Part shown: one piece after another, positions 1-64,000 of the stretch
Layout: every line of letters starts with the position of its first letter
How positions within the stretch are numbered: the first letter of the stretch is position 1
Virus record (IMG/VR): IMGVR_UViG_3300047323_000138
Location: 1-64,000 of that record
From: a virus
Length of the DNA: 64,000 bases
Direction: 5' to 3' (one strand)
Made by a program: the position numbers and the translations under genes
Notes under the pieces: generated by a model
The model's database searches: none
Told to the model about the DNA's origin: nothing
Seen by the model: the letters and a program-made list of their open reading frames with translations, nothing else

Positions 1-1
1 C

Positions 2-160
2 ATTGCAGCCACACTAGCTTTACTAGTCGTTGTACTAGTAGGAGGTTACGTTTACCTGAACAGTGAAGTAATCAAACAACAACGAGAAGAATTACGTACA
101 GCACCAAAGAAACATGTAGAGATGAAGTCTTTTGAGGTTTTGAGCAAACATACTGAGTAA
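2..160 (+). CDS. C-terminal end of a small membrane protein (partial)
   Basis: An open frame enters from the left edge and ends at TAA 158-160, giving 52 residues. It begins with a hydrophobic segment rich in Ala, Leu and Val (about residues 1-19), followed by a charged tail with a QQREE stretch. This looks like one transmembrane helix with a cytoplasmic or periplasmic tail. The N-terminus lies outside the window. It is the only rightward gene at this end and converges on the leftward late operon at a shared terminator. The function is unknown. Confidence 0.6.
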   Translation: MAATLALLVVVLVGGYVYLNSEVIKQQREELRTAPKKHVEMKSFEVLSKHTE

Positions 161-181
161 CTTTATTTTAGGTATAAAAAT

Positions 182-201
182 AGCCCGCCAAATGGCGGGC
201 T
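182..201. terminator. Bidirectional rho-independent terminator
   Basis: An 8-bp GC-rich perfect stem (agcccgcc / ggcgggct) with an AAAT loop lies between two converging transcription units. A-rich sequence precedes it and T-containing sequence follows, so it can serve both strands. Confidence 0.85.
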
Positions 202-243
202 TAATCTTGTCTGAAATAAGGTCAATGGCGTGACCTTTGTGCT

Positions 244-600
244 CTATGGAGCTTCTTGTTTTTGTACGGGTTCGCTGTTCTGATAAATAACAGCGTTGCT
301 TTGATTATTGTTTATAATCTTATTATTCTGTTTCTTGTCAGCTTGCAACAACCTCACTTGCTGTTCAAGAATATAAACTTTCTGACTCATGCCAATCTGA
401 TAAGAGTCTTGAGATTCCAATCCCTTGTTAATCTTAGTTTCAAGATACATAACATTGTTGGACATTACTTGCTGAGACTCCTTTCTCAAAGCCTCAACTT
501 CATTACTATTGCTATTTGAAGAATACCTGTCTGTAAGGATAACCAAAGCAGCTAGGAGTAATAGAAACTGGGAAGCTCTGTCAAGAAGTGTCCAGCCCAC
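244..600 (-). CDS. Membrane-anchored coiled-coil protein, last gene of the late operon
   Basis: 118 residues. An N-terminal hydrophobic helix (about residues 8-22, leucine-rich) is followed by an Asn/Ser linker, a long heptad-like region and a Gln/Asn-rich tail. I chose the GTG at 600-598 because a GGAGG lies five bases upstream; the GTG two codons earlier would touch that Shine-Dalgarno sequence. It follows the spanin genes, so a role in lysis timing or the envelope is possible, but nothing in the sequence proves it. Confidence 0.65.
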   Translation of the reverse strand: MGWTLLDRASQFLLLLAALVILTDRYSSNSNSNEVEALRKESQQVMSNNVMYLETKINKGLESQDSYQIGMSQKVYILEQQVRLLQADKKQNNKIINNNQSNAVIYQNSEPVQKQEAP

Positions 601-610
601 AGTCACCTCC

Positions 611-886
611 TTATTGTTTCATTTGACGACCATAAGGGCTCTGTAAACTAATCAGAATATCTAACCTACCGTTTACGTCGGCGCGAATAGCTTCAACGCT
701 CTTGGTTAGACGATCTTCCAGTACTTTAGCTTTTTCTTCAGTAAACATCTGACCTTGCATGGTATACATTCGATCTTCCATCTTCTGTTGGGCGTTATAT
801 TGCCACCCAACAATAAGAAAGAGAGAACCTAGTGCAAGTTTCTCAAGAATAGCTGCAAGCTTAACTTCACTATTTGACTGTGTCAT
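611..886 (-). CDS. Small membrane protein with coiled coil, lysis-cassette neighbour
   Basis: 91 residues starting MTQSNSEVK. AGAGG lies just upstream of ATG 886, and the start overlaps the end of Rz1. One transmembrane segment (about residues 16-29, ending near GWQY) is followed by a charged helical region. The shape (short N-terminus, one helix, charged coil) fits several small phage holin-like or envelope proteins. It could be a second holin or an antiholin, but I cannot tell which from sequence alone. Confidence 0.65.
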   Translation of the reverse strand: MTQSNSEVKLAAILEKLALGSLFLIVGWQYNAQQKMEDRMYTMQGQMFTEEKAKVLEDRLTKSVEAIRADVNGRLDILISLQSPYGRQMKQ

Positions 887-1148
887 AAAGACCTCTTTGC
901 TTCTCAGTCCATTGTCTTTGCTTTTCAAGAAGCAACTTATAGTCAAACACACAACCCGTATTCTTCACATATCCAATACTCAAAGAACGTACAGTATCCC
1001 CAGCACTTGTAACCCCACAAGGGTCAACCATCAGACTATTTGGCATCAGAAGTGGAACCTCTTTGGTGATTATCACTTGCCTTGGAGAGCAGGCCAATAA
1101 GCTCAGAAGGCAACTTGCCATCAATATCCACAACATCAGATACTTCAT
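870..1148 (-). CDS. Rz1: Outer-membrane spanin lipoprotein (Rz1-like)
   Basis: 92 residues with a short signal peptide ending in a lipobox (LLSLLAC, Cys at residue 20), so the mature protein should be lipidated and anchored in the outer membrane. The gene starts inside the Rz gene in another frame and runs past its end, the classic overlapped Rz/Rz1 arrangement. Together with Rz it bridges the periplasm and disrupts the outer membrane in the last step of lysis. The mature part is longer than lambda Rz1 and not strongly proline-rich. The lipobox and overlap make the call firm. Confidence 0.85.
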   Translation of the reverse strand: MKYLMLWILMASCLLSLLACSPRQVIITKEVPLLMPNSLMVDPCGVTSAGDTVRSLSIGYVKNTGCVFDYKLLLEKQRQWTEKQRGLYDTVK

Positions 1149-1443
1149 CTTTTACTACCTTTTGAGATTTGCTAGGAAGCTTATCAATAGTTGCCACAGC
1201 GGTCTGAGTCTTATCTTGCTGAACTTGTTTCTCAGATTGATATTCAGACGTGATGGTGTCACTTATTTCACAAGATTTAATCTGTAAGTTGAGGGACTTT
1301 TCACTATCTGCAAGACGATCCTGAGCTTCATGGAGTGCTTGTACTGCTGCACCCTTTTGCTCGCTTAACTGGTAAGAAAGGTAGCCAAAGATTCCTGTAG
1401 AGCATATGAAGAATAGGAGAGCGCCAATAAGGATATTATTCAT
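1036..1443 (-). CDS. Rz: Inner-membrane spanin (Rz-like)
   Basis: 135 residues from ATG 1443 (MNNILIG), overlapping the end of the holin gene. An N-terminal transmembrane helix (about residues 4-22) is followed by a long charged periplasmic region likely to form a coiled coil (about residues 28-90). This is the inner-membrane spanin architecture. It should pair with the lipoprotein encoded in the overlapping frame. A longer frame upstream exists, but its extra residues lie inside the holin gene. Confidence 0.8.
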   Translation of the reverse strand: MNNILIGALLFFICSTGIFGYLSYQLSEQKGAAVQALHEAQDRLADSEKSLNLQIKSCEISDTITSEYQSEKQVQQDKTQTAVATIDKLPSKSQKVVKDEVSDVVDIDGKLPSELIGLLSKASDNHQRGSTSDAK

Positions 1444-1672
1444 TGTTGTGTTCTTCCTGAATATCATCTTCAAACTGTGCAATAAACTTACCAACAAATC
1501 CCAACACAGCAACTACAGTCATGGCGATTATGATGTACACAGGACTCAAAGAAACAAGTCCCATCCCCAGCATTATGCTAATACCATAAGACATAGAGAT
1601 GAGAAGATTAGCAATTAAGCTAAGTGCACTGTAGGAGCGTAGATGTTTACGCCAATCACTTATTACTTTCAT
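1436..1672 (-). CDS. Holin candidate
   Basis: 78 residues starting MKVISDW. The ATG at 1672 has AAGGA at good spacing; an ATG two codons earlier would abut the Shine-Dalgarno sequence. After a basic N-terminus come two hydrophobic helices (about residues 16-36 and 44-62) and an acidic tail (DDIQEEHNNE). The position between endolysin and spanins and the two-helix layout fit a class II-type phage holin. It would form the membrane lesion that depolarises the cell and triggers release of the signal-anchor endolysin. Confidence 0.65.
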   Translation of the reverse strand: MKVISDWRKHLRSYSALSLIANLLISMSYGISIMLGMGLVSLSPVYIIIAMTVVAVLGFVGKFIAQFEDDIQEEHNNE

Positions 1673-2180
1673 AAACATCCTTAACTTTTAAAGGTACTTC
1701 ACCCATACAGAACTGATACTCTTTAGTTCGTCTAGTGACAAGACCGTTGAGTTTCTTACCTTTTGCATAAATCCACTTAGTAAGCTCTAAACAAGCCCCG
1801 CCATAATTACCAGCATTCAATCTCTTAAGCATTGTGCTTGAAGAGAAATTACCAATGCCAACATTATAAACAAATGAGAGCATTGCAGCATGTTGGTAAT
1901 CAGACTTGAAAGGAACCTTCACAACAGACATTAACTGTTTATCGTGTTTGATAAGGTCATCAGCAAACACTTTATCGCACTGATCTACAGTGAAGGTTTG
2001 TCCAAGCTTAAGTTCTGGTCCTACGTGCCCACGGCATGAAGTTATGATATTCACAGGGTCTAAGTAAGTTTTAGTTACTAGCCCCTCTGACGGGGCTATG
2101 AGAAAGGAGCCAGCTAGGGCGAGTGACGAGCCCAAACCAACCCCAAGAAGTTTTTTATACAAATTAGAGTTGGTTGACAT
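1656..2180 (-). CDS. Signal-anchor-release (SAR) endolysin, GH24 lysozyme
   Basis: 174 residues. Residues 11-29 form a weakly hydrophobic Gly/Ala/Ser-rich segment typical of SAR domains. Immediately after comes the lysozyme triad in the E-x8-D-x5-T spacing: Glu32 in SEGL, Asp41 in YLDP and Thr47. The downstream SCRGHVG resembles the P21-type lysozymes. The enzyme would be exported by the host Sec machinery, held inactive in the membrane, and cleave peptidoglycan after release. Its gene sits between the fibre genes and the holin, overlapping the latter. Confidence 0.9.
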   Translation of the reverse strand: MSTNSNLYKKLLGVGLGSSLALAGSFLIAPSEGLVTKTYLDPVNIITSCRGHVGPELKLGQTFTVDQCDKVFADDLIKHDKQLMSVVKVPFKSDYQHAAMLSFVYNVGIGNFSSSTMLKRLNAGNYGGACLELTKWIYAKGKKLNGLVTRRTKEYQFCMGEVPLKVKDVYESNK

Positions 2181-2189
2181 AGATAATCC

Positions 2190-2561
2190 TTATTCGTCAA
2201 GTGCTGCAAGTTGTGCTCGTAATACTACAGCCCTAGCTTCAAGAGCCTCTAGTTCAGCACGTTCAGCAGTGCCTTCACCAATTGCAGCATCTGCTATAAC
2301 GATCAATCTAAGATGCCTTGCACTATCTTTATCAATCTGATCAAGTTCATAAAGAATTGGTGGCCTTGGATCAACATATGGTGGCGGTGGGGCATTAAAT
2401 TGAGTACCATCCCAGATCCAACCAAGCGGGGGGAGTGGGTCTACATCTGTCACATCGATCCAAATAAGATCAGGTGGGAACATTGTTGTAATATCCCCCT
2501 CGGTTGAGAAATATTCAAAAGAGTTTCCATTTTCATCAACTCGGATATAAATTTTCAACAT
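2190..2561 (-). CDS. Probable tail-fibre accessory or assembly protein
   Basis: 123 residues from ATG 2561 (MLKIYIRVDENG), with GGGAG upstream and the start overlapping the stop of the fibre gene (TAATG). The middle is proline-rich (PPLGWIWDG...APPPPYVDPRPP). The C-terminal half is a charged, Ala/Glu-rich helix. This two-part build, an N-terminal recognition part plus a C-terminal helix, and the position directly after a fibre gene match tail-fibre assembly chaperones. The family match is by architecture only. Confidence 0.55.
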   Translation of the reverse strand: MLKIYIRVDENGNSFEYFSTEGDITTMFPPDLIWIDVTDVDPLPPLGWIWDGTQFNAPPPPYVDPRPPILYELDQIDKDSARHLRLIVIADAAIGEGTAERAELEALEARAVVLRAQLAALDE

Positions 2562-3856
2562 TACTTGTACTCCCAAATTATTGCGATGCCATCAGCACCA
2601 TTACCACCCGGTCTTGCTGTTGCTTGAGATGGATTGTTACCTGAACCACCACCACCAGCACCCGGACCGCCGCCAGCAAAGCCAGTACCTGTCCCAGTAA
2701 CAGAGCCGTTACCGCCACCACCGAAAGGTCCGGGTGCTCCGGGACCACCTTGACTACCTGTAGTACTTGAGCCTGAAACCCCAATGGCGCCAGATGTACC
2801 AGATGAATTCAGGATATTGCCGGATACTGATGCGGTGCCACCATTACCACCCTTGGCAGTGAATACTACGTTACTAGGACCTTGGCTCTCACCACCAACA
2901 CCACCACCAGCACTTGCTAGTGCGCCGAAGGATGTCGATGATCCGGGATTCGTGCCTGTGGTTATACCAATACCACCTAAGCCAATAGTGACTGTTTGGC
3001 CACTGAAACCGGATGTCAATCTAGTTTTTGTATATGCCCCTGAACCACCACCACCACCTACAGTATACTGCCCTGCACCAGTTATCGCACAGCCACCACC
3101 GGCACCGCCGCCGCCAACAAGTTCAACGACAATCGATGTTGTACCCGGTGTTGGTGTGTAAGTGCCTGTTGTCGTGATGCGTTGGACACCAATAAGCCTT
3201 CCCGCGCTGCTGTTCCCACCAGAGCTGGCAATCATTACCCATGAACCACCACTAATAGATGTGTTCCACTGAAGCCAAACATCACCATTAGTTGCAATAG
3301 CACCAGAAGGTAGTGCAGCATGGTCAATACCAACAATAGCTGCTGCTGTAATAACCCCATTGTTCGGAGTAAAAGTAGAAGCACCAGTGTTAGCATTAAG
3401 AGCTTTAAACTTCAACACCATACCATCAACAAGTGTTTTTACTACCGGAACATAGTCAGCTTTGTAGGTGTTTGCTGTACCTGTATCCAATGCATAAATA
3501 GGGCTACCAGACTGGTTTCTGAAAGCTTGGCGCCAGTATGAATTAGTGGTATCTGTGGTTGGGTTTTGGTTAGTGCTGCTTTGCACAGCTTCGTAAATAA
3601 GACCATCACTACCTTGTACAAACGCTTTAGGGGCAGATGCAGTGAAGTAGTAATCTTGTGTACTAGACCAAACACTAATACCCTTTTGGAAGATATGAAC
3701 AAGAGCATTATCTTGACGATTCTGTGACCAGTTTTCCCACTGAAAAGGAGGTACTTCAGCAGTCCAACCTGTTTGAATTTTAACATTACTTGGGGACACA
3801 ATGGAGCCGCCGGACGCCCATTGGTAAGTAAAGTCTGGACGAGAAATCTCAGTCAT
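2561..3856 (-). CDS. Tail fibre or adhesin with glycine-rich receptor-binding tip
   Basis: 431 residues. The N-terminal 220 residues look like a baseplate-attachment and shaft region. From about residue 245 the chain becomes extremely Gly-rich, with repeated GGGGSG, GLGGIG, GGPGAPG and GGGG stretches, and it ends GADGIAIIWEYK. Gly-rich tips with this ending are known in phage adhesins, where polyglycine-II-like packing carries variable receptor-binding loops. It is probably the host-range determinant for this fibre. The gene follows the baseplate wedge genes and precedes a chaperone-like gene. Confidence 0.75.
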   Translation of the reverse strand: MTEISRPDFTYQWASGGSIVSPSNVKIQTGWTAEVPPFQWENWSQNRQDNALVHIFQKGISVWSSTQDYYFTASAPKAFVQGSDGLIYEAVQSSTNQNPTTDTTNSYWRQAFRNQSGSPIYALDTGTANTYKADYVPVVKTLVDGMVLKFKALNANTGASTFTPNNGVITAAAIVGIDHAALPSGAIATNGDVWLQWNTSISGGSWVMIASSGGNSSAGRLIGVQRITTTGTYTPTPGTTSIVVELVGGGGAGGGCAITGAGQYTVGGGGGSGAYTKTRLTSGFSGQTVTIGLGGIGITTGTNPGSSTSFGALASAGGGVGGESQGPSNVVFTAKGGNGGTASVSGNILNSSGTSGAIGVSGSSTTGSQGGPGAPGPFGGGGNGSVTGTGTGFAGGGPGAGGGGSGNNPSQATARPGGNGADGIAIIWEYK

Positions 3857-3873
3857 TTAAATATTTTTCCTTA

Positions 3874-4617
3874 TTAAAGAAGTTGGCCATACTGACCACC
3901 AACCGATAAATCGCTTAAATCTCCATAGCCTCTGGCATTAGGAGCACCCTGAAAACCAAAGAAGTTTTCAGCAATAAATTCACCAAAGTTAACTCTTACG
4001 CCAATTGGTTTTGGAACAAACCTTGAGGGATATCCTGAAGAATATGATGTGTAGTTCAGCAAGACTTTTTCAAAAGAGGAAAGCTCTCTCCCCATCATCA
4101 AAGTGAATTCAGCATTCCCTTCAGCAACAACCAAGTTAATATCAATACCAAATACGAATTGCATGAACTCAATGAATTGATTTGGAGTTGCATTTGTACT
4201 ATTCTTAATAATCTTAGCTTTGATGAACAAACGATATTGTTCATCTGTTAACAAAGTGTTCCCAGCTAAAGGATTATTGATGTCATAATAAGGACCACCA
4301 AGTGCAGGATTACCTAAGTCACCATAAGACTGAGCATCTGGATAACCTTGGAAAGCAAAGAAGGTTAACAGTGCAGTGTCAATAAGCTCTCTTGGTTGAC
4401 CAACAATATCTCCAATAATATCTAATTGAGCGCCTGTCGCAGTATCAATTGATCGCTCTTGCATAAGCTGACGAAAGACTTCTTGAAGCTCAATCTTTCC
4501 GCCGAGGAGGAGTTGGAGATAGCGGTCGAATATGGGCTTTTCAACAAACTGCTCAGTTACACGAGAACGAGCAACAGAAAGGTAATCTTCAATATTAAAA
4601 ACATTGAGTTCAGACAT
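3874..4617 (-). CDS. Baseplate wedge protein (DUF2612-like, P2 gpI-type role)
   Basis: 247 residues. It contains a helical N-terminal part, the motif GAQLDIIGDIVGQPR (about residues 61-75), and two similar short modules (FFAFQGYPDAQSYGDL near 85 and FFGFQGAPNARGYGDL near 217) that look like an internal repeat. LDIIGxxVGxxR is typical of DUF2612 phage proteins found next to baseplate protein J. It likely links the wedge to the fibre. Its start is 9 bases from the end of the J gene. Confidence 0.7.
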   Translation of the reverse strand: MSELNVFNIEDYLSVARSRVTEQFVEKPIFDRYLQLLLGGKIELQEVFRQLMQERSIDTATGAQLDIIGDIVGQPRELIDTALLTFFAFQGYPDAQSYGDLGNPALGGPYYDINNPLAGNTLLTDEQYRLFIKAKIIKNSTNATPNQFIEFMQFVFGIDINLVVAEGNAEFTLMMGRELSSFEKVLLNYTSYSSGYPSRFVPKPIGVRVNFGEFIAENFFGFQGAPNARGYGDLSDLSVGGQYGQLL

Positions 4618-4626
4618 GAAGACTCC

Positions 4627-6066
4627 TTATGTGATCACGATATTAACACTCGACAATGAAGCAATCGAGGAGAATGGAATAACAATATTAGTTGTACCTG
4701 TTGGACTAGGTGCAGTACCAATCTTCAAGGAAACAACCTCGTGACCCGGAATGCTGTTAATCGGCGTATACAAGCGACTATAAATAACATCGTCACCAGT
4801 ACCAAGATTAGCTGCAAAGTAGTCAAGCAATGCCGTCTGAATAGCTGCATTACCATTAGCTGGGAAATTCACATCTGTGGTAATATCGATGCTGATGTAG
4901 ATAACAACAGGAGTTGGTCGAGAAAAACTTACGTTGTGAGCAAACCCTTGGACATCGTTGATACTTACAGTTGTATTACCGTAACTCAGAATACCAATTG
5001 GTTTGTTATCCCAAATAGCATTAGCAATGTCTGTAGACAAACCACCAACCACGATTGGAAGGAAGCTGTGTGCAGGAACACCGTTACCATCTACAACACT
5101 TGTATCATTCTCGTAAATAGTTACTTCGCTAACATTACCAAGATTGATAAGTGCAGAGTAGATAGCATCTAGTGTATTGGTTGCACGATCAAACTTACCA
5201 TTACGAAAGCGTAAACGAAGCTCTTCGTCTGTCTCACGATCTTCACCGGGAGTTGCTGCAATTGGGTTGATTACACTGTCCCAACCAAGCATCGGTGTGA
5301 GGATAGTGTCAACGGTGTTTGCAGGCTGTACGATAATGCCGGAATTAACAGCAACAACTTCACCAACTGTTCGTACTTTGTTAATACCAAGATTAACAGA
5401 TGTTGTAAAGTTAACAGTCTGGAAGATATCTAAACGATCAATTACAAGAGTCGTTCCAACAACAGAAGAAGTCAGTGTTGGATGAGCACCAGCAATAACG
5501 CCTTGCAACCCAGCCAAGATTTCAGCTACAGTAGCACTTGCATCAGATGTAAATGTGATGGTGTTAGAGGTTGTTGTATTGGTATAAGTGATAGTGTAAG
5601 CTGTGCTATTCTGTAGGGTGACAACTGATACGGTGATGCCACTAGCGTTGCTGGCAGCTAGAGAAATAGCGCCAACTGTAGTAAATTGTTCACCAGTTGT
5701 AGAGCTACTTACTGTCTGTCCAACAGGGATCAGTGTATTAGTGTCACCAGCAACAAGAATAGAGGAAGTGGTAAAGGTTTGTTCTTTACGTGTAATACTA
5801 GCGTATGCTACCAGATTATCTAGAGCAATCCCTGTTGCAGCGTTTGGATCAAACGCTGCATATACTTCCTGGGCAGCTTCCCAAAGGTCAGCTTCGGAGG
5901 GGGCTGCTAGGGAGATGAGGCGACCTAGAGCGGAGGAGTCTGATACGTCAACCGTATCACCGGGAATCGTCAAATCTTGAAATAATTGAACAGCCAAGGC
6001 CCTGTCATCAGCAAGGATATCAGCCAATCTTTTTATAATAAATCCCTGATCAGTAATACCTGCCAT
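4627..6066 (-). CDS. Baseplate J-like wedge protein
   Basis: 479 residues. The N-terminus has the family start pattern, and the region from about 270 onward contains the GEDRETDEELRLRFRNG segment with a downstream IYSALINLGNVSEVTIYEND, both hallmarks of the Mu gp47/P2 gpJ family. It forms the main wedge subunit around the hub. Its start overlaps the end of the homing endonuclease gene by 17 bases, showing how tightly that gene is fitted into the operon. Confidence 0.88.
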   Translation of the reverse strand: MAGITDQGFIIKRLADILADDRALAVQLFQDLTIPGDTVDVSDSSALGRLISLAAPSEADLWEAAQEVYAAFDPNAATGIALDNLVAYASITRKEQTFTTSSILVAGDTNTLIPVGQTVSSSTTGEQFTTVGAISLAASNASGITVSVVTLQNSTAYTITYTNTTTSNTITFTSDASATVAEILAGLQGVIAGAHPTLTSSVVGTTLVIDRLDIFQTVNFTTSVNLGINKVRTVGEVVAVNSGIIVQPANTVDTILTPMLGWDSVINPIAATPGEDRETDEELRLRFRNGKFDRATNTLDAIYSALINLGNVSEVTIYENDTSVVDGNGVPAHSFLPIVVGGLSTDIANAIWDNKPIGILSYGNTTVSINDVQGFAHNVSFSRPTPVVIYISIDITTDVNFPANGNAAIQTALLDYFAANLGTGDDVIYSRLYTPINSIPGHEVVSLKIGTAPSPTGTTNIVIPFSSIASLSSVNIVIT

Positions 6067-7003
6067 TAGCTAGATCCTTATACTGGTTTGTTTGAAAATC
6101 TACTAGTTCCCCCAAATCTGTAATAGATATGGTTTCAGTAAATCCGCTGGGAAGTTCCCATTGTGAAAAATATGAACCGAATGTTTTCCTAATCAACCTT
6201 TCATGTAGCTGGGCATCGAGACCTGTTGAATAATCCCAAGAGTAAGCTAATTCAAAATTAATATCTAATGGACGACAGTCTCTTTTGTGTTCGTAAAGAC
6301 GTCTTTCAATATCACAAGTAATCCCGTACTTATAACCTTGTAAGATATTATCTTCAGAAATCACTCGTAGAATATATAGCTTTGCTGGTAACGAAGGGTT
6401 GAAGCCTGAAAAGGCACAGTGAGGACAGGCACAGTTTCTCCTAATACTGCCTATTTTAGTTATCCAATCCTTACCACAAAAATCGCAATTAAGACTAAAC
6501 TCTATTTCTCTGACCCTTTTCTCGATCTTGTAATCTACAAAGTTAACTGTAAAATTATTCTTCTGACCTTTTTCAGAAACCTTATTAAAAAGATCTTCTT
6601 TAGATGGACGAGTGTTGTTTGCACAAACCCTACAACCTTTTTGACTAAAAGCAACGCCACTGTAAGTACCTTCCCAGTGGAAGTCACAAGTATTACATTT
6701 TAGTTTTATAGGGTCGTGGGACTTACCAATAACTTCGTCTAATAGGGTAATACCAAGTTTATTAAGAATCGGCAACATTCTTTCAATTTTTCTCTCAGAG
6801 TTCGTGCCAAACTTACCACTACAAATACAAGGCTTCCGGCCTGATAAAATTGAAGCTGCTGTTACAGTGGAAACCAGAGAACAGATAATACATTTAACGG
6901 TAAACCTTGATCGTTGATTTTTGCCAAACTCTAGAACTTCGTAATTAGCCCCATTTTGGGAGTAAATACTATTTTTATAATACTCTGATAAAAGCATATT
7001 CAA
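6050..7003 (-). CDS. Zinc-finger array plus GIY-YIG-like homing endonuclease
   Basis: 317 residues. At least three CxxC...CxxC modules occur (CIIC/CIC near 39-57, CNTC/CRVC near 103-126, CDFC/CPHC near 173-196), spaced like repeated zinc ribbons. A C-terminal part follows (KLYILRV...GYKYGITCDIERRLYEH, about 208-245) that fits a GIY-YIG or related T5orf172-type nuclease core. The protein probably binds DNA through the fingers and cuts to spread its own gene. It is wedged between two baseplate genes and overlaps both. Confidence 0.65.
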   Translation of the reverse strand: MNMLLSEYYKNSIYSQNGANYEVLEFGKNQRSRFTVKCIICSLVSTVTAASILSGRKPCICSGKFGTNSERKIERMLPILNKLGITLLDEVIGKSHDPIKLKCNTCDFHWEGTYSGVAFSQKGCRVCANNTRPSKEDLFNKVSEKGQKNNFTVNFVDYKIEKRVREIEFSLNCDFCGKDWITKIGSIRRNCACPHCAFSGFNPSLPAKLYILRVISEDNILQGYKYGITCDIERRLYEHKRDCRPLDINFELAYSWDYSTGLDAQLHERLIRKTFGSYFSQWELPSGFTETISITDLGELVDFQTNQYKDLANGRYY

Positions 7004-7374
7004 TTCAACGGGTCAAGGGAAATAGGCGCTGTAATTTCTCCAGTAACAACTCTTACACTGAACACTAGAGAATATTTACGATTTACAAAAGTAGAATTAA
7101 AGGTTACAATTTCTTTAACTCCTTGCTCTTTAAGGATTTCGGTTTGGAAAATCAAATCAGCCGATGCTTTAGAAGTTTGCTTCTTGCCCAGCAGTCTTTG
7201 GAACCATGGCACACCATAAGTAGTGTCCAAAAACCATTCTTCACGAAACGTAAGTAAGCGAATCTTTAATCTTTGCCCGACAGTCTCAGTAAGTGGTTGA
7301 GTTGTATCTTCTTTCAGCAATGGCCCATTGTGCCAGATTATATCCCAAGATGTGGGATCAAGTTTGAAATCTAT
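7000..7374 (-). CDS. Baseplate wedge protein, Mu gp46 / gp25-like, ATA start
   Basis: 124 residues. The stretch TETVGQRLKIRLLTFREEWFL and DTTYGVPWF is characteristic of Mu gp46-like wedge proteins, which start the sheath tube like T4 gp25. Coding similarity to the usual family N-terminus (DFKLDPTSWD...NGPL) extends upstream of the first ordinary start (TTG 7320-7318). The only codon at proper distance (6 bases) from the perfect AGGAGG at 7386-7381 is ATA at 7374-7372. No ATG, GTG or TTG exists there in frame. I therefore annotate an ATA start; weak initiation, a mutation or a base error are alternatives. Confidence 0.75.
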   Translation of the reverse strand: MDFKLDPTSWDIIWHNGPLLKEDTTQPLTETVGQRLKIRLLTFREEWFLDTTYGVPWFQRLLGKKQTSKASADLIFQTEILKEQGVKEIVTFNSTFVNRKYSLVFSVRVVTGEITAPISLDPLN

Positions 7375-7385
7375 GATACACCTCC

Positions 7386-8174
7386 TTAGTTTGTACTTGG
7401 ACCAGATGTGCCTGCACCTGTAGTTACGCCAGTATGCTTGTGCAAGTTAATATTGATGCCGCTAAGTGTGTAGGTGCCGGTCTGTACGTAACTACCAACT
7501 TGGGTAATATTACCCTGAAAGGTCAAATCACCTATCCAGAGTGCCGATGTGGCATCAACAGTCAAACTTGGAGTATTCAAAGATAGGCTAGTGGCGGCAT
7601 TGATGGTTACATCAGAGCCTTCAATAATCACAGGCATATTGCTGGTTGTAATACCAATACTACCATCGGCTCTAATTCTAATCTCTGCCTCCGCACCACC
7701 CAAGTTTCCAAATAAAACAGTATCTTTAGTGTCGTGAGTGAGTACATGTTTTGCTGGATTGTTGACTGCTATTCCCGGAGGTTGGATACCCGGCAGGAAA
7801 ATTGCATCACTCTTATCCATCTTGGCAAAGTTTGTGGGGCTAGATGGTCGTCCATTTCCACCTTTCCAGCCATCCATGTTCCTCATAGAGAACATGGCGG
7901 TCCCCGTATCACCCACCTCGATAGGGAAAGTGAAGCCAGACTTTTTAGATACTTGAAAGGACACAGGAACGCCGGGTATAACCGCTCGCTCTTTAACAGT
8001 GCCATCTTGCTCCAGCTGATTAATGGTTGGCTGTATATCAACCATTTGACCGTTCAAACCATCCCTGACAGCTACGACAATACAAGGTATAATGGTGTAC
8101 TTGTTATTCATCAAACTATCAAATGCACCAGTCATTGTGCTTTGAATAGCTGCTACGGCTTCAGAACTCATCAC
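7386..8174 (-). CDS. Tail spike / membrane-puncturing protein (gp138 N-terminal type)
   Basis: 262 residues. The N-terminal half has the OB-fold-type pattern of Gp138_N spikes (IIPCIVVAVRDG..MVDIQPTINQ, then VSFQVSKKSGFTFPIEVGDTG). The middle region is a beta-rich repeat zone. The C-terminus has NLHKHTGVTTG, where an HxH pair could bind iron at the needle apex as in P2 gpV-like tips. It sits at the tip of the tube and pierces the outer membrane. Its start overlaps the hub gene by four bases. Confidence 0.8.
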   Translation of the reverse strand: MMSSEAVAAIQSTMTGAFDSLMNNKYTIIPCIVVAVRDGLNGQMVDIQPTINQLEQDGTVKERAVIPGVPVSFQVSKKSGFTFPIEVGDTGTAMFSMRNMDGWKGGNGRPSSPTNFAKMDKSDAIFLPGIQPPGIAVNNPAKHVLTHDTKDTVLFGNLGGAEAEIRIRADGSIGITTSNMPVIIEGSDVTINAATSLSLNTPSLTVDATSALWIGDLTFQGNITQVGSYVQTGTYTLSGININLHKHTGVTTGAGTSGPSTN

Positions 8175-9070
8175 TTAGCTCCAGATTGAACTACTTTCTC
8201 TAAACTCACGGCTTTAATCTCCGTATACCAACCTGACGAACGCCATCCTCCAGAGTGTCTAAGAGATTCAACCTTAAGCCAACCTGTGATGAGAGTATCT
8301 TCTAGATATATAATATCCCCAGCTTTGATATCTGGATTAAGAAGGATTTTCATCTGAATTCCGGGCTTCTTAGCTTTGTCCTTTTTCGATCTACGACGGT
8401 CACCAGAAACTCTATAAGGAGTTTCAATCAAACCCGTATACTTAGAAATAACATAGGCTTGATTAAAGTTCTCAGTGGCTGCACGGTCATTGTTGTGAAC
8501 ATACAAAACACCATCATCAATCTGAGTATCTAGAGCATATTTTTCAGCAAGTTCATCCAACATTTCTTTAGGCGTTCCCATGAGAGGATAGCCGTATATA
8601 ATCTCATTACTAAGATTTGTACCGTTGTACACGCCACGAGAAACACCGGGAAGGTTCTTGCGAATAGCTTCAGCTACATCTTTTACGGTCTGTCCGGGGG
8701 CTACAAGCTCAGAAAGAATTTGATGGTTGAGTTCTACGTAGCCATCCCCAAGTTGTATTTGTGTAATCCGATCCGTACCAGACTTCCTTGTAGAGACATG
8801 GGTAACTTGACCAGAGAAGAGTCGTTTAGGGCCGCCAGTATCAAGATAGCCTGCCTCAAATACTGCTGCCGGATAATCCGTATCAAGCAATCTGATATGT
8901 TCAAGAGATAAGTTCGTAACTTCAATAGAAGCAGAATTCGTCCTTTTCTTATTATCCGTACTTTTACTAATATCAAATTGAACTTGAAGGTCAGTGATTT
9001 CTAATGCTTCACCAGAGTTATAGTCACCAATTATTAGTCTATACTGGCGGTTTCTCTGGATTAAGTCCAT
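8171..9070 (-). CDS. Baseplate hub protein
   Basis: 299 residues. The start (RQYRLIIGDYNSGEALEITDLQVQFDISK) and the internal ISTRKSG..RITQIQLGDGYVEL match the hub proteins of small contractile tails (P2 gpD / Mu gp44 / Pam3 gp17-like), which are beta-barrel proteins joining tube and spike. It lies in the expected order between the baseplate plug and the spike. The assignment rests on pattern and gene order. Confidence 0.7.
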   Translation of the reverse strand: MDLIQRNRQYRLIIGDYNSGEALEITDLQVQFDISKSTDNKKRTNSASIEVTNLSLEHIRLLDTDYPAAVFEAGYLDTGGPKRLFSGQVTHVSTRKSGTDRITQIQLGDGYVELNHQILSELVAPGQTVKDVAEAIRKNLPGVSRGVYNGTNLSNEIIYGYPLMGTPKEMLDELAEKYALDTQIDDGVLYVHNNDRAATENFNQAYVISKYTGLIETPYRVSGDRRRSKKDKAKKPGIQMKILLNPDIKAGDIIYLEDTLITGWLKVESLRHSGGWRSSGWYTEIKAVSLEKVVQSGAK

Positions 9071-9405
9071 TAGTCTTCCTCTGTGTAGATATAGAAAAGA
9101 TTATAATATTGATCAATTGAATCAGGATAAACTTTATAAGGTTCACTAATAATATCTGCTTTCTCTTCCATCCAGATAAATCCTGTCAACGGAAAGATTG
9201 CATAGTCCAAGAATATTGGATAATTAGGAACTAGAGCTTCACCTAAAACAACAGGATTGTTATCAGCATCATACAAATTGATAAAGTACAGCTTAGCCCT
9301 TTCATTATAGATAAACTCAAAGATGTATGAGTCACCTTGAAAGGCTATGGTATAAGTGTAATATGTGTCACCAAACAAAGGCATTGCTATATATTTATCA
9401 GCCAT
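9070..9405 (-). CDS. Baseplate plug-like protein
   Basis: 111 residues, all-beta in appearance, starting MADKYIAMPLFGDTYYTYTI. The order of motifs (an initial MPL, a central FEFIYNER..LYFINLYDADNNPV, then LVPNYPIFL) resembles the plug proteins that close the hub in Pam3-like and related myoviruses. The start overlaps the upstream gene by eight bases and its stop overlaps the hub ATG. Confidence 0.55.
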   Translation of the reverse strand: MADKYIAMPLFGDTYYTYTIAFQGDSYIFEFIYNERAKLYFINLYDADNNPVVLGEALVPNYPIFLDYAIFPLTGFIWMEEKADIISEPYKVYPDSIDQYYNLFYIYTEED

Positions 9406-10183
9406 TAGCTCTTGCCTGCCTTAGCGGGTCAGTGTCTTTAGGGGAGTTACCACTACCAACATCTTGTGGTGTACTGTCTTGTTTACCTTTAGAGTTCTTA
9501 CTAGAAGCTTTCTTTTTCAAAGCATCCTGCACATCTTTGGGAATGACAGTTTTCTTCAAGAAAGCAAAAGTAACTTGCTCAAACGTGATGTCACAATAAA
9601 GACCATACCCAGTGTTAGGATCTTCTTTGAAAGTAATCTTAGTCATTACAAGATTATTGATTACTTTACGTAGCAGTGTGTTATCATACTCAAACAAGCG
9701 TACGAGCTGAATACTCGGATCAAATTGACCGGTCTTGTCGTTAAAAACAACACCGGCAGTAAGATCAATAAGAGCTTGTCTAATCTGCTCAATAAGATCA
9801 GCACGCCTACTATCAATAACTACTTCAGGAGTACTGTCTGACAGAAACTGACCAATGCTGTCCGGGATAAACTTCTTCAAGACACTTTGATCTGTGGAGT
9901 TTACACTAACAGCATTAGGAGCTTCGTTACTGTTGTAAGGGTTGTTGCCATCCAAGTCTTGAATTAGGTAAGTACCAGTAGAGATATCTACACCAGTAAT
10001 TACGGCACCAATTGTAAAGGTGGGATTATTACGGATAAAGTGATCAGTAACATTAGATCCGCCGTCAATTGGGTGTTTTGTCACACTACCAGTATAACTT
10101 TGAGTGTACGCGACCGTCGCATCCAGATAGATGAATCCGCCATCTTGAATTGAGGAGTCACCCCATTGAATACTAAGAGACAT
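9398..10183 (-). CDS. Dit-like tail protein at the tube-baseplate joint
   Basis: 261 residues. The N-terminal part (DATVAYTQSYTGSVTKHPID and VTDHFIRNNPTFTIG) matches the conserved start of Dit-like N-terminal domains, where a T..HP..GG..V.DH..  pattern is typical. A charged Lys/Ser tail occupies the last 40 residues. It probably connects the tail tube to the hub. It lies just downstream of an inserted HNH gene that separates it from the tape measure. Confidence 0.65.
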   Translation of the reverse strand: MSLSIQWGDSSIQDGGFIYLDATVAYTQSYTGSVTKHPIDGGSNVTDHFIRNNPTFTIGAVITGVDISTGTYLIQDLDGNNPYNSNEAPNAVSVNSTDQSVLKKFIPDSIGQFLSDSTPEVVIDSRRADLIEQIRQALIDLTAGVVFNDKTGQFDPSIQLVRLFEYDNTLLRKVINNLVMTKITFKEDPNTGYGLYCDITFEQVTFAFLKKTVIPKDVQDALKKKASSKNSKGKQDSTPQDVGSGNSPKDTDPLRQARANG

Positions 10184-10772
10184 CTATAAACCTCTCACTG
10201 ACTACTTTATAATTAATAAGAGTGTTATAAACATCTAAATCTATAACTGCTTTATACTTCTCGGCCAACTCTTTTACAATTATTTCTTTTTCTTTCTTGT
10301 GCCACAAAAAGGCATCAAGTTCTGTTTTGAATCCATTCTTTTCAAGATGTTTACCACTAGCATCTACAACAAAAGCTCGGAAAGCCTTGTCACGTTTGTG
10401 ATAATTAACTCCTTGCACACAGCCCCTGTCGGCCATTTTCTTAATCAATAAATTTATCTGAGTTGGAACAAGACGGCAAGTGGACGGAGAGTAAACTCTA
10501 GCATCACGGTCAATAATATCTTTATCTAATTGCCAATTTTCCTTTTTCTGATGCTCTGGTTGTCCTTCCCACCACTTTGCGAAGTCTTGGTAATCATGCC
10601 AACAAGGGTGCACAGTGACATCATCGTAAACCGCGAACTCTTCATTATAGCATCTTTTGATCATGCTACTCCAAACAGTGTAGCGTTTTATATTAACCCA
10701 CTTACCGCCAACCTTTTCGGTAGCAGCGTATCCAAACTTACCTGAGTTAAAACCTGCACCATAAAAAGCCAT
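10173..10772 (-). CDS. HNH-type homing endonuclease
   Basis: 199 residues. The first part carries the phage HNH signature: a KRYTVWSSMIKRCYN segment, HPCWHDYQDFAKWW, then LDKDI and YSPSTCRLVPTQIN. The C-terminal half (GVNYHKRDKAFRAFVVDASGK) looks like an AP2-type DNA-binding module. Free-standing enzymes like this spread by cutting cognate sites in related phages. It splits the usual tape measure-to-Dit order and overlaps the next gene by 11 bases. Confidence 0.75.
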   Translation of the reverse strand: MAFYGAGFNSGKFGYAATEKVGGKWVNIKRYTVWSSMIKRCYNEEFAVYDDVTVHPCWHDYQDFAKWWEGQPEHQKKENWQLDKDIIDRDARVYSPSTCRLVPTQINLLIKKMADRGCVQGVNYHKRDKAFRAFVVDASGKHLEKNGFKTELDAFLWHKKEKEIIVKELAEKYKAVIDLDVYNTLINYKVVSERFIDVS

Positions 10773-10830
10773 AATGATTACTCCTAATTTAATTAGTACA
10801 TATTTTATACGGAAATTTTGGTGTGGTCAA

Positions 10831-12717
10831 CTATTGTTTCACTGGGAATTGAACATTCACTTGATCAAAAGATTGAACAAACATATTTGCAACAGCTTCA
10901 CCAATTGCTTGCGCTTGTGCATTGGCATCCATACCTTGCAGAGTAGACCCATCAACATTTACAACTATATCAATTTGATTGCTGTTGTTTGTCACAATAC
11001 CCATAGCCTTATCGTCAGCTGCGGCTTTGGCCATCTCAGCTTGTTGGTCATCATAGCCAGCAGGATCATGATAGTAGATCGAAGTCGGATCTTCATACAC
11101 AGCACGTCCACGTTCACGAGCCTTGTTCATATTGAAGCCAGTGTTGTTTATCACATCACCAACAATGGCGGCGGGAGAAGCATACTCAAAGCCAAGGAAG
11201 CTTGCTTTCTCGCTAGAGCTATTGTTTGTCTCAGTTGCAGGCAATGTCCCACTCTTCCATCTTTGGAACTCTGCCATCGCCCCCATAATAGAAGCAATCT
11301 CTTTCGATGTGGCTTCTAAGTTCGGAAGGAAGTCAAATTTAAGAACAGAAATATCAGTAAAGATTTGTTTAATGGTTTGCCAATCTTTAACCAACTGAGA
11401 TGTTTTATCAATCCCCAACCAATCAGCTACAAGGCTATCCTTACCTTCTAGAGCACGGGCAAAGGACTGAGGAAAAAGCATTAAATCATCAGCCCATTTA
11501 GTAGCTTCATTGAAGCCTTCTGCAAGCTTCTTAACCAAGTCTCCGCTTTCACTCAGTCCAGCTGTAAGGGTACGAAAGATCCGGGCAAAACCCTCTTCTA
11601 CACCAGCATTAGAGGCTACAATAGCCATATCACTTAATGCGTTCTGGTATCTACCTTGCTCAGCTTGTGATGCATGAGATGCTTTCTCTAGACCCGGTTG
11701 AGCTTTCTCACTAGCAATGTTAGCTGCATAGTTGAGGATATCTCCTCGTACTTGACCTTTCTTCATTGCAGCTTCAAGAGCAATAATAGAAGCAGATCCT
11801 GTAAGATCCCCTTTACCTTTCCCTGTCTCTTTCAGTTGCTGCTGATAAGCCTGAGCGAAGATATTCTTAGCACCCGGAAGACTGTTACCAAGTTGTTTAG
11901 TCAGTTCCTCAGCTTGCAGTTTATCCTTACCAGCAATCTGACTTAATGCGTTAAATACAAGCTTCTGTCTTGCTGGGGAGAGTTTGTTAACCCGCCCATA
12001 CTCAGCAAAACCTTTAAAGATATTCTGAGCTTGTCCAATCGTACCACCAGCACCAAGAAGGTTAGATGTCAGTACATTGAAGTCACCAGAAGCCTCAAGA
12101 TAATTGAAACCTACGCGATTAGCTGTCTTACGTAGCCACTCAAAGGATTGTTCACCTTGTTCAGCAGTACCACCATTCCCTGTAAGAACAGCTTGGGTTT
12201 GTAGCTGAGCGGCCACAACTTCTTGATTTCGTTTATTAAGAGAGCTAAGTCCATAACCACCTAATCCCAATGCAATGGCTGGGCCAAGCAAACTAGGCAT
12301 CCCACGAGTACGACTAGCACCAGCAGCAACTGCCCCAGTAACAGCGGCCTCTCTTACACGCCTCCCCGGTGGAGTGACAGGAGGGATGTGCGGAGGTTGA
12401 ATAGTTGGCCTTAGAGGGTGGGCCATCCCGGCTCGGGCCATTGCCAAGCCAACAGTCTGATTCAGTGCAGCTTGGTTGACAACAAATCTGTTAATGTCGA
12501 AGACAACACGATTACTAGCTATGTCCAAAGCAGTACCAAGAACTCTTTCAAGTTTGCGTTGGTCAACTGTAAAGTTACCAATACCAAAGCTTAGATTACC
12601 AAAAGCACTAAACTTCTTAAGTTTTTTCTCAAGAGTATCTAGGGCTTTATCAACCTTCTTCAATCCTTTGGTGTCTACATCAAAACCGAGTGACGCAAAG
12701 TATTTTGCAATCTGCAC
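10831..12717 (-). CDS. Tail tape measure protein
   Basis: 628 residues, short for a tape measure, so the tail should be modest in length. The N-terminus (YFASLGFDVDTKGLKKVDKALDTLEKKLK) is a classic tape-measure start with amphipathic helices. A hydrophobic Gly/Ala segment (about 128-160) and long helical regions follow. The start is a GTG at 12717-12715 with GGAGT eight bases upstream. It scaffolds tube assembly and sets tail length, and follows the frameshifted chaperone pair as expected. Confidence 0.85.
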   Translation of the reverse strand: MQIAKYFASLGFDVDTKGLKKVDKALDTLEKKLKKFSAFGNLSFGIGNFTVDQRKLERVLGTALDIASNRVVFDINRFVVNQAALNQTVGLAMARAGMAHPLRPTIQPPHIPPVTPPGRRVREAAVTGAVAAGASRTRGMPSLLGPAIALGLGGYGLSSLNKRNQEVVAAQLQTQAVLTGNGGTAEQGEQSFEWLRKTANRVGFNYLEASGDFNVLTSNLLGAGGTIGQAQNIFKGFAEYGRVNKLSPARQKLVFNALSQIAGKDKLQAEELTKQLGNSLPGAKNIFAQAYQQQLKETGKGKGDLTGSASIIALEAAMKKGQVRGDILNYAANIASEKAQPGLEKASHASQAEQGRYQNALSDMAIVASNAGVEEGFARIFRTLTAGLSESGDLVKKLAEGFNEATKWADDLMLFPQSFARALEGKDSLVADWLGIDKTSQLVKDWQTIKQIFTDISVLKFDFLPNLEATSKEIASIMGAMAEFQRWKSGTLPATETNNSSSEKASFLGFEYASPAAIVGDVINNTGFNMNKARERGRAVYEDPTSIYYHDPAGYDDQQAEMAKAAADDKAMGIVTNNSNQIDIVVNVDGSTLQGMDANAQAQAIGEAVANMFVQSFDQVNVQFPVKQ

Positions 12718-12731
12718 TGTTTATTACTCCG

Positions 12732-12944
12732 TCACTTTAGTTTATTTTTATCTGCTTTAGCTTTTTCTATAGCTTGCTGATGTAGAGAATCATACACATC
12801 CAGCATTTCAATCAACTTAAGCATCTGTCTTGTAGAATATTTCCATTCCATCTCAGATGCTAATTCCAACCCACCTTTCTCATGCATTGCAATTCTGTAA
12901 ATACTCCAATGTTGAGAAAAGGTTTTGTCTATCTCTTGATCCAA
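12732..12944 (-). CDS. Tail assembly chaperone, downstream (T) frame
   Basis: 70 residues counted from a TTG that has no Shine-Dalgarno sequence. The frame is open further upstream, through at least 13,011, and so runs into the end of the preceding gene in the -1 frame. It is likely translated only as a C-terminal extension of the 106-residue protein after a -1 ribosomal slip, like the G/GT pair of lambda and equivalents in many tailed phages. The sequence is helical and charged, as usual for these proteins, and lies right before the tape measure. Confidence 0.65.
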   Translation of the reverse strand: MDQEIDKTFSQHWSIYRIAMHEKGGLELASEMEWKYSTRQMLKLIEMLDVYDSLHQQAIEKAKADKNKLK

Positions 12945-12982
12945 TCTTGTTTTACCCGATACAGGCTGTCCATTGGACTGTA

Positions 12983-13303
12983 TTATTCTTCTGTATCGGG
13001 TGCCTGAAAAAGCTCTTCGAAGTTAAAGTTCAACACTTCCTTATAGAGCTTGTTCAAGTGGGCATATTTGCGAGAGAAGAAAACATCAAAAGACTTCTCA
13101 GTGATCTGCATATTATCTTTAGACACATAGTTGCAGATGATTTGTTTCATCTGACTAAGGTCAGCTTTGCCTGCGTCAATAGCTTCTTGGTGCTTTTCAA
13201 TAAAGATTAGACCCTTGGTTGCAGGCATAGCTGATACAAGGTATTCAATATCATCAACTGTAATAGTTGTTTGTTCAAGTACTTCAAATTTTGGAGCTGC
13301 CAT
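12983..13303 (-). CDS. Tail assembly chaperone, upstream (G) frame
   Basis: 106 residues, acidic C-terminus (FEELFQAPDTEE). Its size, its place between the tube genes and the tape measure, and an overlapping open -1 frame all fit the first tail assembly chaperone, which coats the tape measure during tail assembly. No catalytic motif is expected or seen. Confidence 0.7.
   Translation of the reverse strand: MAAPKFEVLEQTTITVDDIEYLVSAMPATKGLIFIEKHQEAIDAGKADLSQMKQIICNYVSKDNMQITEKSFDVFFSRKYAHLNKLYKEVLNFNFEELFQAPDTEE
13004..13013 (-). other. Candidate -1 frameshift site
   Basis: On the minus strand the zero-frame codons CTT TTT CAG form a five-T run about 24 bases before the stop of the chaperone gene. 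Slipping back one base here enters the open frame that leads to the 70-residue product. The heptamer G CTT TTT is not a textbook slippery sequence, so the exact slip point is uncertain; the ACA GAA GAA stretch near the stop is an alternative. Confidence 0.45.
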
Positions 13304-13329
13304 TTATTTTATCTCAGAAATTACATCAG

Positions 13330-13827
13330 TTAGAAAATGTTACTAATAAAATCAGTTGCTTCATTTACCGCACTGTCAAATAGACTTGTAGACGGACGAG
13401 TGTTGCCACCAATTTTATATGTGTCTGTTGACTGGCAAAAGATTTCCCAACCTCTGTATTCAAAGCCACCTGAATAAGTGGTAGTTGGGTATCCAGTAAT
13501 GTATGCCTCATTGGATGAGAACACACTTCCACCAGAGCCATCTTTCAACGTAAGGGCGATCCTTGCTGTACCTTCCTCTAAATCCAACTCATGGATATAT
13601 GAAAGTACATCATTAGTTGGGGAGAATTGAGCTAAGGAGAATTGAATAGTTGCTGAAGTATCTCTGTTGGGCACTCGTGTGTTTTTACCACGAATACCCC
13701 TGACAACACTAAAACCTTTGACAGTTCTAGATATAGAGATGGATTGCCAGCCAACAACTTGATAGCCACCGATGGTGAGTTTAACATCACCGGGACTATA
13801 AGTTGTTACCGTAAAACTATTTGCCAT
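13330..13827 (-). CDS. Tail-tube-like protein, copy 3
   Basis: 165 residues. It shares with the next two genes upstream the order Y-x-P-x-D-V, an IGGYQVVGWQ turn, R..ATIQFSLAQFSPTNDVLS, LTLKDGSGGSVFSS and a late RGWEIF. This fits DUF3277-type proteins that form the tail tube of Mu-like and related myoviruses. It is shorter at the front than its sisters. Whether it builds the main tube, a tube terminator or an initiator cannot be told. Confidence 0.65.
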   Translation of the reverse strand: MANSFTVTTYSPGDVKLTIGGYQVVGWQSISISRTVKGFSVVRGIRGKNTRVPNRDTSATIQFSLAQFSPTNDVLSYIHELDLEEGTARIALTLKDGSGGSVFSSNEAYITGYPTTTYSGGFEYRGWEIFCQSTDTYKIGGNTRPSTSLFDSAVNEATDFISNIF

Positions 13828-14330
13828 CAGATAATTCCTTCTAGAATTGGTAGAGCACCTGTGGCAATATTAATTAAGTCTTGGAGGATACTTTGTTCAT
13901 TTGCATTGCTGCCAATGTTGATAACTGCTTGTGAACTTCTCAATACCCATGTCCGTGTATCTACAGAAGCGCTCTTTGACAAAGTTGGAAGACCCTCAAT
14001 CCATGTAGTGGTACTGAAGAATAAATCAGAGCCAGAGGAATCTTTACAGAGGAAGGCGAATTTCCCTCTTTGACTTATTTCATCAAGCTGCCAAAACTTA
14101 GTCAACACATCATTTGAGAAGGATCCAGCGTGAAGGGTCAGTGTGATTGTATAAGTCTGATCACTCTGATACAGCCTACCCATCTGACCATCCGCTGTCT
14201 TAACAGATGTGAATGGCATCATATCTTTATTAATGGATATGAAAGTTCCATCTACAAAACCTTCCACCGGCAGGATTCCACCAACAAGGCACACCACATC
14301 ATCAGGGCAATAGTTAAAAATACCTGCCAT
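13827..14330 (-). CDS. Tail-tube-like protein, copy 2
   Basis: 167 residues, same fold pattern as the flanking genes: NYCPDDVVCLVGG at the start, FISINKDMMPFTSVKTADGQMGR, then TITLTLHAGSFSNDVL and LCKDSSGSDLFFS, and a TRTWVL near the end. Its ATG overlaps the stop of the gene that follows it. The three copies lie directly after the sheath gene, where a single tube gene would be usual. Confidence 0.65.
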   Translation of the reverse strand: MAGIFNYCPDDVVCLVGGILPVEGFVDGTFISINKDMMPFTSVKTADGQMGRLYQSDQTYTITLTLHAGSFSNDVLTKFWQLDEISQRGKFAFLCKDSSGSDLFFSTTTWIEGLPTLSKSASVDTRTWVLRSSQAVINIGSNANEQSILQDLINIATGALPILEGII

Positions 14331-14351
14331 AAAAGCTCCTTGGTAAAAGGA

Positions 14352-14371
14352 GGGAGTAACTTAATACTCCC
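14352..14371 (-). terminator. Intra-operon terminator or attenuator
   Basis: A 6-bp stem (GGGAGT / ACTCCC) with an 8-base loop is followed on the minus strand by TCCTTTT. It lies between tube copies 1 and 2 and could lower downstream expression relative to sheath and first tube gene. Confidence 0.55.
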
Positions 14372-14378
14372 ATCACAA

Positions 14379-14909
14379 TTATGGATTTAGTTTCCAACGA
14401 TCTGCAACATCACCACCGGCTGCCTCAACAGCAGCAACTTCCGAGTCACTAAGTGGAATGTTACCACCAATGAACAAGTCGCTACCAAACAGATAGATAG
14501 CCCAATCACGGGTACTGGTATCTGAACCAAAAGATACATTTGGTGGGGAGGCAATGATTGCAGTGTTAGAACTTGCTACCGTCATACCACTAGGGTCTTT
14601 CAGGGTACAGTTGAATACCCAGTCATTATTGGAGGTATTGGCATCCGCAAGCTGAAGTTGCTGAAGTACAGTATTAGATGGTGAATACTGGTGAAGCGTA
14701 ATAGTTACGTTCATCCCAGTAACACGACGTTTTACACGACCAAAGGCTGCTCCGCCGACACCCTGATAAGGTGTAGAACTAGGGACCAATCGATCCATAG
14801 AGATGAATGTCCCGTCTGCGTACCCAGTAACTGTGTGGATAAAATCACCTTTTGAAATTACAATTGTAAAATCATCTGGTGCATAGTTGCCAATAAAATT
14901 GTCGGCCAT
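14379..14909 (-). CDS. Tail-tube-like protein, copy 1 (likely main tube)
   Basis: 176 residues from ATG 14909 (MADNFIGNYAPDDF), with AAGGA upstream. The motifs of the family are present: GYADGTFISMDRLVP, MNVTITLHQYSPSNTVLQQL, CTLKDPSGMTVASS and STRDWAIYLFG. Of the three related genes it is next to the sheath gene and upstream of a terminator-like hairpin, the position expected for the abundant tube subunit. A longer in-frame start exists but would overlap the sheath gene heavily. Confidence 0.7.
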   Translation of the reverse strand: MADNFIGNYAPDDFTIVISKGDFIHTVTGYADGTFISMDRLVPSSTPYQGVGGAAFGRVKRRVTGMNVTITLHQYSPSNTVLQQLQLADANTSNNDWVFNCTLKDPSGMTVASSNTAIIASPPNVSFGSDTSTRDWAIYLFGSDLFIGGNIPLSDSEVAAVEAAGGDVADRWKLNP

Positions 14910-14926
14910 TATTATATTCCTTTTCG

Positions 14927-16207
14927 TTAAACGCTCAAGAACCCGTTGATTTGAACGCGACGGATGGACCCTGCAAGACGAGCGCGGAATACAAAGACAC
15001 CGGCAGTACGTTGAGCGCGGAGTGTTGGGCTGATGGTACTTACATCTGGGGTACTCACGCTCCAACCACGATCAATCAGGCCATTTGCTTCTGCTTGAGA
15101 AAGTACAGAACGAATTTCATTTTCGATAATAGCAAGACCCGGATTTGTCATCGGAACTTTCAAACTATTAATCAAACGGAAATACACGCCTTCCTGAAGT
15201 CGGGCATAAAGCCAGTCGATCCCTACAATTTCGTCAATAGGCGAACCACCAAAAGTATCACCATCTTGGAAGATGTTAACACCGGCAACAGTGGTGTACA
15301 TGTTGCAGTTTTTATTACGAAGATTTACACGTTGAGTGTCAGTAAGATTACTTACGGTTACACCAACAGCACGTTTGAAGTCCCAGTCGTTCGAACCCGG
15401 AGTGTAGGGGAGTTGAGCACCCATCCAAGCAGCTTCTGGAAATTCAGTGTCAGCAGTTGGCAGATAGATACCATAAGTGCGATCAGCAGTCTTATCACTC
15501 AACTTCTTAGCGATGTCTGTAATACCAGTAGTTGGAGTTACAGTATCAGCAGTGGAAGTACCATACAACTTACGACGTGCATTAATCGCATCACTCAGAG
15601 CTTCTACGTCAGCAGAAACATGAGTCTCGGAAACAATACCGTACCAAACATTGTTTTCTTGTTCTACAGCTTCAAGAGCTTCAACCCAATCTTCAGTTAC
15701 AGTGTTAACGCCAACAAGATTAGCCGAAGCTGTAACACTCCAAGGAGTACCAAGTACAGTGGTGGTCAGAACTAGAGTGGTAGTACCGGATACTGTAATA
15801 CCTGTAGGAGTACCAATAGCGGCTTTCAGACCAGTAACGATAGTGGTAGCAGTCGCGCCAACACCCGAAGTGAAGGTGTATGGGGCACCATTCAAGGTAA
15901 CACTATACAGGGTATTGTCTGCTACAGTTGGGGTATAGGTTACAGCATCAACTTGACGACGACCTACAACAATCGAAGGAGGTACAGCACCAACAGAAGA
16001 TTGACCAAACAACTTAGTTGCAATCTTAGATACGTTACTGGTAGATTCGAAATCATCGCCTACAGCAGTGATATCAGTGTAAGTACGGGTGCGTTCGGAG
16101 AAATTTGTAAAGGTTGCAAGAACCAACGGAATCTGGAAGCTTGCGGTGGCTACGGCTGTAGACTCACGGGTGATCGTGATAGAAACGATCTGGTCCAATT
16201 CACTCAT
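14927..16207 (-). CDS. Tail sheath protein (DUF3383-type)
   Basis: 426 residues. It has the start VSITITRESTAVATASFQIPLVLA and the later blocks WYGIVSETH, MGAQLPYTPGSNDWDFKRAVGV and NMYTTVAGVNIFQDGDTFGG, all in the DUF3383 pattern. In this family the protein forms the contractile sheath. It is followed by tube-like proteins, which confirms a myovirus tail. AGAGG precedes the ATG. Confidence 0.85.
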   Translation of the reverse strand: MSELDQIVSITITRESTAVATASFQIPLVLATFTNFSERTRTYTDITAVGDDFESTSNVSKIATKLFGQSSVGAVPPSIVVGRRQVDAVTYTPTVADNTLYSVTLNGAPYTFTSGVGATATTIVTGLKAAIGTPTGITVSGTTTLVLTTTVLGTPWSVTASANLVGVNTVTEDWVEALEAVEQENNVWYGIVSETHVSADVEALSDAINARRKLYGTSTADTVTPTTGITDIAKKLSDKTADRTYGIYLPTADTEFPEAAWMGAQLPYTPGSNDWDFKRAVGVTVSNLTDTQRVNLRNKNCNMYTTVAGVNIFQDGDTFGGSPIDEIVGIDWLYARLQEGVYFRLINSLKVPMTNPGLAIIENEIRSVLSQAEANGLIDRGWSVSTPDVSTISPTLRAQRTAGVFVFRARLAGSIRRVQINGFLSV

Positions 16208-16283
16208 TGGTTCACCTCTGTGTAATTAAAAGACATTCGTTAATCCTTATTTTATTGTTAAACTGCGGCATACGAATGCCTTC

Positions 16284-16814
16284 TTACGGAATTATGATAC
16301 CTTCGGGAACTGTAAAAACTCCCGTTTGTTCGGAGTCCACAATAATAGATTCGACCCAATCACTAATCTCTGAAGTATTCACGATGTAGTTAAAGGTTAC
16401 GTCTAAGTTGTGATATTCCACCCACTTGGTATCTCTTTTCTGTGGGGCTCTGCGTATTTGACTCTTACGCATAAATGCTAAATTATTCTTTGTTAAAGCT
16501 TCTCTTGACACAGGGACATTGTTAATTCTCTGAGTAAAGCTTTGAGACATGTCACCAGACAAGCTACCGACAAAGCTAAATTGAACCATCACTTCGTACA
16601 CAACCCTAACATCTAACTTATAATCGGTACGTGTTTGAGCTGAAGTACTATGATGACCCTGTTGTTCAATATTAAGAATATTAATTACAACATAACTCTC
16701 AGCAGGTTCTGTACCATTATTGTGACTGAAGATTACCGGAGTAGTTGGATATTCTGATAATGCTGCAAGAGCCCCAAGTCTGATTGCTTTTCGGACATCT
16801 GTGTAAATTGGCAT
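16284..16814 (-). CDS. Tail terminator / neck protein (LIC_12616-like)
   Basis: 176 residues. The pattern of an N-terminal helix, ESYVVINILNIEQQG, a YEVMVQFSFVG strand and a C-terminal YHNLDVTFNYIV resembles phage neck or tail-terminator proteins placed just before the sheath gene. It probably caps the tail and connects it to the head. Confidence 0.65.
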   Translation of the reverse strand: MPIYTDVRKAIRLGALAALSEYPTTPVIFSHNNGTEPAESYVVINILNIEQQGHHSTSAQTRTDYKLDVRVVYEVMVQFSFVGSLSGDMSQSFTQRINNVPVSREALTKNNLAFMRKSQIRRAPQKRDTKWVEYHNLDVTFNYIVNTSEISDWVESIIVDSEQTGVFTVPEGIIIP

Positions 16815-16823
16815 ATGATGTCC

Positions 16824-17192
16824 TTAGTTTGGGGTTAGTTCTATTCTTGCGGCTTTACCCTCAAAATGATCACGAGGCCCCATCTGGTATTGCTGGACCT
16901 TCATCATTTCGTAAAGTTCACCATTCCATGTGAATCGATCCCCACCATATCCGGCAGTACCTTCCTTCTTGTGTCGAATAGGGTCAGCCGTGAAGAACCA
17001 CAACCAAGCTTTTGTTCTATCAGACTCAGGAAGAAGCATTACTTGATAATCAGTAAAAGGATGGACGTTAGCTTGTACAGTAACGGTTGAGTCAGCACCT
17101 TCAATCCATTCACCATCAACATACGAACCTGCTGCTTGTCGAGTAATAACGACAGGAGTTTTTCTAACTAAAGTAAATTCTGCAACTGACAT
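16824..17192 (-). CDS. Head-tail joining protein (minor neck protein)
   Basis: 122 residues, beta-rich, with VQANVHPFTDYQVMLLPESDRT and a GGDRFTWNGELYEM segment. Phage head-closure proteins of this size usually lie between the adaptor and tail terminator genes, as here. It directly abuts the upstream gene (shared base 17192). The identification is by order and size. Confidence 0.5.
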   Translation of the reverse strand: MSVAEFTLVRKTPVVITRQAAGSYVDGEWIEGADSTVTVQANVHPFTDYQVMLLPESDRTKAWLWFFTADPIRHKKEGTAGYGGDRFTWNGELYEMMKVQQYQMGPRDHFEGKAARIELTPN

Positions 17193-17668
17193 TAGTCATC
17201 TCCCCGTTTAGCTACTTCGAAGTCTGTTGTTTCATACATGGTCCCACTATCAATCAGAGGATTATTAAATCCTTTATTCTCGATTGTTTTAGGGCTGTTT
17301 GGTGGTGTGTCCCATTTAGCAATAACATCTTTCATGTCTGTTACAAATACCGGACCAAGCTTTGTGTACTCTTGTTTGAAAGAACTCTTACCTTCAGCAA
17401 TCCTTTGCATACTTTCTACAAAGAGCTTATCGTAGACTCCCTTCTTAACTGGTCCCATAAAACCTACTCGTATGAAAGGTCTTGTTGGGTTAGTTGTTGA
17501 ACCTTCTTCGTTCCACTGTGCTACTTGAGCAACAGGTAGGTTATCATTCTCAGGTCCGTAGTTTGATCCTTCAAACCAACCAATACGAAGTTCTTCTTGA
17601 GAACCTTTAAGAAGTTCTTTCTTTAATTTATTCCAACCAGACTTGTCAACTTTTAGTTTGAAACTCAT
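17192..17668 (-). CDS. Virion morphogenesis / neck protein
   Basis: 158 residues. The block ELRIGWFEGSNYG..LPVAQVAQWNEEGS..NPTRPFIRVGF is common in phage virion-morphogenesis or neck proteins of the HK97 gp10 / Mu gpG neighbourhood. It lies between the adaptor and the head-closure genes. It likely acts in joining head and tail. Confidence 0.6.
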   Translation of the reverse strand: MSFKLKVDKSGWNKLKKELLKGSQEELRIGWFEGSNYGPENDNLPVAQVAQWNEEGSTTNPTRPFIRVGFMGPVKKGVYDKLFVESMQRIAEGKSSFKQEYTKLGPVFVTDMKDVIAKWDTPPNSPKTIENKGFNNPLIDSGTMYETTDFEVAKRGDD

Positions 17669-18159
17669 TCGAAAGCATCCAGCTCCCAGCCAACGAATTG
17701 GATGGCAGAATCAATACCAAAGAAAGTAGAAGCATCCCTTGTAGAGTTACCATGATTATAAGGCTTCTCACCCTTATCAAATCCTTGATAAATAGGCTGA
17801 ATATTATTATCTTGGTTGCTGTCGTTATCAAACATATCTTGTTTACTCACACCACCAGCGTAAGGAATAATCCTTGTAGACAGAAGTGATGCAGGAGTTT
17901 TAATAACGTTCTGAAGTGCAGCGAGATATGAAGTGGAATAGGTATTCCAGACCTCATAATTCCCTGCACGTTCTCGCGTAGGGTAGCTGGCAATTCGTAA
18001 TGAAATAATGATTGCAGCTTTAATTGCAGCTTGCCAAACATCACCATTGGTCGTTTCTAAAAGATATTCGTAGGTTTCATCATCGAGGATCGGGTAGAGG
18101 GGATTACCCTCAACATCACCAACAATGATTTTAACCTTGTCTGTATCCGTGAGCGCCAT
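17665..18159 (-). CDS. Head-tail adaptor (connector) protein
   Basis: 164 residues with a largely helical N-terminal half (TDTDKVKIIVGD, LDDETYEYLLE, WQAAIKAAIIISLRIAS), typical for the gp6/gp15-type adaptors that bind under the portal. AAGGAGG lies upstream of the ATG. The tail ends with a less ordered acidic part that overlaps the next start. Confidence 0.65.
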   Translation of the reverse strand: MALTDTDKVKIIVGDVEGNPLYPILDDETYEYLLETTNGDVWQAAIKAAIIISLRIASYPTRERAGNYEVWNTYSTSYLAALQNVIKTPASLLSTRIIPYAGGVSKQDMFDNDSNQDNNIQPIYQGFDKGEKPYNHGNSTRDASTFFGIDSAIQFVGWELDAFE

Positions 18160-18183
18160 GTAGCCTCCTTATAAAGTAAAGGA

Positions 18184-18200
18184 GGGCAGACAAGCTGCCC
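18184..18200 (-). terminator. Intra-operon hairpin terminator
   Basis: A 6-bp GC stem (GGGCAG / CTGCCC) with a 5-base loop is followed on the minus strand by TCCTTTACTTT. It lies just after the 86-residue gene. Confidence 0.55.
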
Positions 18201-18205
18201 CACAA

Positions 18206-18466
18206 TCAACTGGCAGGCATAATCCCGGCAGTAATAAGTTTTGTCAGCAGAGCATTATATGCAGCGGTGACGGCAGTCAGGTCAGCAAAAGCTGGAGACT
18301 GTTGAGCAGTGAAAGTAATTTGTTTTACTTTACCAGCTACAGAAGTGGTTGCAGCAGGGGTAGTTGCTGCTGTGTCGCCAGCATTAGCCTCTGTAACAAC
18401 ACGATCAATTACAGTGAAGACATCACCCCAAGAACGTTCTTGGATAGTTGTTTTTACAATAGCCAT
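18206..18466 (-). CDS. Small head protein (possible head fibre)
   Basis: 86 residues with an Ala/Thr-rich centre (GDTAATTPAATTSVAG) and a final helix-like part ending TAGIMPAS. Short proteins with this make-up next to the capsid gene are often head fibre or decoration proteins. It is flanked by two terminator-like hairpins, suggesting its dose is set separately from the capsid. Confidence 0.5.
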   Translation of the reverse strand: MAIVKTTIQERSWGDVFTVIDRVVTEANAGDTAATTPAATTSVAGKVKQITFTAQQSPAFADLTAVTAAYNALLTKLITAGIMPAS

Positions 18467-18492
18467 TTCAAACTCCTAAAAGTAAAATAGGA

Positions 18493-18506
18493 GGGGCTTT
18501 CGCCCC
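18493..18506 (-). terminator. Terminator after the major capsid gene
   Basis: A 5-bp GC stem (GGGGC / GCCCC on either strand) with a GAAA tetraloop as read on the minus strand is extended by GG/CC pairs and followed by TATTTTACTTTT. It should reduce read-through from the highly expressed capsid gene. Confidence 0.7.
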
Positions 18507-18529
18507 GTCCATCTAACCTCAAATACTTA

Positions 18530-19573
18530 TTAAGTACTCGAAGTCAATTTTACGAGCACCTGTGGCTGCGTGACGAAGTACAGAGGAGAAGTCTCAACTT
18601 GCATTTCGTGGAACTCATCTTTAGGGTCAGTGAACTCGTATGCGAACATCTCAACACCAACGCCGTTAGCACCACCCAACTTGTTGCTTGGGCCGTAGTA
18701 ACCACGGAACAGATCATTCACAACAGGCAGAACGTGACCGGTATCGGTAGCAACGGCTACTTCGGTGGTATCGTTAGGCAGTTTGAAGATGTGGTCGTAG
18801 GTGATGAAAGTTACACCTTTGTAGGTGAACTGATCTACCGAACCCCAAGCCATAAACTGGTTGGTGCTGTTACGGTTAATCTCAACTTGCGAAGCGTAGT
18901 ACAGATAAGCTTGGCGAATCATCGGGTGACTAACCAGTTTATCGAAGAACGAACCATCAACAACAACACGAATACCACCACCGATGGTGGAACCAGTTTT
19001 CAGGTTGGTTTGCAGGTAGCGCTTCAGTTGCGAGATTTTAGCGTTAACGTCGGTGGACGCATCACCAAGATCGAAGTCAATCACTTGTTGGGTGATACCA
19101 AACTGGGTGAACATGTCTGCAATAACAGCGCCGTCAGGGGTCTTCATGATACCCTTTGCAGCTTGCAGCTTCATGTACTCAAGCGATTGCTCAACTTGTG
19201 CACGCATGTCAGTCAGTTTCTGTACACGGACACGGGCCAGCTGCTCAGGAGAGTCTGGGGTGCCCGGCATACGCCAGCCTTGAATATCTTCAGGAGTGAT
19301 GTAGTCACTGTGCTTGAAGTAAGCCAAAGGCAGGGAGAAGGTTTCTACTTTCCGATCATTACCTTTGATAGTCTCACGGCTACGACGGGATACTTGAGGA
19401 AGCAGAGTGGTATCGTTCATGCTCTTGTCAAAAACAATAGCAGTTTGCGAAGTACCTTGAGTACGGAACAGATCCATACCACCAATCAGACCAGCCTGAT
19501 TGTCAAGGTTATTAATTTCTTGAGTCCAGTCAACAAGTTGAAAACCGTTACCAAACGAGCGAGTAGTTGCCAT
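18530..19573 (-). CDS. Major capsid protein (lambda gpE-like family)
   Basis: 347 residues, close to the size of lambda gpE-family capsid proteins. Supporting features are the N-terminal arm, a LPLAYFKHSDYITPEDIQGWR segment (about 80-100) that matches the family E-loop region, and the VVVDGSFFDKLVSHP block around residue 205. It sits between the decoration protein and connector genes. A good GGAGT precedes the ATG, and a strong hairpin follows the stop. Confidence 0.85.
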   Translation of the reverse strand: MATTRSFGNGFQLVDWTQEINNLDNQAGLIGGMDLFRTQGTSQTAIVFDKSMNDTTLLPQVSRRSRETIKGNDRKVETFSLPLAYFKHSDYITPEDIQGWRMPGTPDSPEQLARVRVQKLTDMRAQVEQSLEYMKLQAAKGIMKTPDGAVIADMFTQFGITQQVIDFDLGDASTDVNAKISQLKRYLQTNLKTGSTIGGGIRVVVDGSFFDKLVSHPMIRQAYLYYASQVEINRNSTNQFMAWGSVDQFTYKGVTFITYDHIFKLPNDTTEVAVATDTGHVLPVVNDLFRGYYGPSNKLGGANGVGVEMFAYEFTDPKDEFHEMQVETSPLYFVTQPQVLVKLTSST

Positions 19574-19593
19574 TATTTATATTACTCCGTTAA

Positions 19594-20022
19594 TTAAGCG
19601 AATTGGTTCGGTTGGTCAATCACTTTGATACCAACAGCTTCCATTTGCGCATATACAGCAGCAAGTTCAGGAGCAGTATCAACGGATGCACCAAACACGA
19701 GGTAGGACTTACCTACACCAGCAGGACCACGGAACAATACAGTTACGTTGGTATCAGTAGTTGCAGCGATGGTTTGCTTATTATCACCATCTGGTTTGCC
19801 GATGTAGATACCAGCAAAATTCTGACTACCGTCTACAGCGGTTGCTTCCAGAATCTTGTACTTACCGTTGGCAGTAACTTTGCCGAGGACAGTACCAATT
19901 ACGTAGGTTTTAATTGCAGCTTCGTTAGCTACAACTACATCACGGCAGTGGCCGTATTCAGGATGATCTTCATATTGCAGTACAGCGCCAAGGCGAGTAG
20001 AGCGGGTTTCGATTGCAGCCAT
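19594..20022 (-). CDS. Head decoration protein (gpD-like)
   Basis: 142 residues, beta-rich, with VLGKVTANGKYKILEATAVDGSQNFAGIY followed by a VLFRGPAGVGKSYLVFG segment. The latter looks like a Walker motif, but the surrounding context is that of lambda gpD-like decoration proteins, and no other ATPase motif is present. It lies immediately upstream of the capsid gene, as gpD genes do. Confidence 0.65.
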   Translation of the reverse strand: MAAIETRSTRLGAVLQYEDHPEYGHCRDVVVANEAAIKTYVIGTVLGKVTANGKYKILEATAVDGSQNFAGIYIGKPDGDNKQTIAATTDTNVTVLFRGPAGVGKSYLVFGASVDTAPELAAVYAQMEAVGIKVIDQPNQFA

Positions 20023-20064
20023 ATTATTTGAAACTCCTAGCTAGGATTTTATTGATAAACAATA

Positions 20065-21006
20065 TTATTGTTTTTTACTTTTGTTAATAAGTTCACCAAC
20101 AAGATTCAGACCAGCTTCTTCTTGTTTCTTAGGTTCACCTTCACCGCTAACACCTTTCTCTTTGAAAAGGTCAGACTCTTTTTCGTCTTTAGCATTACCG
20201 CCAAGAGATTTAAACATTACACCGAAAGCTTCATCGGAGAGGGCTTCGGTTGCTTTGAACAGAGCTTCAACTTCAGCTTCTGGACGAACACTTTTCAGCA
20301 AGTCTTTACGAGCTTTTGCTACGACTTCCAGTTTCTCAGCCTTGAACACTTCCAAATCAGCGAGTGCTTTAGTCAGGGCAGACTCTTTTTCTACGAGCTG
20401 AGCTTTAAGAATTGCTTCAGCAGCATCAACTGCTTTCTTGATTTCTTGTTCCAAAATTTCTACCTCAGATTTTTTAAGTTCTTGCGCTTTATGCATCAAC
20501 AGTAGATGCTCTTGCGTATCTTTATTTTGAAGGGCTTTAGTTACAAGGCTATAGATTCCTTCTTCTAGTTTATCTTCCGCATCATCAGACAGAAGCATTT
20601 CCCCAGTTGTCGGCTCGTAAGAAAGAGTCCGAGTCATGGGTTTGGCCAAATCACCAAGGGTGACTTTTCCATCTACAAGAGAGTAATCTACCGAAAATAG
20701 ACCACCCTCACTACAGAAGAGAACAATGGAATCATTATAATCTTCTACATACAGCCAACGCTCATCGTCACTACCGAAAGCTTCACGTACTGCACTAGAC
20801 AGTGCATCATTAAGCTTAGACGCATACATTGATTTAGTAATACCAAGAGCTACAAGAGCCTTTTCAACATCGTCAGTAATAGTTGCATCAGACTTCATAA
20901 GAAGAGATATGTTACGTCCATTAGCACTCCCTTGTTGCAACTCCATATGAGTCAAAGCCAAATGTGGGCGCTTACTGTCATCTTTTGTTTTAATAATCAA
21001 AGGCAT
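20065..21006 (-). CDS. Probable scaffolding protein
   Basis: 313 residues. The first 150 residues look globular. Residues about 160-250 form a long charged coiled coil (QELKKSEVEILEQEIKKA onward), and the tail is basic and Lys-rich (GELINKSKKQ). A coiled-coil protein with a charged C-terminus between protease-like and capsid genes is the usual scaffold. Together with the preceding protein it may act as a protease-scaffold pair. Confidence 0.6.
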   Translation of the reverse strand: MPLIIKTKDDSKRPHLALTHMELQQGSANGRNISLLMKSDATITDDVEKALVALGITKSMYASKLNDALSSAVREAFGSDDERWLYVEDYNDSIVLFCSEGGLFSVDYSLVDGKVTLGDLAKPMTRTLSYEPTTGEMLLSDDAEDKLEEGIYSLVTKALQNKDTQEHLLLMHKAQELKKSEVEILEQEIKKAVDAAEAILKAQLVEKESALTKALADLEVFKAEKLEVVAKARKDLLKSVRPEAEVEALFKATEALSDEAFGVMFKSLGGNAKDEKESDLFKEKGVSGEGEPKKQEEAGLNLVGELINKSKKQ

Positions 21007-21707
21007 TATTCACCACCATCGAATGTGACATTGGTGATTTCACCAGTCTTTTGATTGATCTTTCCTTTACCGCCAATACTTACACCACCAATAACACCAG
21101 ACTTCTTGAGGTTCCAAAGATCCTCGCTGTGGTACTGAACCTTAGCAATCCAAGTACCAGCCTTGATCACTTCATCAGTTTGAACTACTTTGACATCCAA
21201 CTCTTTTTGGACCCAAGTAGATTCAATGGTGAATGCGTCAGTTTGTTCAAGGTGAAACAGATTGGCAGTGACAACTCCTTTCTCAAGGTTCTGGTTGAAG
21301 TTCTCACAAGCCTTTTCAATAGTGGCTTCAGACATCCATTCACCATGAGCATCTTTCACTAGAGGCTCATAGACAACTTCGTAAGACACCATCTCTTCGT
21401 TGAGTTCTTCAACTACTGGTTCAGCAGAAGTATTGCCGAAGAACTTCTCAATAAAGCTAGAGAACATATCAATCATTTCAGAAGCTTTGAGGATGTCAGG
21501 TAGTTCATTATCTGGATAGAATTTCTTGTAAGCAGCACGAACTTTCTTCTTTACTGCTGGAAGATCAGCTTCCGGGATATCTACTTTGTTACCTCTGAAA
21601 CCTTTACCAAGAGCTGCAACAGCATCTGCTGTATGTCGGGCATCAGAGATATTAAGCTTTGCTTTAGACTCGTCTTCTGGGTCTGGATTATATGCATATG
21701 TCGTCAT
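21006..21707 (-). CDS. XkdF-like prohead protein (putative maturation protease)
   Basis: 233 residues. The N-terminus has the short ISDARHTADAVAAL..FRGNKVDIPEADLPAVKKKVRAAYKKFYPD module often found on phage minor head proteins. The middle (AHGEWMSEATIEKACENF, VTANLFHLEQTDAFTIESTWVQ and VIKAGTWIAKVQY) matches phage XkdF-like proteins that are thought to be prohead proteases. Order portal-XkdF-scaffold-capsid agrees with this. Confidence 0.7.
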   Translation of the reverse strand: MTTYAYNPDPEDESKAKLNISDARHTADAVAALGKGFRGNKVDIPEADLPAVKKKVRAAYKKFYPDNELPDILKASEMIDMFSSFIEKFFGNTSAEPVVEELNEEMVSYEVVYEPLVKDAHGEWMSEATIEKACENFNQNLEKGVVTANLFHLEQTDAFTIESTWVQKELDVKVVQTDEVIKAGTWIAKVQYHSEDLWNLKKSGVIGGVSIGGKGKINQKTGEITNVTFDGGE

Positions 21708-23180
21708 TTACGTATTCTCATTATTCCCTACAGAAGTGTCATTTGATCCCACTGGACTCTTACTCGTACCCGGACCTGCTGTAGAAAGTCCTTCACCAGC
21801 GCCAGTAGTATTACCAGTAAGTTGAGCTTTAAGATCATCAAGAGACATCTCTGAGTCATGACGTGTTGGTAAGCCAACCCACTCAGCAACTTGGTTAATG
21901 TTTTCAGGAGTGATACTAACGAGGCCAACAGATGCGGCACGTTGCAAGTACTTAGAGAGAACATCCAAATCTTCTTCTTTAATCTGGTCATACTCAAACT
22001 TCGGCATACGGTCCAACGACCAACCATTTAAACGCCAAAGTTGCGGAATCAAATCAGAGTTAAGAGGGTCTTGAATCTCTTTCAGATAACTTTCAACTGC
22101 CATGTGAACAATGCTGGACTTAGAGTCCGCAAGGTTGAACGAACCACCTTTACTGTTACCCATCTGCAAGATATCAGCGAACAACGCTTGAAGGATCTTG
22201 TTATCCCAACGAGTAATGGCTTTATCAGTGTCATACTGACTAGCATTAGGTGGGCCAATAAGTTCAAAGTCAAACAGGCTGTTATTCTGATCATCGTAGA
22301 ACTTTGGCATGATAATACATGCTTGTTCATTGTTCTGAAGATTACGACCAATATTCTTAAAGGCTTCAACAGTTGCCATTTGATCAGCAGTGGCATCAGC
22401 TTTCAGGTAATCAGCAGGAATATCAAACTTAGGGATACCACCCAATCCACGAGTGATACCAACAGCTTCAGACTCCTCAATCTGTTTACGATAACGCCAA
22501 GCTTTATAAACTTTACTAAGAGGAGAGCGACCTTGTGGGTTATCTCGACTTACATCTGTACGGAACAGAAGAAACTTAGGACGTTCAATATCAATCTGAC
22601 CGCCGTAGTGGCTACTATTAGCTAGGCGATAACCATCAACTAGGAAGCTAGTATCTTGCACAACACCCGTAAGTTCACGTCCAGTATCATCAAACAACCA
22701 ACGATAAATCGTGGTTTGAGAGCGAGTGGCAAGTTTCTTAATACCTACAAGTCCATCATCAAATCTAGAGCCTGTAGAGAGGCGTCTACGTCTATACACT
22801 TTCTCTTGAATCGCATAGCCGTATGTAAACATGCTGGTTACTTCCTTAATAAAGGAGAACCAACTATGTTCCATGTCAGCCATACATTGCTGAAGGAATT
22901 GAACTTTCTTAAGATCGTCTTCTGTGGGATCACTTGGAGGAACTACTTTCCAAGCTACACGGCTAATCATCATAGAGAACAAAGAAAGAGCAGAAGCAAT
23001 TGTTGCATCTTCTCCCATTTCTTGGTAAGTACGGTTGGCTCTAGGCCATTGTAGATCGCGTCTTTGCTCTTCGAGAATTATACCATCAAATTCTCGTAAC
23101 CCAAGCCATCCAGATTCTCCCATCTTAATTCTAAGAGCCGGATTATCACCAGCCTCCAGATTCAAATCATCATTTGCCAT
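21708..23180 (-). CDS. Portal protein (DUF935 / Mu gp29-like)
   Basis: 490 residues. Characteristic pieces are DLQWPRANRTYQEMGEDATIASAL (about 42-65), SRVAWKVVPPSDP, and RDNPQGRSPLSKVYKAWRYRKQ, which together mark the DUF935 portals of Mu-like phages. The C-terminus has a Gly/Thr-rich flexible tail. Twelve copies form the DNA entry channel at one head vertex. The gene follows the terminase gene except for the inserted HNH gene. Confidence 0.88.
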   Translation of the reverse strand: MANDDLNLEAGDNPALRIKMGESGWLGLREFDGIILEEQRRDLQWPRANRTYQEMGEDATIASALSLFSMMISRVAWKVVPPSDPTEDDLKKVQFLQQCMADMEHSWFSFIKEVTSMFTYGYAIQEKVYRRRRLSTGSRFDDGLVGIKKLATRSQTTIYRWLFDDTGRELTGVVQDTSFLVDGYRLANSSHYGGQIDIERPKFLLFRTDVSRDNPQGRSPLSKVYKAWRYRKQIEESEAVGITRGLGGIPKFDIPADYLKADATADQMATVEAFKNIGRNLQNNEQACIIMPKFYDDQNNSLFDFELIGPPNASQYDTDKAITRWDNKILQALFADILQMGNSKGGSFNLADSKSSIVHMAVESYLKEIQDPLNSDLIPQLWRLNGWSLDRMPKFEYDQIKEEDLDVLSKYLQRAASVGLVSITPENINQVAEWVGLPTRHDSEMSLDDLKAQLTGNTTGAGEGLSTAGPGTSKSPVGSNDTSVGNNENT

Positions 23181-23884
23181 TAATCCTCCATAAGACCAAG
23201 TTCTATCAAGTGATCTTCACAATATTTTGGCCAGAAGCCGTAGTATTCAAAATGAGCTTTATATGAAACTATCGCAGCTTCTTTTTCAGAGTCATGTCTT
23301 TTAAGCCAAATCTGATTACCGTCTTCATCTAAAATGAATGCAGTCCACTTATCTTTGGTCTTGTGATAACTAACGCCACGGTACTTTGATGTTGTATCAC
23401 TTTGTTTTCTTTTATTTCTAAGATTAACTTTCCGAGTTACCCACCGGCAATTTTCTTTGCAGTAATTACCTTCGTTGTCTTCTCTATCTAAGTCATAACC
23501 TTTTATATAGGTTGGGGACATATCTTCAATAAATTGTTTTGGAGTTAAAAGCCACTCATCACAAACACCAATTCCACGACCACCATAGTTATGGAAATCG
23601 GGATATTCTGGATTAGTGCAGCGCTTAACCATATCTACCCAAGCTTGGTAAATAACATCTTTTGACAGTCCGTGTGTTGTTAACCTTTCAGCAGATACTT
23701 TGTTTCGGTGGCATCCACAGGAGACTGTGCTTCCCTTCTTAATATCTTGAAGGTTTGGGGATGTTTCCTTACCGCAATCACATAGGCATACGGCCACTTT
23801 CTTCCGGTATGTACCAAAATCTTTTGTGTAAATTTCTTGGATAGTAAGATAATTTACTTTATCACCAACTTCAAATGTACTCAT
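23180..23884 (-). CDS. HNH homing endonuclease with zinc knuckle and AP2-like domain
   Basis: 234 residues. The N-terminus carries a CLCDCG...SCGCH cysteine set (about 30-58). The nuclease core follows: AWVDMVKRCTN, NYGGRGIGVCDEW, LDREDNEGNYCKENCRWV. Residues about 168-200 (YRGVSYHKTKDKWTAFI) are AP2-like. It lies between large terminase and portal and shares one base with the portal start. It is clearly related to the HNH genes at 43,685 and 57,833 in this window. Confidence 0.85.
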   Translation of the reverse strand: MSTFEVGDKVNYLTIQEIYTKDFGTYRKKVAVCLCDCGKETSPNLQDIKKGSTVSCGCHRNKVSAERLTTHGLSKDVIYQAWVDMVKRCTNPEYPDFHNYGGRGIGVCDEWLLTPKQFIEDMSPTYIKGYDLDREDNEGNYCKENCRWVTRKVNLRNKRKQSDTTSKYRGVSYHKTKDKWTAFILDEDGNQIWLKRHDSEKEAAIVSYKAHFEYYGFWPKYCEDHLIELGLMED

Positions 23885-23974
23885 TTTTAATCTCCGTTCA
23901 GATTGAATAGGCGGTGACTATCTAGCGAACGGGCTAGAGGGAGTTGCAATCTCTTTTCATCACCATGAAACATT
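23885..23974 (-). other. Short gap after terminase gene with a hairpin
   Basis: This 90-base gap between the large terminase stop and the HNH start contains a CTAGC / GCTAG hairpin around 23,922-23,935 on the minus strand. A GGTGA pair (23,911 and 23,961 area) could close a larger stem. No U-run follows, so it may be an RNA stability or processing element rather than a terminator. Confidence 0.35.
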
Positions 23975-25402
23975 TTAAAAATTAAACTCATTCATCTTAC
24001 CGAGTGCCGGTATTGAGAATGTCGGAATATTCAGTTTTTGTGCAAGTGTGATAAATGCATCACTCGTAGCATCGACCTGATCATCCTTGTTATTTCTGGA
24101 GCCATCAAAGCCTTCCAACTCACTAAAATAGTCTTTATTCCACTCTGCGTCAACATAATCAACTAGCCCTGCCTCAGCAGCAGCAGCAAATGGTTGAAAT
24201 CTCACCGTTTTGCTCTTATTCGTTGGACGCATTCTTGCGTGGAAACCTTCAGCTAGAAGGTCTTTAATCATCATTTGACCAGCAGCTTTACCGGCTTGAC
24301 CGGGCTCCTGCGGGAGTAGGATGTTTGTCCCTTCAGGATCATTAACAGCACACTCAATAATCTTCTGCATTACTTCGCCGTAACGTGCTCTAAAACGAAT
24401 AACATCTACAACAATATAGTGTAAAGATTTTGTCTTTGCCATTAGGACACCAACAGTCCAGTCAGGATTTGGATTCAAGTCACTAGGAAGTGTTCCTGCA
24501 ATATCCCATGCTCTGCAATATGAAATAATGTTTTGTTCAAACATCTTCACAGGTTGCATCCAATCTTTTTTCAGCATGCCCGACCCGGAAGGCCGTACAA
24601 ACCAGTTGCCGTAGAGGTAGCGTTGCACATCTACAAACGGCTTGGCTTTAAGTGTGGAGATGTAGCCCCTGTCATTCGCAAGAAGTACAGGGTTGTCATA
24701 GCAGGTTGCACTAATGAAAGTAAAAGTTTTAATACCACTCTCTTCACCTTCACCATATATATCTTCTAATTCTTTTCTATCATCTGCCCAAATGTACTTA
24801 CCGTCTTCAACTACATAGTAGCGAATTTGCCCATCTTTCGACTGATCAGGTGTACCATCTTCTTGTAGATAAGGTCGAATCCAATCTAGGGCAAACCAAT
24901 CTGGATCAGGGTTGCACGTAAGCACCATCTGTTTCTTGTGCTTAGCTCTTGCAGAACGAATACGAAGTCCAAGATACTCAATACAAACTTGAGAGAAATG
25001 TGTGGCCTCGTCAAATAACACAAAAGTATATTGAGCGCCTTGGTGCTGGAACCGATTTTGGTCGTGTTCCATGTGGGAGAACTTAATACTACCGCCTGAT
25101 GGAAATGTAATCTTCAGGTGTTTTTGATTAACTTTAATGTTCTCTTTACCAAAAACATAGGCATAAAGTTCACAAGCTGTTTCCCACAGACCACCTTGAG
25201 CTGTAAGTTCGCCTGTGGTCTTACGAAAGATAACCCCACGCAGATATGGATCTGATGCGAACTTAAGAGGATAAAGCAAACTTACGTAACTTTTTCCGGA
25301 GCCCATAGCTCCCCCTACAATAGCCGTGTCAGCCGACTGATGCAGGATGAGGTTTTGCTTAGGACTACTTGGCCCAATAGGAGTTTGTTCTAAATCGTCC
25401 AT
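23975..25402 (-). CDS. Terminase large subunit (packaging ATPase-nuclease)
   Basis: 475 residues. Walker A is GGAMGSGKS at 30-38 and Walker B is FVLFDEA at 127-133. The C-terminal nuclease part has acidic residues at RAWDIAG (about 290) and KDDQVDAT near the end. The protein cuts concatemers and pumps DNA into the prohead. It is separated from its partner small subunit by fibre genes, an uncommon order. A stable hairpin overlaps its Shine-Dalgarno region. Confidence 0.92.
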   Translation of the reverse strand: MDDLEQTPIGPSSPKQNLILHQSADTAIVGGAMGSGKSYVSLLYPLKFASDPYLRGVIFRKTTGELTAQGGLWETACELYAYVFGKENIKVNQKHLKITFPSGGSIKFSHMEHDQNRFQHQGAQYTFVLFDEATHFSQVCIEYLGLRIRSARAKHKKQMVLTCNPDPDWFALDWIRPYLQEDGTPDQSKDGQIRYYVVEDGKYIWADDRKELEDIYGEGEESGIKTFTFISATCYDNPVLLANDRGYISTLKAKPFVDVQRYLYGNWFVRPSGSGMLKKDWMQPVKMFEQNIISYCRAWDIAGTLPSDLNPNPDWTVGVLMAKTKSLHYIVVDVIRFRARYGEVMQKIIECAVNDPEGTNILLPQEPGQAGKAAGQMMIKDLLAEGFHARMRPTNKSKTVRFQPFAAAAEAGLVDYVDAEWNKDYFSELEGFDGSRNNKDDQVDATSDAFITLAQKLNIPTFSIPALGKMNEFNF

Positions 25403-25409
25403 CTATAGT

Positions 25410-25440
25410 CCTTTAGAAAATTAGCTTCCTCTTCTAAAGG
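25410..25440 (-). promoter_or_regulatory. Hairpin covering the terminase ribosome-binding site
   Basis: A perfect 9-bp inverted repeat (CCTTTAGAA / TTCTAAAGG) has its 3' arm on the minus strand containing AAAGG, the Shine-Dalgarno sequence of the terminase gene whose ATG is at 25402-25400. Folding would hide the site and lower translation. Confidence 0.55.
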
Positions 25441-25450
25441 AATGCATTAC

Positions 25451-25789
25451 TTAAACTTTATTATTAACTTCCAAGAAATCTCGTATCATTTGATTTTTAT
25501 CTCTTCCTGTAATCCCACGAGTGGCTACAATTGGACGTAGATCTTCAATACGCATTTCTTGCAAGACTTCCTTAGTCCACTCCTCCCTAACAATCACAAC
25601 CTCAACACTAGGCTCTGACTTAAGAAACTCTTCAGTCTCAATATTCATCACACATGCATGAGGGTAGTCATTAAAGAATCGCTCTTTCTTGTCCAACACA
25701 CCACCCTTCACAGAGTATTTAATGATGTTGTCAATAAAGTTATGACCGTAGTAGTCTTGGCTTGTAATAAGCAATTTATATTTGTTCAA
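25451..25789 (-). CDS. Hypothetical protein
   Basis: 112 residues of unknown function, acidic/basic mix with no clear motif (MNKYKLLITSQDYYGH at the start, a VEVVIVREEWTKEVL strand-helix near 72). It has its own near-consensus promoter just upstream, so it may be expressed early and apart from the structural genes around it. Two similar-length neighbours are structural, but this one does not look like a virion protein. Confidence 0.6.
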   Translation of the reverse strand: MNKYKLLITSQDYYGHNFIDNIIKYSVKGGVLDKKERFFNDYPHACVMNIETEEFLKSEPSVEVVIVREEWTKEVLQEMRIEDLRPIVATRGITGRDKNQMIRDFLEVNNKV

Positions 25790-25825
25790 TTCTTCTCTCC
25801 GTTGTTTCTTTCTTTGATATTGGAG

Positions 25826-25854
25826 ATTCTACAGACTTTATATCTGGAAGTCAA
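25826..25854 (-). promoter_or_regulatory. Sigma-70-type promoter
   Basis: On the minus strand TTGACT (25854-25849) and TAGAAT (25831-25826) are separated by exactly 17 bases. It would drive the hypothetical gene ending at 25,451 and possibly the terminase. Confidence 0.65.
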
Positions 25855-25924
25855 GCTTTTGGAATATTTATTTCAATTATTTTAATAACAAGCACTCGAT
25901 TAAGAATGCTTGCGATAAAACAAC

Positions 25925-26269
25925 TTAACCGCCAGTAGAAGTTTCACCAATAACAGTGACTTGTATAACGGTGCCGTCTGGAACAGTCCTTGTGGTCGCA
26001 CCAAGAGCTAGCAAGTTAGCACCTCTAAGTCCGTACCCACTAGCACCGGTAGTAGTTGGTGCAGTACTCAATGTAGCCCAAGCTCTATCATAAACGTTAG
26101 CTGAGGATAGAATTGCTGTAGCTTGTACAACAGGAGCACTAATAAAGCCTGCTGCTGTGTAGTCTACGCTCCAAGCACCACCAGAAGTTGTAGTTGTTCC
26201 AATCCAAACCACAGGACCGTTCATAATCCCATTAGAATTATAGCCCCAAACAGCAACATGATCAGTCAT
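25925..26269 (-). CDS. Small fibre-associated protein
   Basis: 114 residues, rich in Gly, Ala, Thr and Val with a beta-strand pattern (VDYTAAGFISAPVVQATAI, VPDGTVIQVTVIGE). It resembles the terminal beta-sandwich seen at the ends of phage fibres, and lies one base after the large fibre gene, so it may be a tip or cap protein. No chaperone-like features are seen. Confidence 0.5.
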   Translation of the reverse strand: MTDHVAVWGYNSNGIMNGPVVWIGTTTTSGGAWSVDYTAAGFISAPVVQATAILSSANVYDRAWATLSTAPTTTGASGYGLRGANLLALGATTRTVPDGTVIQVTVIGETSTGG

Positions 26270-26270
26270 C

Positions 26271-28481
26271 TTAAATTACCCTGTAAGTGAAGGTGAATAC
26301 ATGGTCACGAGCAGCGTTGGATCCAGCTTGGAACTCCATCAATGCCCTATCAGTTGTTGTATTGGCAGAGAGGGCACCAGATTGTGTAGTTTGCCCACAA
26401 GAGCTAACACCAACCAAATCACCGATAGCTCCAAGGTTGGATGTAACAGGAAGGGTCATTTCTATCGCTGTAGCACTGCCGTTGGTTGTTGGGTCAATGT
26501 TGATACGACCACTCACAGTAACCATTGTACCAATTTGAGTGAACATACACACAGCGGCTGTCACAGCTTGGATGTTGCTAATGTTTGTGATTGTTGGTGT
26601 ATATGTACTGGAAGTAATCCCAAGGTTTGTACGTGCATTTGCTGCTGTACTGGCTCCAGTGCCACCATCTGCTATATCTAGGTCAGTGATACCAGTAATG
26701 CTACCACCTGTAATGGTAACGCTATTACCGTTCTGTACAGCCATTGTACCAAGACCTAGTGTAGTCCTAGCAGATGGTGCATCCACATCATCAATCAAGC
26801 TACGACCATAAGTGGTCAGAGATGTTTCACCGTAAGCATCTACACCAGCAGAGTAGAACAATCTATCAGCCACAGTACCGAAGGTAGAGAACTGTTGTAG
26901 TGTATTATCCCAAGCCTGAACATCTGTACCAATAACCAATCCAAGATTGCTTCTAGCTGCGCTAGCAGTTGAAGCCCCTGTCCCGCCATCAGCTACAGTA
27001 ATATCAGTGATGCCTGTTACAGAGCCACCAGTAATACTTACGCTGTTGCTATTCTGAGTAGCGATAGTACCCAAGCCAAGATTAGTGCGTGCAGTAGGAG
27101 CATCACTTGCCCCAGTACCACCATCGGCAATAGTAATATCCGTAATCCCTACGACACTACCACCTGTGATAGCCACATTAGCAGCATTCTGCAATGCCAT
27201 GTCACCAAGGCCCAATGTTGCACGAGTAGTGGCAGCAGAAGTGTCATCTAGGATTGTACGTGCAAAAGGAGTGAGGACTGTTTGAGCAAAGGTATCTACA
27301 CCAGTGCTATAGGTCAGTCCATCAGAGGCTGTAACTTGAGCAGCTAGAGCCGTCAGTGTAGCATCAACTGGTTGAGCACCGATAGAGGTAGTTGTGATAA
27401 CCACATCACCCGTACCGCCATTGATTGTATTTACTACGTCTTGAATGGCACTTTTACTGAGCTTATTAGGGCTCAAAAGCGTTTCTAGTTTAGTTTTGAT
27501 ATCTGTGGCAGAGTAGACACGATCAGTGATTACATCGTCGAAAACACCGCGTTGAATCATACTAGCGAAGTATGCACTTCCAGCCGGACTACCTTTCAAA
27601 GCTACGACATCAGCTCTAATTTCAAATTGAAGTTCAACACCCGCTGATAGGATTACAGGGCTGTCTGTGAAATCGAATGTGTTATCACCCAACACCCAAG
27701 TAAGCCCATCAGTATCCTTCTCGAATGAGGTCTTGTTTGGGATGTATTTTAAAGCAACGCCATTACTGGTTTGACTAACTTTAATCCTGACATTAGTCAT
27801 TGGAGCATAAGTGCGGAACTTAATAGCGTTGGTTCTGGCATTGTTCTGCACAACGTACAAGAATGTCAGCGGATTGTCTGGGAGATTTGTACTGTCAATA
27901 GGCTGAGCACCAAATTCAAATTCAGGCTCAATCAAATGAAATACAGTAGGTTCAGAAGATGCAGCAGTACGTGGAGTATAGAAGTCCACAATCGTGTACT
28001 GACGATCATTAAGAAGGTTGGATATACCGAGGAAACCAGCTACTTCAGACAGCTTCAGAACATCGCCGAAGGTAACGGAGCCGCTCTCCACGCCGAAGCC
28101 GGGCGGGGCTAGAATTGTACCGTCTTCCAGTACTCGCATCCCGGAGCCAGAGAAAGTACCGTCAATAAGCTTATATGGAATCTCACCAATGGGCACTCCC
28201 GCTAAGGAGACTACTTCACCATTTGGACCTTGAACAACAGGAGTAATGTCTACCCATTGTCCGGCAATACGTTGCATGAAGGCAGAGGTTAGCACTACAT
28301 CCGTATAGATCAACCTACCCAGAAGATCGCTGTTACCATCATAAATGGCTAAGTTGGAAGGGTTGCTAGCAAAGTAGCTATCTCGTGCAGCTTCTGCTGC
28401 TGTCCTATCAGCACCCATGAAGTCATGAGTCTGTGGACCCATACGAAGGGATCTATTAATTCTGGAATCTGTTGCACTCAT
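26271..28481 (-). CDS. Large tail fibre with ITGGS / ADGGTGAS repeats
   Basis: 736 residues. The N-terminal part (to about 330) mixes beta-rich and loop segments. Residues about 430-640 carry several copies of a repeat of the form ITGGSVxGITDIxxADGGTGASxAxxARTNLGLGxxAxQN, common in phage fibre shafts. The C-terminal domain may be the receptor-binding head. The following small gene is probably its partner. No enzymatic motif is seen. Confidence 0.75.
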   Translation of the reverse strand: MSATDSRINRSLRMGPQTHDFMGADRTAAEAARDSYFASNPSNLAIYDGNSDLLGRLIYTDVVLTSAFMQRIAGQWVDITPVVQGPNGEVVSLAGVPIGEIPYKLIDGTFSGSGMRVLEDGTILAPPGFGVESGSVTFGDVLKLSEVAGFLGISNLLNDRQYTIVDFYTPRTAASSEPTVFHLIEPEFEFGAQPIDSTNLPDNPLTFLYVVQNNARTNAIKFRTYAPMTNVRIKVSQTSNGVALKYIPNKTSFEKDTDGLTWVLGDNTFDFTDSPVILSAGVELQFEIRADVVALKGSPAGSAYFASMIQRGVFDDVITDRVYSATDIKTKLETLLSPNKLSKSAIQDVVNTINGGTGDVVITTTSIGAQPVDATLTALAAQVTASDGLTYSTGVDTFAQTVLTPFARTILDDTSAATTRATLGLGDMALQNAANVAITGGSVVGITDITIADGGTGASDAPTARTNLGLGTIATQNSNSVSITGGSVTGITDITVADGGTGASTASAARSNLGLVIGTDVQAWDNTLQQFSTFGTVADRLFYSAGVDAYGETSLTTYGRSLIDDVDAPSARTTLGLGTMAVQNGNSVTITGGSITGITDLDIADGGTGASTAANARTNLGITSSTYTPTITNISNIQAVTAAVCMFTQIGTMVTVSGRINIDPTTNGSATAIEMTLPVTSNLGAIGDLVGVSSCGQTTQSGALSANTTTDRALMEFQAGSNAARDHVFTFTYRVI
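26640..27230 (-). repeat. Imperfect coding repeats of a fibre shaft
   Basis: Three to four diverged copies of a unit of roughly 100-150 bases encode the ADGGTGAS and ITGGS motifs (for example around 26,650-26,760, 26,970-27,070 and 27,105-27,210). Such repeats allow length variation by recombination. Confidence 0.6.
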
Positions 28482-28492
28482 TTAATATCTCC

Positions 28493-28768
28493 TTATACAA
28501 GTTGTTGTACGGAGACGTGAGTGTTACCAACTTTAATTGCTTTCCCCCAAACAATATCTGTTTCGTTTTCGATATACAGGTATTTCAAAGGTTCAATTAC
28601 TTGACCGTTTTCAGAAGATGCTGCTGGGAGGGATGCTGCAATAATAATACGTACAGGCTCACTACCCTTGTTCTGAATAGAAAGAGGAGTGCCAGTGATT
28701 AATGAGGTCGCGAGGTTAAGATTCTGGTATGCTGCACCAGTTAGAATTACATCTGGCAATGATGCCAT
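28493..28768 (-). CDS. Small structural protein, fibre operon
   Basis: 91 residues, beta-rich, with PVRIIIAASLPAA and EPLKYLYIENETDIVWGKA. It starts the fibre operon, downstream of a non-coding segment of about 290 bases. Its composition resembles short virion proteins, but I do not recognise the family. GGGAG precedes the ATG. Confidence 0.5.
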   Translation of the reverse strand: MASLPDVILTGAAYQNLNLATSLITGTPLSIQNKGSEPVRIIIAASLPAASSENGQVIEPLKYLYIENETDIVWGKAIKVGNTHVSVQQLV

Positions 28769-28899
28769 ATTATTCTCCCTTCAGAGATGGTGGTTCTTAT
28801 GAACCGACCTTATTGTTATTGTTACAAAGGGGAATATACACTGCAATTACAAAGCTATAATCACTCTATAATTGTATATAAAAGGTGTTGAAAGCCACG

Positions 28900-29042
28900 G
28901 CTGCCTGCTAATCAACTTGAGAGAACAAAGGTTTTTCTCTCCTCACCACACTTGGTTGCATTACGAGGAACCACTCCGTCCAGTTCTTAAGCTGGCTAAG
29001 ATTTGTGAGTCGCCAGACTCACGGGTTTCCGAACTAGGCAGC
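28900..29042 (-). ncRNA. Candidate multi-branched structured RNA
   Basis: This element sits in the 287-base gap between small terminase and fibre operon. A 7-bp closing stem (28900-28906 with 29036-29042) encloses four successive stems: 28919-28925/28935-28941 (7 bp), 28954-28957/28969-28972, 28980-28983/28992-28995, and 29005-29011/29016-29022 (7 bp with a 4-base loop). The tandem, non-overlapping arrangement under one closing helix suggests a folded RNA rather than a chance hairpin. The strand is assumed from neighbouring genes. No known RNA class is recognised. Confidence 0.5.
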
Positions 29043-29055
29043 TCAGAAATTCTTT

Positions 29056-29460
29056 TTATTCGTCTTCATCAGGTTCAACGAACACCAACGACAAACGAGG
29101 TTTCATCTCGGACTTAATCTGTTCCGGGGTTTGTTCTTCCTCTTCAGGATCACGCTTCCCTTCAGCACGGGCTTTGAAGTTTGTAATCTCATCGCTGCTA
29201 GCTGCTTTTTCAACGCTAACAATCGAGTTGATCACCCACTTTGCACTTGCAACGGATTCAGAGTTAACAGTTTCGTTGTTAAGACTCTTATCAATCAAAG
29301 CTAGAGCAATATCTTCTCGTGTACGAAGCTTATCAGCCAACTCACGAAGTTTACTCTTTTTGATACGAACCTTACTATTTCCTTTCAAGTTTTGATTAGA
29401 GCGTTCCGCCCCGAATCGTGTACTTGGGCTAGGGTTTGGATTTGTAATCTTCTTGGTCAT
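29056..29460 (-). CDS. Terminase small subunit (probable)
   Basis: 134 residues. The N-terminus is KKITNPNPSPSTRFG and a basic stretch (KVRIKKSKLRELADKLR) leads to a helical centre; the C-terminus is acidic (DPEEEEQTPEQ, PDEDE). This is the usual build of a small terminase with a DNA-binding front, helical core and acidic tail. It is not next to the large subunit. Its first 22 codons have a diverged twin 950 bases upstream, which suggests the gene was split by the HNH element between them. Confidence 0.55.
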   Translation of the reverse strand: MTKKITNPNPSPSTRFGAERSNQNLKGNSKVRIKKSKLRELADKLRTREDIALALIDKSLNNETVNSESVASAKWVINSIVSVEKAASSDEITNFKARAEGKRDPEEEEQTPEQIKSEMKPRLSLVFVEPDEDE

Positions 29461-30149
29461 ACTAGTTCCTTATACTTCTGATGGAATATTTTACGGGCTT
29501 GGATATCTTTAATACCAAGCTCTCTTTGAATTTGGATTATTTTATAACCTTTCTCAGCCAACTCACGTCCAAGTCTGTATCCTTTGCGAGTTAGAAATCC
29601 AAAGTGAGTTATCTTATCCAAATCTCTCCAATCAAAAGGTAGTACATCTGTATGGACCGAGTAGTTGTCACCGTTAATTACTTTCTCAACAGCCCAGCGA
29701 CCACAATCAAAGTATTTACTCAGTGCTTTCACATCTAGACGTTCTTCTCTAAATTCAGTTCGAATAAAGTAAACATCATCTTCCGTGAATAAAGCAGTTG
29801 CATTATTTTCACCTTGTTGACCAAACAACCACCTATCACGAGTGCCGTGCTTTACAGAATCAGCTTGATTCTCTTTGTGAGTGCCGGTTGCAAGATGCAG
29901 AGGGTTGTTGCACAGGCTGTTACCACACAAGTGGCGGACAACTAGTTCGTCTGGAACTTCACCTACGAACAACGTATAGAAAAGTCGATGTGTATGCCAA
30001 TTTTTATTGTCGTGTTTTTGTTGACCATAACCATCACCTTGCTTGAAGATGCTTTTACGCCACAACCAACAGCCTTGATGATTCTCAATAACATTTTCCA
30101 TCAAATGAATCTTTAATTCTTCAATACTTCTTGAGTTTGGACCGGCCAT
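29457..30149 (-). CDS. HNH homing endonuclease
   Basis: 230 residues. The core HTHRLFYTLFVGEVPDEL, VVRHLCGNSLCNNPLHLATGTHKEN (about 60-92) is a textbook HNH motif with H..C..N.H spacing. The C-terminal half holds two helix-turn-helix-like segments (DVKALSKYFDCGRWAVEKVING; IIQIQRELGIKDIQARKIF). It ends on the ATGA start of the small terminase and is flanked on the other side by a duplicated terminase start, so it appears to be a mobile insertion. Confidence 0.85.
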   Translation of the reverse strand: MAGPNSRSIEELKIHLMENVIENHQGCWLWRKSIFKQGDGYGQQKHDNKNWHTHRLFYTLFVGEVPDELVVRHLCGNSLCNNPLHLATGTHKENQADSVKHGTRDRWLFGQQGENNATALFTEDDVYFIRTEFREERLDVKALSKYFDCGRWAVEKVINGDNYSVHTDVLPFDWRDLDKITHFGFLTRKGYRLGRELAEKGYKIIQIQRELGIKDIQARKIFHQKYKELV

Positions 30150-30338
30150 TTTAAAACCCTTTTAGTCAAGTCACCGAATGTCGCAACGGGGACAATGTAA
30201 CAAACCCACAAAAGGAGACTTGCTGAAAAGGTCTTACCGTTACGTTGTTTTTAAAGGTAGTTGCGCTACCTGATACACAATATCATACACTTAAAACTCA
30301 GGGCACATTGCGTGCCCGTTGTCTTATTCAACCACAAA
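30150..30338 (-). other. Non-coding end of the HNH element, with two hairpins
   Basis: Between the HNH gene and the orphan terminase start lie two hairpins that read as weak terminators on the minus strand: AGGTAG / CTACCT (30255-30271) followed by TTAAAAAC, and GGGCAC / GTGCCC (30301-30317) followed by TGAGTTTTAAG. No gene is visible here. Confidence 0.45.
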
Positions 30339-30413
30339 TTACTTTCTATTCGAACGTGGTCCATCAAACCTAGTATCAGGTGATGGGTTCGGATTTGTAA
30401 TTTTCTTAGCCAT
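30339..30413 (-). pseudogene. Orphan 5' fragment of the small terminase gene
   Basis: A 24-codon frame (ATG 30413, TAA 30339-30341) encodes MAKKITNPNPSPDTRF-DGPRSNRK. Of its first 22 residues, 17 are identical to the start of the small terminase at 29,460. The nucleotides differ at many silent positions, so it is an old or foreign copy. An AAGG lies upstream of its ATG, as in the intact gene. It reads as the original gene start, cut off after codon 22 by the HNH element. Confidence 0.8.
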
Positions 30414-30442
30414 TTTAGTACCTTACATTAAAGCAGCTTGAA

Positions 30443-32950
30443 TTATGAAACATAAAGGTCCCCCAAAGTGCTTGTAAAAAAGTTCCAAGTAGCATTAGGG
30501 TTTGTTGATCCAATAGGTGTAGCCTTCAATTGTGAAGAGGCGTCAATAGACCATGTGAACGATGGGAATGTTCCACCAGCACCAGTTAGAAGCCCAACAG
30601 CACTGACAGTTACCAATTGAGGAGCAAGAGACGTGGCTCCCTTAGCTACCTGAAGGATGTAATGTGCTGTCTCAGAAGCATTTGCATCGACTTGTTTAAC
30701 TGTAATGAACAATACACCGGAAAAGTTGGTTGCTGTACCATCTTGTGAAACACAAGTACCAACCACGTTTCCGGTGGTTGTCAGGTTCTTGGAGATTGTC
30801 TGTGATGCAGTGTTGATCCTTTTAGATGAATAGTCCCTACGTGCTGTGCTGTTCTCGTCACGATTACCCACACCAGTGATAAAATCATAGGAAGTTCCCA
30901 GCGGGACGTTAACGGTGTTATATCTTGCTCTTGCTCCTTTGGAACCCTCAGAGTCAGTGGAGATAGATATCCCAGATGCTCCAGCAACGCCTGAGTGTAG
31001 ATAACAGCCCTCAACAATAGCCTTACCTTTGTTTACCCTAATACCAGACCCATTGAATTGGTATGCTGTTACGTCTTTTACAACAACATCGGGAAGAAGC
31101 TCAAGACCTCCGGTGGGGGAGATGTCACCGGTGACATCTGCCACGTTGTTCAGGAATGCACTAGTAATCATGTAGGCATTAGCTTTACTACCTACGGCAG
31201 AGCAGTTCTCAATGCTTGCATTTTGAGCACCGTATACCGAGAACGAATGTGATCCGGAGGTGGGGTTCCTCTCTATAATATCAACACCGCGCATGACAAC
31301 ATGCTCGTGGTAGCCGCCAGAGGCCGCCGCGATAATAGCCACACCTGTTGCGGAGCCTGCTGCTGGAACATCACCTACACTGAGGGCAGACGGAAGAACT
31401 TCAATATTACTGGCGATACCACACTTGTACAAACGATGAGTACCTGTGAAAGCACCAATAGTTTTGTAAGTACCTGTGATAGCATCTTCCTTGGTTTCAG
31501 CTACTTTAATAGTGTTAGCGTCAACTACAATAGCGAAATAGTAATTGGCCCGTCCAAAACCAGTAATCGCTGTGTTGTTCTGGCGGGAGTAAATTAAAGG
31601 GTAACCTGTAGTCAATCCGTGCGCTGTCAGGGTGAGAGCATTTGCGGAAGATGTGGTAAAATCGTATTTACCTAAAGTGTATGGCTCTATACCAATAACT
31701 TCACGCATAGTGTCGGTAGAGAACACCTGCATACTACCATGATCTACGTTCCCATATTGAAGGCCGAAGTTACCGCCTTTCTCACAGATAAGTTTTCCAT
31801 AGCAGTTAGTGGACGGTCTGTTATATGGATAAAAAGCACTAACGCCTACGGCTCCACCCAAAGCAGTGCCATCTGAAATTACTTTCAAATCTAGGAATAG
31901 ACCATCTGTATTATCTAGCAATATACCATGTTCAGCATGAGTACCAATACGAGCTACAGTGAATCCCTTCAAGGATATGTTCTTAAGTCTTGGTCCAGTG
32001 AATGGGCTTGCAAAGAACAGCTTACCAGAAGATGGAAACTTACAATAAATTGCAGGAGAATAGCTATCATCCCCCAAGATATCCATTGAAGACCACACAT
32101 GTATTGTATCAGTGATCATGTACTTCTTGTTTCTTTTAAGCTTGATTGGTAAGCCCGAAGCTTCTGCTGCAAGGAAGGCTGGCGTACAATCCGTGCCAAT
32201 CTGGGTATCTGGGTCATAGTCACCAACTGCACCAAACAATTCAATAGGCACACGAGAGTCACCAAGTATGGAGTAGATAGTGGCTGGTGTGCCATCAAGG
32301 TCAATACCGATCAAGGCCGCGCCTTTTAAATGATCGGAGTTGTTGGATAGATCTGCGATATCAGCTTTAGTAGAAAGAAGCCCTTCAGTATACACAGCAC
32401 TAGCTTCAGCGGCATTAGCCGAATCCAAAGAATCCTGTGCAGATGTGGAAGCTTCAGCAGCCTTAGTGGTGGATACACCCGCAGAAGTACTAGCAGATGA
32501 TGCACTATTAGCCGAGTTAGTTGCAGAGGTTTGACTGGCTGTAGCACTGTTTGCAGATTGAGTAGCTGACGTACTCGCATTCGTAGCACTTACAGCAGCA
32601 GCATTCTTACTAGCCAATGCAGCAGCAGCGTCAGCTGCCACTTGAGCTACAAGAGGGTCTGAATGAGCTGTTTGACCAATCATCAACAGAGCATTAATAG
32701 TTGTCTCTGTTGTATCATCTGTAATTTCAATATTACCAATGCTTGTAAATGCATGGTAATCATTTACGAATACACTTACTTTATACCAGCCATTAGGGAC
32801 ATCAATTTCATATGCTCCATCCACATTTGTCTTAAAATCTTTAGTGACAAACTGGAGAACATCTGGAGATGTGTTGTTAGCTGTAATCCGTACAAGTGAA
32901 TTTGAATATGGAACACCTGTAGGGGTTAGAAGAATACCTGAAAGAATCAT
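30443..32950 (-). CDS. Tail spike with beta-helix (putative depolymerase)
   Basis: 835 residues. Residues 1-95 form a small beta-sandwich like the carboxypeptidase-regulatory fold (GVPYSNSLVRITANNT...DGAYEIDVPNGWYKVSV). Residues about 105-195 are an Ala/Ser/Thr-rich coiled stalk. From about 225 an IELFGAVGDYDPDTQIGTDCTPAF segment begins a pectate-lyase-like right-handed beta-helix. Such spikes trimerise and often cut capsule or O-antigen sugars. The gene is preceded by a long structured leader containing a hammerhead ribozyme. Confidence 0.8.
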   Translation of the reverse strand: MILSGILLTPTGVPYSNSLVRITANNTSPDVLQFVTKDFKTNVDGAYEIDVPNGWYKVSVFVNDYHAFTSIGNIEITDDTTETTINALLMIGQTAHSDPLVAQVAADAAAALASKNAAAVSATNASTSATQSANSATASQTSATNSANSASSASTSAGVSTTKAAEASTSAQDSLDSANAAEASAVYTEGLLSTKADIADLSNNSDHLKGAALIGIDLDGTPATIYSILGDSRVPIELFGAVGDYDPDTQIGTDCTPAFLAAEASGLPIKLKRNKKYMITDTIHVWSSMDILGDDSYSPAIYCKFPSSGKLFFASPFTGPRLKNISLKGFTVARIGTHAEHGILLDNTDGLFLDLKVISDGTALGGAVGVSAFYPYNRPSTNCYGKLICEKGGNFGLQYGNVDHGSMQVFSTDTMREVIGIEPYTLGKYDFTTSSANALTLTAHGLTTGYPLIYSRQNNTAITGFGRANYYFAIVVDANTIKVAETKEDAITGTYKTIGAFTGTHRLYKCGIASNIEVLPSALSVGDVPAAGSATGVAIIAAASGGYHEHVVMRGVDIIERNPTSGSHSFSVYGAQNASIENCSAVGSKANAYMITSAFLNNVADVTGDISPTGGLELLPDVVVKDVTAYQFNGSGIRVNKGKAIVEGCYLHSGVAGASGISISTDSEGSKGARARYNTVNVPLGTSYDFITGVGNRDENSTARRDYSSKRINTASQTISKNLTTTGNVVGTCVSQDGTATNFSGVLFITVKQVDANASETAHYILQVAKGATSLAPQLVTVSAVGLLTGAGGTFPSFTWSIDASSQLKATPIGSTNPNATWNFFTSTLGDLYVS

Positions 32951-32984
32951 ATTGTCCCTACTGGAATAATTATTGTTTTAGAAT

Positions 32985-33440
32985 TCTTAAGCGAACTTAC
33001 AGGCAATGCCTTGCAATATTCATAATGAAGAAGAACGCTTAAGAAATGACCCTGTACTAAGCCTATACCGTAAGGAGAGGTACGTTACACGCTATCAAGG
33101 TCAGAAGACTAATTCACAGGAGAGGGAATGAATAGTCTTAATGCTGTCTGAGGAAGAGGAGAGAAAGACAGCTTTTGAAGATAATGCTTTATGTAGAATT
33201 TAAGTTCTTATCGCATTATCGGTGAAACTGGAATTAGTGCTCTGCTCACCCTCCCAACCGACATTCACTTTTGGAGGCTACGCGACCTAATAAGGTTTCG
33301 ACTTATCACAAAGTCTCATCAGGCGTGTTAAATAAGTGCGAATGCTGGATACCTACTTGCAGAGCGGTGGTATCGTACGCTCGTAAATTAATGCTGGTGT
33401 TGTTTATCTCGTCTTTATCACGAGGTGGCAGAATCCAGCA
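32985..33440 (-). ncRNA. Long structured leader of the tail spike transcript
   Basis: The 502-base gap 32,951-33,452 has no gene but is packed with perfect inverted repeats: 32985-32993/33036-33044 (9 bp), 33105-33111/33133-33139 (7 bp), 33143-33149/33166-33172 (7 bp), 33180-33187/33213-33220 (8 bp), 33348-33353/33369-33374 (6 bp), 33343-33350/33433-33440 (8 bp) and 33408-33412/33420-33424 (5 bp). Two of these are mutually exclusive because they share 33348-33350. A hammerhead ribozyme lies in the middle. The RNA would precede the tail spike on a leftward transcript. Confidence 0.6.
33266..33338 (-). ncRNA. Hammerhead self-cleaving ribozyme
   Basis: On the minus strand every core position of the hammerhead consensus is present. 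CTGATGA (33322-33316) is followed by stem II GACTT/AAGTC (33315-33311 with 33304-33300, loop TGTGAT), GAAA (33299-33296), stem III ACCT/AGGT (33296-33293 with 33288-33285, loop TATT) and C at 33284. Cleavage is expected after this GTC, between 33284 and 33283. Stem I pairs ACGC (33326-33323) with GCGT (33283-33280) and, beyond an internal loop, CACTT (33338-33334) with AAGTG (33270-33266). Open stem I makes it type I. Confidence 0.9.
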
Positions 33441-33452
33441 ACTGCGCATTCT

Positions 33453-33713
33453 TTAACAAGTGATCTGAACAGGACTTTGAAAGTCTGTCAACTTCCACTG
33501 TTTGAAGTAGTCTGAAGGATACACCCGAGTAGGTATGTCACCAACCCCTACGAATACTTCTTTGTTACGATCAGGTGTACGCACTGGTGTGACCTTATCA
33601 AACACAAGCTTCAAATGATCTTTAATCATCAACCATTGGTTTTCAGAGATGGTGTCTGTGTCAGATAGTTCTACGAAGCCTTGAAGCCAGTATGTGAAGC
33701 TTTCGGAATTCAT
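33453..33713 (-). CDS. Conserved-type small phage protein
   Basis: 86 residues. SFTYWLQGFVELSDTDTISENQW followed by IKDHLKLVFDKVTP resembles a widespread phage protein of unknown function. The C-terminal part is polar and ends VQITC. Its stop lies just before the structured leader of the tail spike, so its transcript may end or be processed there. Confidence 0.65.
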   Translation of the reverse strand: MNSESFTYWLQGFVELSDTDTISENQWLMIKDHLKLVFDKVTPVRTPDRNKEVFVGVGDIPTRVYPSDYFKQWKLTDFQSPVQITC

Positions 33714-33715
33714 GG

Positions 33716-33850
33716 TTATTCTTCCATGCCAATTTCTTCACAACCAATATCAAGATATTCAAACAAAGCTTCTGGAGATTCAAAGTGAATAAGATTTTCA
33801 CCACGATCTGTTGCTTCCATTACTTCTAGAGTTTTAGCACTTGGAATCAT
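33716..33850 (-). CDS. Small acidic protein
   Basis: 44 residues from ATG 33850 with AAGGAAA upstream. It is strongly acidic (ends GCEEIGMEE) and probably a single helix pair. Stop and next gene start are two bases apart. The function is unknown. Confidence 0.55.
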   Translation of the reverse strand: MIPSAKTLEVMEATDRGENLIHFESPEALFEYLDIGCEEIGMEE

Positions 33851-33909
33851 TTATATTTTCCTTTCGATATAAGAGTATAACATCTTTTAGATGAATTGTA
33901 CACAATTAT

Positions 33910-34116
33910 TTAGTAGTCAATATGTTTTGAGCCGTCAGACTCAGATTCATAATAAGCTTCAGTAATATCTTCAAATTGATATCGTTTAGGTTCATATTCA
34001 TCAATATTGTAAACTACGTTTAGGCAAGCGGAGCAGAAATCCTCTTCTTGACCATTTTCTTGCAACATTTTAAAGTTCCTCCACGTCAGAGGGACATTAC
34101 AGCAACGACACCTCAT
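33910..34116 (-). CDS. Zinc-ribbon protein
   Basis: 68 residues. CRCC near the start and CSAC at about 28-31 form a four-cysteine zinc-binding site (MRCRCCNVPLTW...DFCSACLNVV). Similar short proteins are common in phages and are thought to bind nucleic acid or a host protein. The acidic C-terminus (YYESESDGSKHIDY) is separate from the finger. A promoter lies just upstream. Confidence 0.6.
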   Translation of the reverse strand: MRCRCCNVPLTWRNFKMLQENGQEEDFCSACLNVVYNIDEYEPKRYQFEDITEAYYESESDGSKHIDY

Positions 34117-34151
34117 CGGTGGATTCCTTTTGTTAGTTCAGGTTAGGTTCC

Positions 34152-34182
34152 ATTATACTCACATGGATATGTGTTCTGTCAA
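34152..34182 (-). promoter_or_regulatory. Promoter with consensus boxes and long spacer
   Basis: On the minus strand consensus TTGACA (34182-34177) and consensus TATAAT (34157-34152) are separated by 19 bases. A CACAT/ATGTG palindrome lies inside the spacer and could be a regulator site. It would drive the zinc-ribbon gene. Confidence 0.6.
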
Positions 34183-34201
34183 GTAAATTGAAAAATAAAT
34201 A

Positions 34202-34264
34202 TTATTTCTTATCTACCTTACAGAATGTTGTATCCCCCAATACTGTTTCCCAAGCTAAAAACAT
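34202..34264 (-). CDS. Possible 20-residue peptide
   Basis: A short frame from ATG 34264 to TAA 34202-34204 has AGGAGAG six bases upstream. It encodes a 20-residue peptide beginning MFLAWETVLG. The good ribosome-binding site is the only support. Confidence 0.3.
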   Translation of the reverse strand: MFLAWETVLGDTTFCKVDKK

Positions 34265-34303
34265 AGCTTCTCTCCTAAAAGCACATCCTTGTGCATAAAT
34301 AAA

Positions 34304-34969
34304 TTATCTGCCGCATGAACCTACAAGGCTACAATTCGGAAAGTTTGGACAGCCAGCATGTAGGTAGGAAAACGCATCAGAATACCTCTTGTCCAAAACT
34401 AATGCTTTATTGTTACCTATTGATGCTAGATGAATTGTTAATCCGCACTTATGCAACCAATGAGATAAATTCTCATATGAATGCTCATCAATGTCTGGTG
34501 AAACTTTAGCCAATTGCTTATAGAATTCCTCATGACTTGCATCTTGGTCAATCACTATACCTTTAATTTTTGAGATTATAGGTTGAGATGCCATGTTAGG
34601 GTTCAACAATTTATTATAAATACCATTATCTTTTTCCTCCCAAATCATATCTGTCTCAATTCCTTGAGCCTCAGATTGGGTGAGCTTCTCTACCACCTTC
34701 GTAACAACCAACTCCTTCCCTTCGTGGAAATCTTTATTCAATTGAGAACAAGAGCTTTTACCACTTACACAGTGGCGGGATCTGTTTCCTTTACCCATCC
34801 CAATATATCTGAGTACACCATCAACGTGGCAAACATACACGTAGTAAATATTCTGATGCTCTGGCGAAACAGGTGTTTGCATTTTAACTCTTTCTTCTTC
34901 GGTTGTCTTGCGGTTAGGACGCTCAATAACTCGTTTGATTGGGTCCATAAAGTCTTTACTAATTTTCAT
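34304..34969 (-). CDS. GIY-YIG-type nuclease
   Basis: 221 residues. NIYYVYVCHVDGVLRYIGMGKGNRSRH (about 39-66) is the GIY-YIG pattern with a basic residue after the glycine, and the later LTQSEAQGIETDMIW supplies the catalytic glutamate. The C-terminal 90 residues contain a CPNFPNCSLVGSCGR cysteine cluster. It could be a homing endonuclease or a DNA-degradation enzyme. It follows a winged-helix gene in the leftward control operon. Confidence 0.65.
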   Translation of the reverse strand: MKISKDFMDPIKRVIERPNRKTTEEERVKMQTPVSPEHQNIYYVYVCHVDGVLRYIGMGKGNRSRHCVSGKSSCSQLNKDFHEGKELVVTKVVEKLTQSEAQGIETDMIWEEKDNGIYNKLLNPNMASQPIISKIKGIVIDQDASHEEFYKQLAKVSPDIDEHSYENLSHWLHKCGLTIHLASIGNNKALVLDKRYSDAFSYLHAGCPNFPNCSLVGSCGR

Positions 34970-34977
34970 GTTTCATC

Positions 34978-35460
34978 CTAAAAAGGTAGTTGTGAATCAT
35001 CCCAATCATCAACGGGCTGGTGCTTGTATGGTTTTGGTGTTTGCGCGGGTTTAGGTACTACTTTCTCCACATACTTAGGCTTTTCTTCCTCAAGTATCTT
35101 GAAGGCTGCGACACTACCTTCCCACAAAACTAAATCAGAATGCACCTTGTAGTAAAACCACCGCCATTGACCAGAATCGGGCCTCAACTTCTGACCTTCC
35201 ATAATTCCATGATCAAGAAAGGATCTTAGGATTGTTCCTGCGGATTTATACTCTACACCACAACATTTAGCGATTGTTGCTTGTGCTTCATAATGTTGAC
35301 CTTTCAAGGTTTCAGTAAAGAACTCATTCTTACTGAGCATATAGGCATAAATAATCTTACCACTTGCTGAGAGCTTTACAGCTTCTCCTGTCTTCTTACT
35401 AATGTACCCATCTGCCAATGCTAGGCTTTTGGGTAGTTTATAGAATTCATCTGTGTTCAC
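34978..35460 (-). CDS. Winged-helix protein with SSB-like C-terminal tip
   Basis: 160 residues. Residues 1-95 look like a RepA/DnaD-type winged helix (ASGKIIYAYMLSKNEFF, EAQATIAKCCGVEYKSAGTILR). A Pro/Lys-rich linker (about 128-146) leads to the last ten residues, DDWDDSQLPF. This strongly resembles the acidic tip with terminal Pro-Phe that bacterial SSB uses to recruit replication proteins. It may be a replication or DNA-binding adaptor. No SSB fold is seen. Confidence 0.55.
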   Translation of the reverse strand: MNTDEFYKLPKSLALADGYISKKTGEAVKLSASGKIIYAYMLSKNEFFTETLKGQHYEAQATIAKCCGVEYKSAGTILRSFLDHGIMEGQKLRPDSGQWRWFYYKVHSDLVLWEGSVAAFKILEEEKPKYVEKVVPKPAQTPKPYKHQPVDDWDDSQLPF

Positions 35461-35516
35461 ATTGTTGTACCTTTAGTTATATTATTGTAAATCTAGAGTT
35501 TTTATGTTGCTATTTT

Positions 35517-35642
35517 CTATTTTGTCATATCTTGAATCTCCTTTAGTTTGAACATGCATTTCAGAATAAAAGATTGTCGACTCATCTCACCACGATTCTC
35601 ATCAATCCAAGAAAGTAGTGGTCGAGGGATAATCAAGCTCAT
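35517..35642 (-). CDS. Ribbon-helix-helix regulator (Arc-like)
   Basis: 41 residues starting MSLIIPRPLLSWIDENRGEM, then SRQSFILKCMFKLKEI. A short N-terminal strand followed by two helices with a G-x-x-S-R turn fits the Arc/MetJ family of small repressors. GGAG lies upstream of the ATG. The next 300 bases carry several copies of TATAGGA, a plausible binding site array. Confidence 0.6.
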   Translation of the reverse strand: MSLIIPRPLLSWIDENRGEMSRQSFILKCMFKLKEIQDMTK

Positions 35643-35673
35643 TTTGTATCTCCTACGTTATTTATCTCATAGG

Positions 35674-35940
35674 TATAGGACAAAAGATCCCATACTCGTT
35701 TCTTTCTCTATCACTTCGTTCTTGCACCAAACAATGAATAAAAGAACAAAAGCTTTGCACTCTTAAATCAAGATCTTGCTGAATACCACAATCTTACGCT
35801 CTACCGAGCTGTTTGTAAAGTATAGGATATTAAATCCTATTAGCTTTTAAAATCTATATTTTCTTTCTATCTTAATCATTCTATATAAAGAGACATTTTA
35901 TCCTATACATATAACCTTAAATGTCCCATACCTATAGGAT
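35674..35940. promoter_or_regulatory. Array of TATAGGA sites (putative operators)
   Basis: TATAGGA or its complement occurs at 35674-35680, 35821-35827, 35834-35840 (partial), 35901-35907 and 35933-35939. Two form an inverted pair ATAGGAT / ATCCTAT (35822-35840). The array lies in the divergent gap between a leftward and a rightward promoter and upstream of a ribbon-helix-helix gene. The gap 35,643-36,154 has no other visible gene. Confidence 0.55.
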
Positions 35941-35991
35941 AAATTAAGTAGCTTTTTAATTCCTTTCATCTTTGTTTCTTCATTCCCATAA

Positions 35992-36021
35992 AGATTAGCA
36001 CCCTTCCCATGTATCTGTCAA
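35992..36021 (-). promoter_or_regulatory. Leftward sigma-70-type promoter
   Basis: TTGACA (36021-36016) and TAATCT (35997-35992) on the minus strand, spacer 18. It would transcribe through the TATAGGA array into the regulator and the winged-helix gene. Confidence 0.6.
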
Positions 36022-36088
36022 CCCTCACACCAAAATAATCCCTATTCCAAATCAACCTAACCAAATATAAATTCTTTTAGCAATCCGC

Positions 36089-36117
36089 TTGCTTTCCACA
36101 AATCTGTAGCGTAATAT
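36089..36117 (+). promoter_or_regulatory. Rightward sigma-70-type promoter
   Basis: TTGCTT (36089-36094) and TAATAT (36112-36117) with a 17-base spacer, 38 bases before the first gene of the rightward block. Confidence 0.6.
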
Positions 36118-36154
36118 AGGTTCATCAAATACAGAAACACACAGGAGAGAAGAA

Positions 36155-36436
36155 ATGAATGTGCATTTTGAAGTCTGGACAACTGAAATTACACTGAACA
36201 AAGAGATGACCTTCTATAATCATTTGTGGTGGGATATGAAATCCAATCGATACGGTATCACACATTTTATTGAAAAATACGATGACGTTTGTGAGCACAC
36301 CGCTTCGTATGAATTCTTCAGGAATGGTGAGATGTTGTGTTCAGGTGAAGGTGATCCAATTCCTCAAGATAAAATTGGTACAGGTGGGGTTAGTGTTATG
36401 GTGCAGATTGATTATGCGGAGTACGTGTTCAAATGA
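36155..36436 (+). CDS. Hypothetical protein, first gene of the rightward block
   Basis: 93 residues with no recognised motif. It is beta-rich in appearance (HFEVWTTEITLNKEM; GGVSVMVQIDYAEYVFK) and contains two Trp in a row. AGGAG lies upstream. Its stop overlaps the next start by four bases, so the two are translationally coupled. Confidence 0.65.
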   Translation: MNVHFEVWTTEITLNKEMTFYNHLWWDMKSNRYGITHFIEKYDDVCEHTASYEFFRNGEMLCSGEGDPIPQDKIGTGGVSVMVQIDYAEYVFK

Positions 36437-36891
36437 GATATACACGCGGTAAATGGGTCGCTAGCTACCGAGATACATTCTCCCTAGACATCACCCTATC
36501 CCCAATCATCTACGCCGGACTCTCACGTTTCCACGATGTCTTAGAACAAAAGAATCGCGAAGGGAGATGTCTAGGTATCCCAAACGAATATATGAAAGAC
36601 GAATCCAAGTGGGTGACAGACTCTGACGTACAAAATTGGCTAGACGACATCAAGAAGATGATGTATGCTTTCGAGAACAAAGAGCCTGATATAAGTTTGT
36701 ATGGGTTTAAGCTAGAGATGGTGCCAGTTCCGGGAGGTGTTGCTAAAGAAGGCTGCTCAGTTCCCTACACAATCGAGTGTGATAATCTGGAAGAGAAAGC
36801 TAGATATCGTGCTGATTGTGTTGAGCATGAGAGGTTGGTGCAAGAAGGGTTGAATCTACTAGCACTTCGCTGGAAGTCTCTTTGGTGGTAA
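36433..36891 (+). CDS. Hypothetical protein
   Basis: 152 residues, mostly helical, with an LAL..W ending typical of soluble small phage proteins. VTDSDVQNWLDDIKKMMYAFENKEPD marks an amphipathic helix at about 55-82. No known family is recognised. It is coupled to the previous gene by an ATGA overlap. Confidence 0.65.
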   Translation: MRYTRGKWVASYRDTFSLDITLSPIIYAGLSRFHDVLEQKNREGRCLGIPNEYMKDESKWVTDSDVQNWLDDIKKMMYAFENKEPDISLYGFKLEMVPVPGGVAKEGCSVPYTIECDNLEEKARYRADCVEHERLVQEGLNLLALRWKSLWW

Positions 36892-36914
36892 ATTAATTTA
36901 ATAGGAGAAAGGAA

Positions 36915-37079
36915 ATGAGTGATTATATTGAAGCTGGCTACGAAACACGCAAACACTATCTAGAATCTCTAGCTGATGAATATAATGTAGATATTGAGGT
37001 AGTGTTTGCACTAGCTTCTCTACTTGGACGGAATGAAGACTTTGATGGTTTGATTAGCGCTTTGGAGGATTCACAGTGA
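36915..37079 (+). CDS. Small helical protein
   Basis: 54 residues from ATG 36915 with AAAGGAAA upstream. It is acidic and helical (AGYETRKHYLESLADEYN; VVFALASLLG). Its TGA overlaps the GTG start of the methyltransferase (GTGA), so it may couple translation of that enzyme. Confidence 0.6.
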   Translation: MSDYIEAGYETRKHYLESLADEYNVDIEVVFALASLLGRNEDFDGLISALEDSQ

Positions 37080-37753
37080 TTGACTTGTATCATGGTGATT
37101 GCATTGAACAACTTATGAATGTTTCAGATAATTCGGTTAACCTTATTCTAACTGACCCACCCTATAATATTGCACGAAAGAATAATTTTCATACAATGGG
37201 GCGAGCTGGGATTGACTTTGGTGACTGGGATAAAGGCTTTGATTTATTCTCGTATATTAAAGAAATTCCCCGTATCTTGCACAAAGACGGATCTGTGATT
37301 ATATTTAATGACTGGAAAAATATTGGCGAGATTGCACGTTGCTGTGAAGAGAACGGTTTGGTGATTAAAGATATGTTGCGTTGGGAGAAACTTAACCCTA
37401 TGCCTCGTAATAAAGATCGTCGTTATATTACAGATTATGAAGTTGCTGTTTGGTGTACTAATACCAAAGCTAAATGGACATTTAACCCTCAGGCTGATAC
37501 ATATGATCGTCCAAAGTTTGTTGGTAGCCTGACTCCGGGAAAAGAAAAGACTGGACATACTACACAGAAGCCAGTATATCTTATGGAGCAACTATTGAAA
37601 ATTCATAGTAATCCTGAAGATGTTGTATTGGATATGTTTATGGGTAGTGGTACAACTGGTGTAGCTTGTAAGAATCTTAATCGTAAATTTATTGGTATTG
37701 AGCTGGACGAAGCTTATTTCAACATTGCAAAGAATCGTATTATGGAAGTATAA
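37076..37753 (+). CDS. DNA methyltransferase (beta class, N4-cytosine or N6-adenine)
   Basis: 225 residues. Motif IV is DPPY at residues 27-30 and motif I is VLDMFMGSGTTG near 184-195 (VVLDMFMGSGTTGVACKNLNRKFIGIELDE), so IV precedes I, the beta class order. It transfers a methyl group from S-adenosylmethionine to DNA. A phage-borne solitary enzyme often protects DNA from host restriction. The start is GTG. No cognate endonuclease is nearby. Confidence 0.9.
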   Translation: MIDLYHGDCIEQLMNVSDNSVNLILTDPPYNIARKNNFHTMGRAGIDFGDWDKGFDLFSYIKEIPRILHKDGSVIIFNDWKNIGEIARCCEENGLVIKDMLRWEKLNPMPRNKDRRYITDYEVAVWCTNTKAKWTFNPQADTYDRPKFVGSLTPGKEKTGHTTQKPVYLMEQLLKIHSNPEDVVLDMFMGSGTTGVACKNLNRKFIGIELDEAYFNIAKNRIMEV

Positions 37754-37755
37754 TA

Positions 37756-37992
37756 ATGATCTACATTCTCTACTACCTAATCTGTGCAGTATCGAGCTTT
37801 TATATCACTAAAAACTACGTTGAGTCCAACCTTAGACGTGTAGGCATCCAAGACGCTAGCATCGCTACCGCTATGAGAAATGCCGCTAAGAAAGACGAAA
37901 CAATTGATCCAATGCATGATTGTCCAGACCATGTAGCTTCAGCTTTGTTTTGGACTATTCTTTTGGTGTACACTGGTGTATTGGCAAATTAA
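37756..37992 (+). CDS. Small membrane protein
   Basis: 78 residues with a hydrophobic N-terminal helix (about 2-17) and a C-terminal one (about 62-77, ALFWTILLVYTGVLAN), the centre being polar. It would span the inner membrane twice. It starts two bases after the methyltransferase stop. The role is unknown. Confidence 0.6.
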   Translation: MIYILYYLICAVSSFYITKNYVESNLRRVGIQDASIATAMRNAAKKDETIDPMHDCPDHVASALFWTILLVYTGVLAN

Positions 37993-38026
37993 TAAACAAG
38001 ACTTTTCAGATTTTAGGGGGTAATAT

Positions 38027-38227
38027 ATGATTACTAAAACTGACGACAAGAAACACAAATACCAAAGCTGGGAAACTCTCCTGACACTTAGCTATGGAGG
38101 TGCTATGGATTATATTACATTTGATTTAGCTGCTTGGGGTTCTACAGAACAAGAGTCGGTAGACAATTTCAAATTGGCTTGGGAGACACTAAAGGATAAA
38201 GTAGATGAATTGGTGGCTCAAGAATGA
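38027..38227 (+). CDS. Hypothetical protein
   Basis: 66 residues, mixed charged, with WETLLTLSYGGAMDYITF and a helical end (FKLAWETLKDKVDELVAQE). Stop overlaps the next start by four bases. The family is unknown. Confidence 0.6.
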   Translation: MITKTDDKKHKYQSWETLLTLSYGGAMDYITFDLAAWGSTEQESVDNFKLAWETLKDKVDELVAQE

Positions 38228-38433
38228 AACGTCTAATCATGTACCGCTACAGTTCTTGGACAGAAGGTTGTGGATGTTGCTCAAATAGTGAATCACTCTA
38301 TGATGTCTATGAAGATGGTGTGTTAGTGTCAGAAGCTAATTGGTGTGATCTATTTAGTAACGAGCAAGAATTACGTGAAGGTTTGAAACACCTTGAACCT
38401 TTTTATGTTGATCCTGATTGTTGGTGGTTTTGA
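38224..38433 (+). CDS. Small Cys-containing protein
   Basis: 69 residues. A CGCC cluster (GCGCCSNSES, about 16-19) could bind a metal, followed by an acidic part. It ends in DPDCWWF. Stop and next start overlap as TGATG. Confidence 0.6.
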   Translation: MKRLIMYRYSSWTEGCGCCSNSESLYDVYEDGVLVSEANWCDLFSNEQELREGLKHLEPFYVDPDCWWF

Positions 38434-38651
38434 TGATTGATCCCTTTAACAGTGTAAATTGGAACAAAGAAATTATTGGTGTAGATGCTGAAGGTGAGCA
38501 TCTAAAGGTTATGATTAGTAATGTGACAGGTACACCAACTATGTGGGGCTGGTCAGTATTTCGTAGACAAGGAGGTTACAGGACTTACGGTTTGAGTGTA
38601 GAGACTATGCTGAGTAGAGGTTGGAGGTTTTATGAAAGTATGTTGCGGTAG
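38433..38651 (+). CDS. Hypothetical protein
   Basis: 72 residues starting MIDPFNSVNW, chosen because the ATG overlaps the previous stop. It is beta-rich with Trp (PTMWGWSVFRRQGGYR). Its end overlaps the next gene by 20 bases. Confidence 0.55.
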   Translation: MIDPFNSVNWNKEIIGVDAEGEHLKVMISNVTGTPTMWGWSVFRRQGGYRTYGLSVETMLSRGWRFYESMLR

Positions 38652-38973
38652 TGGTAAACCTTATGACACTCAAACAGATATCCAAAAACTTGGTTGTTAT
38701 TCTACAGATCACTGTGTAGGACCAATTGAAGTGGAAGACTTCGATCTTCTGCTGACAGGGCTTGGAACATTCGACACAAACGATTGCATTAGTCACGAAG
38801 ACATGCGACATTTATTTAACAAGGCTGACAGTTGGGAAGAATGGATAACCTCACAGGTTGAACAAGAAGGGATTGAGAAATATAAGGCGTGGTATGCTAG
38901 AATGAATTCTCGCTGTGATCTACACCCTGAGTTGATTGAAGCTCATAATGAATTATTTGGAGAGGAAGGATGA
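38632..38973 (+). CDS. Hypothetical protein
   Basis: 113 residues. An N-terminal CCGSGKPYD and CYSTDHC give several cysteines, which might bind zinc. The rest is helical and acidic, ending ELFGEEG. It is coupled to the genes before and after by overlaps. The function is unknown. Confidence 0.55.
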   Translation: MKVCCGSGKPYDTQTDIQKLGCYSTDHCVGPIEVEDFDLLLTGLGTFDTNDCISHEDMRHLFNKADSWEEWITSQVEQEGIEKYKAWYARMNSRCDLHPELIEAHNELFGEEG

Positions 38974-39116
38974 CACAAGAACAGAAAGAAGAGATTCTTA
39001 AACAGTACCTTCAATGGGTTGATCAAGTGTGTGATGATTTCCCTGAAAAGATGCATTTCAACCCAGAGGAAATCGTTATGAAAGTGTTAGGGTTGGTGGA
39101 GGAATATTCTGAATGA
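38970..39116 (+). CDS. Small acidic helical protein
   Basis: 48 residues from ATG 38970, coupled on both sides by four-base overlaps. It is acidic and helical (EQKEEILKQYLQWVDQVCDDF). AGGAAG precedes the ATG. Confidence 0.55.
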   Translation: MTQEQKEEILKQYLQWVDQVCDDFPEKMHFNPEEIVMKVLGLVEEYSE

Positions 39117-39361
39117 AGCAACAAGAGATTCAGAAGATCAGGGCTTTAGATCCTACACAATGTAACGGGACTTTTGCGAGTGTACTCTTAGACCCCAACA
39201 TTAACCAAGCACATTATGCAGAAGTGTTGTATTATTTGTTGAGTAAGGTGCTTGAAGAGAAATCGTATCTAGAACGCGTCAGTAATGCTATGACGCGAGT
39301 ATTGCAGTCGAATGGGTTGCTGGATGAATTGAATAAATGTCTTGAGTTGGAGGAGAAATAA
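39113..39361 (+). CDS. Hypothetical helical protein
   Basis: 82 residues, helical, with HYAEVLYYLLSKVLEEKSYLERV and a leucine-rich C-terminus (LLDELNKCLELEEK) that could form a coiled coil. It is followed directly by the next gene. Confidence 0.55.
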   Translation: MKQQEIQKIRALDPTQCNGTFASVLLDPNINQAHYAEVLYYLLSKVLEEKSYLERVSNAMTRVLQSNGLLDELNKCLELEEK

Positions 39362-39655
39362 GTGAAGATTAATTTTGAAGCTACAGCGGCAGAGTTGCAA
39401 GCAGCATATGGTGATGACTTTGATTGTACAAAGCCTATTGAAATCACATTTGGTAAAGAAACGTTTACTTGCTGGGTGACTAATTATGACTTGCGAAAAG
39501 AACATTGGAGGAATGAAACACTGATTCAAGTTCATTCTGAAGGACGTTCTAAGCGGCTACAGGATATTACTGATGCTAAGGATCTTGTGAACAAGACTAA
39601 AGAAGCTCACAAGGAAGCGCAGCGTAAACTGGCAGAGCTTCAGGAGGGTAAATGA
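39362..39655 (+). CDS. Hypothetical protein with C-terminal coiled coil
   Basis: 97 residues from a GTG that immediately follows the previous stop. The first 60 residues are mixed; residues about 68-95 form a charged helix (KDLVNKTKEAHKEAQRKLAEL). The function is unknown. Confidence 0.55.
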   Translation: MKINFEATAAELQAAYGDDFDCTKPIEITFGKETFTCWVTNYDLRKEHWRNETLIQVHSEGRSKRLQDITDAKDLVNKTKEAHKEAQRKLAELQEGK

Positions 39656-39882
39656 GAAAGTCTAATATGGAAGTGAGTGTGTCGTTCCTAGCCGGTACAT
39701 CATTCCAAGACGCTTGCGAGGAAGCTAAGGGTTATGCAATAAAGAACAACCTTGCATACGTTCGGTTTGACTTTAATGGAATTCATTGTGCAATTAGTCA
39801 GCGAGCTGATGTTGACAAAGCTTATGATAAGTTCATGAATGCGCTTAAAACTGAATCAAAGTATAAATTCTTTTGTGAATAA
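39652..39882 (+). CDS. Hypothetical protein
   Basis: 76 residues with alternating strand and helix patterns (EVSVSFLAGTSFQDACEEAKGY; LAYVRFDFNGIHCAISQ) and no recognised motif. It ends the first run of the rightward block, before an HNH gene. Confidence 0.55.
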   Translation: MRKSNMEVSVSFLAGTSFQDACEEAKGYAIKNNLAYVRFDFNGIHCAISQRADVDKAYDKFMNALKTESKYKFFCE

Positions 39883-39997
39883 ATATGTGAAGGATTTGTT
39901 TAGAAAAAGCTTTACAAAGCAACACAGGTGTGAGATTCTAGGTTCGTAGGAAATGTGAAGCAAAGAAAGGCGGTATAATTTAAATAACGTAAGTGAG

Positions 39998-40645
39998 GTG
40001 GTATCTTGGGCGCACGTGGGGGGCAGTCAAAAGGGTCGGACTGTTAATCGACCTAAATTTGAAAAAGGATATAAGCGAACTAGACTTATCCAAGGTTTTG
40101 GTGTTAATGATGCTGATTATTCTTTGGGTAATAGTAAAGGAGACACTAAATGCCCTATACATAAGAAGTGGTTAGATATGATTTATAGGTGCTATCGGCC
40201 AAATAATGAAGAAACGTCTTATAGGGACAAGACAGTCTCACTAAAGTGGAAGCGTTTCTCTGACTTTAAGATGTGGGTAGATATGCAAGTCTTTAGTAAA
40301 GAAATGGATTTAGATAAAGATATTCTAATCAAAGGTAACAAAGAGTATGGTCCAGATACTTGCGCATTTGTACCGGAATATGTAAACCTATCCATCAGTG
40401 GATTTAAATCTAAAGAAATAAACCCTTGGCCTATTGGTGTACATTGGTCAACACACCTTAAAGGTCGACCCTTCGAATCGATGTGTCAGATTGGAGATAA
40501 AAGAAAACGACTAGGTAGGTTTGCAACTCCGGAAGAAGCTCATGCTGCATGGCAGCTAGGTAAAGTAGAGGCTTTAGAACTTGTTATTAATCGCTACGCA
40601 AAAGAGGAGTGTTTTCGTACAGACGTTGCAGATGCTTTGATGTGA
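39998..40645 (+). CDS. HNH-type homing endonuclease, start region possibly frameshifted
   Basis: 215 residues from GTG 39998. From about residue 12 the sequence GRTVNRPKFEKGYKRTRLIQGFGVNDADY matches the normal front of this nuclease group. The HNH-like part follows (CPIHKKWLDMIYRCYRP, CAFVPEYVNLSIS), then AP2-like residues (WPIGVHWSTHLKGRPFESMCQ). The first ten residues look unnatural. A TTG in another frame, with GAGG seven bases before it, would give MGARGGQSKG, the expected front, so one extra base may have shifted the frame. Confidence 0.65.
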   Translation: MVSWAHVGGSQKGRTVNRPKFEKGYKRTRLIQGFGVNDADYSLGNSKGDTKCPIHKKWLDMIYRCYRPNNEETSYRDKTVSLKWKRFSDFKMWVDMQVFSKEMDLDKDILIKGNKEYGPDTCAFVPEYVNLSISGFKSKEINPWPIGVHWSTHLKGRPFESMCQIGDKRKRLGRFATPEEAHAAWQLGKVEALELVINRYAKEECFRTDVADALM

Positions 40646-40713
40646 AGAGTTTGGGATTTGAGGTTGGACCATGCAAACGGCGTAGAAACTAAATCATTGT
40701 AAGGAATTAAATT

Positions 40714-41460
40714 ATGGCAAAGCGTAGCTTGGAACAAACTGTTCAGAATCGTTGGGAAAAGAAAGCGGATGTTGGGCGTGTAATTAAAAGCAAGTTTCAA
40801 GATGAAAATTATCTTGCTGTTCCAGTTACCGCAAAGACTGAAGTTCAAAAACAGTTCCTTAATGCGTTGAAAGAGTTTGATGTTGTAGTCTTTTCAGCTC
40901 CGGCTGGCGTAGGTAAGAGCTACCTTGCTATGAGCGAAGCTTCAGACTGGTTGAAGAAAGGACTTTACGATAAGATTACTTTGTCTCGTGCAGTAATCCC
41001 GATGGGTCGTAGTCTGGGTATGCTTCCTAATAATCTTCAGCAGAAGTTCGAACCGTTTCTAATGCCTTTGTTGGAAGTATTGTGGAAACGTTACGGGAAA
41101 AGTTACTACGAAAATTGCTTGGCACTAGGTACTGTCGAATTGTTGGCGCCAGAATATGCTCGCGGTCGGTCGGTATCTGGGGTAATGATCATCGACGAAG
41201 TACAATGTATGGATCAGAATGAACTCTACACAATGCTTACTCGTATGGAGGCCGGTGCTAAGTTGATTCTCATCGGTGATGGCACTGGACACCAAACAGA
41301 TATTAAAGGTGTCAATGGTATTGAGTGGCTTACTAAGTTTGTAGAGAAGAATCCAGAACTTCAGAAGCATATTAAAGTAATTACAGCAACTAGCGAAGAT
41401 ATTGTTCGCGGTGGTTTGTGCAAAGCAATGGTTAAAGCCAAAGAAAAGGAGAGTAAATAA
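40714..41460 (+). CDS. PhoH-like ATPase
   Basis: 248 residues. Walker A is in FSAPAGVGKSYLA (about 62-74) and Walker B is MIIDEVQCM (about 158-166). The IPMGRSLGMLPNNLQQKFEPFLMPLLEVL segment and GDGTGHQTDIKGVNGI are standard PhoH features. Phage PhoH proteins are thought to act on RNA or phosphate-starvation pathways, but the substrate is unsettled. It directly precedes a protease gene. Confidence 0.88.
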   Translation: MAKRSLEQTVQNRWEKKADVGRVIKSKFQDENYLAVPVTAKTEVQKQFLNALKEFDVVVFSAPAGVGKSYLAMSEASDWLKKGLYDKITLSRAVIPMGRSLGMLPNNLQQKFEPFLMPLLEVLWKRYGKSYYENCLALGTVELLAPEYARGRSVSGVMIIDEVQCMDQNELYTMLTRMEAGAKLILIGDGTGHQTDIKGVNGIEWLTKFVEKNPELQKHIKVITATSEDIVRGGLCKAMVKAKEKESK

Positions 41461-41461
41461 T

Positions 41462-42235
41462 ATGAAAAACGAAGATCTGATGTTGTTGCCACAGAAGTCC
41501 CGTATCTCGTCCAGTCACAATGGTGGTATGACTCACGTCATCCGAATTCATGAGGATATCTCCGAGCCAAGTAACTGGAGCGATGAACTTGACTTGATTA
41601 ACGGAGCATCTGAACAGGACACAATTGTATTAGACGTATGCTCGCCGGGTGGATATCTTGACACAGCAATGCTCTTTCATCGTTCATTGAATAGTTGTGC
41701 AGCACACACTGTTGCAATTATTGGTCCTGAATGTGCAAGTGCTGCCAGCGTGATTAGTTTGAGCTGTCGGGAATGGATTCTTGACGACACTTCAAGCCTA
41801 ATGATTCACACATCGAGCTATTCACTCGGAGGAAAAGATACAGACATTCTGGAACATGCAAACTTCTCCCGTGGTCAGTTGAAGCGTCTTTATGAAAATG
41901 TGTATTCGGGCTTTCTCAGCCCAGATGACCTTAGCGATGTAATCAAAGGAACACCATTTTACTTTGACGCGGAGAACATTGCTGACCGATTGGATAATTT
42001 GCAAGAATACCGTGCAAGCCTTCCTTGCCCTTGCGGTGATAGTAATTGTGGGAAGAATCCTCCAGTTGAAGACGAAGAAGACTTTGACGAAATGCCTTCG
42101 CTAGCCGACATCGTTGCCGGTGCAGTAAAAGATGGAATTGCAGCCTATGAGAAGTCTCGCCTTGCTGCCGAACGTAAAGCTTCTAAGCCAAAGGCTGCAC
42201 CAAAAGCTACAAAAGTAATAGAAAAAGTCGAATAA
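41462..42235 (+). CDS. ClpP / SppA-like serine peptidase
   Basis: 257 residues from ATG 41462, which lies two bases after the PhoH stop with GGAGAG upstream. The core LDVCSPGGYLDTAMLFHR, GPECASAASVISLSC (catalytic Ser in ASAAS) and SSLMIHTSS (catalytic His) form the ClpP-fold active site in order. An acidic-then-Lys-rich tail (about 190-257) is added. It could mature phage proteins or degrade host ones. It lies away from the structural operon, so a head role is less obvious. Confidence 0.75.
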   Translation: MKNEDLMLLPQKSRISSSHNGGMTHVIRIHEDISEPSNWSDELDLINGASEQDTIVLDVCSPGGYLDTAMLFHRSLNSCAAHTVAIIGPECASAASVISLSCREWILDDTSSLMIHTSSYSLGGKDTDILEHANFSRGQLKRLYENVYSGFLSPDDLSDVIKGTPFYFDAENIADRLDNLQEYRASLPCPCGDSNCGKNPPVEDEEDFDEMPSLADIVAGAVKDGIAAYEKSRLAAERKASKPKAAPKATKVIEKVE

Positions 42236-42240
42236 AGAGC

Positions 42241-42280
42241 TTGCATAGAACCGATGTCCGGGCTTACAATAGACGGACAT
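42241..42280 (+). promoter_or_regulatory. Promoter overlapped by an inverted repeat
   Basis: TTGCAT (42241-42246) and TACAAT (42265-42270) have an 18-base spacer. ATGTCCG (42254-42260) and CGGACAT (42274-42280) form an inverted repeat bracketing the -10 box, so a repressor bound there would block the promoter. Confidence 0.6.
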
Positions 42281-42303
42281 TAACAAACAAAGGAGAGCAT
42301 ATT

Positions 42304-42516
42304 ATGGGTGAATTTTTCGGATGTATGTTTATACTTGCTGTAGTTATTATAACGACAGTCTCTAACACAACATTCCGCTTTGATGCAAACGAAACAGTGA
42401 AGATGTTGAATGAAGTTTGTATTAAGAATAGTGGGATTGAATTCTCAAAGATTGATGTTGACTCGTGGCAGTTCAAATGTAAAGATGGTGCAAGTTTTGT
42501 GGTCAAGCGCCCATGA
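42304..42516 (+). CDS. Membrane-anchored small protein
   Basis: 70 residues from ATG 42304 with GGAGAG upstream. An N-terminal hydrophobic helix (FFGCMFILAVVIITTVS) precedes a soluble part with two cysteines (NEVCIKN; WQFKCKDG). It is likely periplasmic with an N-terminal anchor. Confidence 0.6.
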   Translation: MGEFFGCMFILAVVIITTVSNTTFRFDANETVKMLNEVCIKNSGIEFSKIDVDSWQFKCKDGASFVVKRP

Positions 42517-42635
42517 ACGACTACGAATACAATGATCAACAAGAAGACTTAGCTTGTTTGAATGAACCAGTATTTGATATTGACCCATATATCTATCTAG
42601 AATACGATTTGGAATATATGCAAGGAGAAATGTAA
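42513..42635 (+). CDS. Very acidic 40-residue protein
   Basis: 40 residues, heavily acidic with many Tyr (DYEYNDQQEDL; PYIYLEYDLEYMQGEM). The stop overlaps the next ATG. Acidic small phage proteins sometimes mimic DNA, but there is no direct evidence here. Confidence 0.5.
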   Translation: MNDYEYNDQQEDLACLNEPVFDIDPYIYLEYDLEYMQGEM

Positions 42636-42919
42636 TGACAAATGAAATTATCAGCAAGTTTATTGAACATCTAGTAAAACCAGATATGTTTCTTGAAGAA
42701 ATTTGGTTTGAAGATAAATATGGAAATGTCCACTGGAATGGTGAAAACAATATTGACGACCTGATAAATGGAGATGGGGATACCTACTCTGGCGATATCC
42801 GTACAGAAGTAGTTGAGATAGATGGTTTTGCGCTATACACTATGGGTGATGACTGTGGTGGTGAAGGGCAGCTGATCTTTAAACTTAGTAATAAAATTGA
42901 CCCAAAGGATTACGAATGA
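42635..42919 (+). CDS. Hypothetical protein, paralogue of the gene at 60,167
   Basis: 94 residues. DLINGDGDTYSGDIRTEVVEID and LYTMGDDCGGEGQLIFKL align with the leftward gene at 60,167-60,442 (DLIEQNGNTYSGLIKGQAVE and LDSECGWDYQAIFSL). The family is unknown. It is embedded in a run of coupled small genes. Confidence 0.6.
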   Translation: MTNEIISKFIEHLVKPDMFLEEIWFEDKYGNVHWNGENNIDDLINGDGDTYSGDIRTEVVEIDGFALYTMGDDCGGEGQLIFKLSNKIDPKDYE

Positions 42920-43059
42920 ATTACGAAAACAACGAAGTAGTTATTGAAGGTTTGGAAAGTTCGATGAACACTTGGATCTTGTCTGATGAGAATGATGTAC
43001 GAGATACGTTTGGAGAAGACCTAGTATCTGCTGTAAAGGAAGCACTAGATGAGCAGTGA
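42916..43059 (+). CDS. Small acidic protein
   Basis: 47 residues from ATG 42916, which overlaps the previous TGA. It is acidic with a Thr/Gly centre (DENDVRDTFGEDLVSAVKE). Its end overlaps the next start by 11 bases. Confidence 0.5.
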   Translation: MNYENNEVVIEGLESSMNTWILSDENDVRDTFGEDLVSAVKEALDEQ

Positions 43060-43171
43060 TTACGACAGGTGGCTTGAAGAGGGTGATTATTATCTAGATG
43101 AAATTTATGTTCCTGAAGAAGACTGGAATGATTACGAACCGAATGAATATCCAGATGAGGATTGTGATTAA
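43049..43171 (+). CDS. Extremely acidic 40-residue protein
   Basis: 40 residues, nearly half Asp or Glu, with frequent Tyr (GDYYLDEIYVPEEDWNDY; YPDEDCD at the end). The composition suggests a DNA mimic or a charge-shielding protein, but that is only an inference. Confidence 0.5.
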   Translation: MSSDYDRWLEEGDYYLDEIYVPEEDWNDYEPNEYPDEDCD

Positions 43172-43383
43172 TGGAAGAGCCTGTTGGTCCACTTTGTGGG
43201 AAAGTAAATAAAATCATCCCTCACATCCCTTATTACTTAGCCGAAGGAAACGTTGTACAAAAGAAATGGACAGAACCTTTCGTAGACAGAGTTGGAAACA
43301 AAGCAATACTTACAAAAGTAGAAGTGCTTACGAAGAAAGGTAAGTTGGTGGAGTATGTTATTCAAGTGGCTTGGGAGAATTGA
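43171..43383 (+). CDS. Hypothetical protein
   Basis: 70 residues, basic and mixed (KVNKIIPHIPYYLAEGNVVQ; EVLTKKGKLVEYVIQVAWEN). The ATG overlaps the previous TAA. It contains no known motif. Confidence 0.55.
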   Translation: MEEPVGPLCGKVNKIIPHIPYYLAEGNVVQKKWTEPFVDRVGNKAILTKVEVLTKKGKLVEYVIQVAWEN

Positions 43384-43387
43384 GATA

Positions 43388-43675
43388 ATGGTTAAAGAAA
43401 AAGATATTGATGTTGTAATTGTTTCCTTTACAGACTACACTTCATATGACTTTGTTGAGCCGGGGACTTATTTCAGTGTTAGTGCAATGCAGGATTATTA
43501 TTTCTACAAAACATCCGACAGAGCTGCTGCCCAGTTAAAATGTGACGAAATCTTTGGCCCAAATCGTTACGTGGTCAAAACGTCAAAGATTATAAAGACT
43601 AAATCTAAACTAGAGTCAGGAGGCCAGAGCGTTTACGCGACGGCAACAACTAAAGGTCAAAAGAAGTATAACTAG
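43388..43675 (+). CDS. Hypothetical protein
   Basis: 95 residues from ATG 43388, four bases after the previous stop. It is a mixed alpha-beta protein with a basic Lys-rich end (IIKTKSKLESGGQ, KGQKKYN). The family is unknown. Confidence 0.55.
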   Translation: MVKEKDIDVVIVSFTDYTSYDFVEPGTYFSVSAMQDYYFYKTSDRAAAQLKCDEIFGPNRYVVKTSKIIKTKSKLESGGQSVYATATTKGQKKYN

Positions 43676-43684
43676 GGTGGGATT

Positions 43685-44188
43685 ATGGCAACAACACACG
43701 GAATGTCTGAGACGAAGGTGTACTTCTCTTGGTGGGAAATGAAAAGACGTTGCACCAATGACAGTAGGTCCGAATTTGTAAACTACGGAGGAAGAGGGAT
43801 CAACTTTCCAGAGAAATGGCTAACATTCGAAGGTTTCTGGGAGGATATGGGTGATACTTACTCACTCGGATTAACCTTGGAAAGAAAGGATGTTAATGGA
43901 AGCTACTCTAAAGAAAATTGTGAGTGGATACCACTAGAAGAGCAGGCTAAGAATAAAAGAGCTTATAAAAGTAACACAGTGGGTTTAGGAGGGTGTTGTC
44001 TTTTTGAGTCTAGGGGGAGAGTTTACTTGCGGGCGAGAATTCAAGACTCGACAACAAAGAAAAGAGTAAGTAAACTTTATAATCTAGCAAAGGTGCATAT
44101 CTCAGAGGCAATAATTCTTGCAGAAGAGTGGTTGAAAGTTAATCGTCTGCAAATGGGATATAAAGAGGGTCACGGCAGTGAAGGATAA
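43685..44188 (+). CDS. HNH homing endonuclease
   Basis: 167 residues. SWWEMKRRCTN, FVNYGGRGINF, LERKDVNGSYSKENCEW form the nuclease core in order, as in the genes at 23,180 and 57,833, but here without the N-terminal zinc knuckle. A short AP2-like tail follows (GLGGCCLFESRGRVYLRARIQ). The end overlaps the deaminase gene by 11 bases, which again shows precise insertion between functional genes. Confidence 0.8.
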   Translation: MATTHGMSETKVYFSWWEMKRRCTNDSRSEFVNYGGRGINFPEKWLTFEGFWEDMGDTYSLGLTLERKDVNGSYSKENCEWIPLEEQAKNKRAYKSNTVGLGGCCLFESRGRVYLRARIQDSTTKKRVSKLYNLAKVHISEAIILAEEWLKVNRLQMGYKEGHGSEG

Positions 44189-44582
44189 ACACATTCAAGC
44201 CTGCATGAAATGTGCTGAAGCTTGGGCTGAATGTTCTTCAGCAGAACGCCTAAAGGTTGGTGCAATTGCGTATAAGAATGGTCATATTATCGCAGAGGGG
44301 TATAATGGACTCCCAAGCTCAATGCAAGGCTCTTGTGAGGATGAACACGGACATACAAAATCAGAAGTTACTCATGCAGAAGATAACCTTTTGAGAAAGC
44401 TGACTCGTAGCACAGAAAGCAGTGTTGGTGCCTACATCTTCATCACTCATGCTGCCTGTAAAAATTGTTCAATTAAAATTGTTGACGCAGGCATCACAAA
44501 AGTCTACTATCGTAATGAGTATCGCAGCACTGAAGGATTAGAATATCTTCGTGCAAACAATATTGAAGTAATTAAAATTTAA
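44178..44582 (+). CDS. dCMP deaminase
   Basis: 134 residues. The zinc site is THAEDN (about 67-72), with Glu as the proton shuttle, and ACKNC (about 93-97). EGYNGLPSSM near residue 40 is the usual deoxycytidylate deaminase loop. It converts dCMP to dUMP for dTTP synthesis. The start is a GTG. T4-type phages have similar enzymes as part of nucleotide takeover. Confidence 0.88.
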   Translation: MKDKHIQACMKCAEAWAECSSAERLKVGAIAYKNGHIIAEGYNGLPSSMQGSCEDEHGHTKSEVTHAEDNLLRKLTRSTESSVGAYIFITHAACKNCSIKIVDAGITKVYYRNEYRSTEGLEYLRANNIEVIKI

Positions 44583-44593
44583 AGGAGAACAAA

Positions 44594-45019
44594 ATGAGAA
44601 CCAATGAATCGTTGTGGGCGGCAGAAGACATTGTAGACACTAAACATCTCCAATTCTTCAGTCTGTGTCAAGTAATGCGTGCCTTACATTATGACTATGT
44701 AGAATATCGGTCTTGTGCATCTCGATTTGAGAGCAAACACTATTCCAATAAAGGTCGTGAAGTAATCTCAATCTCTAAAGCTGTAAAATTATATAATGGT
44801 GACACAGCTAAATGTGTATTTGGTCGTCCTCCCAGTCACCTAACAATCTGGAGCTTTAACGACTATCAAGTTGCACAGGCTAAGGCTGCACGTATTGTCA
44901 AGAAAGTTAAGATCCAGCATTGTCGTGCTACAAATACTCTGATTATTCAAGACCACCGAGTAGAGTTCGTTCTTCCTTCATTCTCAAAGTTGTTTCTCAA
45001 TAATAAGTATTTAGGGTGA
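44594..45019 (+). CDS. Hypothetical protein
   Basis: 141 residues, basic, with a SFNDYQVAQAKAARIVKKVKIQ helix and several cysteines. It has an AGGAGA upstream. The deaminase neighbour suggests a role in nucleic-acid metabolism, but nothing is recognised. Confidence 0.6.
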   Translation: MRTNESLWAAEDIVDTKHLQFFSLCQVMRALHYDYVEYRSCASRFESKHYSNKGREVISISKAVKLYNGDTAKCVFGRPPSHLTIWSFNDYQVAQAKAARIVKKVKIQHCRATNTLIIQDHRVEFVLPSFSKLFLNNKYLG

Positions 45020-45022
45020 CCC

Positions 45023-45211
45023 ATGAATCGCTCAATCATATACGTTTGGTCATCAGGATTTTGGCTTTATGGTGTAGACTACCATCACGGTACGCATTCA
45101 GCTCTGGGTAAGTATCAAGAAGTTATTATTGGCGAGGGGTGGCATAAACAAGAGATTACTTTGATGGTGAATGATTTCATTGAAGAGAATCTATTGATGT
45201 GGGAAGATTGA
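45023..45211 (+). CDS. Hypothetical protein
   Basis: 62 residues with many aromatic residues (IIYVWSSGFWLYGVDYHHG). The ATG follows the previous stop by three bases. A terminator lies just after it. Confidence 0.55.
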   Translation: MNRSIIYVWSSGFWLYGVDYHHGTHSALGKYQEVIIGEGWHKQEITLMVNDFIEENLLMWED

Positions 45212-45222
45212 TAAGAATTTAT

Positions 45223-45258
45223 AAGGACTCTGGCGCTTGCTTGAGTCCTTTTCTTTTG
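45223..45258 (+). terminator. Rho-independent terminator
   Basis: An 8-bp stem AAGGACTC / GAGTCCTT (45223-45230 and 45243-45250) is followed by TTCTTTTG. It ends the run of coupled genes. Confidence 0.85.
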
Positions 45259-45265
45259 CCATAAT
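45236..45265 (+). promoter_or_regulatory. Probable promoter overlapping the terminator
   Basis: TTGCTT (45236-45241) and CATAAT (45260-45265) have an 18-base spacer. It would restart transcription for the phosphatase operon, and it lies inside the terminator hairpin. Confidence 0.45.
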
Positions 45266-45289
45266 GAATCACAAATTAAAGGAGGCTAC

Positions 45290-45793
45290 ATGGCTAACGT
45301 ATGGTTCACATCAGATTTACATTTAGGTCACAAAAACATTGCTAACTTCCGCACTCAGTTTGAATCTGAACTACACCACCGAGAAGTTATCAAAGAGAAC
45401 TACCACAAGGTTGTAACGAAACGAGATAAAGTGTTCTTCTTAGGTGATGTTGCATTCACACAGGAAACCCTTGAGGATGTCAGCACTTGGGTTGCTGAGA
45501 AGAGGGTGTTAATTGTTGGTAATCACTGTACAGATCAGGTGAGTATGAAAGAAGTGGTTAAACACTTTGATGAAGTGTACAGTCTAAAGAAGTACAAGGA
45601 GTTCTGGTTATCTCATGCACCTATCCACCCACAGGAGTTACGAGGTAAGTATAACTTACATGGTCATATGCACTTTGAGACAGTAGACGATCCTCGTTAC
45701 TTGAATTTGTGTCTTGAACATACTGATTACACACCAATTGACTTGAGTGAAGTTCGCAAACGACTCAATATTACTGAAAAGGTTTACAAATGA
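45290..45793 (+). CDS. Calcineurin-like metallophosphoesterase
   Basis: 167 residues. Metal-binding blocks appear in order: SDLHLGH, LGDVAF, VGNHC, LSHAP and LHGHMH. This set marks a small metallophosphoesterase of the YfcE/phage type, which hydrolyses phosphodiesters or nucleotides. It has AAAGGAGG upstream. It is the first of two phosphatases in this operon. Confidence 0.85.
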   Translation: MANVWFTSDLHLGHKNIANFRTQFESELHHREVIKENYHKVVTKRDKVFFLGDVAFTQETLEDVSTWVAEKRVLIVGNHCTDQVSMKEVVKHFDEVYSLKKYKEFWLSHAPIHPQELRGKYNLHGHMHFETVDDPRYLNLCLEHTDYTPIDLSEVRKRLNITEKVYK

Positions 45794-45990
45794 CACCAGA
45801 CAAAATCAAGAAACAAATAGAACTGCTCTGCTCGGACCTTGAGCGCTGCGATAAACGTTGCCGTAAGATATCCAAAGCAATCGGCCTAGAAGATAATCAT
45901 CTTATTTCTTGGGCTAGGAAAGAGGCTGAGAGTGTGTTAGAGTATATTGAATTGTTGAAGGAGAAAGAAGGTGCTGATAAAGAGATTTAA
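45790..45990 (+). CDS. Small helical protein
   Basis: 66 residues with a Cys/Lys-rich part (CSDLERCDKRCRKI) and a long helix ending EKEGADKEI. It overlaps both neighbours. The next gene starts inside its end, so their translation is coupled. Confidence 0.55.
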   Translation: MTPDKIKKQIELLCSDLERCDKRCRKISKAIGLEDNHLISWARKEAESVLEYIELLKEKEGADKEI

Positions 45991-46642
45991 AGAAAATACT
46001 GCCGGAAGGGACTTCTTCACAACAGATATACATGGTTGCTTTGACCTGTTGCATGAACAAATGAGGCTACATGCTTTTGATACAACCAAGGATAGATTGT
46101 TTGTAGGAGGGGACAACGCGGACAGGGGTCCATATTCAGACACAGTATTAGATTACATCTATGAACCTTGGTTTCACAGTATTAGATCTAACCATGAAGA
46201 GATGCTAATCACTGCTTTTGAGAATCCAACAAGCCGTAACGCTTATGAGATGCTCTATTGTAATGGTGGTGAATGGTTCTATGATTGTACACATGAGAAG
46301 CAGAAAGCTATCTATGAGGCTTTCAAGTCTTTACCATTAGCAATTGAAATTGAAAATCCTCAAGGCCTGATCGGTATCATACATGCCCAAGTTCCTATGG
46401 ATGATTGGGAAAAGTTTAGAGGCATGTCTGAACAGGATCTTTACTGGAGTGGGTACGCTATTGCACAATGGTCGAGAACCAAGTATGATAAACAAGATGT
46501 AACAGATGTGAAGGGTTTGTATAAGTGTTTCGTGGGACATAGCCCAACTAACTCAGGCGAGGTTGAACAATTAGGTAACACTTACTACTCGGATCTGGGC
46601 AGCTTCTTTCGAGATAAAATATCTTTCATTGAGATCAACTAA
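45971..46642 (+). CDS. Serine/threonine-type metallophosphatase
   Basis: 223 residues from a GTG. The DIHG, GGDNADRG and SNHEEM blocks form the PP1/lambda-phosphatase metal site. The third motif reads SNHE, not the usual GNHE. HAQ and GHSP occur later as expected. Lambda and related phages carry such enzymes. It may act on proteins or bis-nucleotides. It lies directly after the first phosphatase. Confidence 0.8.
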   Translation: MLIKRFKENTAGRDFFTTDIHGCFDLLHEQMRLHAFDTTKDRLFVGGDNADRGPYSDTVLDYIYEPWFHSIRSNHEEMLITAFENPTSRNAYEMLYCNGGEWFYDCTHEKQKAIYEAFKSLPLAIEIENPQGLIGIIHAQVPMDDWEKFRGMSEQDLYWSGYAIAQWSRTKYDKQDVTDVKGLYKCFVGHSPTNSGEVEQLGNTYYSDLGSFFRDKISFIEIN

Positions 46643-46643
46643 A

Positions 46644-46811
46644 ATGACACAAGAACAATATTACCTTCTAGAACGACTACGTACAAACCTCCTAGACGCT
46701 GCATCTGAGCTAGAACTTCTAGGCAAACTGCCAAGGTTTACACAGAATATTGATTGGATGTTGGATGAACTTGAAGAGTATATTAAATTGCAGAAGGAGG
46801 TTGATAAATGA
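46644..46811 (+). CDS. Small helical protein
   Basis: 55 residues starting MTQEQYYLLERLR. I chose ATG 46644, next to the previous stop. It is mainly helical and acidic, with no known motif. Confidence 0.55.
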   Translation: MTQEQYYLLERLRTNLLDAASELELLGKLPRFTQNIDWMLDELEEYIKLQKEVDK

Positions 46812-46981
46812 AAGAGAAATCAGACGGTGAGATTTATGAAGATGTTAGCCGTAAAGCTAATCCAGAGCTACATGCACAAATAGATGCTTGGATACAAAGT
46901 CTTCATGAAGGGCAACAACAGCTCATCAATGAAGATGCACAATTGATTGAAGATAATTATTGGGAGTTAATATTGAAATGA
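46808..46981 (+). CDS. Small acidic protein
   Basis: 57 residues, helical and Gln/Glu-rich (WIQSLHEGQQQLINEDAQLIED). ATGA overlaps couple it to both neighbours. Confidence 0.5.
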   Translation: MKEKSDGEIYEDVSRKANPELHAQIDAWIQSLHEGQQQLINEDAQLIEDNYWELILK

Positions 46982-47337
46982 GTAATGTAAACTTTAAACC
47001 GATGGATGATAAGCAACGAGAGCAGGTGCGGCTCAAAAGGGCTGCTGACCAAGCTTATGCTAAAGAGAACTTGATTACAGATTTCAAAGACGAGCAGTTC
47101 TGGCGAGAGAATGCCTCCAAAGTGGCGCTACGCCTCCCCGGTTGGTGGATTCCTAGTAGCGAAACAAAATACATTCGACGTGCATGTAAAGCTTTAGGTG
47201 TAGATATTAATTTATTTGTGGAAAGCACAGGCTTTTCTAACTTAAATCAGCTCGTAAAGGCTAATTCTAAGTGGTCGGCTGTGGGTATGGTTGGGTTGTG
47301 TGTGGAATTTGCCATCGAAACTGGAAAGTTGGCGTAG
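46978..47337 (+). CDS. Hypothetical protein
   Basis: 119 residues from ATG 46978 (MSNVNFKPMDDKQREQ). A basic helical N-terminus is followed by a part with LPGWWIP and YIRRACKALGVDINLFVESTGF, resembling a DNA-binding helix pair. The function is unknown. Confidence 0.55.
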   Translation: MSNVNFKPMDDKQREQVRLKRAADQAYAKENLITDFKDEQFWRENASKVALRLPGWWIPSSETKYIRRACKALGVDINLFVESTGFSNLNQLVKANSKWSAVGMVGLCVEFAIETGKLA

Positions 47338-47398
47338 TTTTTACCCTGCCAATCAACGAAAAACTAAAATTCATCTCCGTACACAGGGGTATACTAAA

Positions 47399-47593
47399 AT
47401 GACAATTCTTGCTATATATTTAATCGGTGTAATCTTCACATTCTATTATGAGACAGAGGATATCTTCCTTGGATCGCTCCCTACATCTATTCAAGGGACA
47501 ATTATATTCTCTTTATGTTGGCCCTTTAGCATAATCTTCGGAGCTGCTATCATGTGGAAAGAGATTATTAAGAAACGTGGAGAGAAGAAATGA
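47399..47593 (+). CDS. Small two-helix membrane protein
   Basis: 64 residues from ATG 47399. Two transmembrane segments (about 3-20, and 30-50, GTIIFSLCWPFSIIFGAAIMW) and a short basic tail (KKRGEKK) define a two-pass protein. It overlaps the next gene by four bases. Confidence 0.55.
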   Translation: MTILAIYLIGVIFTFYYETEDIFLGSLPTSIQGTIIFSLCWPFSIIFGAAIMWKEIIKKRGEKK

Positions 47594-47991
47594 CTGCTAA
47601 TCGCACACTTGCTGAACAACGTGGATTATCTGAGTCCCAAATCCAAGAGATTGATCGTCTGCACGAACATCTTGACAAAACAATAAACTATTTCATTGAA
47701 CAAGGCTGGACACAGGCACGAGAAGATGAAATTCATGATATCGAATACCTCCTACAACAAGCTTGGGGATTTCCTAAAGACTGTGGATATCATCGTTATG
47801 CACACCAATATGCTTTTGTCTGTCAGTGGTTTGGTCGGACATTCAAGTGTGTAGAAACTGGGAATCAAATTACGTTAGGGAAGGACATCTACGAACGTCA
47901 GTATATTCCTTTCGGTAATTGTGCAATTGACTTGGGTGTCTTGAATGGCTACTCTCGTCGTATTGGAAATATGGAGGAAATTAAGAAATGA
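47590..47991 (+). CDS. Hypothetical protein
   Basis: 133 residues, helical, with EQGWTQAREDEIHDIEYLLQQ and FPKDCGYHRYAHQYAFVCQWFGRTF. No family is recognised. It is coupled to both neighbours by ATGA overlaps. Confidence 0.55.
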   Translation: MTANRTLAEQRGLSESQIQEIDRLHEHLDKTINYFIEQGWTQAREDEIHDIEYLLQQAWGFPKDCGYHRYAHQYAFVCQWFGRTFKCVETGNQITLGKDIYERQYIPFGNCAIDLGVLNGYSRRIGNMEEIKK

Positions 47992-48170
47992 CCCAACAAT
48001 ATTCACCCGAGAAACAATTGATCAAAGACTTCATCCGCTACATTTCTGATAATCATAAGTGCTGTGTGGTGAGTTTTCCAGATGAGTTTGCTGCTGACAG
48101 CTATTTGAACTACAAATTTGTCAATACGTGTGAATTGCTGGATGAATTTATTAGGGAGAGAAAGACATGA
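47988..48170 (+). CDS. Hypothetical protein
   Basis: 60 residues with a central CCVVSFPDEFAADSYLNYKF stretch. No known family. It overlaps the next start. Confidence 0.5.
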   Translation: MTQQYSPEKQLIKDFIRYISDNHKCCVVSFPDEFAADSYLNYKFVNTCELLDEFIRERKT

Positions 48171-48358
48171 GTTGGGTTCAAGTAGATGAAAAGACTGCTG
48201 AGTGGTTGTTACGACAACGTAATGACGACAACATCCTATACTCTTCGAACTCTTTGCACTGCTGGGATGAGATATTCACAGCAGGAGGTTGTAGATTTAA
48301 GGTGGAAGGTTCGTTCTACTCAGATGAAGTATCAGTCTATAAGGAAGAACAACTATGA
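48167..48358 (+). CDS. Hypothetical protein
   Basis: 63 residues with several Trp and Cys (SWVQVDEKTAEWLL; LHCWDEIFTAGGCRF). No known family. It is coupled by four-base overlap to the next gene. Confidence 0.5.
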   Translation: MSWVQVDEKTAEWLLRQRNDDNILYSSNSLHCWDEIFTAGGCRFKVEGSFYSDEVSVYKEEQL

Positions 48359-48483
48359 ACCAAACAATTGAAGAAAGATTCCAATCCATAGAAGACCAAC
48401 TCAAAGAGCTTCGCAAGGAATTGGAGAGTGACCTTGCGAAATATAGGGATAGTAGTTATTTAATTAAGAGGGAGAAATCATGA
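48355..48483 (+). CDS. Small coiled-coil peptide
   Basis: 42 residues, one long amphipathic helix (FQSIEDQLKELRKELESDLA). The ATG overlaps the previous stop. It may form a dimer. Confidence 0.5.
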   Translation: MNQTIEERFQSIEDQLKELRKELESDLAKYRDSSYLIKREKS

Positions 48484-48578
48484 ACAAAACAGAACTCATT
48501 GGAGTGGCAATAGCTATAACACTTATGCCTTATATTATTGGGGTGTGGTTAGTTTACAACATCAGGGGTGGGAAATGA
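48480..48578 (+). CDS. Single-pass membrane peptide
   Basis: 32 residues, nearly all one hydrophobic helix (LIGVAIAITLMPYIIGVWLV) with a short basic end. Both ends overlap neighbouring starts. Confidence 0.5.
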   Translation: MNKTELIGVAIAITLMPYIIGVWLVYNIRGGK

Positions 48579-48775
48579 ATCAGAAAGCTATTGAAACTTA
48601 TGCGGTACATCTCTATAGAACACGAAAGCCTTGGTCTGATCCGTATGCATATTACATTGAGTACACTGGTAACTATTATGGAGAAGACTCCGATGGAACA
48701 AGGATCTACAATTGGCAAGAATACGAACAAGAGTCTAGCGATGCTGTGGATTATTGGTCAGGAGAAAGTAAATGA
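48575..48775 (+). CDS. Hypothetical protein
   Basis: 66 residues starting MNQKAIETYA, chosen as the ATG that overlaps the previous stop. It has a Tyr-rich centre (DPYAYYIEYTGNYYGEDSDG) and an acidic end. Confidence 0.5.
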   Translation: MNQKAIETYAVHLYRTRKPWSDPYAYYIEYTGNYYGEDSDGTRIYNWQEYEQESSDAVDYWSGESK

Positions 48776-48927
48776 AAGGTGAGCCACCAAAACCTCCACT
48801 TATGCGTGTAGGTGCTAACGGCAATCCATGCCCTCTATGTGGTAGTGGAATGAAGCCTAATTGGCTGTGGCTAAAATCTAAGGGATGTTATCAGCCCGAG
48901 TGTGAGAATTATTGGAGGAACAGATGA
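48772..48927 (+). CDS. Small zinc-finger-like protein
   Basis: 51 residues with CPLCGSGMK and a later CYQPEC pair, which together could bind one zinc. It is otherwise Pro/Lys-rich. The stop overlaps the next ATG. Confidence 0.55.
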   Translation: MKGEPPKPPLMRVGANGNPCPLCGSGMKPNWLWLKSKGCYQPECENYWRNR

Positions 48928-49244
48928 CAGACACATACGAACGTTGTTCCTGTGGTGCTAGAGATAGGGCTAAGTGTAGTAAAGAGAGTGAACATGGTGG
49001 GAAGCTGTGTTTGAAGACAGAAGACAGTCTGTTTAAGAACTTTCGAGAAACACTTAATGGTGGCTTCTGTGCTGATATTGATTACGAGTCAGATGCTTGG
49101 CAGAAGGTTGTTGATGATTGGTCTGAGTTTAAAAGTCAGTGCGTGCCTATTCCTAAAGAGTTGTTTGAACGTATGGGTGTGATTAAAAAGAAAGCTGAAG
49201 AGAATAGGAAGAAGGACTTAGACAATGAAACCACTAATCATTAA
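48924..49244 (+). CDS. Cysteine-rich hypothetical protein
   Basis: 106 residues with CSCGARDRAKC and KLCLKTED near the N-terminus, suggesting a zinc-binding front, then a helical, charged end (KKKAEENRKKDLD). It starts at ATG 48924 inside the previous gene's end. Confidence 0.5.
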   Translation: MTDTYERCSCGARDRAKCSKESEHGGKLCLKTEDSLFKNFRETLNGGFCADIDYESDAWQKVVDDWSEFKSQCVPIPKELFERMGVIKKKAEENRKKDLDNETTNH

Positions 49245-49404
49245 AACACCAGAAGGACTTTACGTCTGTGAAATACCAATAGAGAATGAACCTGAAGACA
49301 ATGCAACAGATGCGGAATGGTGGATATGGGCTGCAACTGGTGTTGGCAGTAGTCCTGTAGAGGCTTATAATAATTGGGTGAAGGATTGGGAGGATAAGGT
49401 GTGA
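49225..49404 (+). CDS. Hypothetical protein
   Basis: 59 residues with GLYVCEIPIENEP and a Trp-rich AEWWIWAATG segment. This resembles small phage proteins of unknown function. It overlaps both neighbours. Confidence 0.5.
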   Translation: MKPLIIKTPEGLYVCEIPIENEPEDNATDAEWWIWAATGVGSSPVEAYNNWVKDWEDKV

Positions 49405-49607
49405 ATCTTAAACCAGAAGACTTAGAAATCACCACATACCCACCCTATAAAACTGGAGGACAACATGTAGGACTTACACATAGTGGTGTTCTTATTGTGC
49501 ATAAACCTACAGGATTGGGTGTTGTGTCTATTAGTGAGAGAAGTCAGTATAGGAACAAAGATAGGGCTTTAGTTATGTTGGAAATATTGGTTGAGTTGGA
49601 GCTATGA
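49401..49607 (+). CDS. Hypothetical protein
   Basis: 68 residues starting at GTG 49401, with PPYKTGGQHVGLTHSGVLIVHKPTG, a beta-rich stretch. It overlaps the next ATG by four bases. Confidence 0.5.
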   Translation: MNLKPEDLEITTYPPYKTGGQHVGLTHSGVLIVHKPTGLGVVSISERSQYRNKDRALVMLEILVELEL

Positions 49608-49765
49608 AAGGTCTATTCATACTAGCGTGCTGTTGTCTTTTCGCATATTGTATAGCTGAGAGTTTAGACCAAGCTAGAAAAGAATGTGATAAGAAGCAAG
49701 GGTATGAATTTATTAAACCCATTGGTAGAAACCAACCTTGGCAGTGTATACGGGAGGGTAGGTAA
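49604..49765 (+). CDS. Small secreted or periplasmic protein
   Basis: 53 residues. A hydrophobic front (GLFILACCCLFAYCIAESL) looks like a signal peptide, possibly lipoprotein-like because of its cysteines. The mature part has two further Cys that could form a disulfide. Confidence 0.5.
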   Translation: MKGLFILACCCLFAYCIAESLDQARKECDKKQGYEFIKPIGRNQPWQCIREGR

Positions 49766-49911
49766 TGTACGATAGACAACCACAAAGCTATGCTGAGATG
49801 TTTCAAATGGCAATGCAAGAGTTAAAGAAACAAACAGACTTGTACTTTGAATTTAAGAAGAAAGAGTTTGATGCGTATGTGGATAGGAAGTTAGAGGAGG
49901 TGAAACAATGA
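49765..49911 (+). CDS. Small helical protein
   Basis: 48 residues, mostly one long charged helix (MFQMAMQELKKQTDLYFEF). Overlaps couple it to both neighbours. Confidence 0.5.
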   Translation: MYDRQPQSYAEMFQMAMQELKKQTDLYFEFKKKEFDAYVDRKLEEVKQ

Positions 49912-50468
49912 AATACTATAGTGGAATAGGGAGCAGACAAACACCAAAAGATATCCTAAAGCTTATGGAAGACATTGCATTCAAGCTTGCACAGAAAGGC
50001 TATATCTTACGGTCAGGCGCAGCAGGTGGTGCAGATACTGCATTTGAGACTGGTGCTAAATATTACGCTGAACAGATTGATGAACGTGTAACACTTGCTC
50101 AGTTGTATATTCCTTGGGCTAGCTTTGTTAGCTATGATGAATACTATAAAGATTGGTATAAGGTGTTGGACAGAATGACCAAGAAAGAGGAAGCTTATCA
50201 ATTAGCCTCTGAGACACACCCAGCTTGGGATAAGTGTTCTAAGGGAGCTAAAGCTCTACATGCACGTAATACGTTTCAGATACTAGGACCAAACCTTAAC
50301 AATCCAAGTAGCTTTCTTATCTGTTGGGCTAAGGTAGATAAACATGGGCAACTGAAAGGTGGTACCAGGACAGCTTGGGAGTTGGCTAAGGCTCATGGTG
50401 TTCCTTGTTTTAATTTGTACAATGAAGAAGATAAACAACGATTGATTAAATTTGTGGAGAGTGAATGA
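49908..50468 (+). CDS. SLOG / DprA-like protein
   Basis: 186 residues. YYSGIGSRQTPKDILKLM at the start and LRSGAAGGADTAFETGA (about 34-50) are the sugar-nucleotide-binding loop pattern of the DprA/LOG (SLOG) superfamily. Phage members of this group have unclear jobs; they may bind a nucleotide signal or DNA. A role in resisting host nucleotide-signalling defence is possible but unproven. Confidence 0.7.
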   Translation: MKYYSGIGSRQTPKDILKLMEDIAFKLAQKGYILRSGAAGGADTAFETGAKYYAEQIDERVTLAQLYIPWASFVSYDEYYKDWYKVLDRMTKKEEAYQLASETHPAWDKCSKGAKALHARNTFQILGPNLNNPSSFLICWAKVDKHGQLKGGTRTAWELAKAHGVPCFNLYNEEDKQRLIKFVESE

Positions 50469-50698
50469 TGGAAAAGTATAAACTGACTTACGAGATTACT
50501 GAGTACGGCGGAAGTATTCAACTGCTGAGTGTTGAACCTAAATCTAATTATGTAGAGCAATGCTTCTATGAAGGAGAGATTCTACAGCAGGTGTACTTGG
50601 ATGATGACGGTGTGTATGAACTAACTGTGGTTCACGTCTTTGAAGAGGACTACGATCACTTCGGTATTGTTAATCTAGAGAAGGTGTATGGACGTTAA
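50465..50698 (+). CDS. Hypothetical protein
   Basis: 77 residues, acidic and beta-rich (YKLTYEITEYGGSIQLL; GVYELTVVHVFEEDYDHFG). It has no known motif. It is coupled on both sides. Confidence 0.5.
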   Translation: MMEKYKLTYEITEYGGSIQLLSVEPKSNYVEQCFYEGEILQQVYLDDDGVYELTVVHVFEEDYDHFGIVNLEKVYGR

Positions 50699-51242
50699 GG
50701 AACAAGCTGTAGCCCTGCGAAAGCAGGGATTAACGTATGCCCAAATATCAAGCTCCTTAAACGGGGCTTTGTCTGTTGATTGGTGTAAGAGAAATCTGAA
50801 GGGTGTAAAAGCTGTAGATAAATACACACTACTTTACGAACAATCCCTTATACTTTCTAAAAGACAAGAGGGTGTAACAGATAAAGAGCTTAAGGATATT
50901 GCATTCAAGGTATTAGGGACAGTTGAGAAAGGAGATATATCCAGATTGAAAGCCAAGATTAAACGGAAGAAAAATGATGACCAAAACTCGGTACTTGTTC
51001 GACCTGCATGGATGTCGCCCACCACTCCAGCAAAGAGCTTAGTTATGATGAACGAACTATCTCATGAGTTATATGAAAATATCCAGCACCTAGTGGACAT
51101 GTACATTGAGCAATACCCAGACACGGATAGAAAGAAGGCTTTAGAAGAGATGGTGTACCTATCCAATGGATGGGCATTAAAAGAGAGTCTGGAACGTCGT
51201 ATGGAAAGGAACTACAGGACAGTAGAACGTATAGAGAAGTAG
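50688..51242 (+). CDS. Putative helix-turn-helix DNA-binding protein
   Basis: 184 residues. The front EQAVALRKQGLTYAQISSSLNGALSVDWCKRNL (about 4-37) looks like a helix-turn-helix of the resolvase/transposase type. A basic centre (RLKAKIKRKKNDDQ) follows. It closes the rightward block, just before the non-coding repeat region, so it may bind there, but that is a guess. Confidence 0.6.
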   Translation: MDVKEQAVALRKQGLTYAQISSSLNGALSVDWCKRNLKGVKAVDKYTLLYEQSLILSKRQEGVTDKELKDIAFKVLGTVEKGDISRLKAKIKRKKNDDQNSVLVRPAWMSPTTPAKSLVMMNELSHELYENIQHLVDMYIEQYPDTDRKKALEEMVYLSNGWALKESLERRMERNYRTVERIEK

Positions 51243-51302
51243 CCTGCACTTTCTTTACTCCTATACAACACAAGAGTGCACGACCTGATTACACTGGTCT
51301 TT

Positions 51303-51326
51303 AGGTGCACTTTATCCGCACCTTTT
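51303..51326 (+). terminator. Terminator of the rightward block
   Basis: A 6-bp stem AGGTGC / GCACCT (51303-51308 and 51318-51323) is followed by a short T run (TTTTG), 60 bases after the last rightward stop. Its 5' arm contains one of the GTGCAC sites. Confidence 0.7.
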
Positions 51327-51592
51327 GTCTACGCACTTTACTGAAAGCCTTGTAAATTAAGGGCTGTAGGTGAGTGCACTTCTTTTACTATAATATTAAT
51401 ACTCTCACAGTAGTGCACCTTACTAAATAAAATCACATGGGAAATATCCCAACCCCTCCAGAAGGCACTTAGCTTGTATCAGTAAGTGTCTATTTCTTTG
51501 TCTAGAAAATATGGCAGTTGGTCTGTAAGCCTTTATTTATAAGGATCTTCTAGTTTCCTATAATTACCAGAGTTCTAGTTGTAGCGTTTAAC

Positions 51593-51903
51593 AGCTTACT
51601 ACCCCGTCACCTATATGTCAACCATAATATCAAAATATCTGAAGAATTCATTAATCGGCCTGCCCTGATAGAGACAATGAATAAAATGCAATCCATGTAC
51701 CAACCCCTCCATCGATAGCTATAACTCATCATCTACCGTTCCATAACGTAACACTACGCAGAACATAGCTTATGTTAAATGCTACTGAATAGACTCATCC
51801 TATCAACATACTGAGCGACTACCACACCTGTAGCTACCTTGTCAAGAACATCTATTAGCCTACATGTATAGGGCTGGATAGTGTGTTGGTGAGGTAATGT
51901 CAA
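51593..51903 (-). promoter_or_regulatory. Three tandem TTGACA promoter-like boxes
   Basis: On the minus strand TTGACA occurs at 51903-51898 (TATCCA at 51880-51875, spacer 17), 51845-51840 (TAGTCG, spacer 18) and 51621-51616 (TAAGCT at 51598-51593, spacer 17). No clear gene follows to the left. They would transcribe antisense to the end of the rightward block or make a small RNA. Confidence 0.4.
51607..51696 (-). CDS. Possible 29-residue peptide
   Basis: A short frame from ATG 51696 has GGAGGGG seven bases upstream and encodes a 29-residue hydrophobic-basic peptide (MDCILFIVSIRAGR at the start). Only the ribosome-binding site supports it. Confidence 0.25.
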   Translation of the reverse strand: MDCILFIVSIRAGRLMNSSDILILWLTYR

Positions 51904-52139
51904 GGGTTTATTGGGAAGTTTATAGTGTAAAGGAATCGTTACGGTGTGTTAACGCGCTCAGGAGGGCGCTATGCTTAACTTGATACGTAGTATCGACTAT
52001 GCTTATGAAAGACTAAATAGTGACTAATACATCTATTTCAGTCACATTGTAGACTAGAGAGAATAAAGCTTAGGAGGAGTTTAGAAGGTTATAGGAGGGT
52101 GGTATTTGAAAGGATACATGTTGATACTCATAAACAACT

Positions 52140-52159
52140 AAGGCCCCGTGAGGGGCCTT
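52140..52159. terminator. Two-way terminator between converging blocks
   Basis: An 8-bp GC-rich stem AAGGCCCC / GGGGCCTT with a GTGA loop lies 20 bases from the stop of the first leftward gene. The T run is poor on either side. Confidence 0.75.
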
Positions 52160-52178
52160 GTAGACTTTCCTGCTTGAA

Positions 52179-52484
52179 TTACTTAGCTACAAGTAACTCT
52201 TTAGGAATGTATGCAACACCATCACATACATAAACTTGATCAAAGAACTTAGTTTCAGAGTAGCCGTAGGTGCGAACAATCTTAAAGCCTTCCACTTTAG
52301 CTGCAAAGTGCCATTTAGCAAAACCTTCCTCCTGCTGAATTGCAAACTCATCAGCCACTACATACTCAGTCTTCACGCGTTTCTGTGCAGGAGCCACTTT
52401 CTTGATGCAAGTGTAGCCATAAGGCTTGCCATTGAAGAACTGTGGGCAGGTAACTTCAGAACCACAGCAAGTGCAAGTAATCAT
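52179..52484 (-). CDS. Zinc-finger-type hypothetical protein
   Basis: 101 residues from ATG 52484 (MITCTCCGSEVTC) with GGGAG upstream. CTCC..C near the start and a further Cys at about 23 could bind zinc. The rest is beta-rich (FKIVRTYGYSETKFFDQVYVC). A longer upstream reading is less likely because its extra residues look random. It is the last gene of the leftward block. Confidence 0.6.
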   Translation of the reverse strand: MITCTCCGSEVTCPQFFNGKPYGYTCIKKVAPAQKRVKTEYVVADEFAIQQEEGFAKWHFAAKVEGFKIVRTYGYSETKFFDQVYVCDGVAYIPKELLVAK

Positions 52485-52541
52485 GGCTAAATCTCCCGAA
52501 GAGGGTGGATCTGGATGACCCTGTCTCCCTTTCATGTTTAA

Positions 52542-52569
52542 ATTGTAGCACAGCTAATGGTTATGTACA
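52542..52569 (-). promoter_or_regulatory. Promoter-like pair
   Basis: On the minus strand TGTACA (52569-52564) and TACAAT (52547-52542), spacer 16, just upstream of the zinc-finger gene. Confidence 0.5.
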
Positions 52570-52716
52570 GGAGAATTTGAAAGAAAATAAAGATATTTTT
52601 ATTATAGACAGGTGGCGCTCATCCCTACCATTCATTGAAGACGCATATCCACCACAATTACAATAATTCTTATAGCTTGTGATACCTTTTGTAGACAACC
52701 AGAGTAGATAAGTCAT
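52561..52716 (-). CDS. Possible small protein
   Basis: A frame from ATG 52716 to TAA gives 51 residues (starts MTYLLWLSTKG, with a CNCGG pair in the middle). AGGA lies 8 bases upstream. The composition is unusual, and the frame runs into the promoter of the next gene. The gap 52,485-52,893 shows nothing more certain. Confidence 0.3.
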   Translation of the reverse strand: MTYLLWLSTKGITSYKNYCNCGGYASSMNGRDERHLSIIKISLFSFKFSCT

Positions 52717-52797
52717 TTCTCTATTCCTATGTTTTCTGATTCGGTAGGCACCTTATATAGATTTGTCTACCCTGTAAAGCTTTTTATTCAATTTCTT

Positions 52798-52869
52798 TCA
52801 AAGCTTCTCAAACCTAACAGCCGTATGCTCCAAATAATCATCTGTCATACATAGGAATGATTTGTACAT
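52798..52869 (-). CDS. Possible 23-residue peptide
   Basis: ATG 52869 to TGA 52798, starting MYKSFLCMTDDYLE. The ribosome-binding site is weak. It is listed only because the surrounding genes are similarly tiny. Confidence 0.2.
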   Translation of the reverse strand: MYKSFLCMTDDYLEHTAVRFEKL

Positions 52870-52893
52870 GGAAGCTCTGAATGAATGGCCTCA

Positions 52894-53040
52894 CTAGAAT
52901 TGTTTCAAGATAGAACGGATGTTAGACACATCATCAATCAGACTGTGCAGCTTCTCGATAGCTTCCCGCTCAGAGTATGAATGTATGAGTATCCACAAGT
53001 GTCCTTTGCAGTATGAGGTGTCATAATTGATGATGTACAT
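52894..53040 (-). CDS. Small protein
   Basis: 48 residues from ATG 53040 with AGGGTGAT upstream, starting MYIINYDTSYC. A strand-like front and a helical end (EREAIEKLHSLIDDV) suggest a folded mini-protein. The function is unknown. Confidence 0.55.
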   Translation of the reverse strand: MYIINYDTSYCKGHLWILIHSYSEREAIEKLHSLIDDVSNIRSILKQF

Positions 53041-53065
53041 GTTATCACCCTTTTAGAAGTAGTTA

Positions 53066-53215
53066 TTAGTGGACGATTGTTTGCAGGCCTTTAGCATAAT
53101 CAGAGGCTGGATAGCCTTCCACTTCGTCTTTCCATGTTTTGTGATATATTGGTGCTGGTTTTGATGAGCTATCTTGAAATAAGACTTTGTAGAGGACTAC
53201 TAGTGAGATGATCAT
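53066..53215 (-). CDS. Small membrane-anchored protein
   Basis: 49 residues from ATG 53215 with AAGGAAA upstream. A short hydrophobic front (MIISLVVLYKVLF) may be a signal anchor; the rest is polar (KTWKDEVEGYPASDYA). The start is 38 bases from a promoter. Confidence 0.55.
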   Translation of the reverse strand: MIISLVVLYKVLFQDSSSKPAPIYHKTWKDEVEGYPASDYAKGLQTIVH

Positions 53216-53253
53216 GACAATTTCCTTCTTGTATGTTTTGTTTCAGTAAGATA

Positions 53254-53281
53254 ATTATAGCTTATCTCAGAGAGCAGTCAA
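53254..53281 (-). promoter_or_regulatory. Strong sigma-70-type promoter
   Basis: TTGACT (53281-53276) and a consensus TATAAT (53259-53254) on the minus strand, spacer 16. Confidence 0.7.
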
Positions 53282-53284
53282 CCT

Positions 53285-53530
53285 TTATTTCACTTCAGGA
53301 ATACAATTAATTTCCCAGGCCACCACTTCGCCAGCCATATGCTCTGCCTTGAAACTTGTCATGTACTGCCGATAGGCTTCCTCTACAGGCATAGACATAA
53401 TGAATTTACGTTCTTCTTGCATACGTTCGATGCAGTCAGAGTGTGTTAGGGAAGAGGCTTTGCCTCCGTCAACAATGTACTCTTCACAAGTGATGACAGA
53501 GCAGAACGAGATAGCTAGTAGGAGGGACAT
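53285..53530 (-). CDS. Small exported protein
   Basis: 81 residues from ATG 53530 with AGGA upstream. An N-terminal signal-like segment (MSLLLAISFCSVITC) is followed by a charged part with two more Cys (DCIERM; INCIPEVK). It may be periplasmic with a disulfide, or a lipoprotein. Confidence 0.55.
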   Translation of the reverse strand: MSLLLAISFCSVITCEEYIVDGGKASSLTHSDCIERMQEERKFIMSMPVEEAYRQYMTSFKAEHMAGEVVAWEINCIPEVK

Positions 53531-53585
53531 GATTGTGATTCCTGTGTTTGTCTGAGAGAATCTCTTTCCTCTCTTCTTGTGTTCT

Positions 53586-53613
53586 ATTGTACAGCTTCTG
53601 GTGTGGTGTGCAA
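53586..53613 (-). promoter_or_regulatory. Promoter
   Basis: TTGCAC (53613-53608) and TACAAT (53591-53586) on the minus strand, spacer 16, upstream of the exported protein gene. Confidence 0.6.
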
Positions 53614-53656
53614 GGGATCCTTTCATAAAGTTTAATTTATTTTTTAAACAAAAGAA

Positions 53657-53674
53657 AGCCCCATAATTGGGGCT
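53657..53674 (-). terminator. Rho-independent terminator
   Basis: A 6-bp stem AGCCCC / GGGGCT is followed on the minus strand by TTCTTTTGTTT. It ends the transcript of the next gene. Confidence 0.8.
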
Positions 53675-53683
53675 GTCCGCTAG

Positions 53684-53962
53684 TTAACCTTTAGAAACTT
53701 CTTCGTGAAACCTCTCAGGTACTTTTGCAACCTTAACACCGTAAGCGTCTTCAAAGTGACTGGGAAGCTCTCCGTCTTCAAGATAGGCCCAAGATCTGCC
53801 TTTGTCATCGTCTCGCACTAAGACAATACGAGATGTCATACCCTCTTCACAAGGGATTTCATTAATAGCTTTGGCTTTAGCAAAGCTGTCTGTATGGTTG
53901 TGATTCTGGATGTCCTCATGCTCATCCACTTCCTCTACATCCCACTCATAGTATACAGTCAT
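53684..53962 (-). CDS. Acidic hypothetical protein
   Basis: 92 residues, strongly acidic at the start (EWDVEEVDEHEDIQNHNH) and with a DDDKGRSWAYLEDGELP centre. It has its own promoter and terminator, so it is a single-gene unit. GGAGAG precedes the ATG. Confidence 0.6.
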   Translation of the reverse strand: MTVYYEWDVEEVDEHEDIQNHNHTDSFAKAKAINEIPCEEGMTSRIVLVRDDDKGRSWAYLEDGELPSHFEDAYGVKVAKVPERFHEEVSKG

Positions 53963-54007
53963 TTTGTGTCTCTCCTTTGGAAGCTGTTTTGCTTCCTTCT
54001 GGTTTTA

Positions 54008-54036
54008 ATTCTAATGACCTTCACACCACACGTCAA
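54008..54036 (-). promoter_or_regulatory. Sigma-70-type promoter
   Basis: TTGACG (54036-54031) and TAGAAT (54013-54008) on the minus strand, spacer 17, 46 bases before the acidic protein gene. Confidence 0.7.
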
Positions 54037-54089
54037 CAAGTATTTCAAACATTATTCATTGAAAGATTCTATCAGGTAAGCTTGTCTCA

Positions 54090-54368
54090 TCACTCCAAAT
54101 AATCATAAATCACCGTAACATCTTCAGGCTTGTATTTAGCCATCACACCCTCTTCACTCAAACTCCCTTCCACAATGTCATAAGCCTGCACCTTCGCATT
54201 AAACACATATAGCTTCTTTGACTTCCTGTCGTATTTGTATAGGAGGATTGTGTCAGAGCTTGGATAGCTGTCGGATTTAAGCCAGATTGTATTGTCTTCG
54301 ATGTATGTGCAAACTAGCTTTAGAGGGCCAAGTGTGTAGACAGCATCTGTTTTGAATTGGATAGTCAT
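54090..54368 (-). CDS. Hypothetical protein
   Basis: 92 residues, beta-rich (VYTLGPLKLVCTYIEDNTIWLK; LLYKYDRKSKKLYVFNAKV). It overlaps the upstream gene by four bases. No family is recognised. Confidence 0.55.
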   Translation of the reverse strand: MTIQFKTDAVYTLGPLKLVCTYIEDNTIWLKSDSYPSSDTILLYKYDRKSKKLYVFNAKVQAYDIVEGSLSEEGVMAKYKPEDVTVIYDYLE

Positions 54369-54571
54369 GATTGTTTATACTCATTAGAAAATCGTCTATT
54401 CCAACGCTCAACTAGTTCAAAAGCTTTATCTCTAGATTGAATGAATCGTAAAGGTTTGTCTACTTCATCTGTGTATTCCATAGCACTAATCTCTTTATCA
54501 GAGTAGCACAGGCTAATGGCGTAGCCTTTACGCACAGCATGACCTTCAATAAAGAGTTTCATACTTTGCAC
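54365..54571 (-). CDS. Hypothetical protein
   Basis: 68 residues with FIEGHAVRKGYAISLC and FELVERWNRRF. The start lies inside the upstream gene's end. The role is unknown. Confidence 0.55.
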   Translation of the reverse strand: MQSMKLFIEGHAVRKGYAISLCYSDKEISAMEYTDEVDKPLRFIQSRDKAFELVERWNRRFSNEYKQS

Positions 54572-54774
54572 ACCTCTTTTTCTTTAGACATCTTGACAAG
54601 GTTTGTTTCTTTGTGTTCATGAGAGTAAAGGTAAACTTCAATAAATTTAGCTGTCTCTTTACCAAAACCTTCAACTGTACTGAGCAAGCCGAAGTTAAAC
54701 ATCAGGACATCACCTTTCACAAGCTCTTTAACCTTAACTGTGTCCACTTGACCTACGTTCTGGATGCTGATCAT
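54559..54774 (-). CDS. Hypothetical protein
   Basis: 71 residues from ATG 54774 with AGGGA eight bases upstream. VKVKELVKGDVLMFNFGLLSTVEGFG looks like a small beta-barrel turn. A longer reading from a TTG without ribosome-binding site was not used. Confidence 0.5.
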   Translation of the reverse strand: MISIQNVGQVDTVKVKELVKGDVLMFNFGLLSTVEGFGKETAKFIEVYLYSHEHKETNLVKMSKEKEVCKV

Positions 54775-54856
54775 GATGTCTGTCCCTATGGTTTGCTTGG
54801 GTGTGGGGTAATTATAATCTACCCTCAAGCTCTCGTAAACACATATTTTCAATTAT

Positions 54857-55117
54857 TTACGGATAATCCACGTAAATAATCTTCCTAGATTTCTTCTTGT
54901 TTAGTTTGACAACAGACTCAGCTCTGTATTCAGCTTGCCTGATGATCCATTGATCAATGTGACGTTGTGCTTCTTTGATTGTGTCAAAATCAGCTAAGGT
55001 TTCAAGGTCTAGGTGCATGTCTTGCCACCACCAAAAGAAGCCACAATAATACTGACACTGATAAGACACACTGTTGCAGTCTGTTGTAATCTTGATTCTT
55101 GTTTTGTTCATTATCAT
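54857..55117 (-). CDS. Hypothetical protein
   Basis: 86 residues. A Trp-rich centre (CGFFWWWQDMHLDL) separates a beta front from a basic helical end (VKLNKKKSRKIIYVDYP). GGAG lies six bases before ATG 55117, and the start overlaps the upstream stop. Confidence 0.55.
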   Translation of the reverse strand: MIMNKTRIKITTDCNSVSYQCQYYCGFFWWWQDMHLDLETLADFDTIKEAQRHIDQWIIRQAEYRAESVVKLNKKKSRKIIYVDYP

Positions 55118-55284
55118 TCACCACTCCAATTCCGCTTCATATCCCTACTCATCCTCCAACCTCGCTTAACACAGATATGCTTATTGTGTCGTTCGCTGTG
55201 TTCGTCTAAGGGTGTGTCTAGAGAGTGTTTGCTAGGACGTTTACGTTCGTATTTTTGGAATGTTTCTGTTGTGTAGGTGTTCAT
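55114..55284 (-). CDS. Small basic protein
   Basis: 56 residues, basic (FQKYERKRPSKHSL; RGWRMSRDMKRNW). Its ATG overlaps the upstream stop and its stop overlaps the next ATG, so translation is likely coupled. It might bind nucleic acid. Confidence 0.5.
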   Translation of the reverse strand: MNTYTTETFQKYERKRPSKHSLDTPLDEHSERHNKHICVKRGWRMSRDMKRNWSGE

Positions 55285-55463
55285 TTGGTTTGTGTCCGTT
55301 TAAGGTTATGAAAAGATTCATTGTAACCAAACTCAATCAGACGTTTTTCTAACTCTCCAATGTACTCTAGTAAGGAATCTTCAGAACGCTTCCACACATC
55401 AGGATTCCCGCCTACATCCCAAACTAATTCTGCCACCAGATTCATTGCATGTTCGCTAATCAT
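55281..55463 (-). CDS. Small helical protein
   Basis: 60 residues, helical and mixed charged (AMNLVAELVWDVGG; LLEYIGELEKRLIEFGY). It overlaps both neighbours. The function is unknown. Confidence 0.5.
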   Translation of the reverse strand: MISEHAMNLVAELVWDVGGNPDVWKRSEDSLLEYIGELEKRLIEFGYNESFHNLKRTQTK

Positions 55464-55743
55464 TTGTAGCTACTCCAATACCACCCCATTCAGAATTCAT
55501 ATGGTGCAAGATCTTACCTTTTGCTGTCAAGATATAAAACTCTTCGGCGTCCCAATCGATGTTATCGGTTTTCCATTGCTTGCTGTAGCTTTCTTCGTGG
55601 CGGTACACTGCTACATACTCAGTCTCAAGCGTGTTATTCAAGCTTCTGCATGCCCGATTGTCCTTCTTGAATACGCCGTTGTATTTAGTGCGAAACTCTA
55701 ATACGCCTTGAGGTTCTTTCAAGAAATCTTCATAGCTAATCAT
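55456..55743 (-). CDS. Hypothetical protein
   Basis: 95 residues, mixed alpha-beta (DFLKEPQGVLEFRTKYNGVF; WDAEEFYILTAKGKILHHM). GGAGAAGG lies upstream. No family is recognised. Confidence 0.55.
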   Translation of the reverse strand: MISYEDFLKEPQGVLEFRTKYNGVFKKDNRACRSLNNTLETEYVAVYRHEESYSKQWKTDNIDWDAEEFYILTAKGKILHHMNSEWGGIGVATND

Positions 55744-55753
55744 TTCCTTCTCC

Positions 55754-55906
55754 TTAGCTCATTGTGTGGACAGCATTAACAATTACGTTCCAGACCTTCC
55801 CTTCACTGCGATATAATTTGAAGCTCTGGTGGCCTTGTGAGATTAGGTCTTCGATGGTTGATAGGGCTGCGTTGAGGGTATCATACTGAGTGTGTTGAGT
55901 GCTCAT
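55754..55906 (-). CDS. Small protein
   Basis: 50 residues from ATG 55906 with GGAG upstream, starting MSTQHTQYDTLNAAL and ending NVIVNAVHTMS. Alternating helix and strand. The function is unknown. Confidence 0.5.
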   Translation of the reverse strand: MSTQHTQYDTLNAALSTIEDLISQGHQSFKLYRSEGKVWNVIVNAVHTMS

Positions 55907-56009
55907 TGTTGGTTTCTCCATCCGGGACCATGTCCGATAGTATCATGTATTGAAATTGCCAACATTAAATAACAGATAGATAGAAGAACTACCATAACTC
56001 TTTACCTCC

Positions 56010-56222
56010 TCATGCATCCCTGTCATCCTCAGATGGTGCTTTCGGCATCTGCATCCAATGAGTGTAGAATTTAACCTGATCAAGACGTTGCAAGGATGTC
56101 CACTGAATAGCTGTCCAGATGTTATCACCGTAAGCTAGTACTTGTCCACGTTCGTCTGCATCAGCTTTGTACGGCTGAATGTCAGAGGTTTTGAAGTAGT
56201 ACATTTGTTTGTGCTCGATCAT
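56010..56222 (-). CDS. Hypothetical protein
   Basis: 70 residues with MYYFKTSDIQPYKADADERG and IWTAIQWTSLQRLDQVKFY, likely a small beta-alpha fold. No family is recognised. Confidence 0.5.
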   Translation of the reverse strand: MIEHKQMYYFKTSDIQPYKADADERGQVLAYGDNIWTAIQWTSLQRLDQVKFYTHWMQMPKAPSEDDRDA

Positions 56223-56231
56223 TTTAAAGCC

Positions 56232-56384
56232 TCAAGGTTGATAAATAATTACAGTGGTTTCTGGGTCAATCTTATAAGTTACTCCACCGCAACCCGGTTT
56301 ACAGCCACCACGAACTCTTACAAACACCGCACCATTTTGTTCAAATTGGAATGGAGTTCCAATTTTAATAGATTTAAATTTCAT
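56232..56384 (-). CDS. Small beta-rich protein
   Basis: 50 residues from ATG 56384 (MKFKSIKIGTPFQFEQN) with a CKPGCGG pair near the middle. It closely follows the larger gene at 56,386 and precedes a slightly overlapping small gene. Confidence 0.55.
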   Translation of the reverse strand: MKFKSIKIGTPFQFEQNGAVFVRVRGGCKPGCGGVTYKIDPETTVIIYQP

Positions 56385-56385
56385 C

Positions 56386-57129
56386 TCACACCGCCTTCAA
56401 TTCATTCCAGTAGGATCTTGCTTTGTGTGACCAGTGTAATGCTGTCTTGATCAAGGTGCAAGCTATTTTTAAAGGTTTCTTGAAAGAATTATTCGAAGAC
56501 AATTCATCGATAAATTCCACACCGCAATCTTCGTATTCCTCTGAAGCATATCCGTCATTAGGCTGAGGGCTAAAGCCGCTGGATGGGGTGTATTCTGCCT
56601 GCACAAGTGCAGAATCTTCGTCTGTTTCTGATGACTTTGGCTTAACAGATGCAGCACGTTTGTACAAGACCTCTTGACGTTGGATCTTCGTGACAATGAT
56701 ATCCCTCAAAAGGCTGTACTCAGAGATATTCATCTCACCAGCACGATAGCTAGTTTCGAGTTCAAACATCTGGTCACGTAATACAGACAGGCGTTTAAGC
56801 TGAGGTAAGATCTTATCTTTAATGCTGACTTTAGAGATTGGTTTACGAACCACAACAGGATCACCATAAGCAGCCAAGTTTGCCTTACCTGATGGCAATA
56901 CATGGGCAAGACTAACAGTCTCATTGACAGCATGCAGTTCTTCAGGGACATCATAGCTATCAGTCAGTTGCTTTCTCATATGCCAATAATCAGCACCAGA
57001 AAGGTCACGGGTTTGCATGGTGATAGGGTTCTTCCATTGCTTGCCATTACGAGACAGGCAAGACCAGTCATCGTAATCGCCTAGAGTGGATGATTCACCG
57101 TAGCCTGACCTTCCTTTACCTTTCCACAT
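56386..57129 (-). CDS. Hypothetical protein
   Basis: 247 residues, the largest in this block besides the HNH gene. The front is Gly/Ser/Trp-rich (GRSGYGESSTLGDYDDW). A helical centre (about 105-165: KISKVSIKDKILPQLKRL; MFELETSYRAGEMNISEY) leads to a low-complexity linker and a final basic helix (IKTALHWSHKARSYW). It might be a nucleic-acid-binding or scaffold-like protein. It has its own promoter. Confidence 0.6.
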   Translation of the reverse strand: MWKGKGRSGYGESSTLGDYDDWSCLSRNGKQWKNPITMQTRDLSGADYWHMRKQLTDSYDVPEELHAVNETVSLAHVLPSGKANLAAYGDPVVVRKPISKVSIKDKILPQLKRLSVLRDQMFELETSYRAGEMNISEYSLLRDIIVTKIQRQEVLYKRAASVKPKSSETDEDSALVQAEYTPSSGFSPQPNDGYASEEYEDCGVEFIDELSSNNSFKKPLKIACTLIKTALHWSHKARSYWNELKAV

Positions 57130-57168
57130 GTTACACCTCTAAAGCTTTGTTTGTTTCTGATAAGACTA

Positions 57169-57197
57169 ATTCTATAGGTATAAAGAAGCCCCGTCAA
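57169..57197 (-). promoter_or_regulatory. Promoter overlapping a terminator
   Basis: TTGACG (57197-57192) and TAGAAT (57174-57169), spacer 17, on the minus strand. The -35 box lies inside the terminator hairpin at 57188-57204. Confidence 0.7.
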
Positions 57198-57204
57198 GCG
57201 GGGC
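57188..57204 (-). terminator. Rho-independent terminator
   Basis: A 6-bp stem GCCCCG / CGGGGC with a 5-base loop is followed on the minus strand by TTCTTTAT. It ends the upstream transcript just where the next promoter begins. Confidence 0.7.
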
Positions 57205-57307
57205 GTAGTGTTTATTTCAAAGTTTATTTATCGTTCCATCCCTTCCATTTACCTACTCGGGCAAGTTCCTCAAGTGCGGCTGTCTGCCGTTCCTGAAGCT
57301 GTCTATC

Positions 57308-57418
57308 TTACCGCTTCTTAGTGTTACCAGCACTTACTGCGCAGATGATCCACAGCAAGGCAAATGGTGGGAAGATGATTGTTAGAATCAGGAACACCAC
57401 ATGACTTAGGCCGCTCAT
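57308..57418 (-). CDS. Small membrane protein, with in-frame continuation after the stop
   Basis: 36 residues from ATG 57418: a strong transmembrane helix (SHVVFLILTIIFPPFALLWIICAV) and a short basic end (GNTKKR). After its TAA the same frame stays open for 27 more codons to 57224 with a plausible helix (QLQERQTAALEELARVGKWK). This suggests a longer ancestral protein cut by a nonsense mutation, or stop read-through. Two-part proteins of this kind occur among phage superinfection-immunity-type proteins. Confidence 0.55.
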   Translation of the reverse strand: MSGLSHVVFLILTIIFPPFALLWIICAVSAGNTKKR

Positions 57419-57609
57419 GACAACACCTCATATTTAAAGTAAACATTCCAAGCATCAGGACCACTAGCCCGGAACATATGAACACCGGTTTCAGTCTTCT
57501 GATAAATTTCACCGTGAGCATTGAGCGAGAAGTCATACACTCCCCCGGCTTTGAAAGCTACACGGGCATCTTTGGTCATTACGACATCACGGATACATTT
57601 GAGTTTCAT
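57415..57609 (-). CDS. Hypothetical protein
   Basis: 64 residues from ATG 57609 (MKLKCIRDVVMTKDARVAF) with AGAGGTG upstream. Mostly beta, with GGVYDFSLNAHGEIYQK. The stop overlaps the membrane protein start. Confidence 0.55.
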   Translation of the reverse strand: MKLKCIRDVVMTKDARVAFKAGGVYDFSLNAHGEIYQKTETGVHMFRASGPDAWNVYFKYEVLS

Positions 57610-57610
57610 G

Positions 57611-57778
57611 TTACACCTCTTTCGAGTAGATGGAACGGACCACGTATCGAACTGCTCCGTACTGCAAATCTTTCTTGTTAGCAAAGGCACGAGCAGTGCT
57701 ACCTTTACCTTCGCCGTACGACTTGACAACAGCTTTGGTTTGGTTGTCGATTACGTCGTAGCCGATTACTGTGTTCAT
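57611..57778 (-). CDS. Hypothetical protein
   Basis: 55 residues from ATG 57778 (MNTVIGYDVIDNQTKAVVK) with several Lys/Arg. It is separated by two bases from the next start. It has a strong promoter upstream. Confidence 0.55.
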   Translation of the reverse strand: MNTVIGYDVIDNQTKAVVKSYGEGKGSTARAFANKKDLQYGAVRYVVRSIYSKEV

Positions 57779-57818
57779 GTCGTTCTCCGTGATTCGTTTG
57801 TTTTGCTTCAGTAAGGTA

Positions 57819-57847
57819 ATAATAGGCTCCTTTCAGAGTTCTGTCAA
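57819..57847 (-). promoter_or_regulatory. Consensus sigma-70 promoter
   Basis: TTGACA (57847-57842) and TATTAT (57824-57819) on the minus strand, exact 17-base spacer. The -35 box lies within the last codons of the HNH gene. Confidence 0.8.
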
Positions 57848-58528
57848 CAGGTATTTCCAAGAAAGTCTTCGTTCGGGATAGTAGAACAACTCAGCAGATT
57901 TCCTAGCACACGCAGCGTCCAAAATGTTGTTGTAAGCTCCGAGTTGAATCTCTTTACCCATGAATGTGATACGAGCAACCCAAGGATTGTAGATGTTCCT
58001 CACACTATACTTTACTCCAGATACGCCCGTCTTGTTTCTAGAGCTAATCCTTTTATTGAACCCTTGGATTGATAGTGTAGCCCACAGGCAATTGTCTGGT
58101 GAATAGTCACCATTAACATCAACCCTGTCTAGAGACATACCCTCTGGTGGATGCCCCATATCCTCAATAAAGTTTTGCAGACCTTCGATATCTGGCCCTT
58201 TCCACCTATCACAGATACTGATCCCCCGACCACCGTAGTATGGATACGCTGCATCCTCTATATTATTACATCGTTGGTGCATACTGTTCCATCTCCAGTA
58301 CATCGTAGTTGCTGAAAGTCCGTGCTCTGGTAAGCTACCACGAGTGCAACCACATCCAGCTTTAAGATTATCTTTTATACATTTCCTCAGCCGCTTGGTA
58401 GTGTGGACACATTCGTTACCACAAGCACAAATACAATTCCACCATCTGTAATCTCCTTTTTGGTGAGAGAAGGATATCACTTTTAGTCCGTTTACTTCTA
58501 CTCCAACCATGTCTATCGCTACTGGCAC
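57833..58528 (-). CDS. HNH homing endonuclease with zinc knuckle and AP2-like domain
   Basis: 231 residues from GTG 58528, which has GAGGAAAG at good distance; the longer reading from a GTG inside a hairpin is unlikely. CICACG...CGCTRG is the N-terminal zinc site. The core MYWRWNSMHQRCNN, YYGGRGISICDRW, LDRVDVNGDYSPDNCLWA matches the gene at 23,180. An AP2-like region follows (GVSGVKYSVRNIYNPWVARI). It sits among early accessory genes. Confidence 0.85.
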   Translation of the reverse strand: MPVAIDMVGVEVNGLKVISFSHQKGDYRWWNCICACGNECVHTTKRLRKCIKDNLKAGCGCTRGSLPEHGLSATTMYWRWNSMHQRCNNIEDAAYPYYGGRGISICDRWKGPDIEGLQNFIEDMGHPPEGMSLDRVDVNGDYSPDNCLWATLSIQGFNKRISSRNKTGVSGVKYSVRNIYNPWVARITFMGKEIQLGAYNNILDAACARKSAELFYYPERRLSWKYLLTEL

Positions 58529-58548
58529 TTTACTTTCCTCATAGATTA

Positions 58549-58569
58549 AACCCCGCACGAGACGGGGTT
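58549..58569 (-). terminator. Rho-independent terminator
   Basis: A 7-bp stem AACCCCG / CGGGGTT with a 7-base loop separates the HNH gene from the upstream operon; on the minus strand TAATCT follows. Confidence 0.65.
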
Positions 58570-58600
58570 ATTTTGTAGACTGAAAATCAGTCAGTTAGTT

Positions 58601-58843
58601 TTACTTCTCTACCTCTTTTAGTCTATCACGCAAAGCTTTAATTTCAGCCTCTTGCAACAGATAAAGCTCCATCAACAACTGTCTACTATCTTCACACTCA
58701 GCATAAGCTGTTGACTGTTCACCTTTAGCGACAAGCTCCGTCACCTTGTAATTGACATCCTCAACAGCCCACTCAACCTCTGAGCGTTCACGTAGAAACA
58801 AGGTTCTTCCTTCACACTGGACAAGCCAACCTAGAGTTTTCAT
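58601..58843 (-). CDS. Small coiled-coil protein
   Basis: 80 residues from ATG 58843 (MKTLGWLVQCEGRTLFLRE) with GAGG upstream. The C-terminal half is a charged helix (LLMELYLLQEAEIKALRDRLKEVEK) likely to form a coiled coil. A longer reading overlaps the upstream gene and was not used. Confidence 0.55.
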   Translation of the reverse strand: MKTLGWLVQCEGRTLFLRERSEVEWAVEDVNYKVTELVAKGEQSTAYAECEDSRQLLMELYLLQEAEIKALRDRLKEVEK

Positions 58844-58853
58844 AGTCTTAGCC

Positions 58854-59060
58854 TCAATTTTCGCGACGGATAGTTTTGAACGCATCGGCCAGCAGGCGTT
58901 TGGTTCTCCTTTTTCCATCTTTGAGGCGAAACACACTGTAGCCTTTGTTACTATCAAGCTTCGTGATCGTACCTAAGAACATGCCTGAGTCGTTGAAGAC
59001 TCGACGGACTTTGCTACCGGCTACAGGACTGAAGCTGCTGTTGATTTGTGTAGTGCTCAT
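58854..59060 (-). CDS. Small basic protein
   Basis: 68 residues with a beta pattern (GSKVRRVFNDSGMFLGTITK) followed by a basic end (RLKDGKRRTKRLLADAFK). It could bind nucleic acid. AAGGTG is upstream, and a strong promoter lies 118 bases before the start. Confidence 0.55.
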   Translation of the reverse strand: MSTTQINSSFSPVAGSKVRRVFNDSGMFLGTITKLDSNKGYSVFRLKDGKRRTKRLLADAFKTIRREN

Positions 59061-59177
59061 GATATCACCTTAAAGAGTAAGATAACCAACCTAAAGAACC
59101 ATTTCTTCAGGCTTGTCTCCATGTCTGTCAGATGGCTAACTTCTTAATCGCCGTCTCTTTGCTCCTTTCATGACTTA

Positions 59178-59206
59178 ATAGTAGCCGATGTCCTACACGG
59201 CGTCAA
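59178..59206 (-). promoter_or_regulatory. Near-consensus sigma-70 promoter
   Basis: TTGACG (59206-59201) and TACTAT (59183-59178) on the minus strand, 17-base spacer. A leader of about 115 bases follows before the first gene. Confidence 0.75.
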
Positions 59207-59226
59207 GAAAATTGTTAGGATTTATT

Positions 59227-59472
59227 TCAGTCATTGTAAATCAATGATTCTTCTACCAATTTCTCCTCAATCACCCCAAGCTGAATCACATAATCCAGCT
59301 CACCACCCTCATAAGCTGGTGTATCCTCGCTGACCCACAGCCAGCTCAGCAGGTGCTCCTCCAAGGTTTTTTTAGATAGATTCAGCAGATTACGACAATC
59401 CACCAAAGCTTGGTTGTACACATTAGGATTGTGCAGGGTTTCCAAAGCTTGCTTGATTTCTTCATTGATCAT
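59227..59472 (-). CDS. Hypothetical helical protein
   Basis: 81 residues, mostly helical (EEIKQALETLHNPNVYNQAL; LGVIEEKLVEESLIYND). The stop lies 20 bases from the next promoter. The function is unknown. Confidence 0.55.
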   Translation of the reverse strand: MINEEIKQALETLHNPNVYNQALVDCRNLLNLSKKTLEEHLLSWLWVSEDTPAYEGGELDYVIQLGVIEEKLVEESLIYND

Positions 59473-59595
59473 TTCTAAGCCCTCTACGTTGGTATTAACT
59501 GTCGTTGTGTTACGTTCTTAAGACGCTTTGTAAAGCAGATCTTACACTGATTTAGGATCCAATCAACAATTATTTCACAAGATTTTCATGAATTT

Positions 59596-59853
59596 TTAAA
59601 ACAGCCCGGTAATCTGGTGCCACTTTTCTTCTACAAATGCAACACCTTGTAAGTATTTCTCATCTATTTGACAGTCAATAGGTAGCTCGTCGTTTGCTGT
59701 CCAAGCCTCACACCAGCCTTCTAGTGCTTCATGTGAGCCGAGAGTACAAGCATAAATACCATCATGAATAGCTTGTCTGTAGTAATCGTTCTCAGGCGAT
59801 TCATTCAGAGATTTCTGTAGCTGTTCTTTCAGGAATTCAAGAGGACTTGTCAT
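59596..59853 (-). CDS. Hypothetical protein
   Basis: 85 residues, helical with EFLKEQLQKSLNESPENDYYRQA and an acidic centre. No family is recognised. It overlaps the gene upstream by four bases. Confidence 0.55.
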   Translation of the reverse strand: MTSPLEFLKEQLQKSLNESPENDYYRQAIHDGIYACTLGSHEALEGWCEAWTANDELPIDCQIDEKYLQGVAFVEEKWHQITGLF

Positions 59854-60170
59854 ATCTTCTCCACAATTTTTGTACTCAAGTATTGGACTAACTCAGTAAA
59901 ACTAAAATCACCCCGTTCATGCCGCTTACGCAAATTCCCTTGTGCTGTGTGGTGACAGATAATTTTCCTTGCACCTCTTCCAACCTCTACACTGAATCCG
60001 TCTAAACCATAGTAAATCTCATCCAACTGCGTCCAACCAAGAGGGTTAGGATAAAGTTCTTCATACTCTTGTTTGGTGATGATGCTGGTGATTGTGTAAA
60101 TACCATTCCCTTCAGGGTAATTCTGTGCTTGGCGTATGACTGATTCGCCTATTGAGAATAGTTGTTTCAT
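59850..60170 (-). CDS. Hypothetical protein
   Basis: 106 residues. It begins FSIGESVIRQAQNYPEGNGIYTITSII, like a small SH3-type beta barrel, and ends in a helix. It is coupled to both neighbours by four-base overlaps. Confidence 0.55.
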   Translation of the reverse strand: MKQLFSIGESVIRQAQNYPEGNGIYTITSIITKQEYEELYPNPLGWTQLDEIYYGLDGFSVEVGRGARKIICHHTAQGNLRKRHERGDFSFTELVQYLSTKIVEKI

Positions 60171-60442
60171 TCTTCATAGTCCACTTTCAAAGCTAATGAA
60201 AAGATGGCTTGATAATCCCAACCGCATTCAGAATCAAGAGTGTACATCACATAACCGTCAAGCTCAACAGCTTGCCCTTTGATAAGACCTGAATAAGTAT
60301 TTCCATTCTGCTCAATCAAATCCTCCAGTTTGTTATCCGTGTTGTAGATAACTTGACAGTCGTCAGCATACCAACATACTTCCGTACAGTCTTCTGGAAA
60401 GTTAATATGATCTTGAAACAGCTCTAATAGTTTACTATTCAT
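60167..60442 (-). CDS. Hypothetical protein, paralogue of the gene at 42,635
   Basis: 91 residues. LEDLIEQNGNTYSGLIKGQAV and VMYTLDSECGWDYQAIFSL align over most of their length with the rightward gene at 42,635. Both lie in runs of small coupled genes. The shared pattern includes NTYSG, an invariant YT and CG pair, and an aromatic before the final acidic end. Confidence 0.6.
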   Translation of the reverse strand: MNSKLLELFQDHINFPEDCTEVCWYADDCQVIYNTDNKLEDLIEQNGNTYSGLIKGQAVELDGYVMYTLDSECGWDYQAIFSLALKVDYEE

Positions 60443-60633
60443 CAGGCACCATCCTCACAAAATAAAGTTTCTTCAACATAATCACGACAGGCCAGTGCAT
60501 AATTATAGCGACACTGCTTCAACTCTTCTTTGGCCAAAATCAGGGCCAAAGATCCCTCTAAGGACGAGTGAGCCCCTTTGTATTCTTGTTCAGCAATAAG
60601 AAGTTTATTGCGTAGTTCTGTTAGGGTTTTCAT
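60442..60633 (-). CDS. Small helical protein
   Basis: 63 residues, a helical hairpin in appearance (LRNKLLIAEQEYKGAHSSLEG; LALILAKEELKQCRYNYALA). It overlaps the next start by one base and ends acidic. Confidence 0.5.
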   Translation of the reverse strand: MKTLTELRNKLLIAEQEYKGAHSSLEGSLALILAKEELKQCRYNYALACRDYVEETLFCEDGA

Positions 60634-60779
60634 TTACTCATCTCCCAACGCTCTAAATGAATTCGATCACTAATGCAGACATGAAACTTATCACAGGCTT
60701 TACCTACACCATCTCGCCTGTCATCTGCTTGAACGTGACCTAGAAACTTGTTGTTGATATAGACTGCGTAAGTGATCAT
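60630..60779 (-). CDS. Small protein
   Basis: 49 residues from ATG 60779 (MITYAVYINNKFLGHVQAD), beta front then a polar helix. ATGA overlaps link it to both neighbours. Confidence 0.5.
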   Translation of the reverse strand: MITYAVYINNKFLGHVQADDRRDGVGKACDKFHVCISDRIHLERWEMSK

Positions 60780-60991
60780 TTAACACCCCTAGCCAAATCA
60801 ATCGCCTTGTTAATATCCTCTTCGGACGACTGTGTATTTCCCATCACTGCAAAGAAGTCTTTAGAATGATCTGTCAAATTATCCCATTCGACTGCACACT
60901 GAGATAGAAAGAAGTTCCAGCGATCAGAGTTTTTAAGCTGACTGTCCGACACCTTCTTAGACACAACGGCAGTCTTTGTTTTAACGGCCAT
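60776..60991 (-). CDS. Hypothetical protein
   Basis: 71 residues with a Lys-rich N-terminus (AVKTKTAVVSKKVSD) and a helical core (WNFFLSQCAVEWDNLTDHSKDFF). AGGAG lies upstream. Confidence 0.5.
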   Translation of the reverse strand: MAVKTKTAVVSKKVSDSQLKNSDRWNFFLSQCAVEWDNLTDHSKDFFAVMGNTQSSEEDINKAIDLARGVK

Positions 60992-61003
60992 AATTATTTC
61001 TCC

Positions 61004-61402
61004 TTACCAGTCAATATCAATAGTGTATGTGCCAGCTTCAATCAAACCTTTTTCATGTAGATCATTTGCGATCATTTCAACAGTTGGGTAGAAATTTCGT
61101 TCCCACCACATACTCAGACCATTTTTACGATCCCACTCATCAGGTGAATTAAGTGTTTGCTGAGAATCACGTTCAATCCAAGCTTTGAAACTAACACCCA
61201 TATCATCGTGGTTTACAACTTCAGGAACAGTATCATTCTCATAATCTTCAGCGTATTCATCGGGAATTGTAACCTCAACACGTTGACGCTCTTTACAACC
61301 ATCTTGTTGTTGAAAGCTGTAAGGACGCTCATAAGTGGTTTTTACCAAATTATCCCAATCACCTACATCAATGACTTGTTCTGTTCGGGTTGTAATCTTC
61401 AT
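61004..61402 (-). CDS. Hypothetical protein
   Basis: 132 residues, acidic (VPEVVNHDDMGVSFKAWIERD; YAEDYENDTVPEVV). Strand-rich with a helical end. No family is recognised. It has a promoter of its own upstream. Confidence 0.55.
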   Translation of the reverse strand: MKITTRTEQVIDVGDWDNLVKTTYERPYSFQQQDGCKERQRVEVTIPDEYAEDYENDTVPEVVNHDDMGVSFKAWIERDSQQTLNSPDEWDRKNGLSMWWERNFYPTVEMIANDLHEKGLIEAGTYTIDIDW

Positions 61403-61455
61403 AATCTTCTCCTAAATAATTTGTTTTACACATGTCTGTTGTGTGCATGGCTGTA

Positions 61456-61484
61456 AGATTAGCCGATTAGATTGGATGCGTCAA
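61456..61484 (-). promoter_or_regulatory. Sigma-70-type promoter
   Basis: TTGACG (61484-61479) and TAATCT (61461-61456) on the minus strand, 17-base spacer. It overlaps the end of the upstream Cys-rich gene. Confidence 0.65.
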
Positions 61485-61650
61485 GCTTTTCTTCATTATC
61501 TACAAACCATTTACATTTCTCGTTCGGATTCTTGCAAGCCACGCACATAACCAAGAACGCTTGGTACTTTGGTAATGATTCTTGTGTGAATCTGGTGCAG
61601 GATAGGCGTCTATCACAATCTGTACCGTGGCATTTGACGAGCTTTGTCAT
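61459..61650 (-). CDS. Small cysteine-rich (zinc-binding) protein
   Basis: 63 residues with CHGTDC, CTRF, MCVAC and KCKWF, four or five Cys suited to zinc binding. It resembles small phage zinc-ribbon proteins. Its stop overlaps the promoter of the next unit. Confidence 0.6.
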   Translation of the reverse strand: MTKLVKCHGTDCDRRLSCTRFTQESLPKYQAFLVMCVACKNPNEKCKWFVDNEEKLDASNLIG

Positions 61651-61853
61651 TGTGTCCCCTTGATCGTATCGGTAATCCTCTGATAAGCAAGCGTTGCATT
61701 CTCTTGAGTGTCAAACTGTAGAGTTTCCCAAGTGTCGCTATATTCAAAATACACCCGTCTGTCTGTACCGAGATAGAATGAACGCATGTGTGCAAGGTTC
61801 AATGCAAAGGACTTGTTACCAATACCACTATAATCATCACTAAAAATGTACAT
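61647..61853 (-). CDS. Hypothetical protein
   Basis: 68 residues with MYIFSDDYSGIGNKSF and a VYFEYSDTWETLQF strand pair. The start shares one base with the next upstream stop (TAATG). Confidence 0.5.
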   Translation of the reverse strand: MYIFSDDYSGIGNKSFALNLAHMRSFYLGTDRRVYFEYSDTWETLQFDTQENATLAYQRITDTIKGTQ

Positions 61854-62029
61854 TAATTACTCCAAAAGAATTTAGATTCTGTATCAACTTCATATGGACC
61901 CTCTGAGACATGAACATCACCACCTTCTGCCTCAATCTCATCAGCGAAGTCTTGTGCCTCTTTCTCTGTCTTGAATCGATTAGGTGTGTAATAGCCGTCA
62001 CAACCTGTTGTCACTTCAAACCATTTCAT
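61853..62029 (-). CDS. Small acidic protein
   Basis: 58 residues from ATG 62029 (MKWFEVTTGCDGYYTPNRFK), then a helix and an acidic end (GGDVHVSEGPYEVDTE). It looks like a small alpha-beta fold and may bind a ligand or mimic nucleic acid. Confidence 0.5.
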   Translation of the reverse strand: MKWFEVTTGCDGYYTPNRFKTEKEAQDFADEIEAEGGDVHVSEGPYEVDTESKFFWSN

Positions 62030-62030
62030 T

Positions 62031-62228
62031 TTATTCTACTCCTAAAATCAAAGACCTTTTTGTTTGACGTGATTGCATTTGAGGATCATCAAAACACACA
62101 GCTTCTGTAACAGAGACTTCCTCGCTACCGAATGCACCATCTTCAGTTTGAGTACTGTTTTCAATAACACTCACCTCTAGGTGTTGTGGTTGCTTCTCAA
62201 GCCATTTAATAAAAGTTGCTACGTTCAT
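62031..62228 (-). CDS. Hypothetical protein
   Basis: 65 residues with FIKWLEKQPQHLEVSVIENST, a pattern often seen in small phage proteins where a short helix precedes strands. No function is known. Confidence 0.5.
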   Translation of the reverse strand: MNVATFIKWLEKQPQHLEVSVIENSTQTEDGAFGSEEVSVTEAVCFDDPQMQSRQTKRSLILGVE

Positions 62229-62380
62229 TCTTCCTCTCCAAGATCAAACTCTAACGACTCAATAATATTCTCAATCTCGTCTGTCACTGAATAGTCATAT
62301 TGCAACTCTTTTTCCAACAAGTGTTTAGCCTGTTGGAGTAGGGCAATAGCGTCTTCGATAGTTTCTTTACGTTGGGTCAT
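62225..62380 (-). CDS. Small helical protein
   Basis: 51 residues from ATG 62380 (MTQRKETIEDAIALLQQAK), helical and acidic at the end. It overlaps both neighbours by four bases. Confidence 0.5.
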   Translation of the reverse strand: MTQRKETIEDAIALLQQAKHLLEKELQYDYSVTDEIENIIESLEFDLGEEE

Positions 62381-62541
62381 TTGGGAGACTCCTCTTCAGG
62401 ATGTTGTTCGTTAAACCACTCATAGATTTCATCATTAACGTATTTGTTCACACGTTCCATTGTATGTCCGGGATTGTTGGCTTGAAGTTTATTCAAGATT
62501 TCAATTACCACATCCCAAGGGATCATCTTTTTATCACTCAC
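62377..62541 (-). CDS. Small helical protein
   Basis: 54 residues. I chose GTG 62541 because GGAGG lies five bases before it; the ATG three bases earlier is only two bases from the same GGAGG. Helical (WDVVIEILNKLQANN) with an acidic end (HPEEESPK). Confidence 0.5.
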   Translation of the reverse strand: MSDKKMIPWDVVIEILNKLQANNPGHTMERVNKYVNDEIYEWFNEQHPEEESPK

Positions 62542-62728
62542 CATAACCTCCAAACTCATAAGGAATTGCATTCAAGAAAGAGATAAGACTTTTTATAACA
62601 ACTTTAGCATCCTCCGGTGTACGAATATCAACCACACCATGATTCTTGTCTATGATAGCACAGATAGGCTGCGGATACTCAAAGATTTTAATGTTGTCTG
62701 ATTCATAAAATGGCTTGAAGTCTGTCAT
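62534..62728 (-). CDS. Hypothetical protein
   Basis: 64 residues with IFEYPQPICAIIDKNHGVVDI and a helical end. The stop overlaps the next gene's start. Confidence 0.5.
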   Translation of the reverse strand: MTDFKPFYESDNIKIFEYPQPICAIIDKNHGVVDIRTPEDAKVVIKSLISFLNAIPYEFGGYGE

Positions 62729-62929
62729 TTAAGCTTTCTCCTCAAAACTATAACAGTGGTTTATCCCATCATGATTTCTGATATATGTACACGTCAAGTG
62801 ATTCATCCTACCACCGACGTTAGTCATATCATTCGTATACTTAGGTGATGTACATCTCCACTCAAACAGCTTTATGTATCGCCATTGTGTTGTTAGGGAG
62901 CGGTGTTTGCAATCTGAGCATTTGTTCAT
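62729..62929 (-). CDS. Small Cys-rich protein
   Basis: 66 residues. CSDCKH near the front, with WRCTSP, LTCTYI and HCYSF, gives a cysteine set typical of small zinc-binding phage proteins. It directly precedes another small gene. Confidence 0.55.
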   Translation of the reverse strand: MNKCSDCKHRSLTTQWRYIKLFEWRCTSPKYTNDMTNVGGRMNHLTCTYIRNHDGINHCYSFEEKA

Positions 62930-63135
62930 TTAAGCTCCACAGTAGGACGAGCTGTCCACTGCCATTCTTTACAGTTCTCTTGCCAAGCTTCTTGGAACCA
63001 ATCGTTGGTGTTTTCAAGACATGCCCAATATTTCCCATCATCCTCGTCTTTGTAAAACCAAGCTGCGTTAACCAAACCTGTAGCTGGTTGATACCATTGT
63101 GCCTCTTTAGGTGCTTTGTTCCAATCAATATTCAT
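62926..63135 (-). CDS. Trp-rich hypothetical protein
   Basis: 69 residues, unusually rich in Trp (DWNKAPKEAQWYQPA; FQEAWQENCKEWQW). It may bind a hydrophobic or sugar ligand. ATGA overlap with the next gene. Confidence 0.5.
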   Translation of the reverse strand: MNIDWNKAPKEAQWYQPATGLVNAAWFYKDEDDGKYWACLENTNDWFQEAWQENCKEWQWTARPTVELK

Positions 63136-63407
63136 TTAATCAACTCCTTAAGTTTTTCTGCATCAACATGATAACCTAGATCAATCCACTCTGCATAGGA
63201 ATATAGATTACCATCAGGGTATTTTAGTCCCGGATGTTGTATGTGCCATTCGTCCCAATGCTCATCAAACGTCTGAGGATTCAACACTTCCAAAGTGATT
63301 TGCATAGGACCACCACTGTAGCTATCTCCTTCGATTTCTAGATTGGCTTTGTATCCTTCTAGTAGTCTGGAAAGTTTTGTTAAGAATTCTTTGGTGTGGG
63401 TGTTCAT
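63132..63407 (-). CDS. Hypothetical protein
   Basis: 91 residues, with ANLEIEGDSYSGGPMQITLEVL and EWHIQHPGLKYPDGNLYSYAEW. No family is recognised. It is coupled to neighbours by four-base overlaps. Confidence 0.5.
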   Translation of the reverse strand: MNTHTKEFLTKLSRLLEGYKANLEIEGDSYSGGPMQITLEVLNPQTFDEHWDEWHIQHPGLKYPDGNLYSYAEWIDLGYHVDAEKLKELIK

Positions 63408-63634
63408 ACATCACCATACACAGGATTTTCTAAGTCTTCAATAAAGTTCAGTAATTCCTGAATAGCTTCAATTCGACCAAGATCCCAACCGATATCAAAA
63501 CCACCCTCTTCTGCACCTGACTGGTATGCATCAAGATTGTTAGTTTCATATTGATTCCAAAGCTGTGCATCTTCTTCAGTAATCAGTCCTTGGAAGTGTT
63601 CTTTAAGCCAAACCATTTTCTTTGGTAGCTTCAT
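63404..63634 (-). CDS. Hypothetical protein
   Basis: 76 residues, acidic, helical (LITEEDAQLWNQYETNNLDA; IEAIQELLNFIEDLEN). No family is recognised. Confidence 0.5.
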   Translation of the reverse strand: MKLPKKMVWLKEHFQGLITEEDAQLWNQYETNNLDAYQSGAEEGGFDIGWDLGRIEAIQELLNFIEDLENPVYGDV

Positions 63635-63831
63635 TCTATAATTTCCTCAAAATCTTCTTCTAGAAATACTTTATTGATCCTTATACTTCCAAAGTTCTCA
63701 CCACATCGCTCTACACTTAGGTAATAAAAATCCGCATCCTGATTAGTTATAGAGATAATATCATTCTCAAGTACTGGGTCATTATTAGTTGTATGCCACC
63801 AACCATCACCACCTATCTTATACTTCATCAC
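63631..63831 (-). CDS. Hypothetical protein
   Basis: 66 residues with MKYKIGGDGWWHTTNNDPV and a FGSIRINKVFLEEDFEEIIE end, probably a small beta fold. ATGA overlaps both neighbours. Confidence 0.5.
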   Translation of the reverse strand: MMKYKIGGDGWWHTTNNDPVLENDIISITNQDADFYYLSVERCGENFGSIRINKVFLEEDFEEIIE

Positions 63832-63998
63832 TTACACTCCTCACTTCCCGTATGCAAAACATAACATTTGCCGCTAGTTTTGTCCACTCCAATCACGCAG
63901 ACATGCATCCCCTTACCTAGCTCATCAGGAGTTGTTCCAACCTTAATTAGTAGCTCTTTTCCCGCCAACTCTTGCCATTTGAAGATGGATTTGGATAG
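63828..63998 (-). CDS. Hypothetical protein (partial, start outside window)
   Basis: 56 residues of an open frame cut by the right edge. It ends CYVLHTGSEECK. A beta-rich pattern (LLIKVGTTPDELGKGMHVCVIG) suggests a small soluble domain. The stop overlaps the next gene's ATG. Confidence 0.55.
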   Translation of the reverse strand, partial: LSKSIFKWQELAGKELLIKVGTTPDELGKGMHVCVIGVDKTSGKCYVLHTGSEECK

Positions 63999-64000
63999 GA

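What the first reader, a model, noticed from the sequence alone, without database searches (positions are those of the whole stretch)
33266..33338. Complete hammerhead ribozyme in the leader of the tail spike gene
The sequence shows all core positions of the hammerhead family on the minus strand: CTGATGA, a G-C closed stem II, GAAA, a closed stem III, and a GTC cleavage triplet. Stem I pairs over 4 bp, then 5 bp after an internal loop. By consensus the cut falls between 33284 and 33283. Hammerheads have been reported in some phage genomes, but their role is unclear. Here it lies between a small early-type operon and a late tail spike gene. I infer it may separate the two transcripts, set mRNA stability, or define a new 5' end for the spike message.
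Basis: partly seen in the sequence, partly recalled or inferred. Interest (0 to 1): 0.92.

Follow-up and report, generated by a model that had tools for sequence, protein, structure and literature searches.

The report
Hammerhead ribozyme inside phage double-pseudoknot RNA
The sequence is a real hammerhead-type self-cutting RNA, but it is only the inner part of a larger, previously uncatalogued folded RNA that unrelated bacterial viruses carry beside their tRNA clusters and at the start of their late genes, so the cutting probably processes those transcripts rather than serving the tail-spike gene in particular.

Summary
The hammerhead is real and at the stated place (minus strand, 33338-33266; predicted cut between C33284 and G33283). 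It is the inner part of a ~150-nt RNA (33386-33236). Around it, hairpin P1, whose loop pairs far downstream (PK1), and a second pseudoknot (P3/P4) form a nested double pseudoknot. Across 48 homologues 93% of cells pair, and 34 of 39 pairs change on both sides, including every PK1 and P4 pair. All 44 hammerhead-bearing homologues keep CUGANGA, GAAA and a non-G at the cut; four others lack the hammerhead but keep the scaffold. I found no degenerate intermediate. No Rfam 15 family matches above threshold. Homologues lie in unrelated phages: Klebsiella, Escherichia, Pseudomonas and Acinetobacter. One setting is phage tRNA or noncoding-RNA clusters. The other is late leaders of lambdoid prophages between antiterminator Q and lysis genes; one has near-lambda flanks, including the lambda pR' region. 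The tail-spike link is incidental: in one close relative two tRNAs intervene, in another there is no spike. Best reading: a self-nicking processing or insulating element for untranslated phage leaders. Activity and function are inferred, not shown.

The parts
33236..33386 (-). whole conserved element (hammerhead plus nested double pseudoknot)
   Evidence: model R1, 114.8 bits, E 2e-26 (the window is one of the 33 rows of the model); 48 homologues aligned
33369..33374 (-). P1 5' strand GATACC (pairs 33353-33348)
   Evidence: 5 of 6 pairs change on both sides, 98% of cells paired
33359..33365 (-). PK1 5' strand GCTCTGC, in the P1 loop (pairs 33245-33239)
   Evidence: 7 of 7 pairs change on both sides, counted on an alignment made with a model without PK1
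33354..33358 (-). conserved unpaired AAGTA between PK1 and P1
   Evidence: G and T invariant and the A's at 90% or more in A1
33348..33353 (-). P1 3' strand GGTATC
33338..33345 (-). P3 5' strand GCATTCGC (distal stem I; pairs 33268-33261)
   Evidence: 8 of 8 pairs change on both sides
33323..33326 (-). stem I 5' strand ACGC
33316..33322 (-). hammerhead core CTGATGA
   Evidence: CTGANGA in 44 of 44 hammerhead-bearing homologues
33311..33315 (-). stem II 5' strand GACTT
33300..33304 (-). stem II 3' strand AAGTC
33296..33299 (-). core GAAA
   Evidence: 44 of 44
33293..33296 (-). stem III 5' strand ACCT
33285..33288 (-). stem III 3' strand AGGT
33284..33284 (-). H17 (C); predicted cleavage between 33284 and 33283
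   Evidence: C 26, U 10, A 8, G 0 in homologues
33280..33283 (-). stem I 3' strand GCGT
33273..33277 (-). P4 5' strand CCTCC (pairs 33254-33250), crosses P3
   Evidence: 6 of 6 family pairs change on both sides
33261..33268 (-). P3 3' strand GTGAATGT
33250..33254 (-). P4 3' strand GGAGG
33246..33249 (-). conserved GTGA joining P4 and PK1
   Evidence: 30-32 of 33 at each position in A1
33239..33245 (-). PK1 3' strand GCAGAGC
33392..33446 (-). upstream hairpin module; loop TGCTGG (33440-33435) can pair with CCAGCA (33397-33392); outside the conserved element, membership uncertain
   Evidence: read from sequence; in L079 the second strand is CCAGCG, so CCAGC/GCTGG stays and the end pair becomes G-U
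33221..33231 (-). CCAGTTTCACC, likely scar of a lost tRNA-Pro/tRNA-Leu pair
   Evidence: in L024 the same letters stand at and after the 3' end of tRNA-Leu

Best explanation
What it is: a type I hammerhead ribozyme carried as a module inside a ~150-nt phage RNA. The outer part is a nested double pseudoknot: hairpin P1 with its loop paired to the 3' end (PK1), enclosing the P3/P4 pseudoknot. The hammerhead sits in the P3-to-P4 connection. How it most likely works: the nascent RNA folds and the hammerhead cuts after C33284, leaving a 2',3'-cyclic phosphate upstream and a 5'-OH downstream. PK1 (7 bp) and P3 (8 bp) span the cut and clamp the halves, so the RNA is nicked in place. I infer that this makes a processing or insulating boundary at the start of, or inside, untranslated phage regions (tRNA and noncoding-RNA clusters, late leaders), giving both sides nuclease-resistant ends. 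Shown: the structure, by covariation; the intact core; the shared genomic contexts. Inferred: cleavage, clamping, and the purpose.
For: Covariation on 48 homologues: 93.4% of cells paired against 69% in shuffles and 37-40% in slid controls, 34 of 39 pairs with two-sided change. PK1 and P4, which the aligning model did not contain: 13 of 13 pairs with two-sided change, covariation 0.689 against 0.273 shuffled and 0.14-0.22 slid. Catalysis under selection: 44 of 44 intact cores, H17 never G. Scans that did not ask for the core found it either intact or wholly absent, never decayed. Context: element within a few to about 20 bases of tRNA genes in L001, L012, L024; scaffold without hammerhead inside a 30-tRNA array in L143; element downstream of antiterminator Q (PF03589) in L008, L009, L056, L063 and in an E. 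coli SZQ1 prophage between annotated Q and holin. In L009 the flanks are lambda-like (97.6% over 904 bases reaching the element), the element replacing DNA just before the terminator.
Against: No cleavage was measured. The window copy has a competing fold (CCUGAUGAG pairing with CUUAUUAGG); its hammerhead-compatible ensemble is 6.1 kcal/mol worse than the free one in a model without pseudoknots, the third worst of 44. In 27 of 44 homologues the 10.1-11.1 position is not a standard pair, though it is G-C in the window. Clamping the products argues against simple release of two RNAs. Scaffolds without a hammerhead show that cutting is dispensable in some phages. About half of the lineages have no tRNA nearby. 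No transcript data were available, and promoter-like sites near the element in the window are no more frequent than chance.
Confidence: 0.5

Rival explanations
1. Spike-specific control: the hammerhead sets the 5' end and stability of the tail-spike message.
For: In the window it lies about 290 bases upstream of the spike start on the same strand.
Against: In L024 two tRNAs intervene; in L079 no spike follows; none of the annotated homologue loci has a spike annotated next to the element.
Confidence: 0.08
2. The scaffold is a cis-acting antitermination RNA (like HK022 put or Bacillus EAR) that keeps RNA polymerase going through late leaders and untranslated tRNA arrays; the hammerhead then cuts the nascent chain, for example to deny Rho a continuous track.
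For: The two contexts, Q-controlled late leaders and untranslated tRNA/noncoding arrays, both need terminator resistance; several elements lie 10-30 bases from intrinsic terminators; the scaffold persists without the hammerhead.
Against: Lambdoid late operons already have Q; some elements lie before and some after the terminator; no sequence link to put or EAR was tested.
Confidence: 0.17
3. The scaffold is a trans-acting small RNA or decoy made from late leaders and tRNA clusters (as lambda 6S leader RNA or T4 rnaC/rnaD are stable RNAs of unclear role), with the hammerhead as a maturation step.
For: Terminator directly after the element in many prophages; conserved unpaired AAGUA and GUGA, kept in hammerhead-free members.
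Against: No homology to T4 rnaC/rnaD by model R1; the cut would split the RNA.
Confidence: 0.15
4. A ligand-controlled ribozyme: the outer pseudoknots bind a molecule and gate cleavage.
For: Conserved unpaired nucleotides in a pseudoknot scaffold; competing fold in the window.
Against: No consistent regulated gene next to it; hammerhead-free members have no evident ligand-controlled switch.
Confidence: 0.06
5. Hammerhead-like but inactive relic or chance match.
For: No Rfam gathering hit; competing fold in the window.
Against: 0 chance hits in 400 shuffled windows; 44 of 44 homologues intact; strong covariation.
Confidence: 0.04

Closest known systems
Hammerhead ribozyme, type I (Rfam RF02275 HH9, RF00163, RF00008)
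   Same: CUGANGA, GAAA, NUH, three stems, stem I open to the flanks
   Different: Stem I is interrupted by P4 and continued by P3 inside a nested double pseudoknot; 10.1-11.1 often unpaired in the family; best Rfam score among the sampled members 28.2 bits against a cut-off of 52
Hammerheads with stem I/II pseudoknot and phage/prophage hammerheads, including PaP3 (Perreault et al. 2011, PMC3088659)
   Same: Hammerheads in phages; helix-type tertiary constraints
   Different: There the pseudoknot brings stems I and II together; here the pseudoknots form an outer scaffold. The PaP3 genome has no match to this family
Theta (HDV-like) ribozymes next to phage tRNAs (PMC10879173)
   Same: Self-cleaving RNA adjacent to phage tRNA genes
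   Different: HDV fold and minimal size; here hammerhead core, large scaffold, also in late leaders
Lambda late leader (6S RNA) between pR' and tR'
   Same: L009 carries the element at this place, and other lambdoid prophages carry it downstream of Q
   Different: Lambda itself has no such element; the lambda leader is not known to cut itself (general knowledge)
T4 rnaC/rnaD stable RNAs in the tRNA cluster
   Same: Noncoding RNAs inside a phage tRNA cluster
   Different: No match to model R1 with filters off
Processive antitermination RNAs (HK022 put, Bacillus EAR)
   Same: Possible role and placement at long operons (from general knowledge)
   Different: Sequence and structure relation not tested

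Membership tests
Hammerhead ribozyme (fold class) | CUGANGA between stems I and II | tested here: met
   33322-33316; 44 of 44 homologues
Hammerhead ribozyme (fold class) | GAAA between stems II and III | tested here: met
   33299-33296; 44 of 44
Hammerhead ribozyme (fold class) | N-U-H at the cleavage site, H not G | tested here: met
   GUC; C 26, U 10, A 8, G 0
Hammerhead ribozyme (fold class) | Three helices around the core | tested here: met
   stems I 96%, II 82%, III 100% of cells paired, with two-sided changes in each
Hammerhead ribozyme (fold class) | Stem I-stem II tertiary contact | tested here: inconclusive
   P4 lies where loop II would dock, but no loop II partner could be assigned
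Hammerhead ribozyme (fold class) | Mg2+-dependent self-cleavage giving 5'-OH and 2',3'-cyclic phosphate | not testable with these tools
   needs in vitro transcription
Rfam hammerhead families as curated (RF00008, RF00163, RF02275, RF02276, RF02277) | Score at or above gathering threshold | tested here: not met
   window 22.7 against 48.5 for RF00008; L027 28.2 against 52 for RF02275
Double-pseudoknot hammerhead family defined here (model R1) | P1, PK1, P3, P4 with conserved AAGUA and GUGA | tested here: met
   114.8 bits (window included in the model); PK1 and P4 read in the window and counted in the family
Theta/HDV-like ribozymes | HDV nested double pseudoknot fold | tested here: not met
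   No Rfam HDV-like hit even at E 10; strand order differs
Lambda late leader RNA | Lies between Q/pR' and tR' | tested here: not met
   Window: no Q gene among the neighbours tested; met in L009
T4 rnaC/rnaD | Sequence-structure homology | tested here: not met
   No match above 5.2 bits over the T4 tRNA region

The most novel reading that the evidence does not exclude
A new class of phage regulatory RNA: a nested double-pseudoknot scaffold, used in lambdoid late leaders and in untranslated tRNA arrays, that acts on the transcribing polymerase or nascent chain (for example antitermination), with a hammerhead as an optional plug-in that nicks the tether while the halves stay clamped.
Probability: 0.2. 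Interest if true: 0.93.

Novelty: new variant of a known kind. Interest (0 to 1): 0.8.

Why it matters
Hammerheads were reported in phages and prophages in 2011 and their role was left open. Here one occurs with a conserved outer structure in recurring contexts, including a lambdoid leader whose flanks are nearly those of lambda. That lets the role be tested in lambda and E. coli with core-dead and scaffold mutants. A ribozyme whose own structure should clamp its two products is also unusual and suggests that the nick, not release, may be the function.

Tried and rejected
Rfam at gathering threshold for window and relatives: nothing but tRNAs. PaP3 (published phage hammerhead): not this family. 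T4 rnaC/rnaD: no match. Lambda: no match. 369 gammaproteobacterial genomes with R1: none, but that search had no positive control and scored few candidates per genome, so it shows little. E. coli collection with L009 plus flanks: only the terminator end matched; with L058 one prophage, SZQ1, matched. Plasmids: only a terminator-sized match. The genome-contig scan found two unrelated matches. Patterns gave many chance hits, filtered with R1 or by eye. Scaffold tree: hammerhead-free members fall in more than one place but support is weak (FastTree; the iqtree run failed), so the number of losses is not claimed. Literature: no description of this family found in the open-access library; closed papers and supplements were not seen.

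Full report
Observation. The minus strand at 33338-33266 holds a complete hammerhead core with the cut predicted between C33284 and G33283. A descriptor of the full motif finds only this site in the window and none in 400 first-order Markov copies. Rfam 15 gives no gathering-level match, and 22.7 bits to RF00008 when relaxed.

Larger element. A blastn search with the flanking DNA hit the same stretch in Klebsiella phage 05F01 and, with a looser limit, in 17 Klebsiella and 2 Escherichia phage records of several unrelated groups: Ackermannviridae (Taipeivirus), Schitoviridae, Stephanstirmvirinae and 46-kb phages. A query with the 05F01 copy added two Acinetobacter phages. The conserved unit is 33386-33236. 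Pattern scans of viral contigs added many more.

Structure. Helices read by a parser and placed on an alignment of 33 sequences gave 92.1% paired cells and 33 of 39 pairs with two-sided change. Model R1 was built from the nested part only: P1, P3, stems I, II and III. On 48 sequences aligned with R1, PK1 and P4, absent from the model, still show two-sided change in 13 of 13 pairs; the whole structure reaches 93.4%. The layout is P1-5', PK1-5', AAGUA, P1-3', P3-5', hammerhead, P4-5', P3-3', P4-3', GUGA, PK1-3'. P3 and P4 form one pseudoknot; P1 and PK1 form another that encloses it. Plain folding of L027 gives the hammerhead, P3 and PK1 together.

Selection on catalysis. All 44 hammerhead-bearing members keep CUGANGA and GAAA, and H17 is C, U or A, never G. 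Some of these were found with patterns that required the core, but scans that asked only for the scaffold found intact hammerheads or none. Four members (L061, L063, L127, L143) have the scaffold with the hammerhead cleanly absent. So the scaffold appears to have a use of its own, and the hammerhead, where present, is kept intact. An oddity is that position 10.1-11.1 is A.A, C.A or U.U in 27 of 44; in the window it is G-C.

Context. (a) tRNA and noncoding clusters: L001 directly after the last of 13 tRNAs, L012 just before three tRNAs, L143 inside a 30-tRNA array, L024 just before tRNA-Pro and tRNA-Leu, Pseudomonas phage 5371 with a tRNA-Thr 200 bases downstream. (b) Late leaders: downstream of antiterminator Q (PF03589) in L008, L009, L056 and L063; E. 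coli SZQ1 prophage with annotated Q, element, holin, endolysin, terminase. L009 matches lambda at 97.6% over 904 bases up to the element, including the lambda pR' region, and again beyond it; the element replaces lambda DNA just before the terminator. Promoter use there is inferred from knowledge of lambda. (c) About half of the lineages have neither a tRNA nor Q in the DNA held.

Window phage. Its portal protein is 47% identical to those of Pseudomonas phages of 84-99 kb. L024 shares the upstream gene and spike N-terminus but has two tRNAs between element and spike; in the window CCAGTTTCACC, which stands at the 3' end of tRNA-Leu in L024, is joined near the element, a likely deletion scar. 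In L079 the element precedes a relative of the window gene at 29056-29460 instead of a spike. The spike link is therefore incidental. The window copy may fold less readily than most.

Mechanism. PK1 and P3 span the cut, so the products should stay paired. I favour a processing or insulating boundary, with antitermination as the main rival; neither was tested. Confidence by layer: conserved hammerhead-containing RNA 0.97; cleaves 0.85 for the family and about 0.75 for this copy; processing or insulation as the role 0.5.

Limits. E-values from R1 are rough, the window is one of the model's own rows, and the bacterial genome search lacked a positive control. Literature was searched only in an open-access library, so 'not described before' means not found there and not in Rfam 15.

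Noticed in passing
L224 (lambda) 990 on; L005, L009, L012, L015, L016, L019, L021: A structured module after lambda tR' (CACAACAGGTAAG ... CTTTCCGTTGTG, with variable insert) recurs in lambdoid prophages and in noncoding regions of virulent Klebsiella phages, usually followed by hairpin GCGCAGGCTGATGCGC.
   Followed up: partly
L006, L012, L015, L016, L027, L039 near the element: Two hairpins with complementary loops (GCTGAT and ATCAGC), a possible kissing pair, before or around the element.
   Followed up: partly
L015:3797-7132: About 3.3 kb without annotated genes in Taipeivirus UPM 2146, with long inverted repeats and tRNA-like pieces; looks like a cluster of unknown structured RNAs.
   Followed up: no
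window 33175-32990, minus strand: Row of hairpins with UCUCC-type loops between element and spike, also in L024 and L079; read on the other strand the loops carry GGA as in CsrA-binding RNAs.
   Followed up: partly
L003, L040, L052, L053, L055, L099 downstream of PK1: Conserved UGACA followed by a hairpin with a GAAAGA loop directly after the element in divergent members.
   Followed up: no
L028:2409-2462: A compact type I hammerhead without the scaffold in another viral contig.
   Followed up: no
G014:C1:25758-25897: A second, weak match (33.4 bits) in the record of L032, the only record with two.
   Followed up: no
window 33221-33231: Likely scar of a lost two-tRNA cassette, by comparison with L024.
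   Followed up: yes
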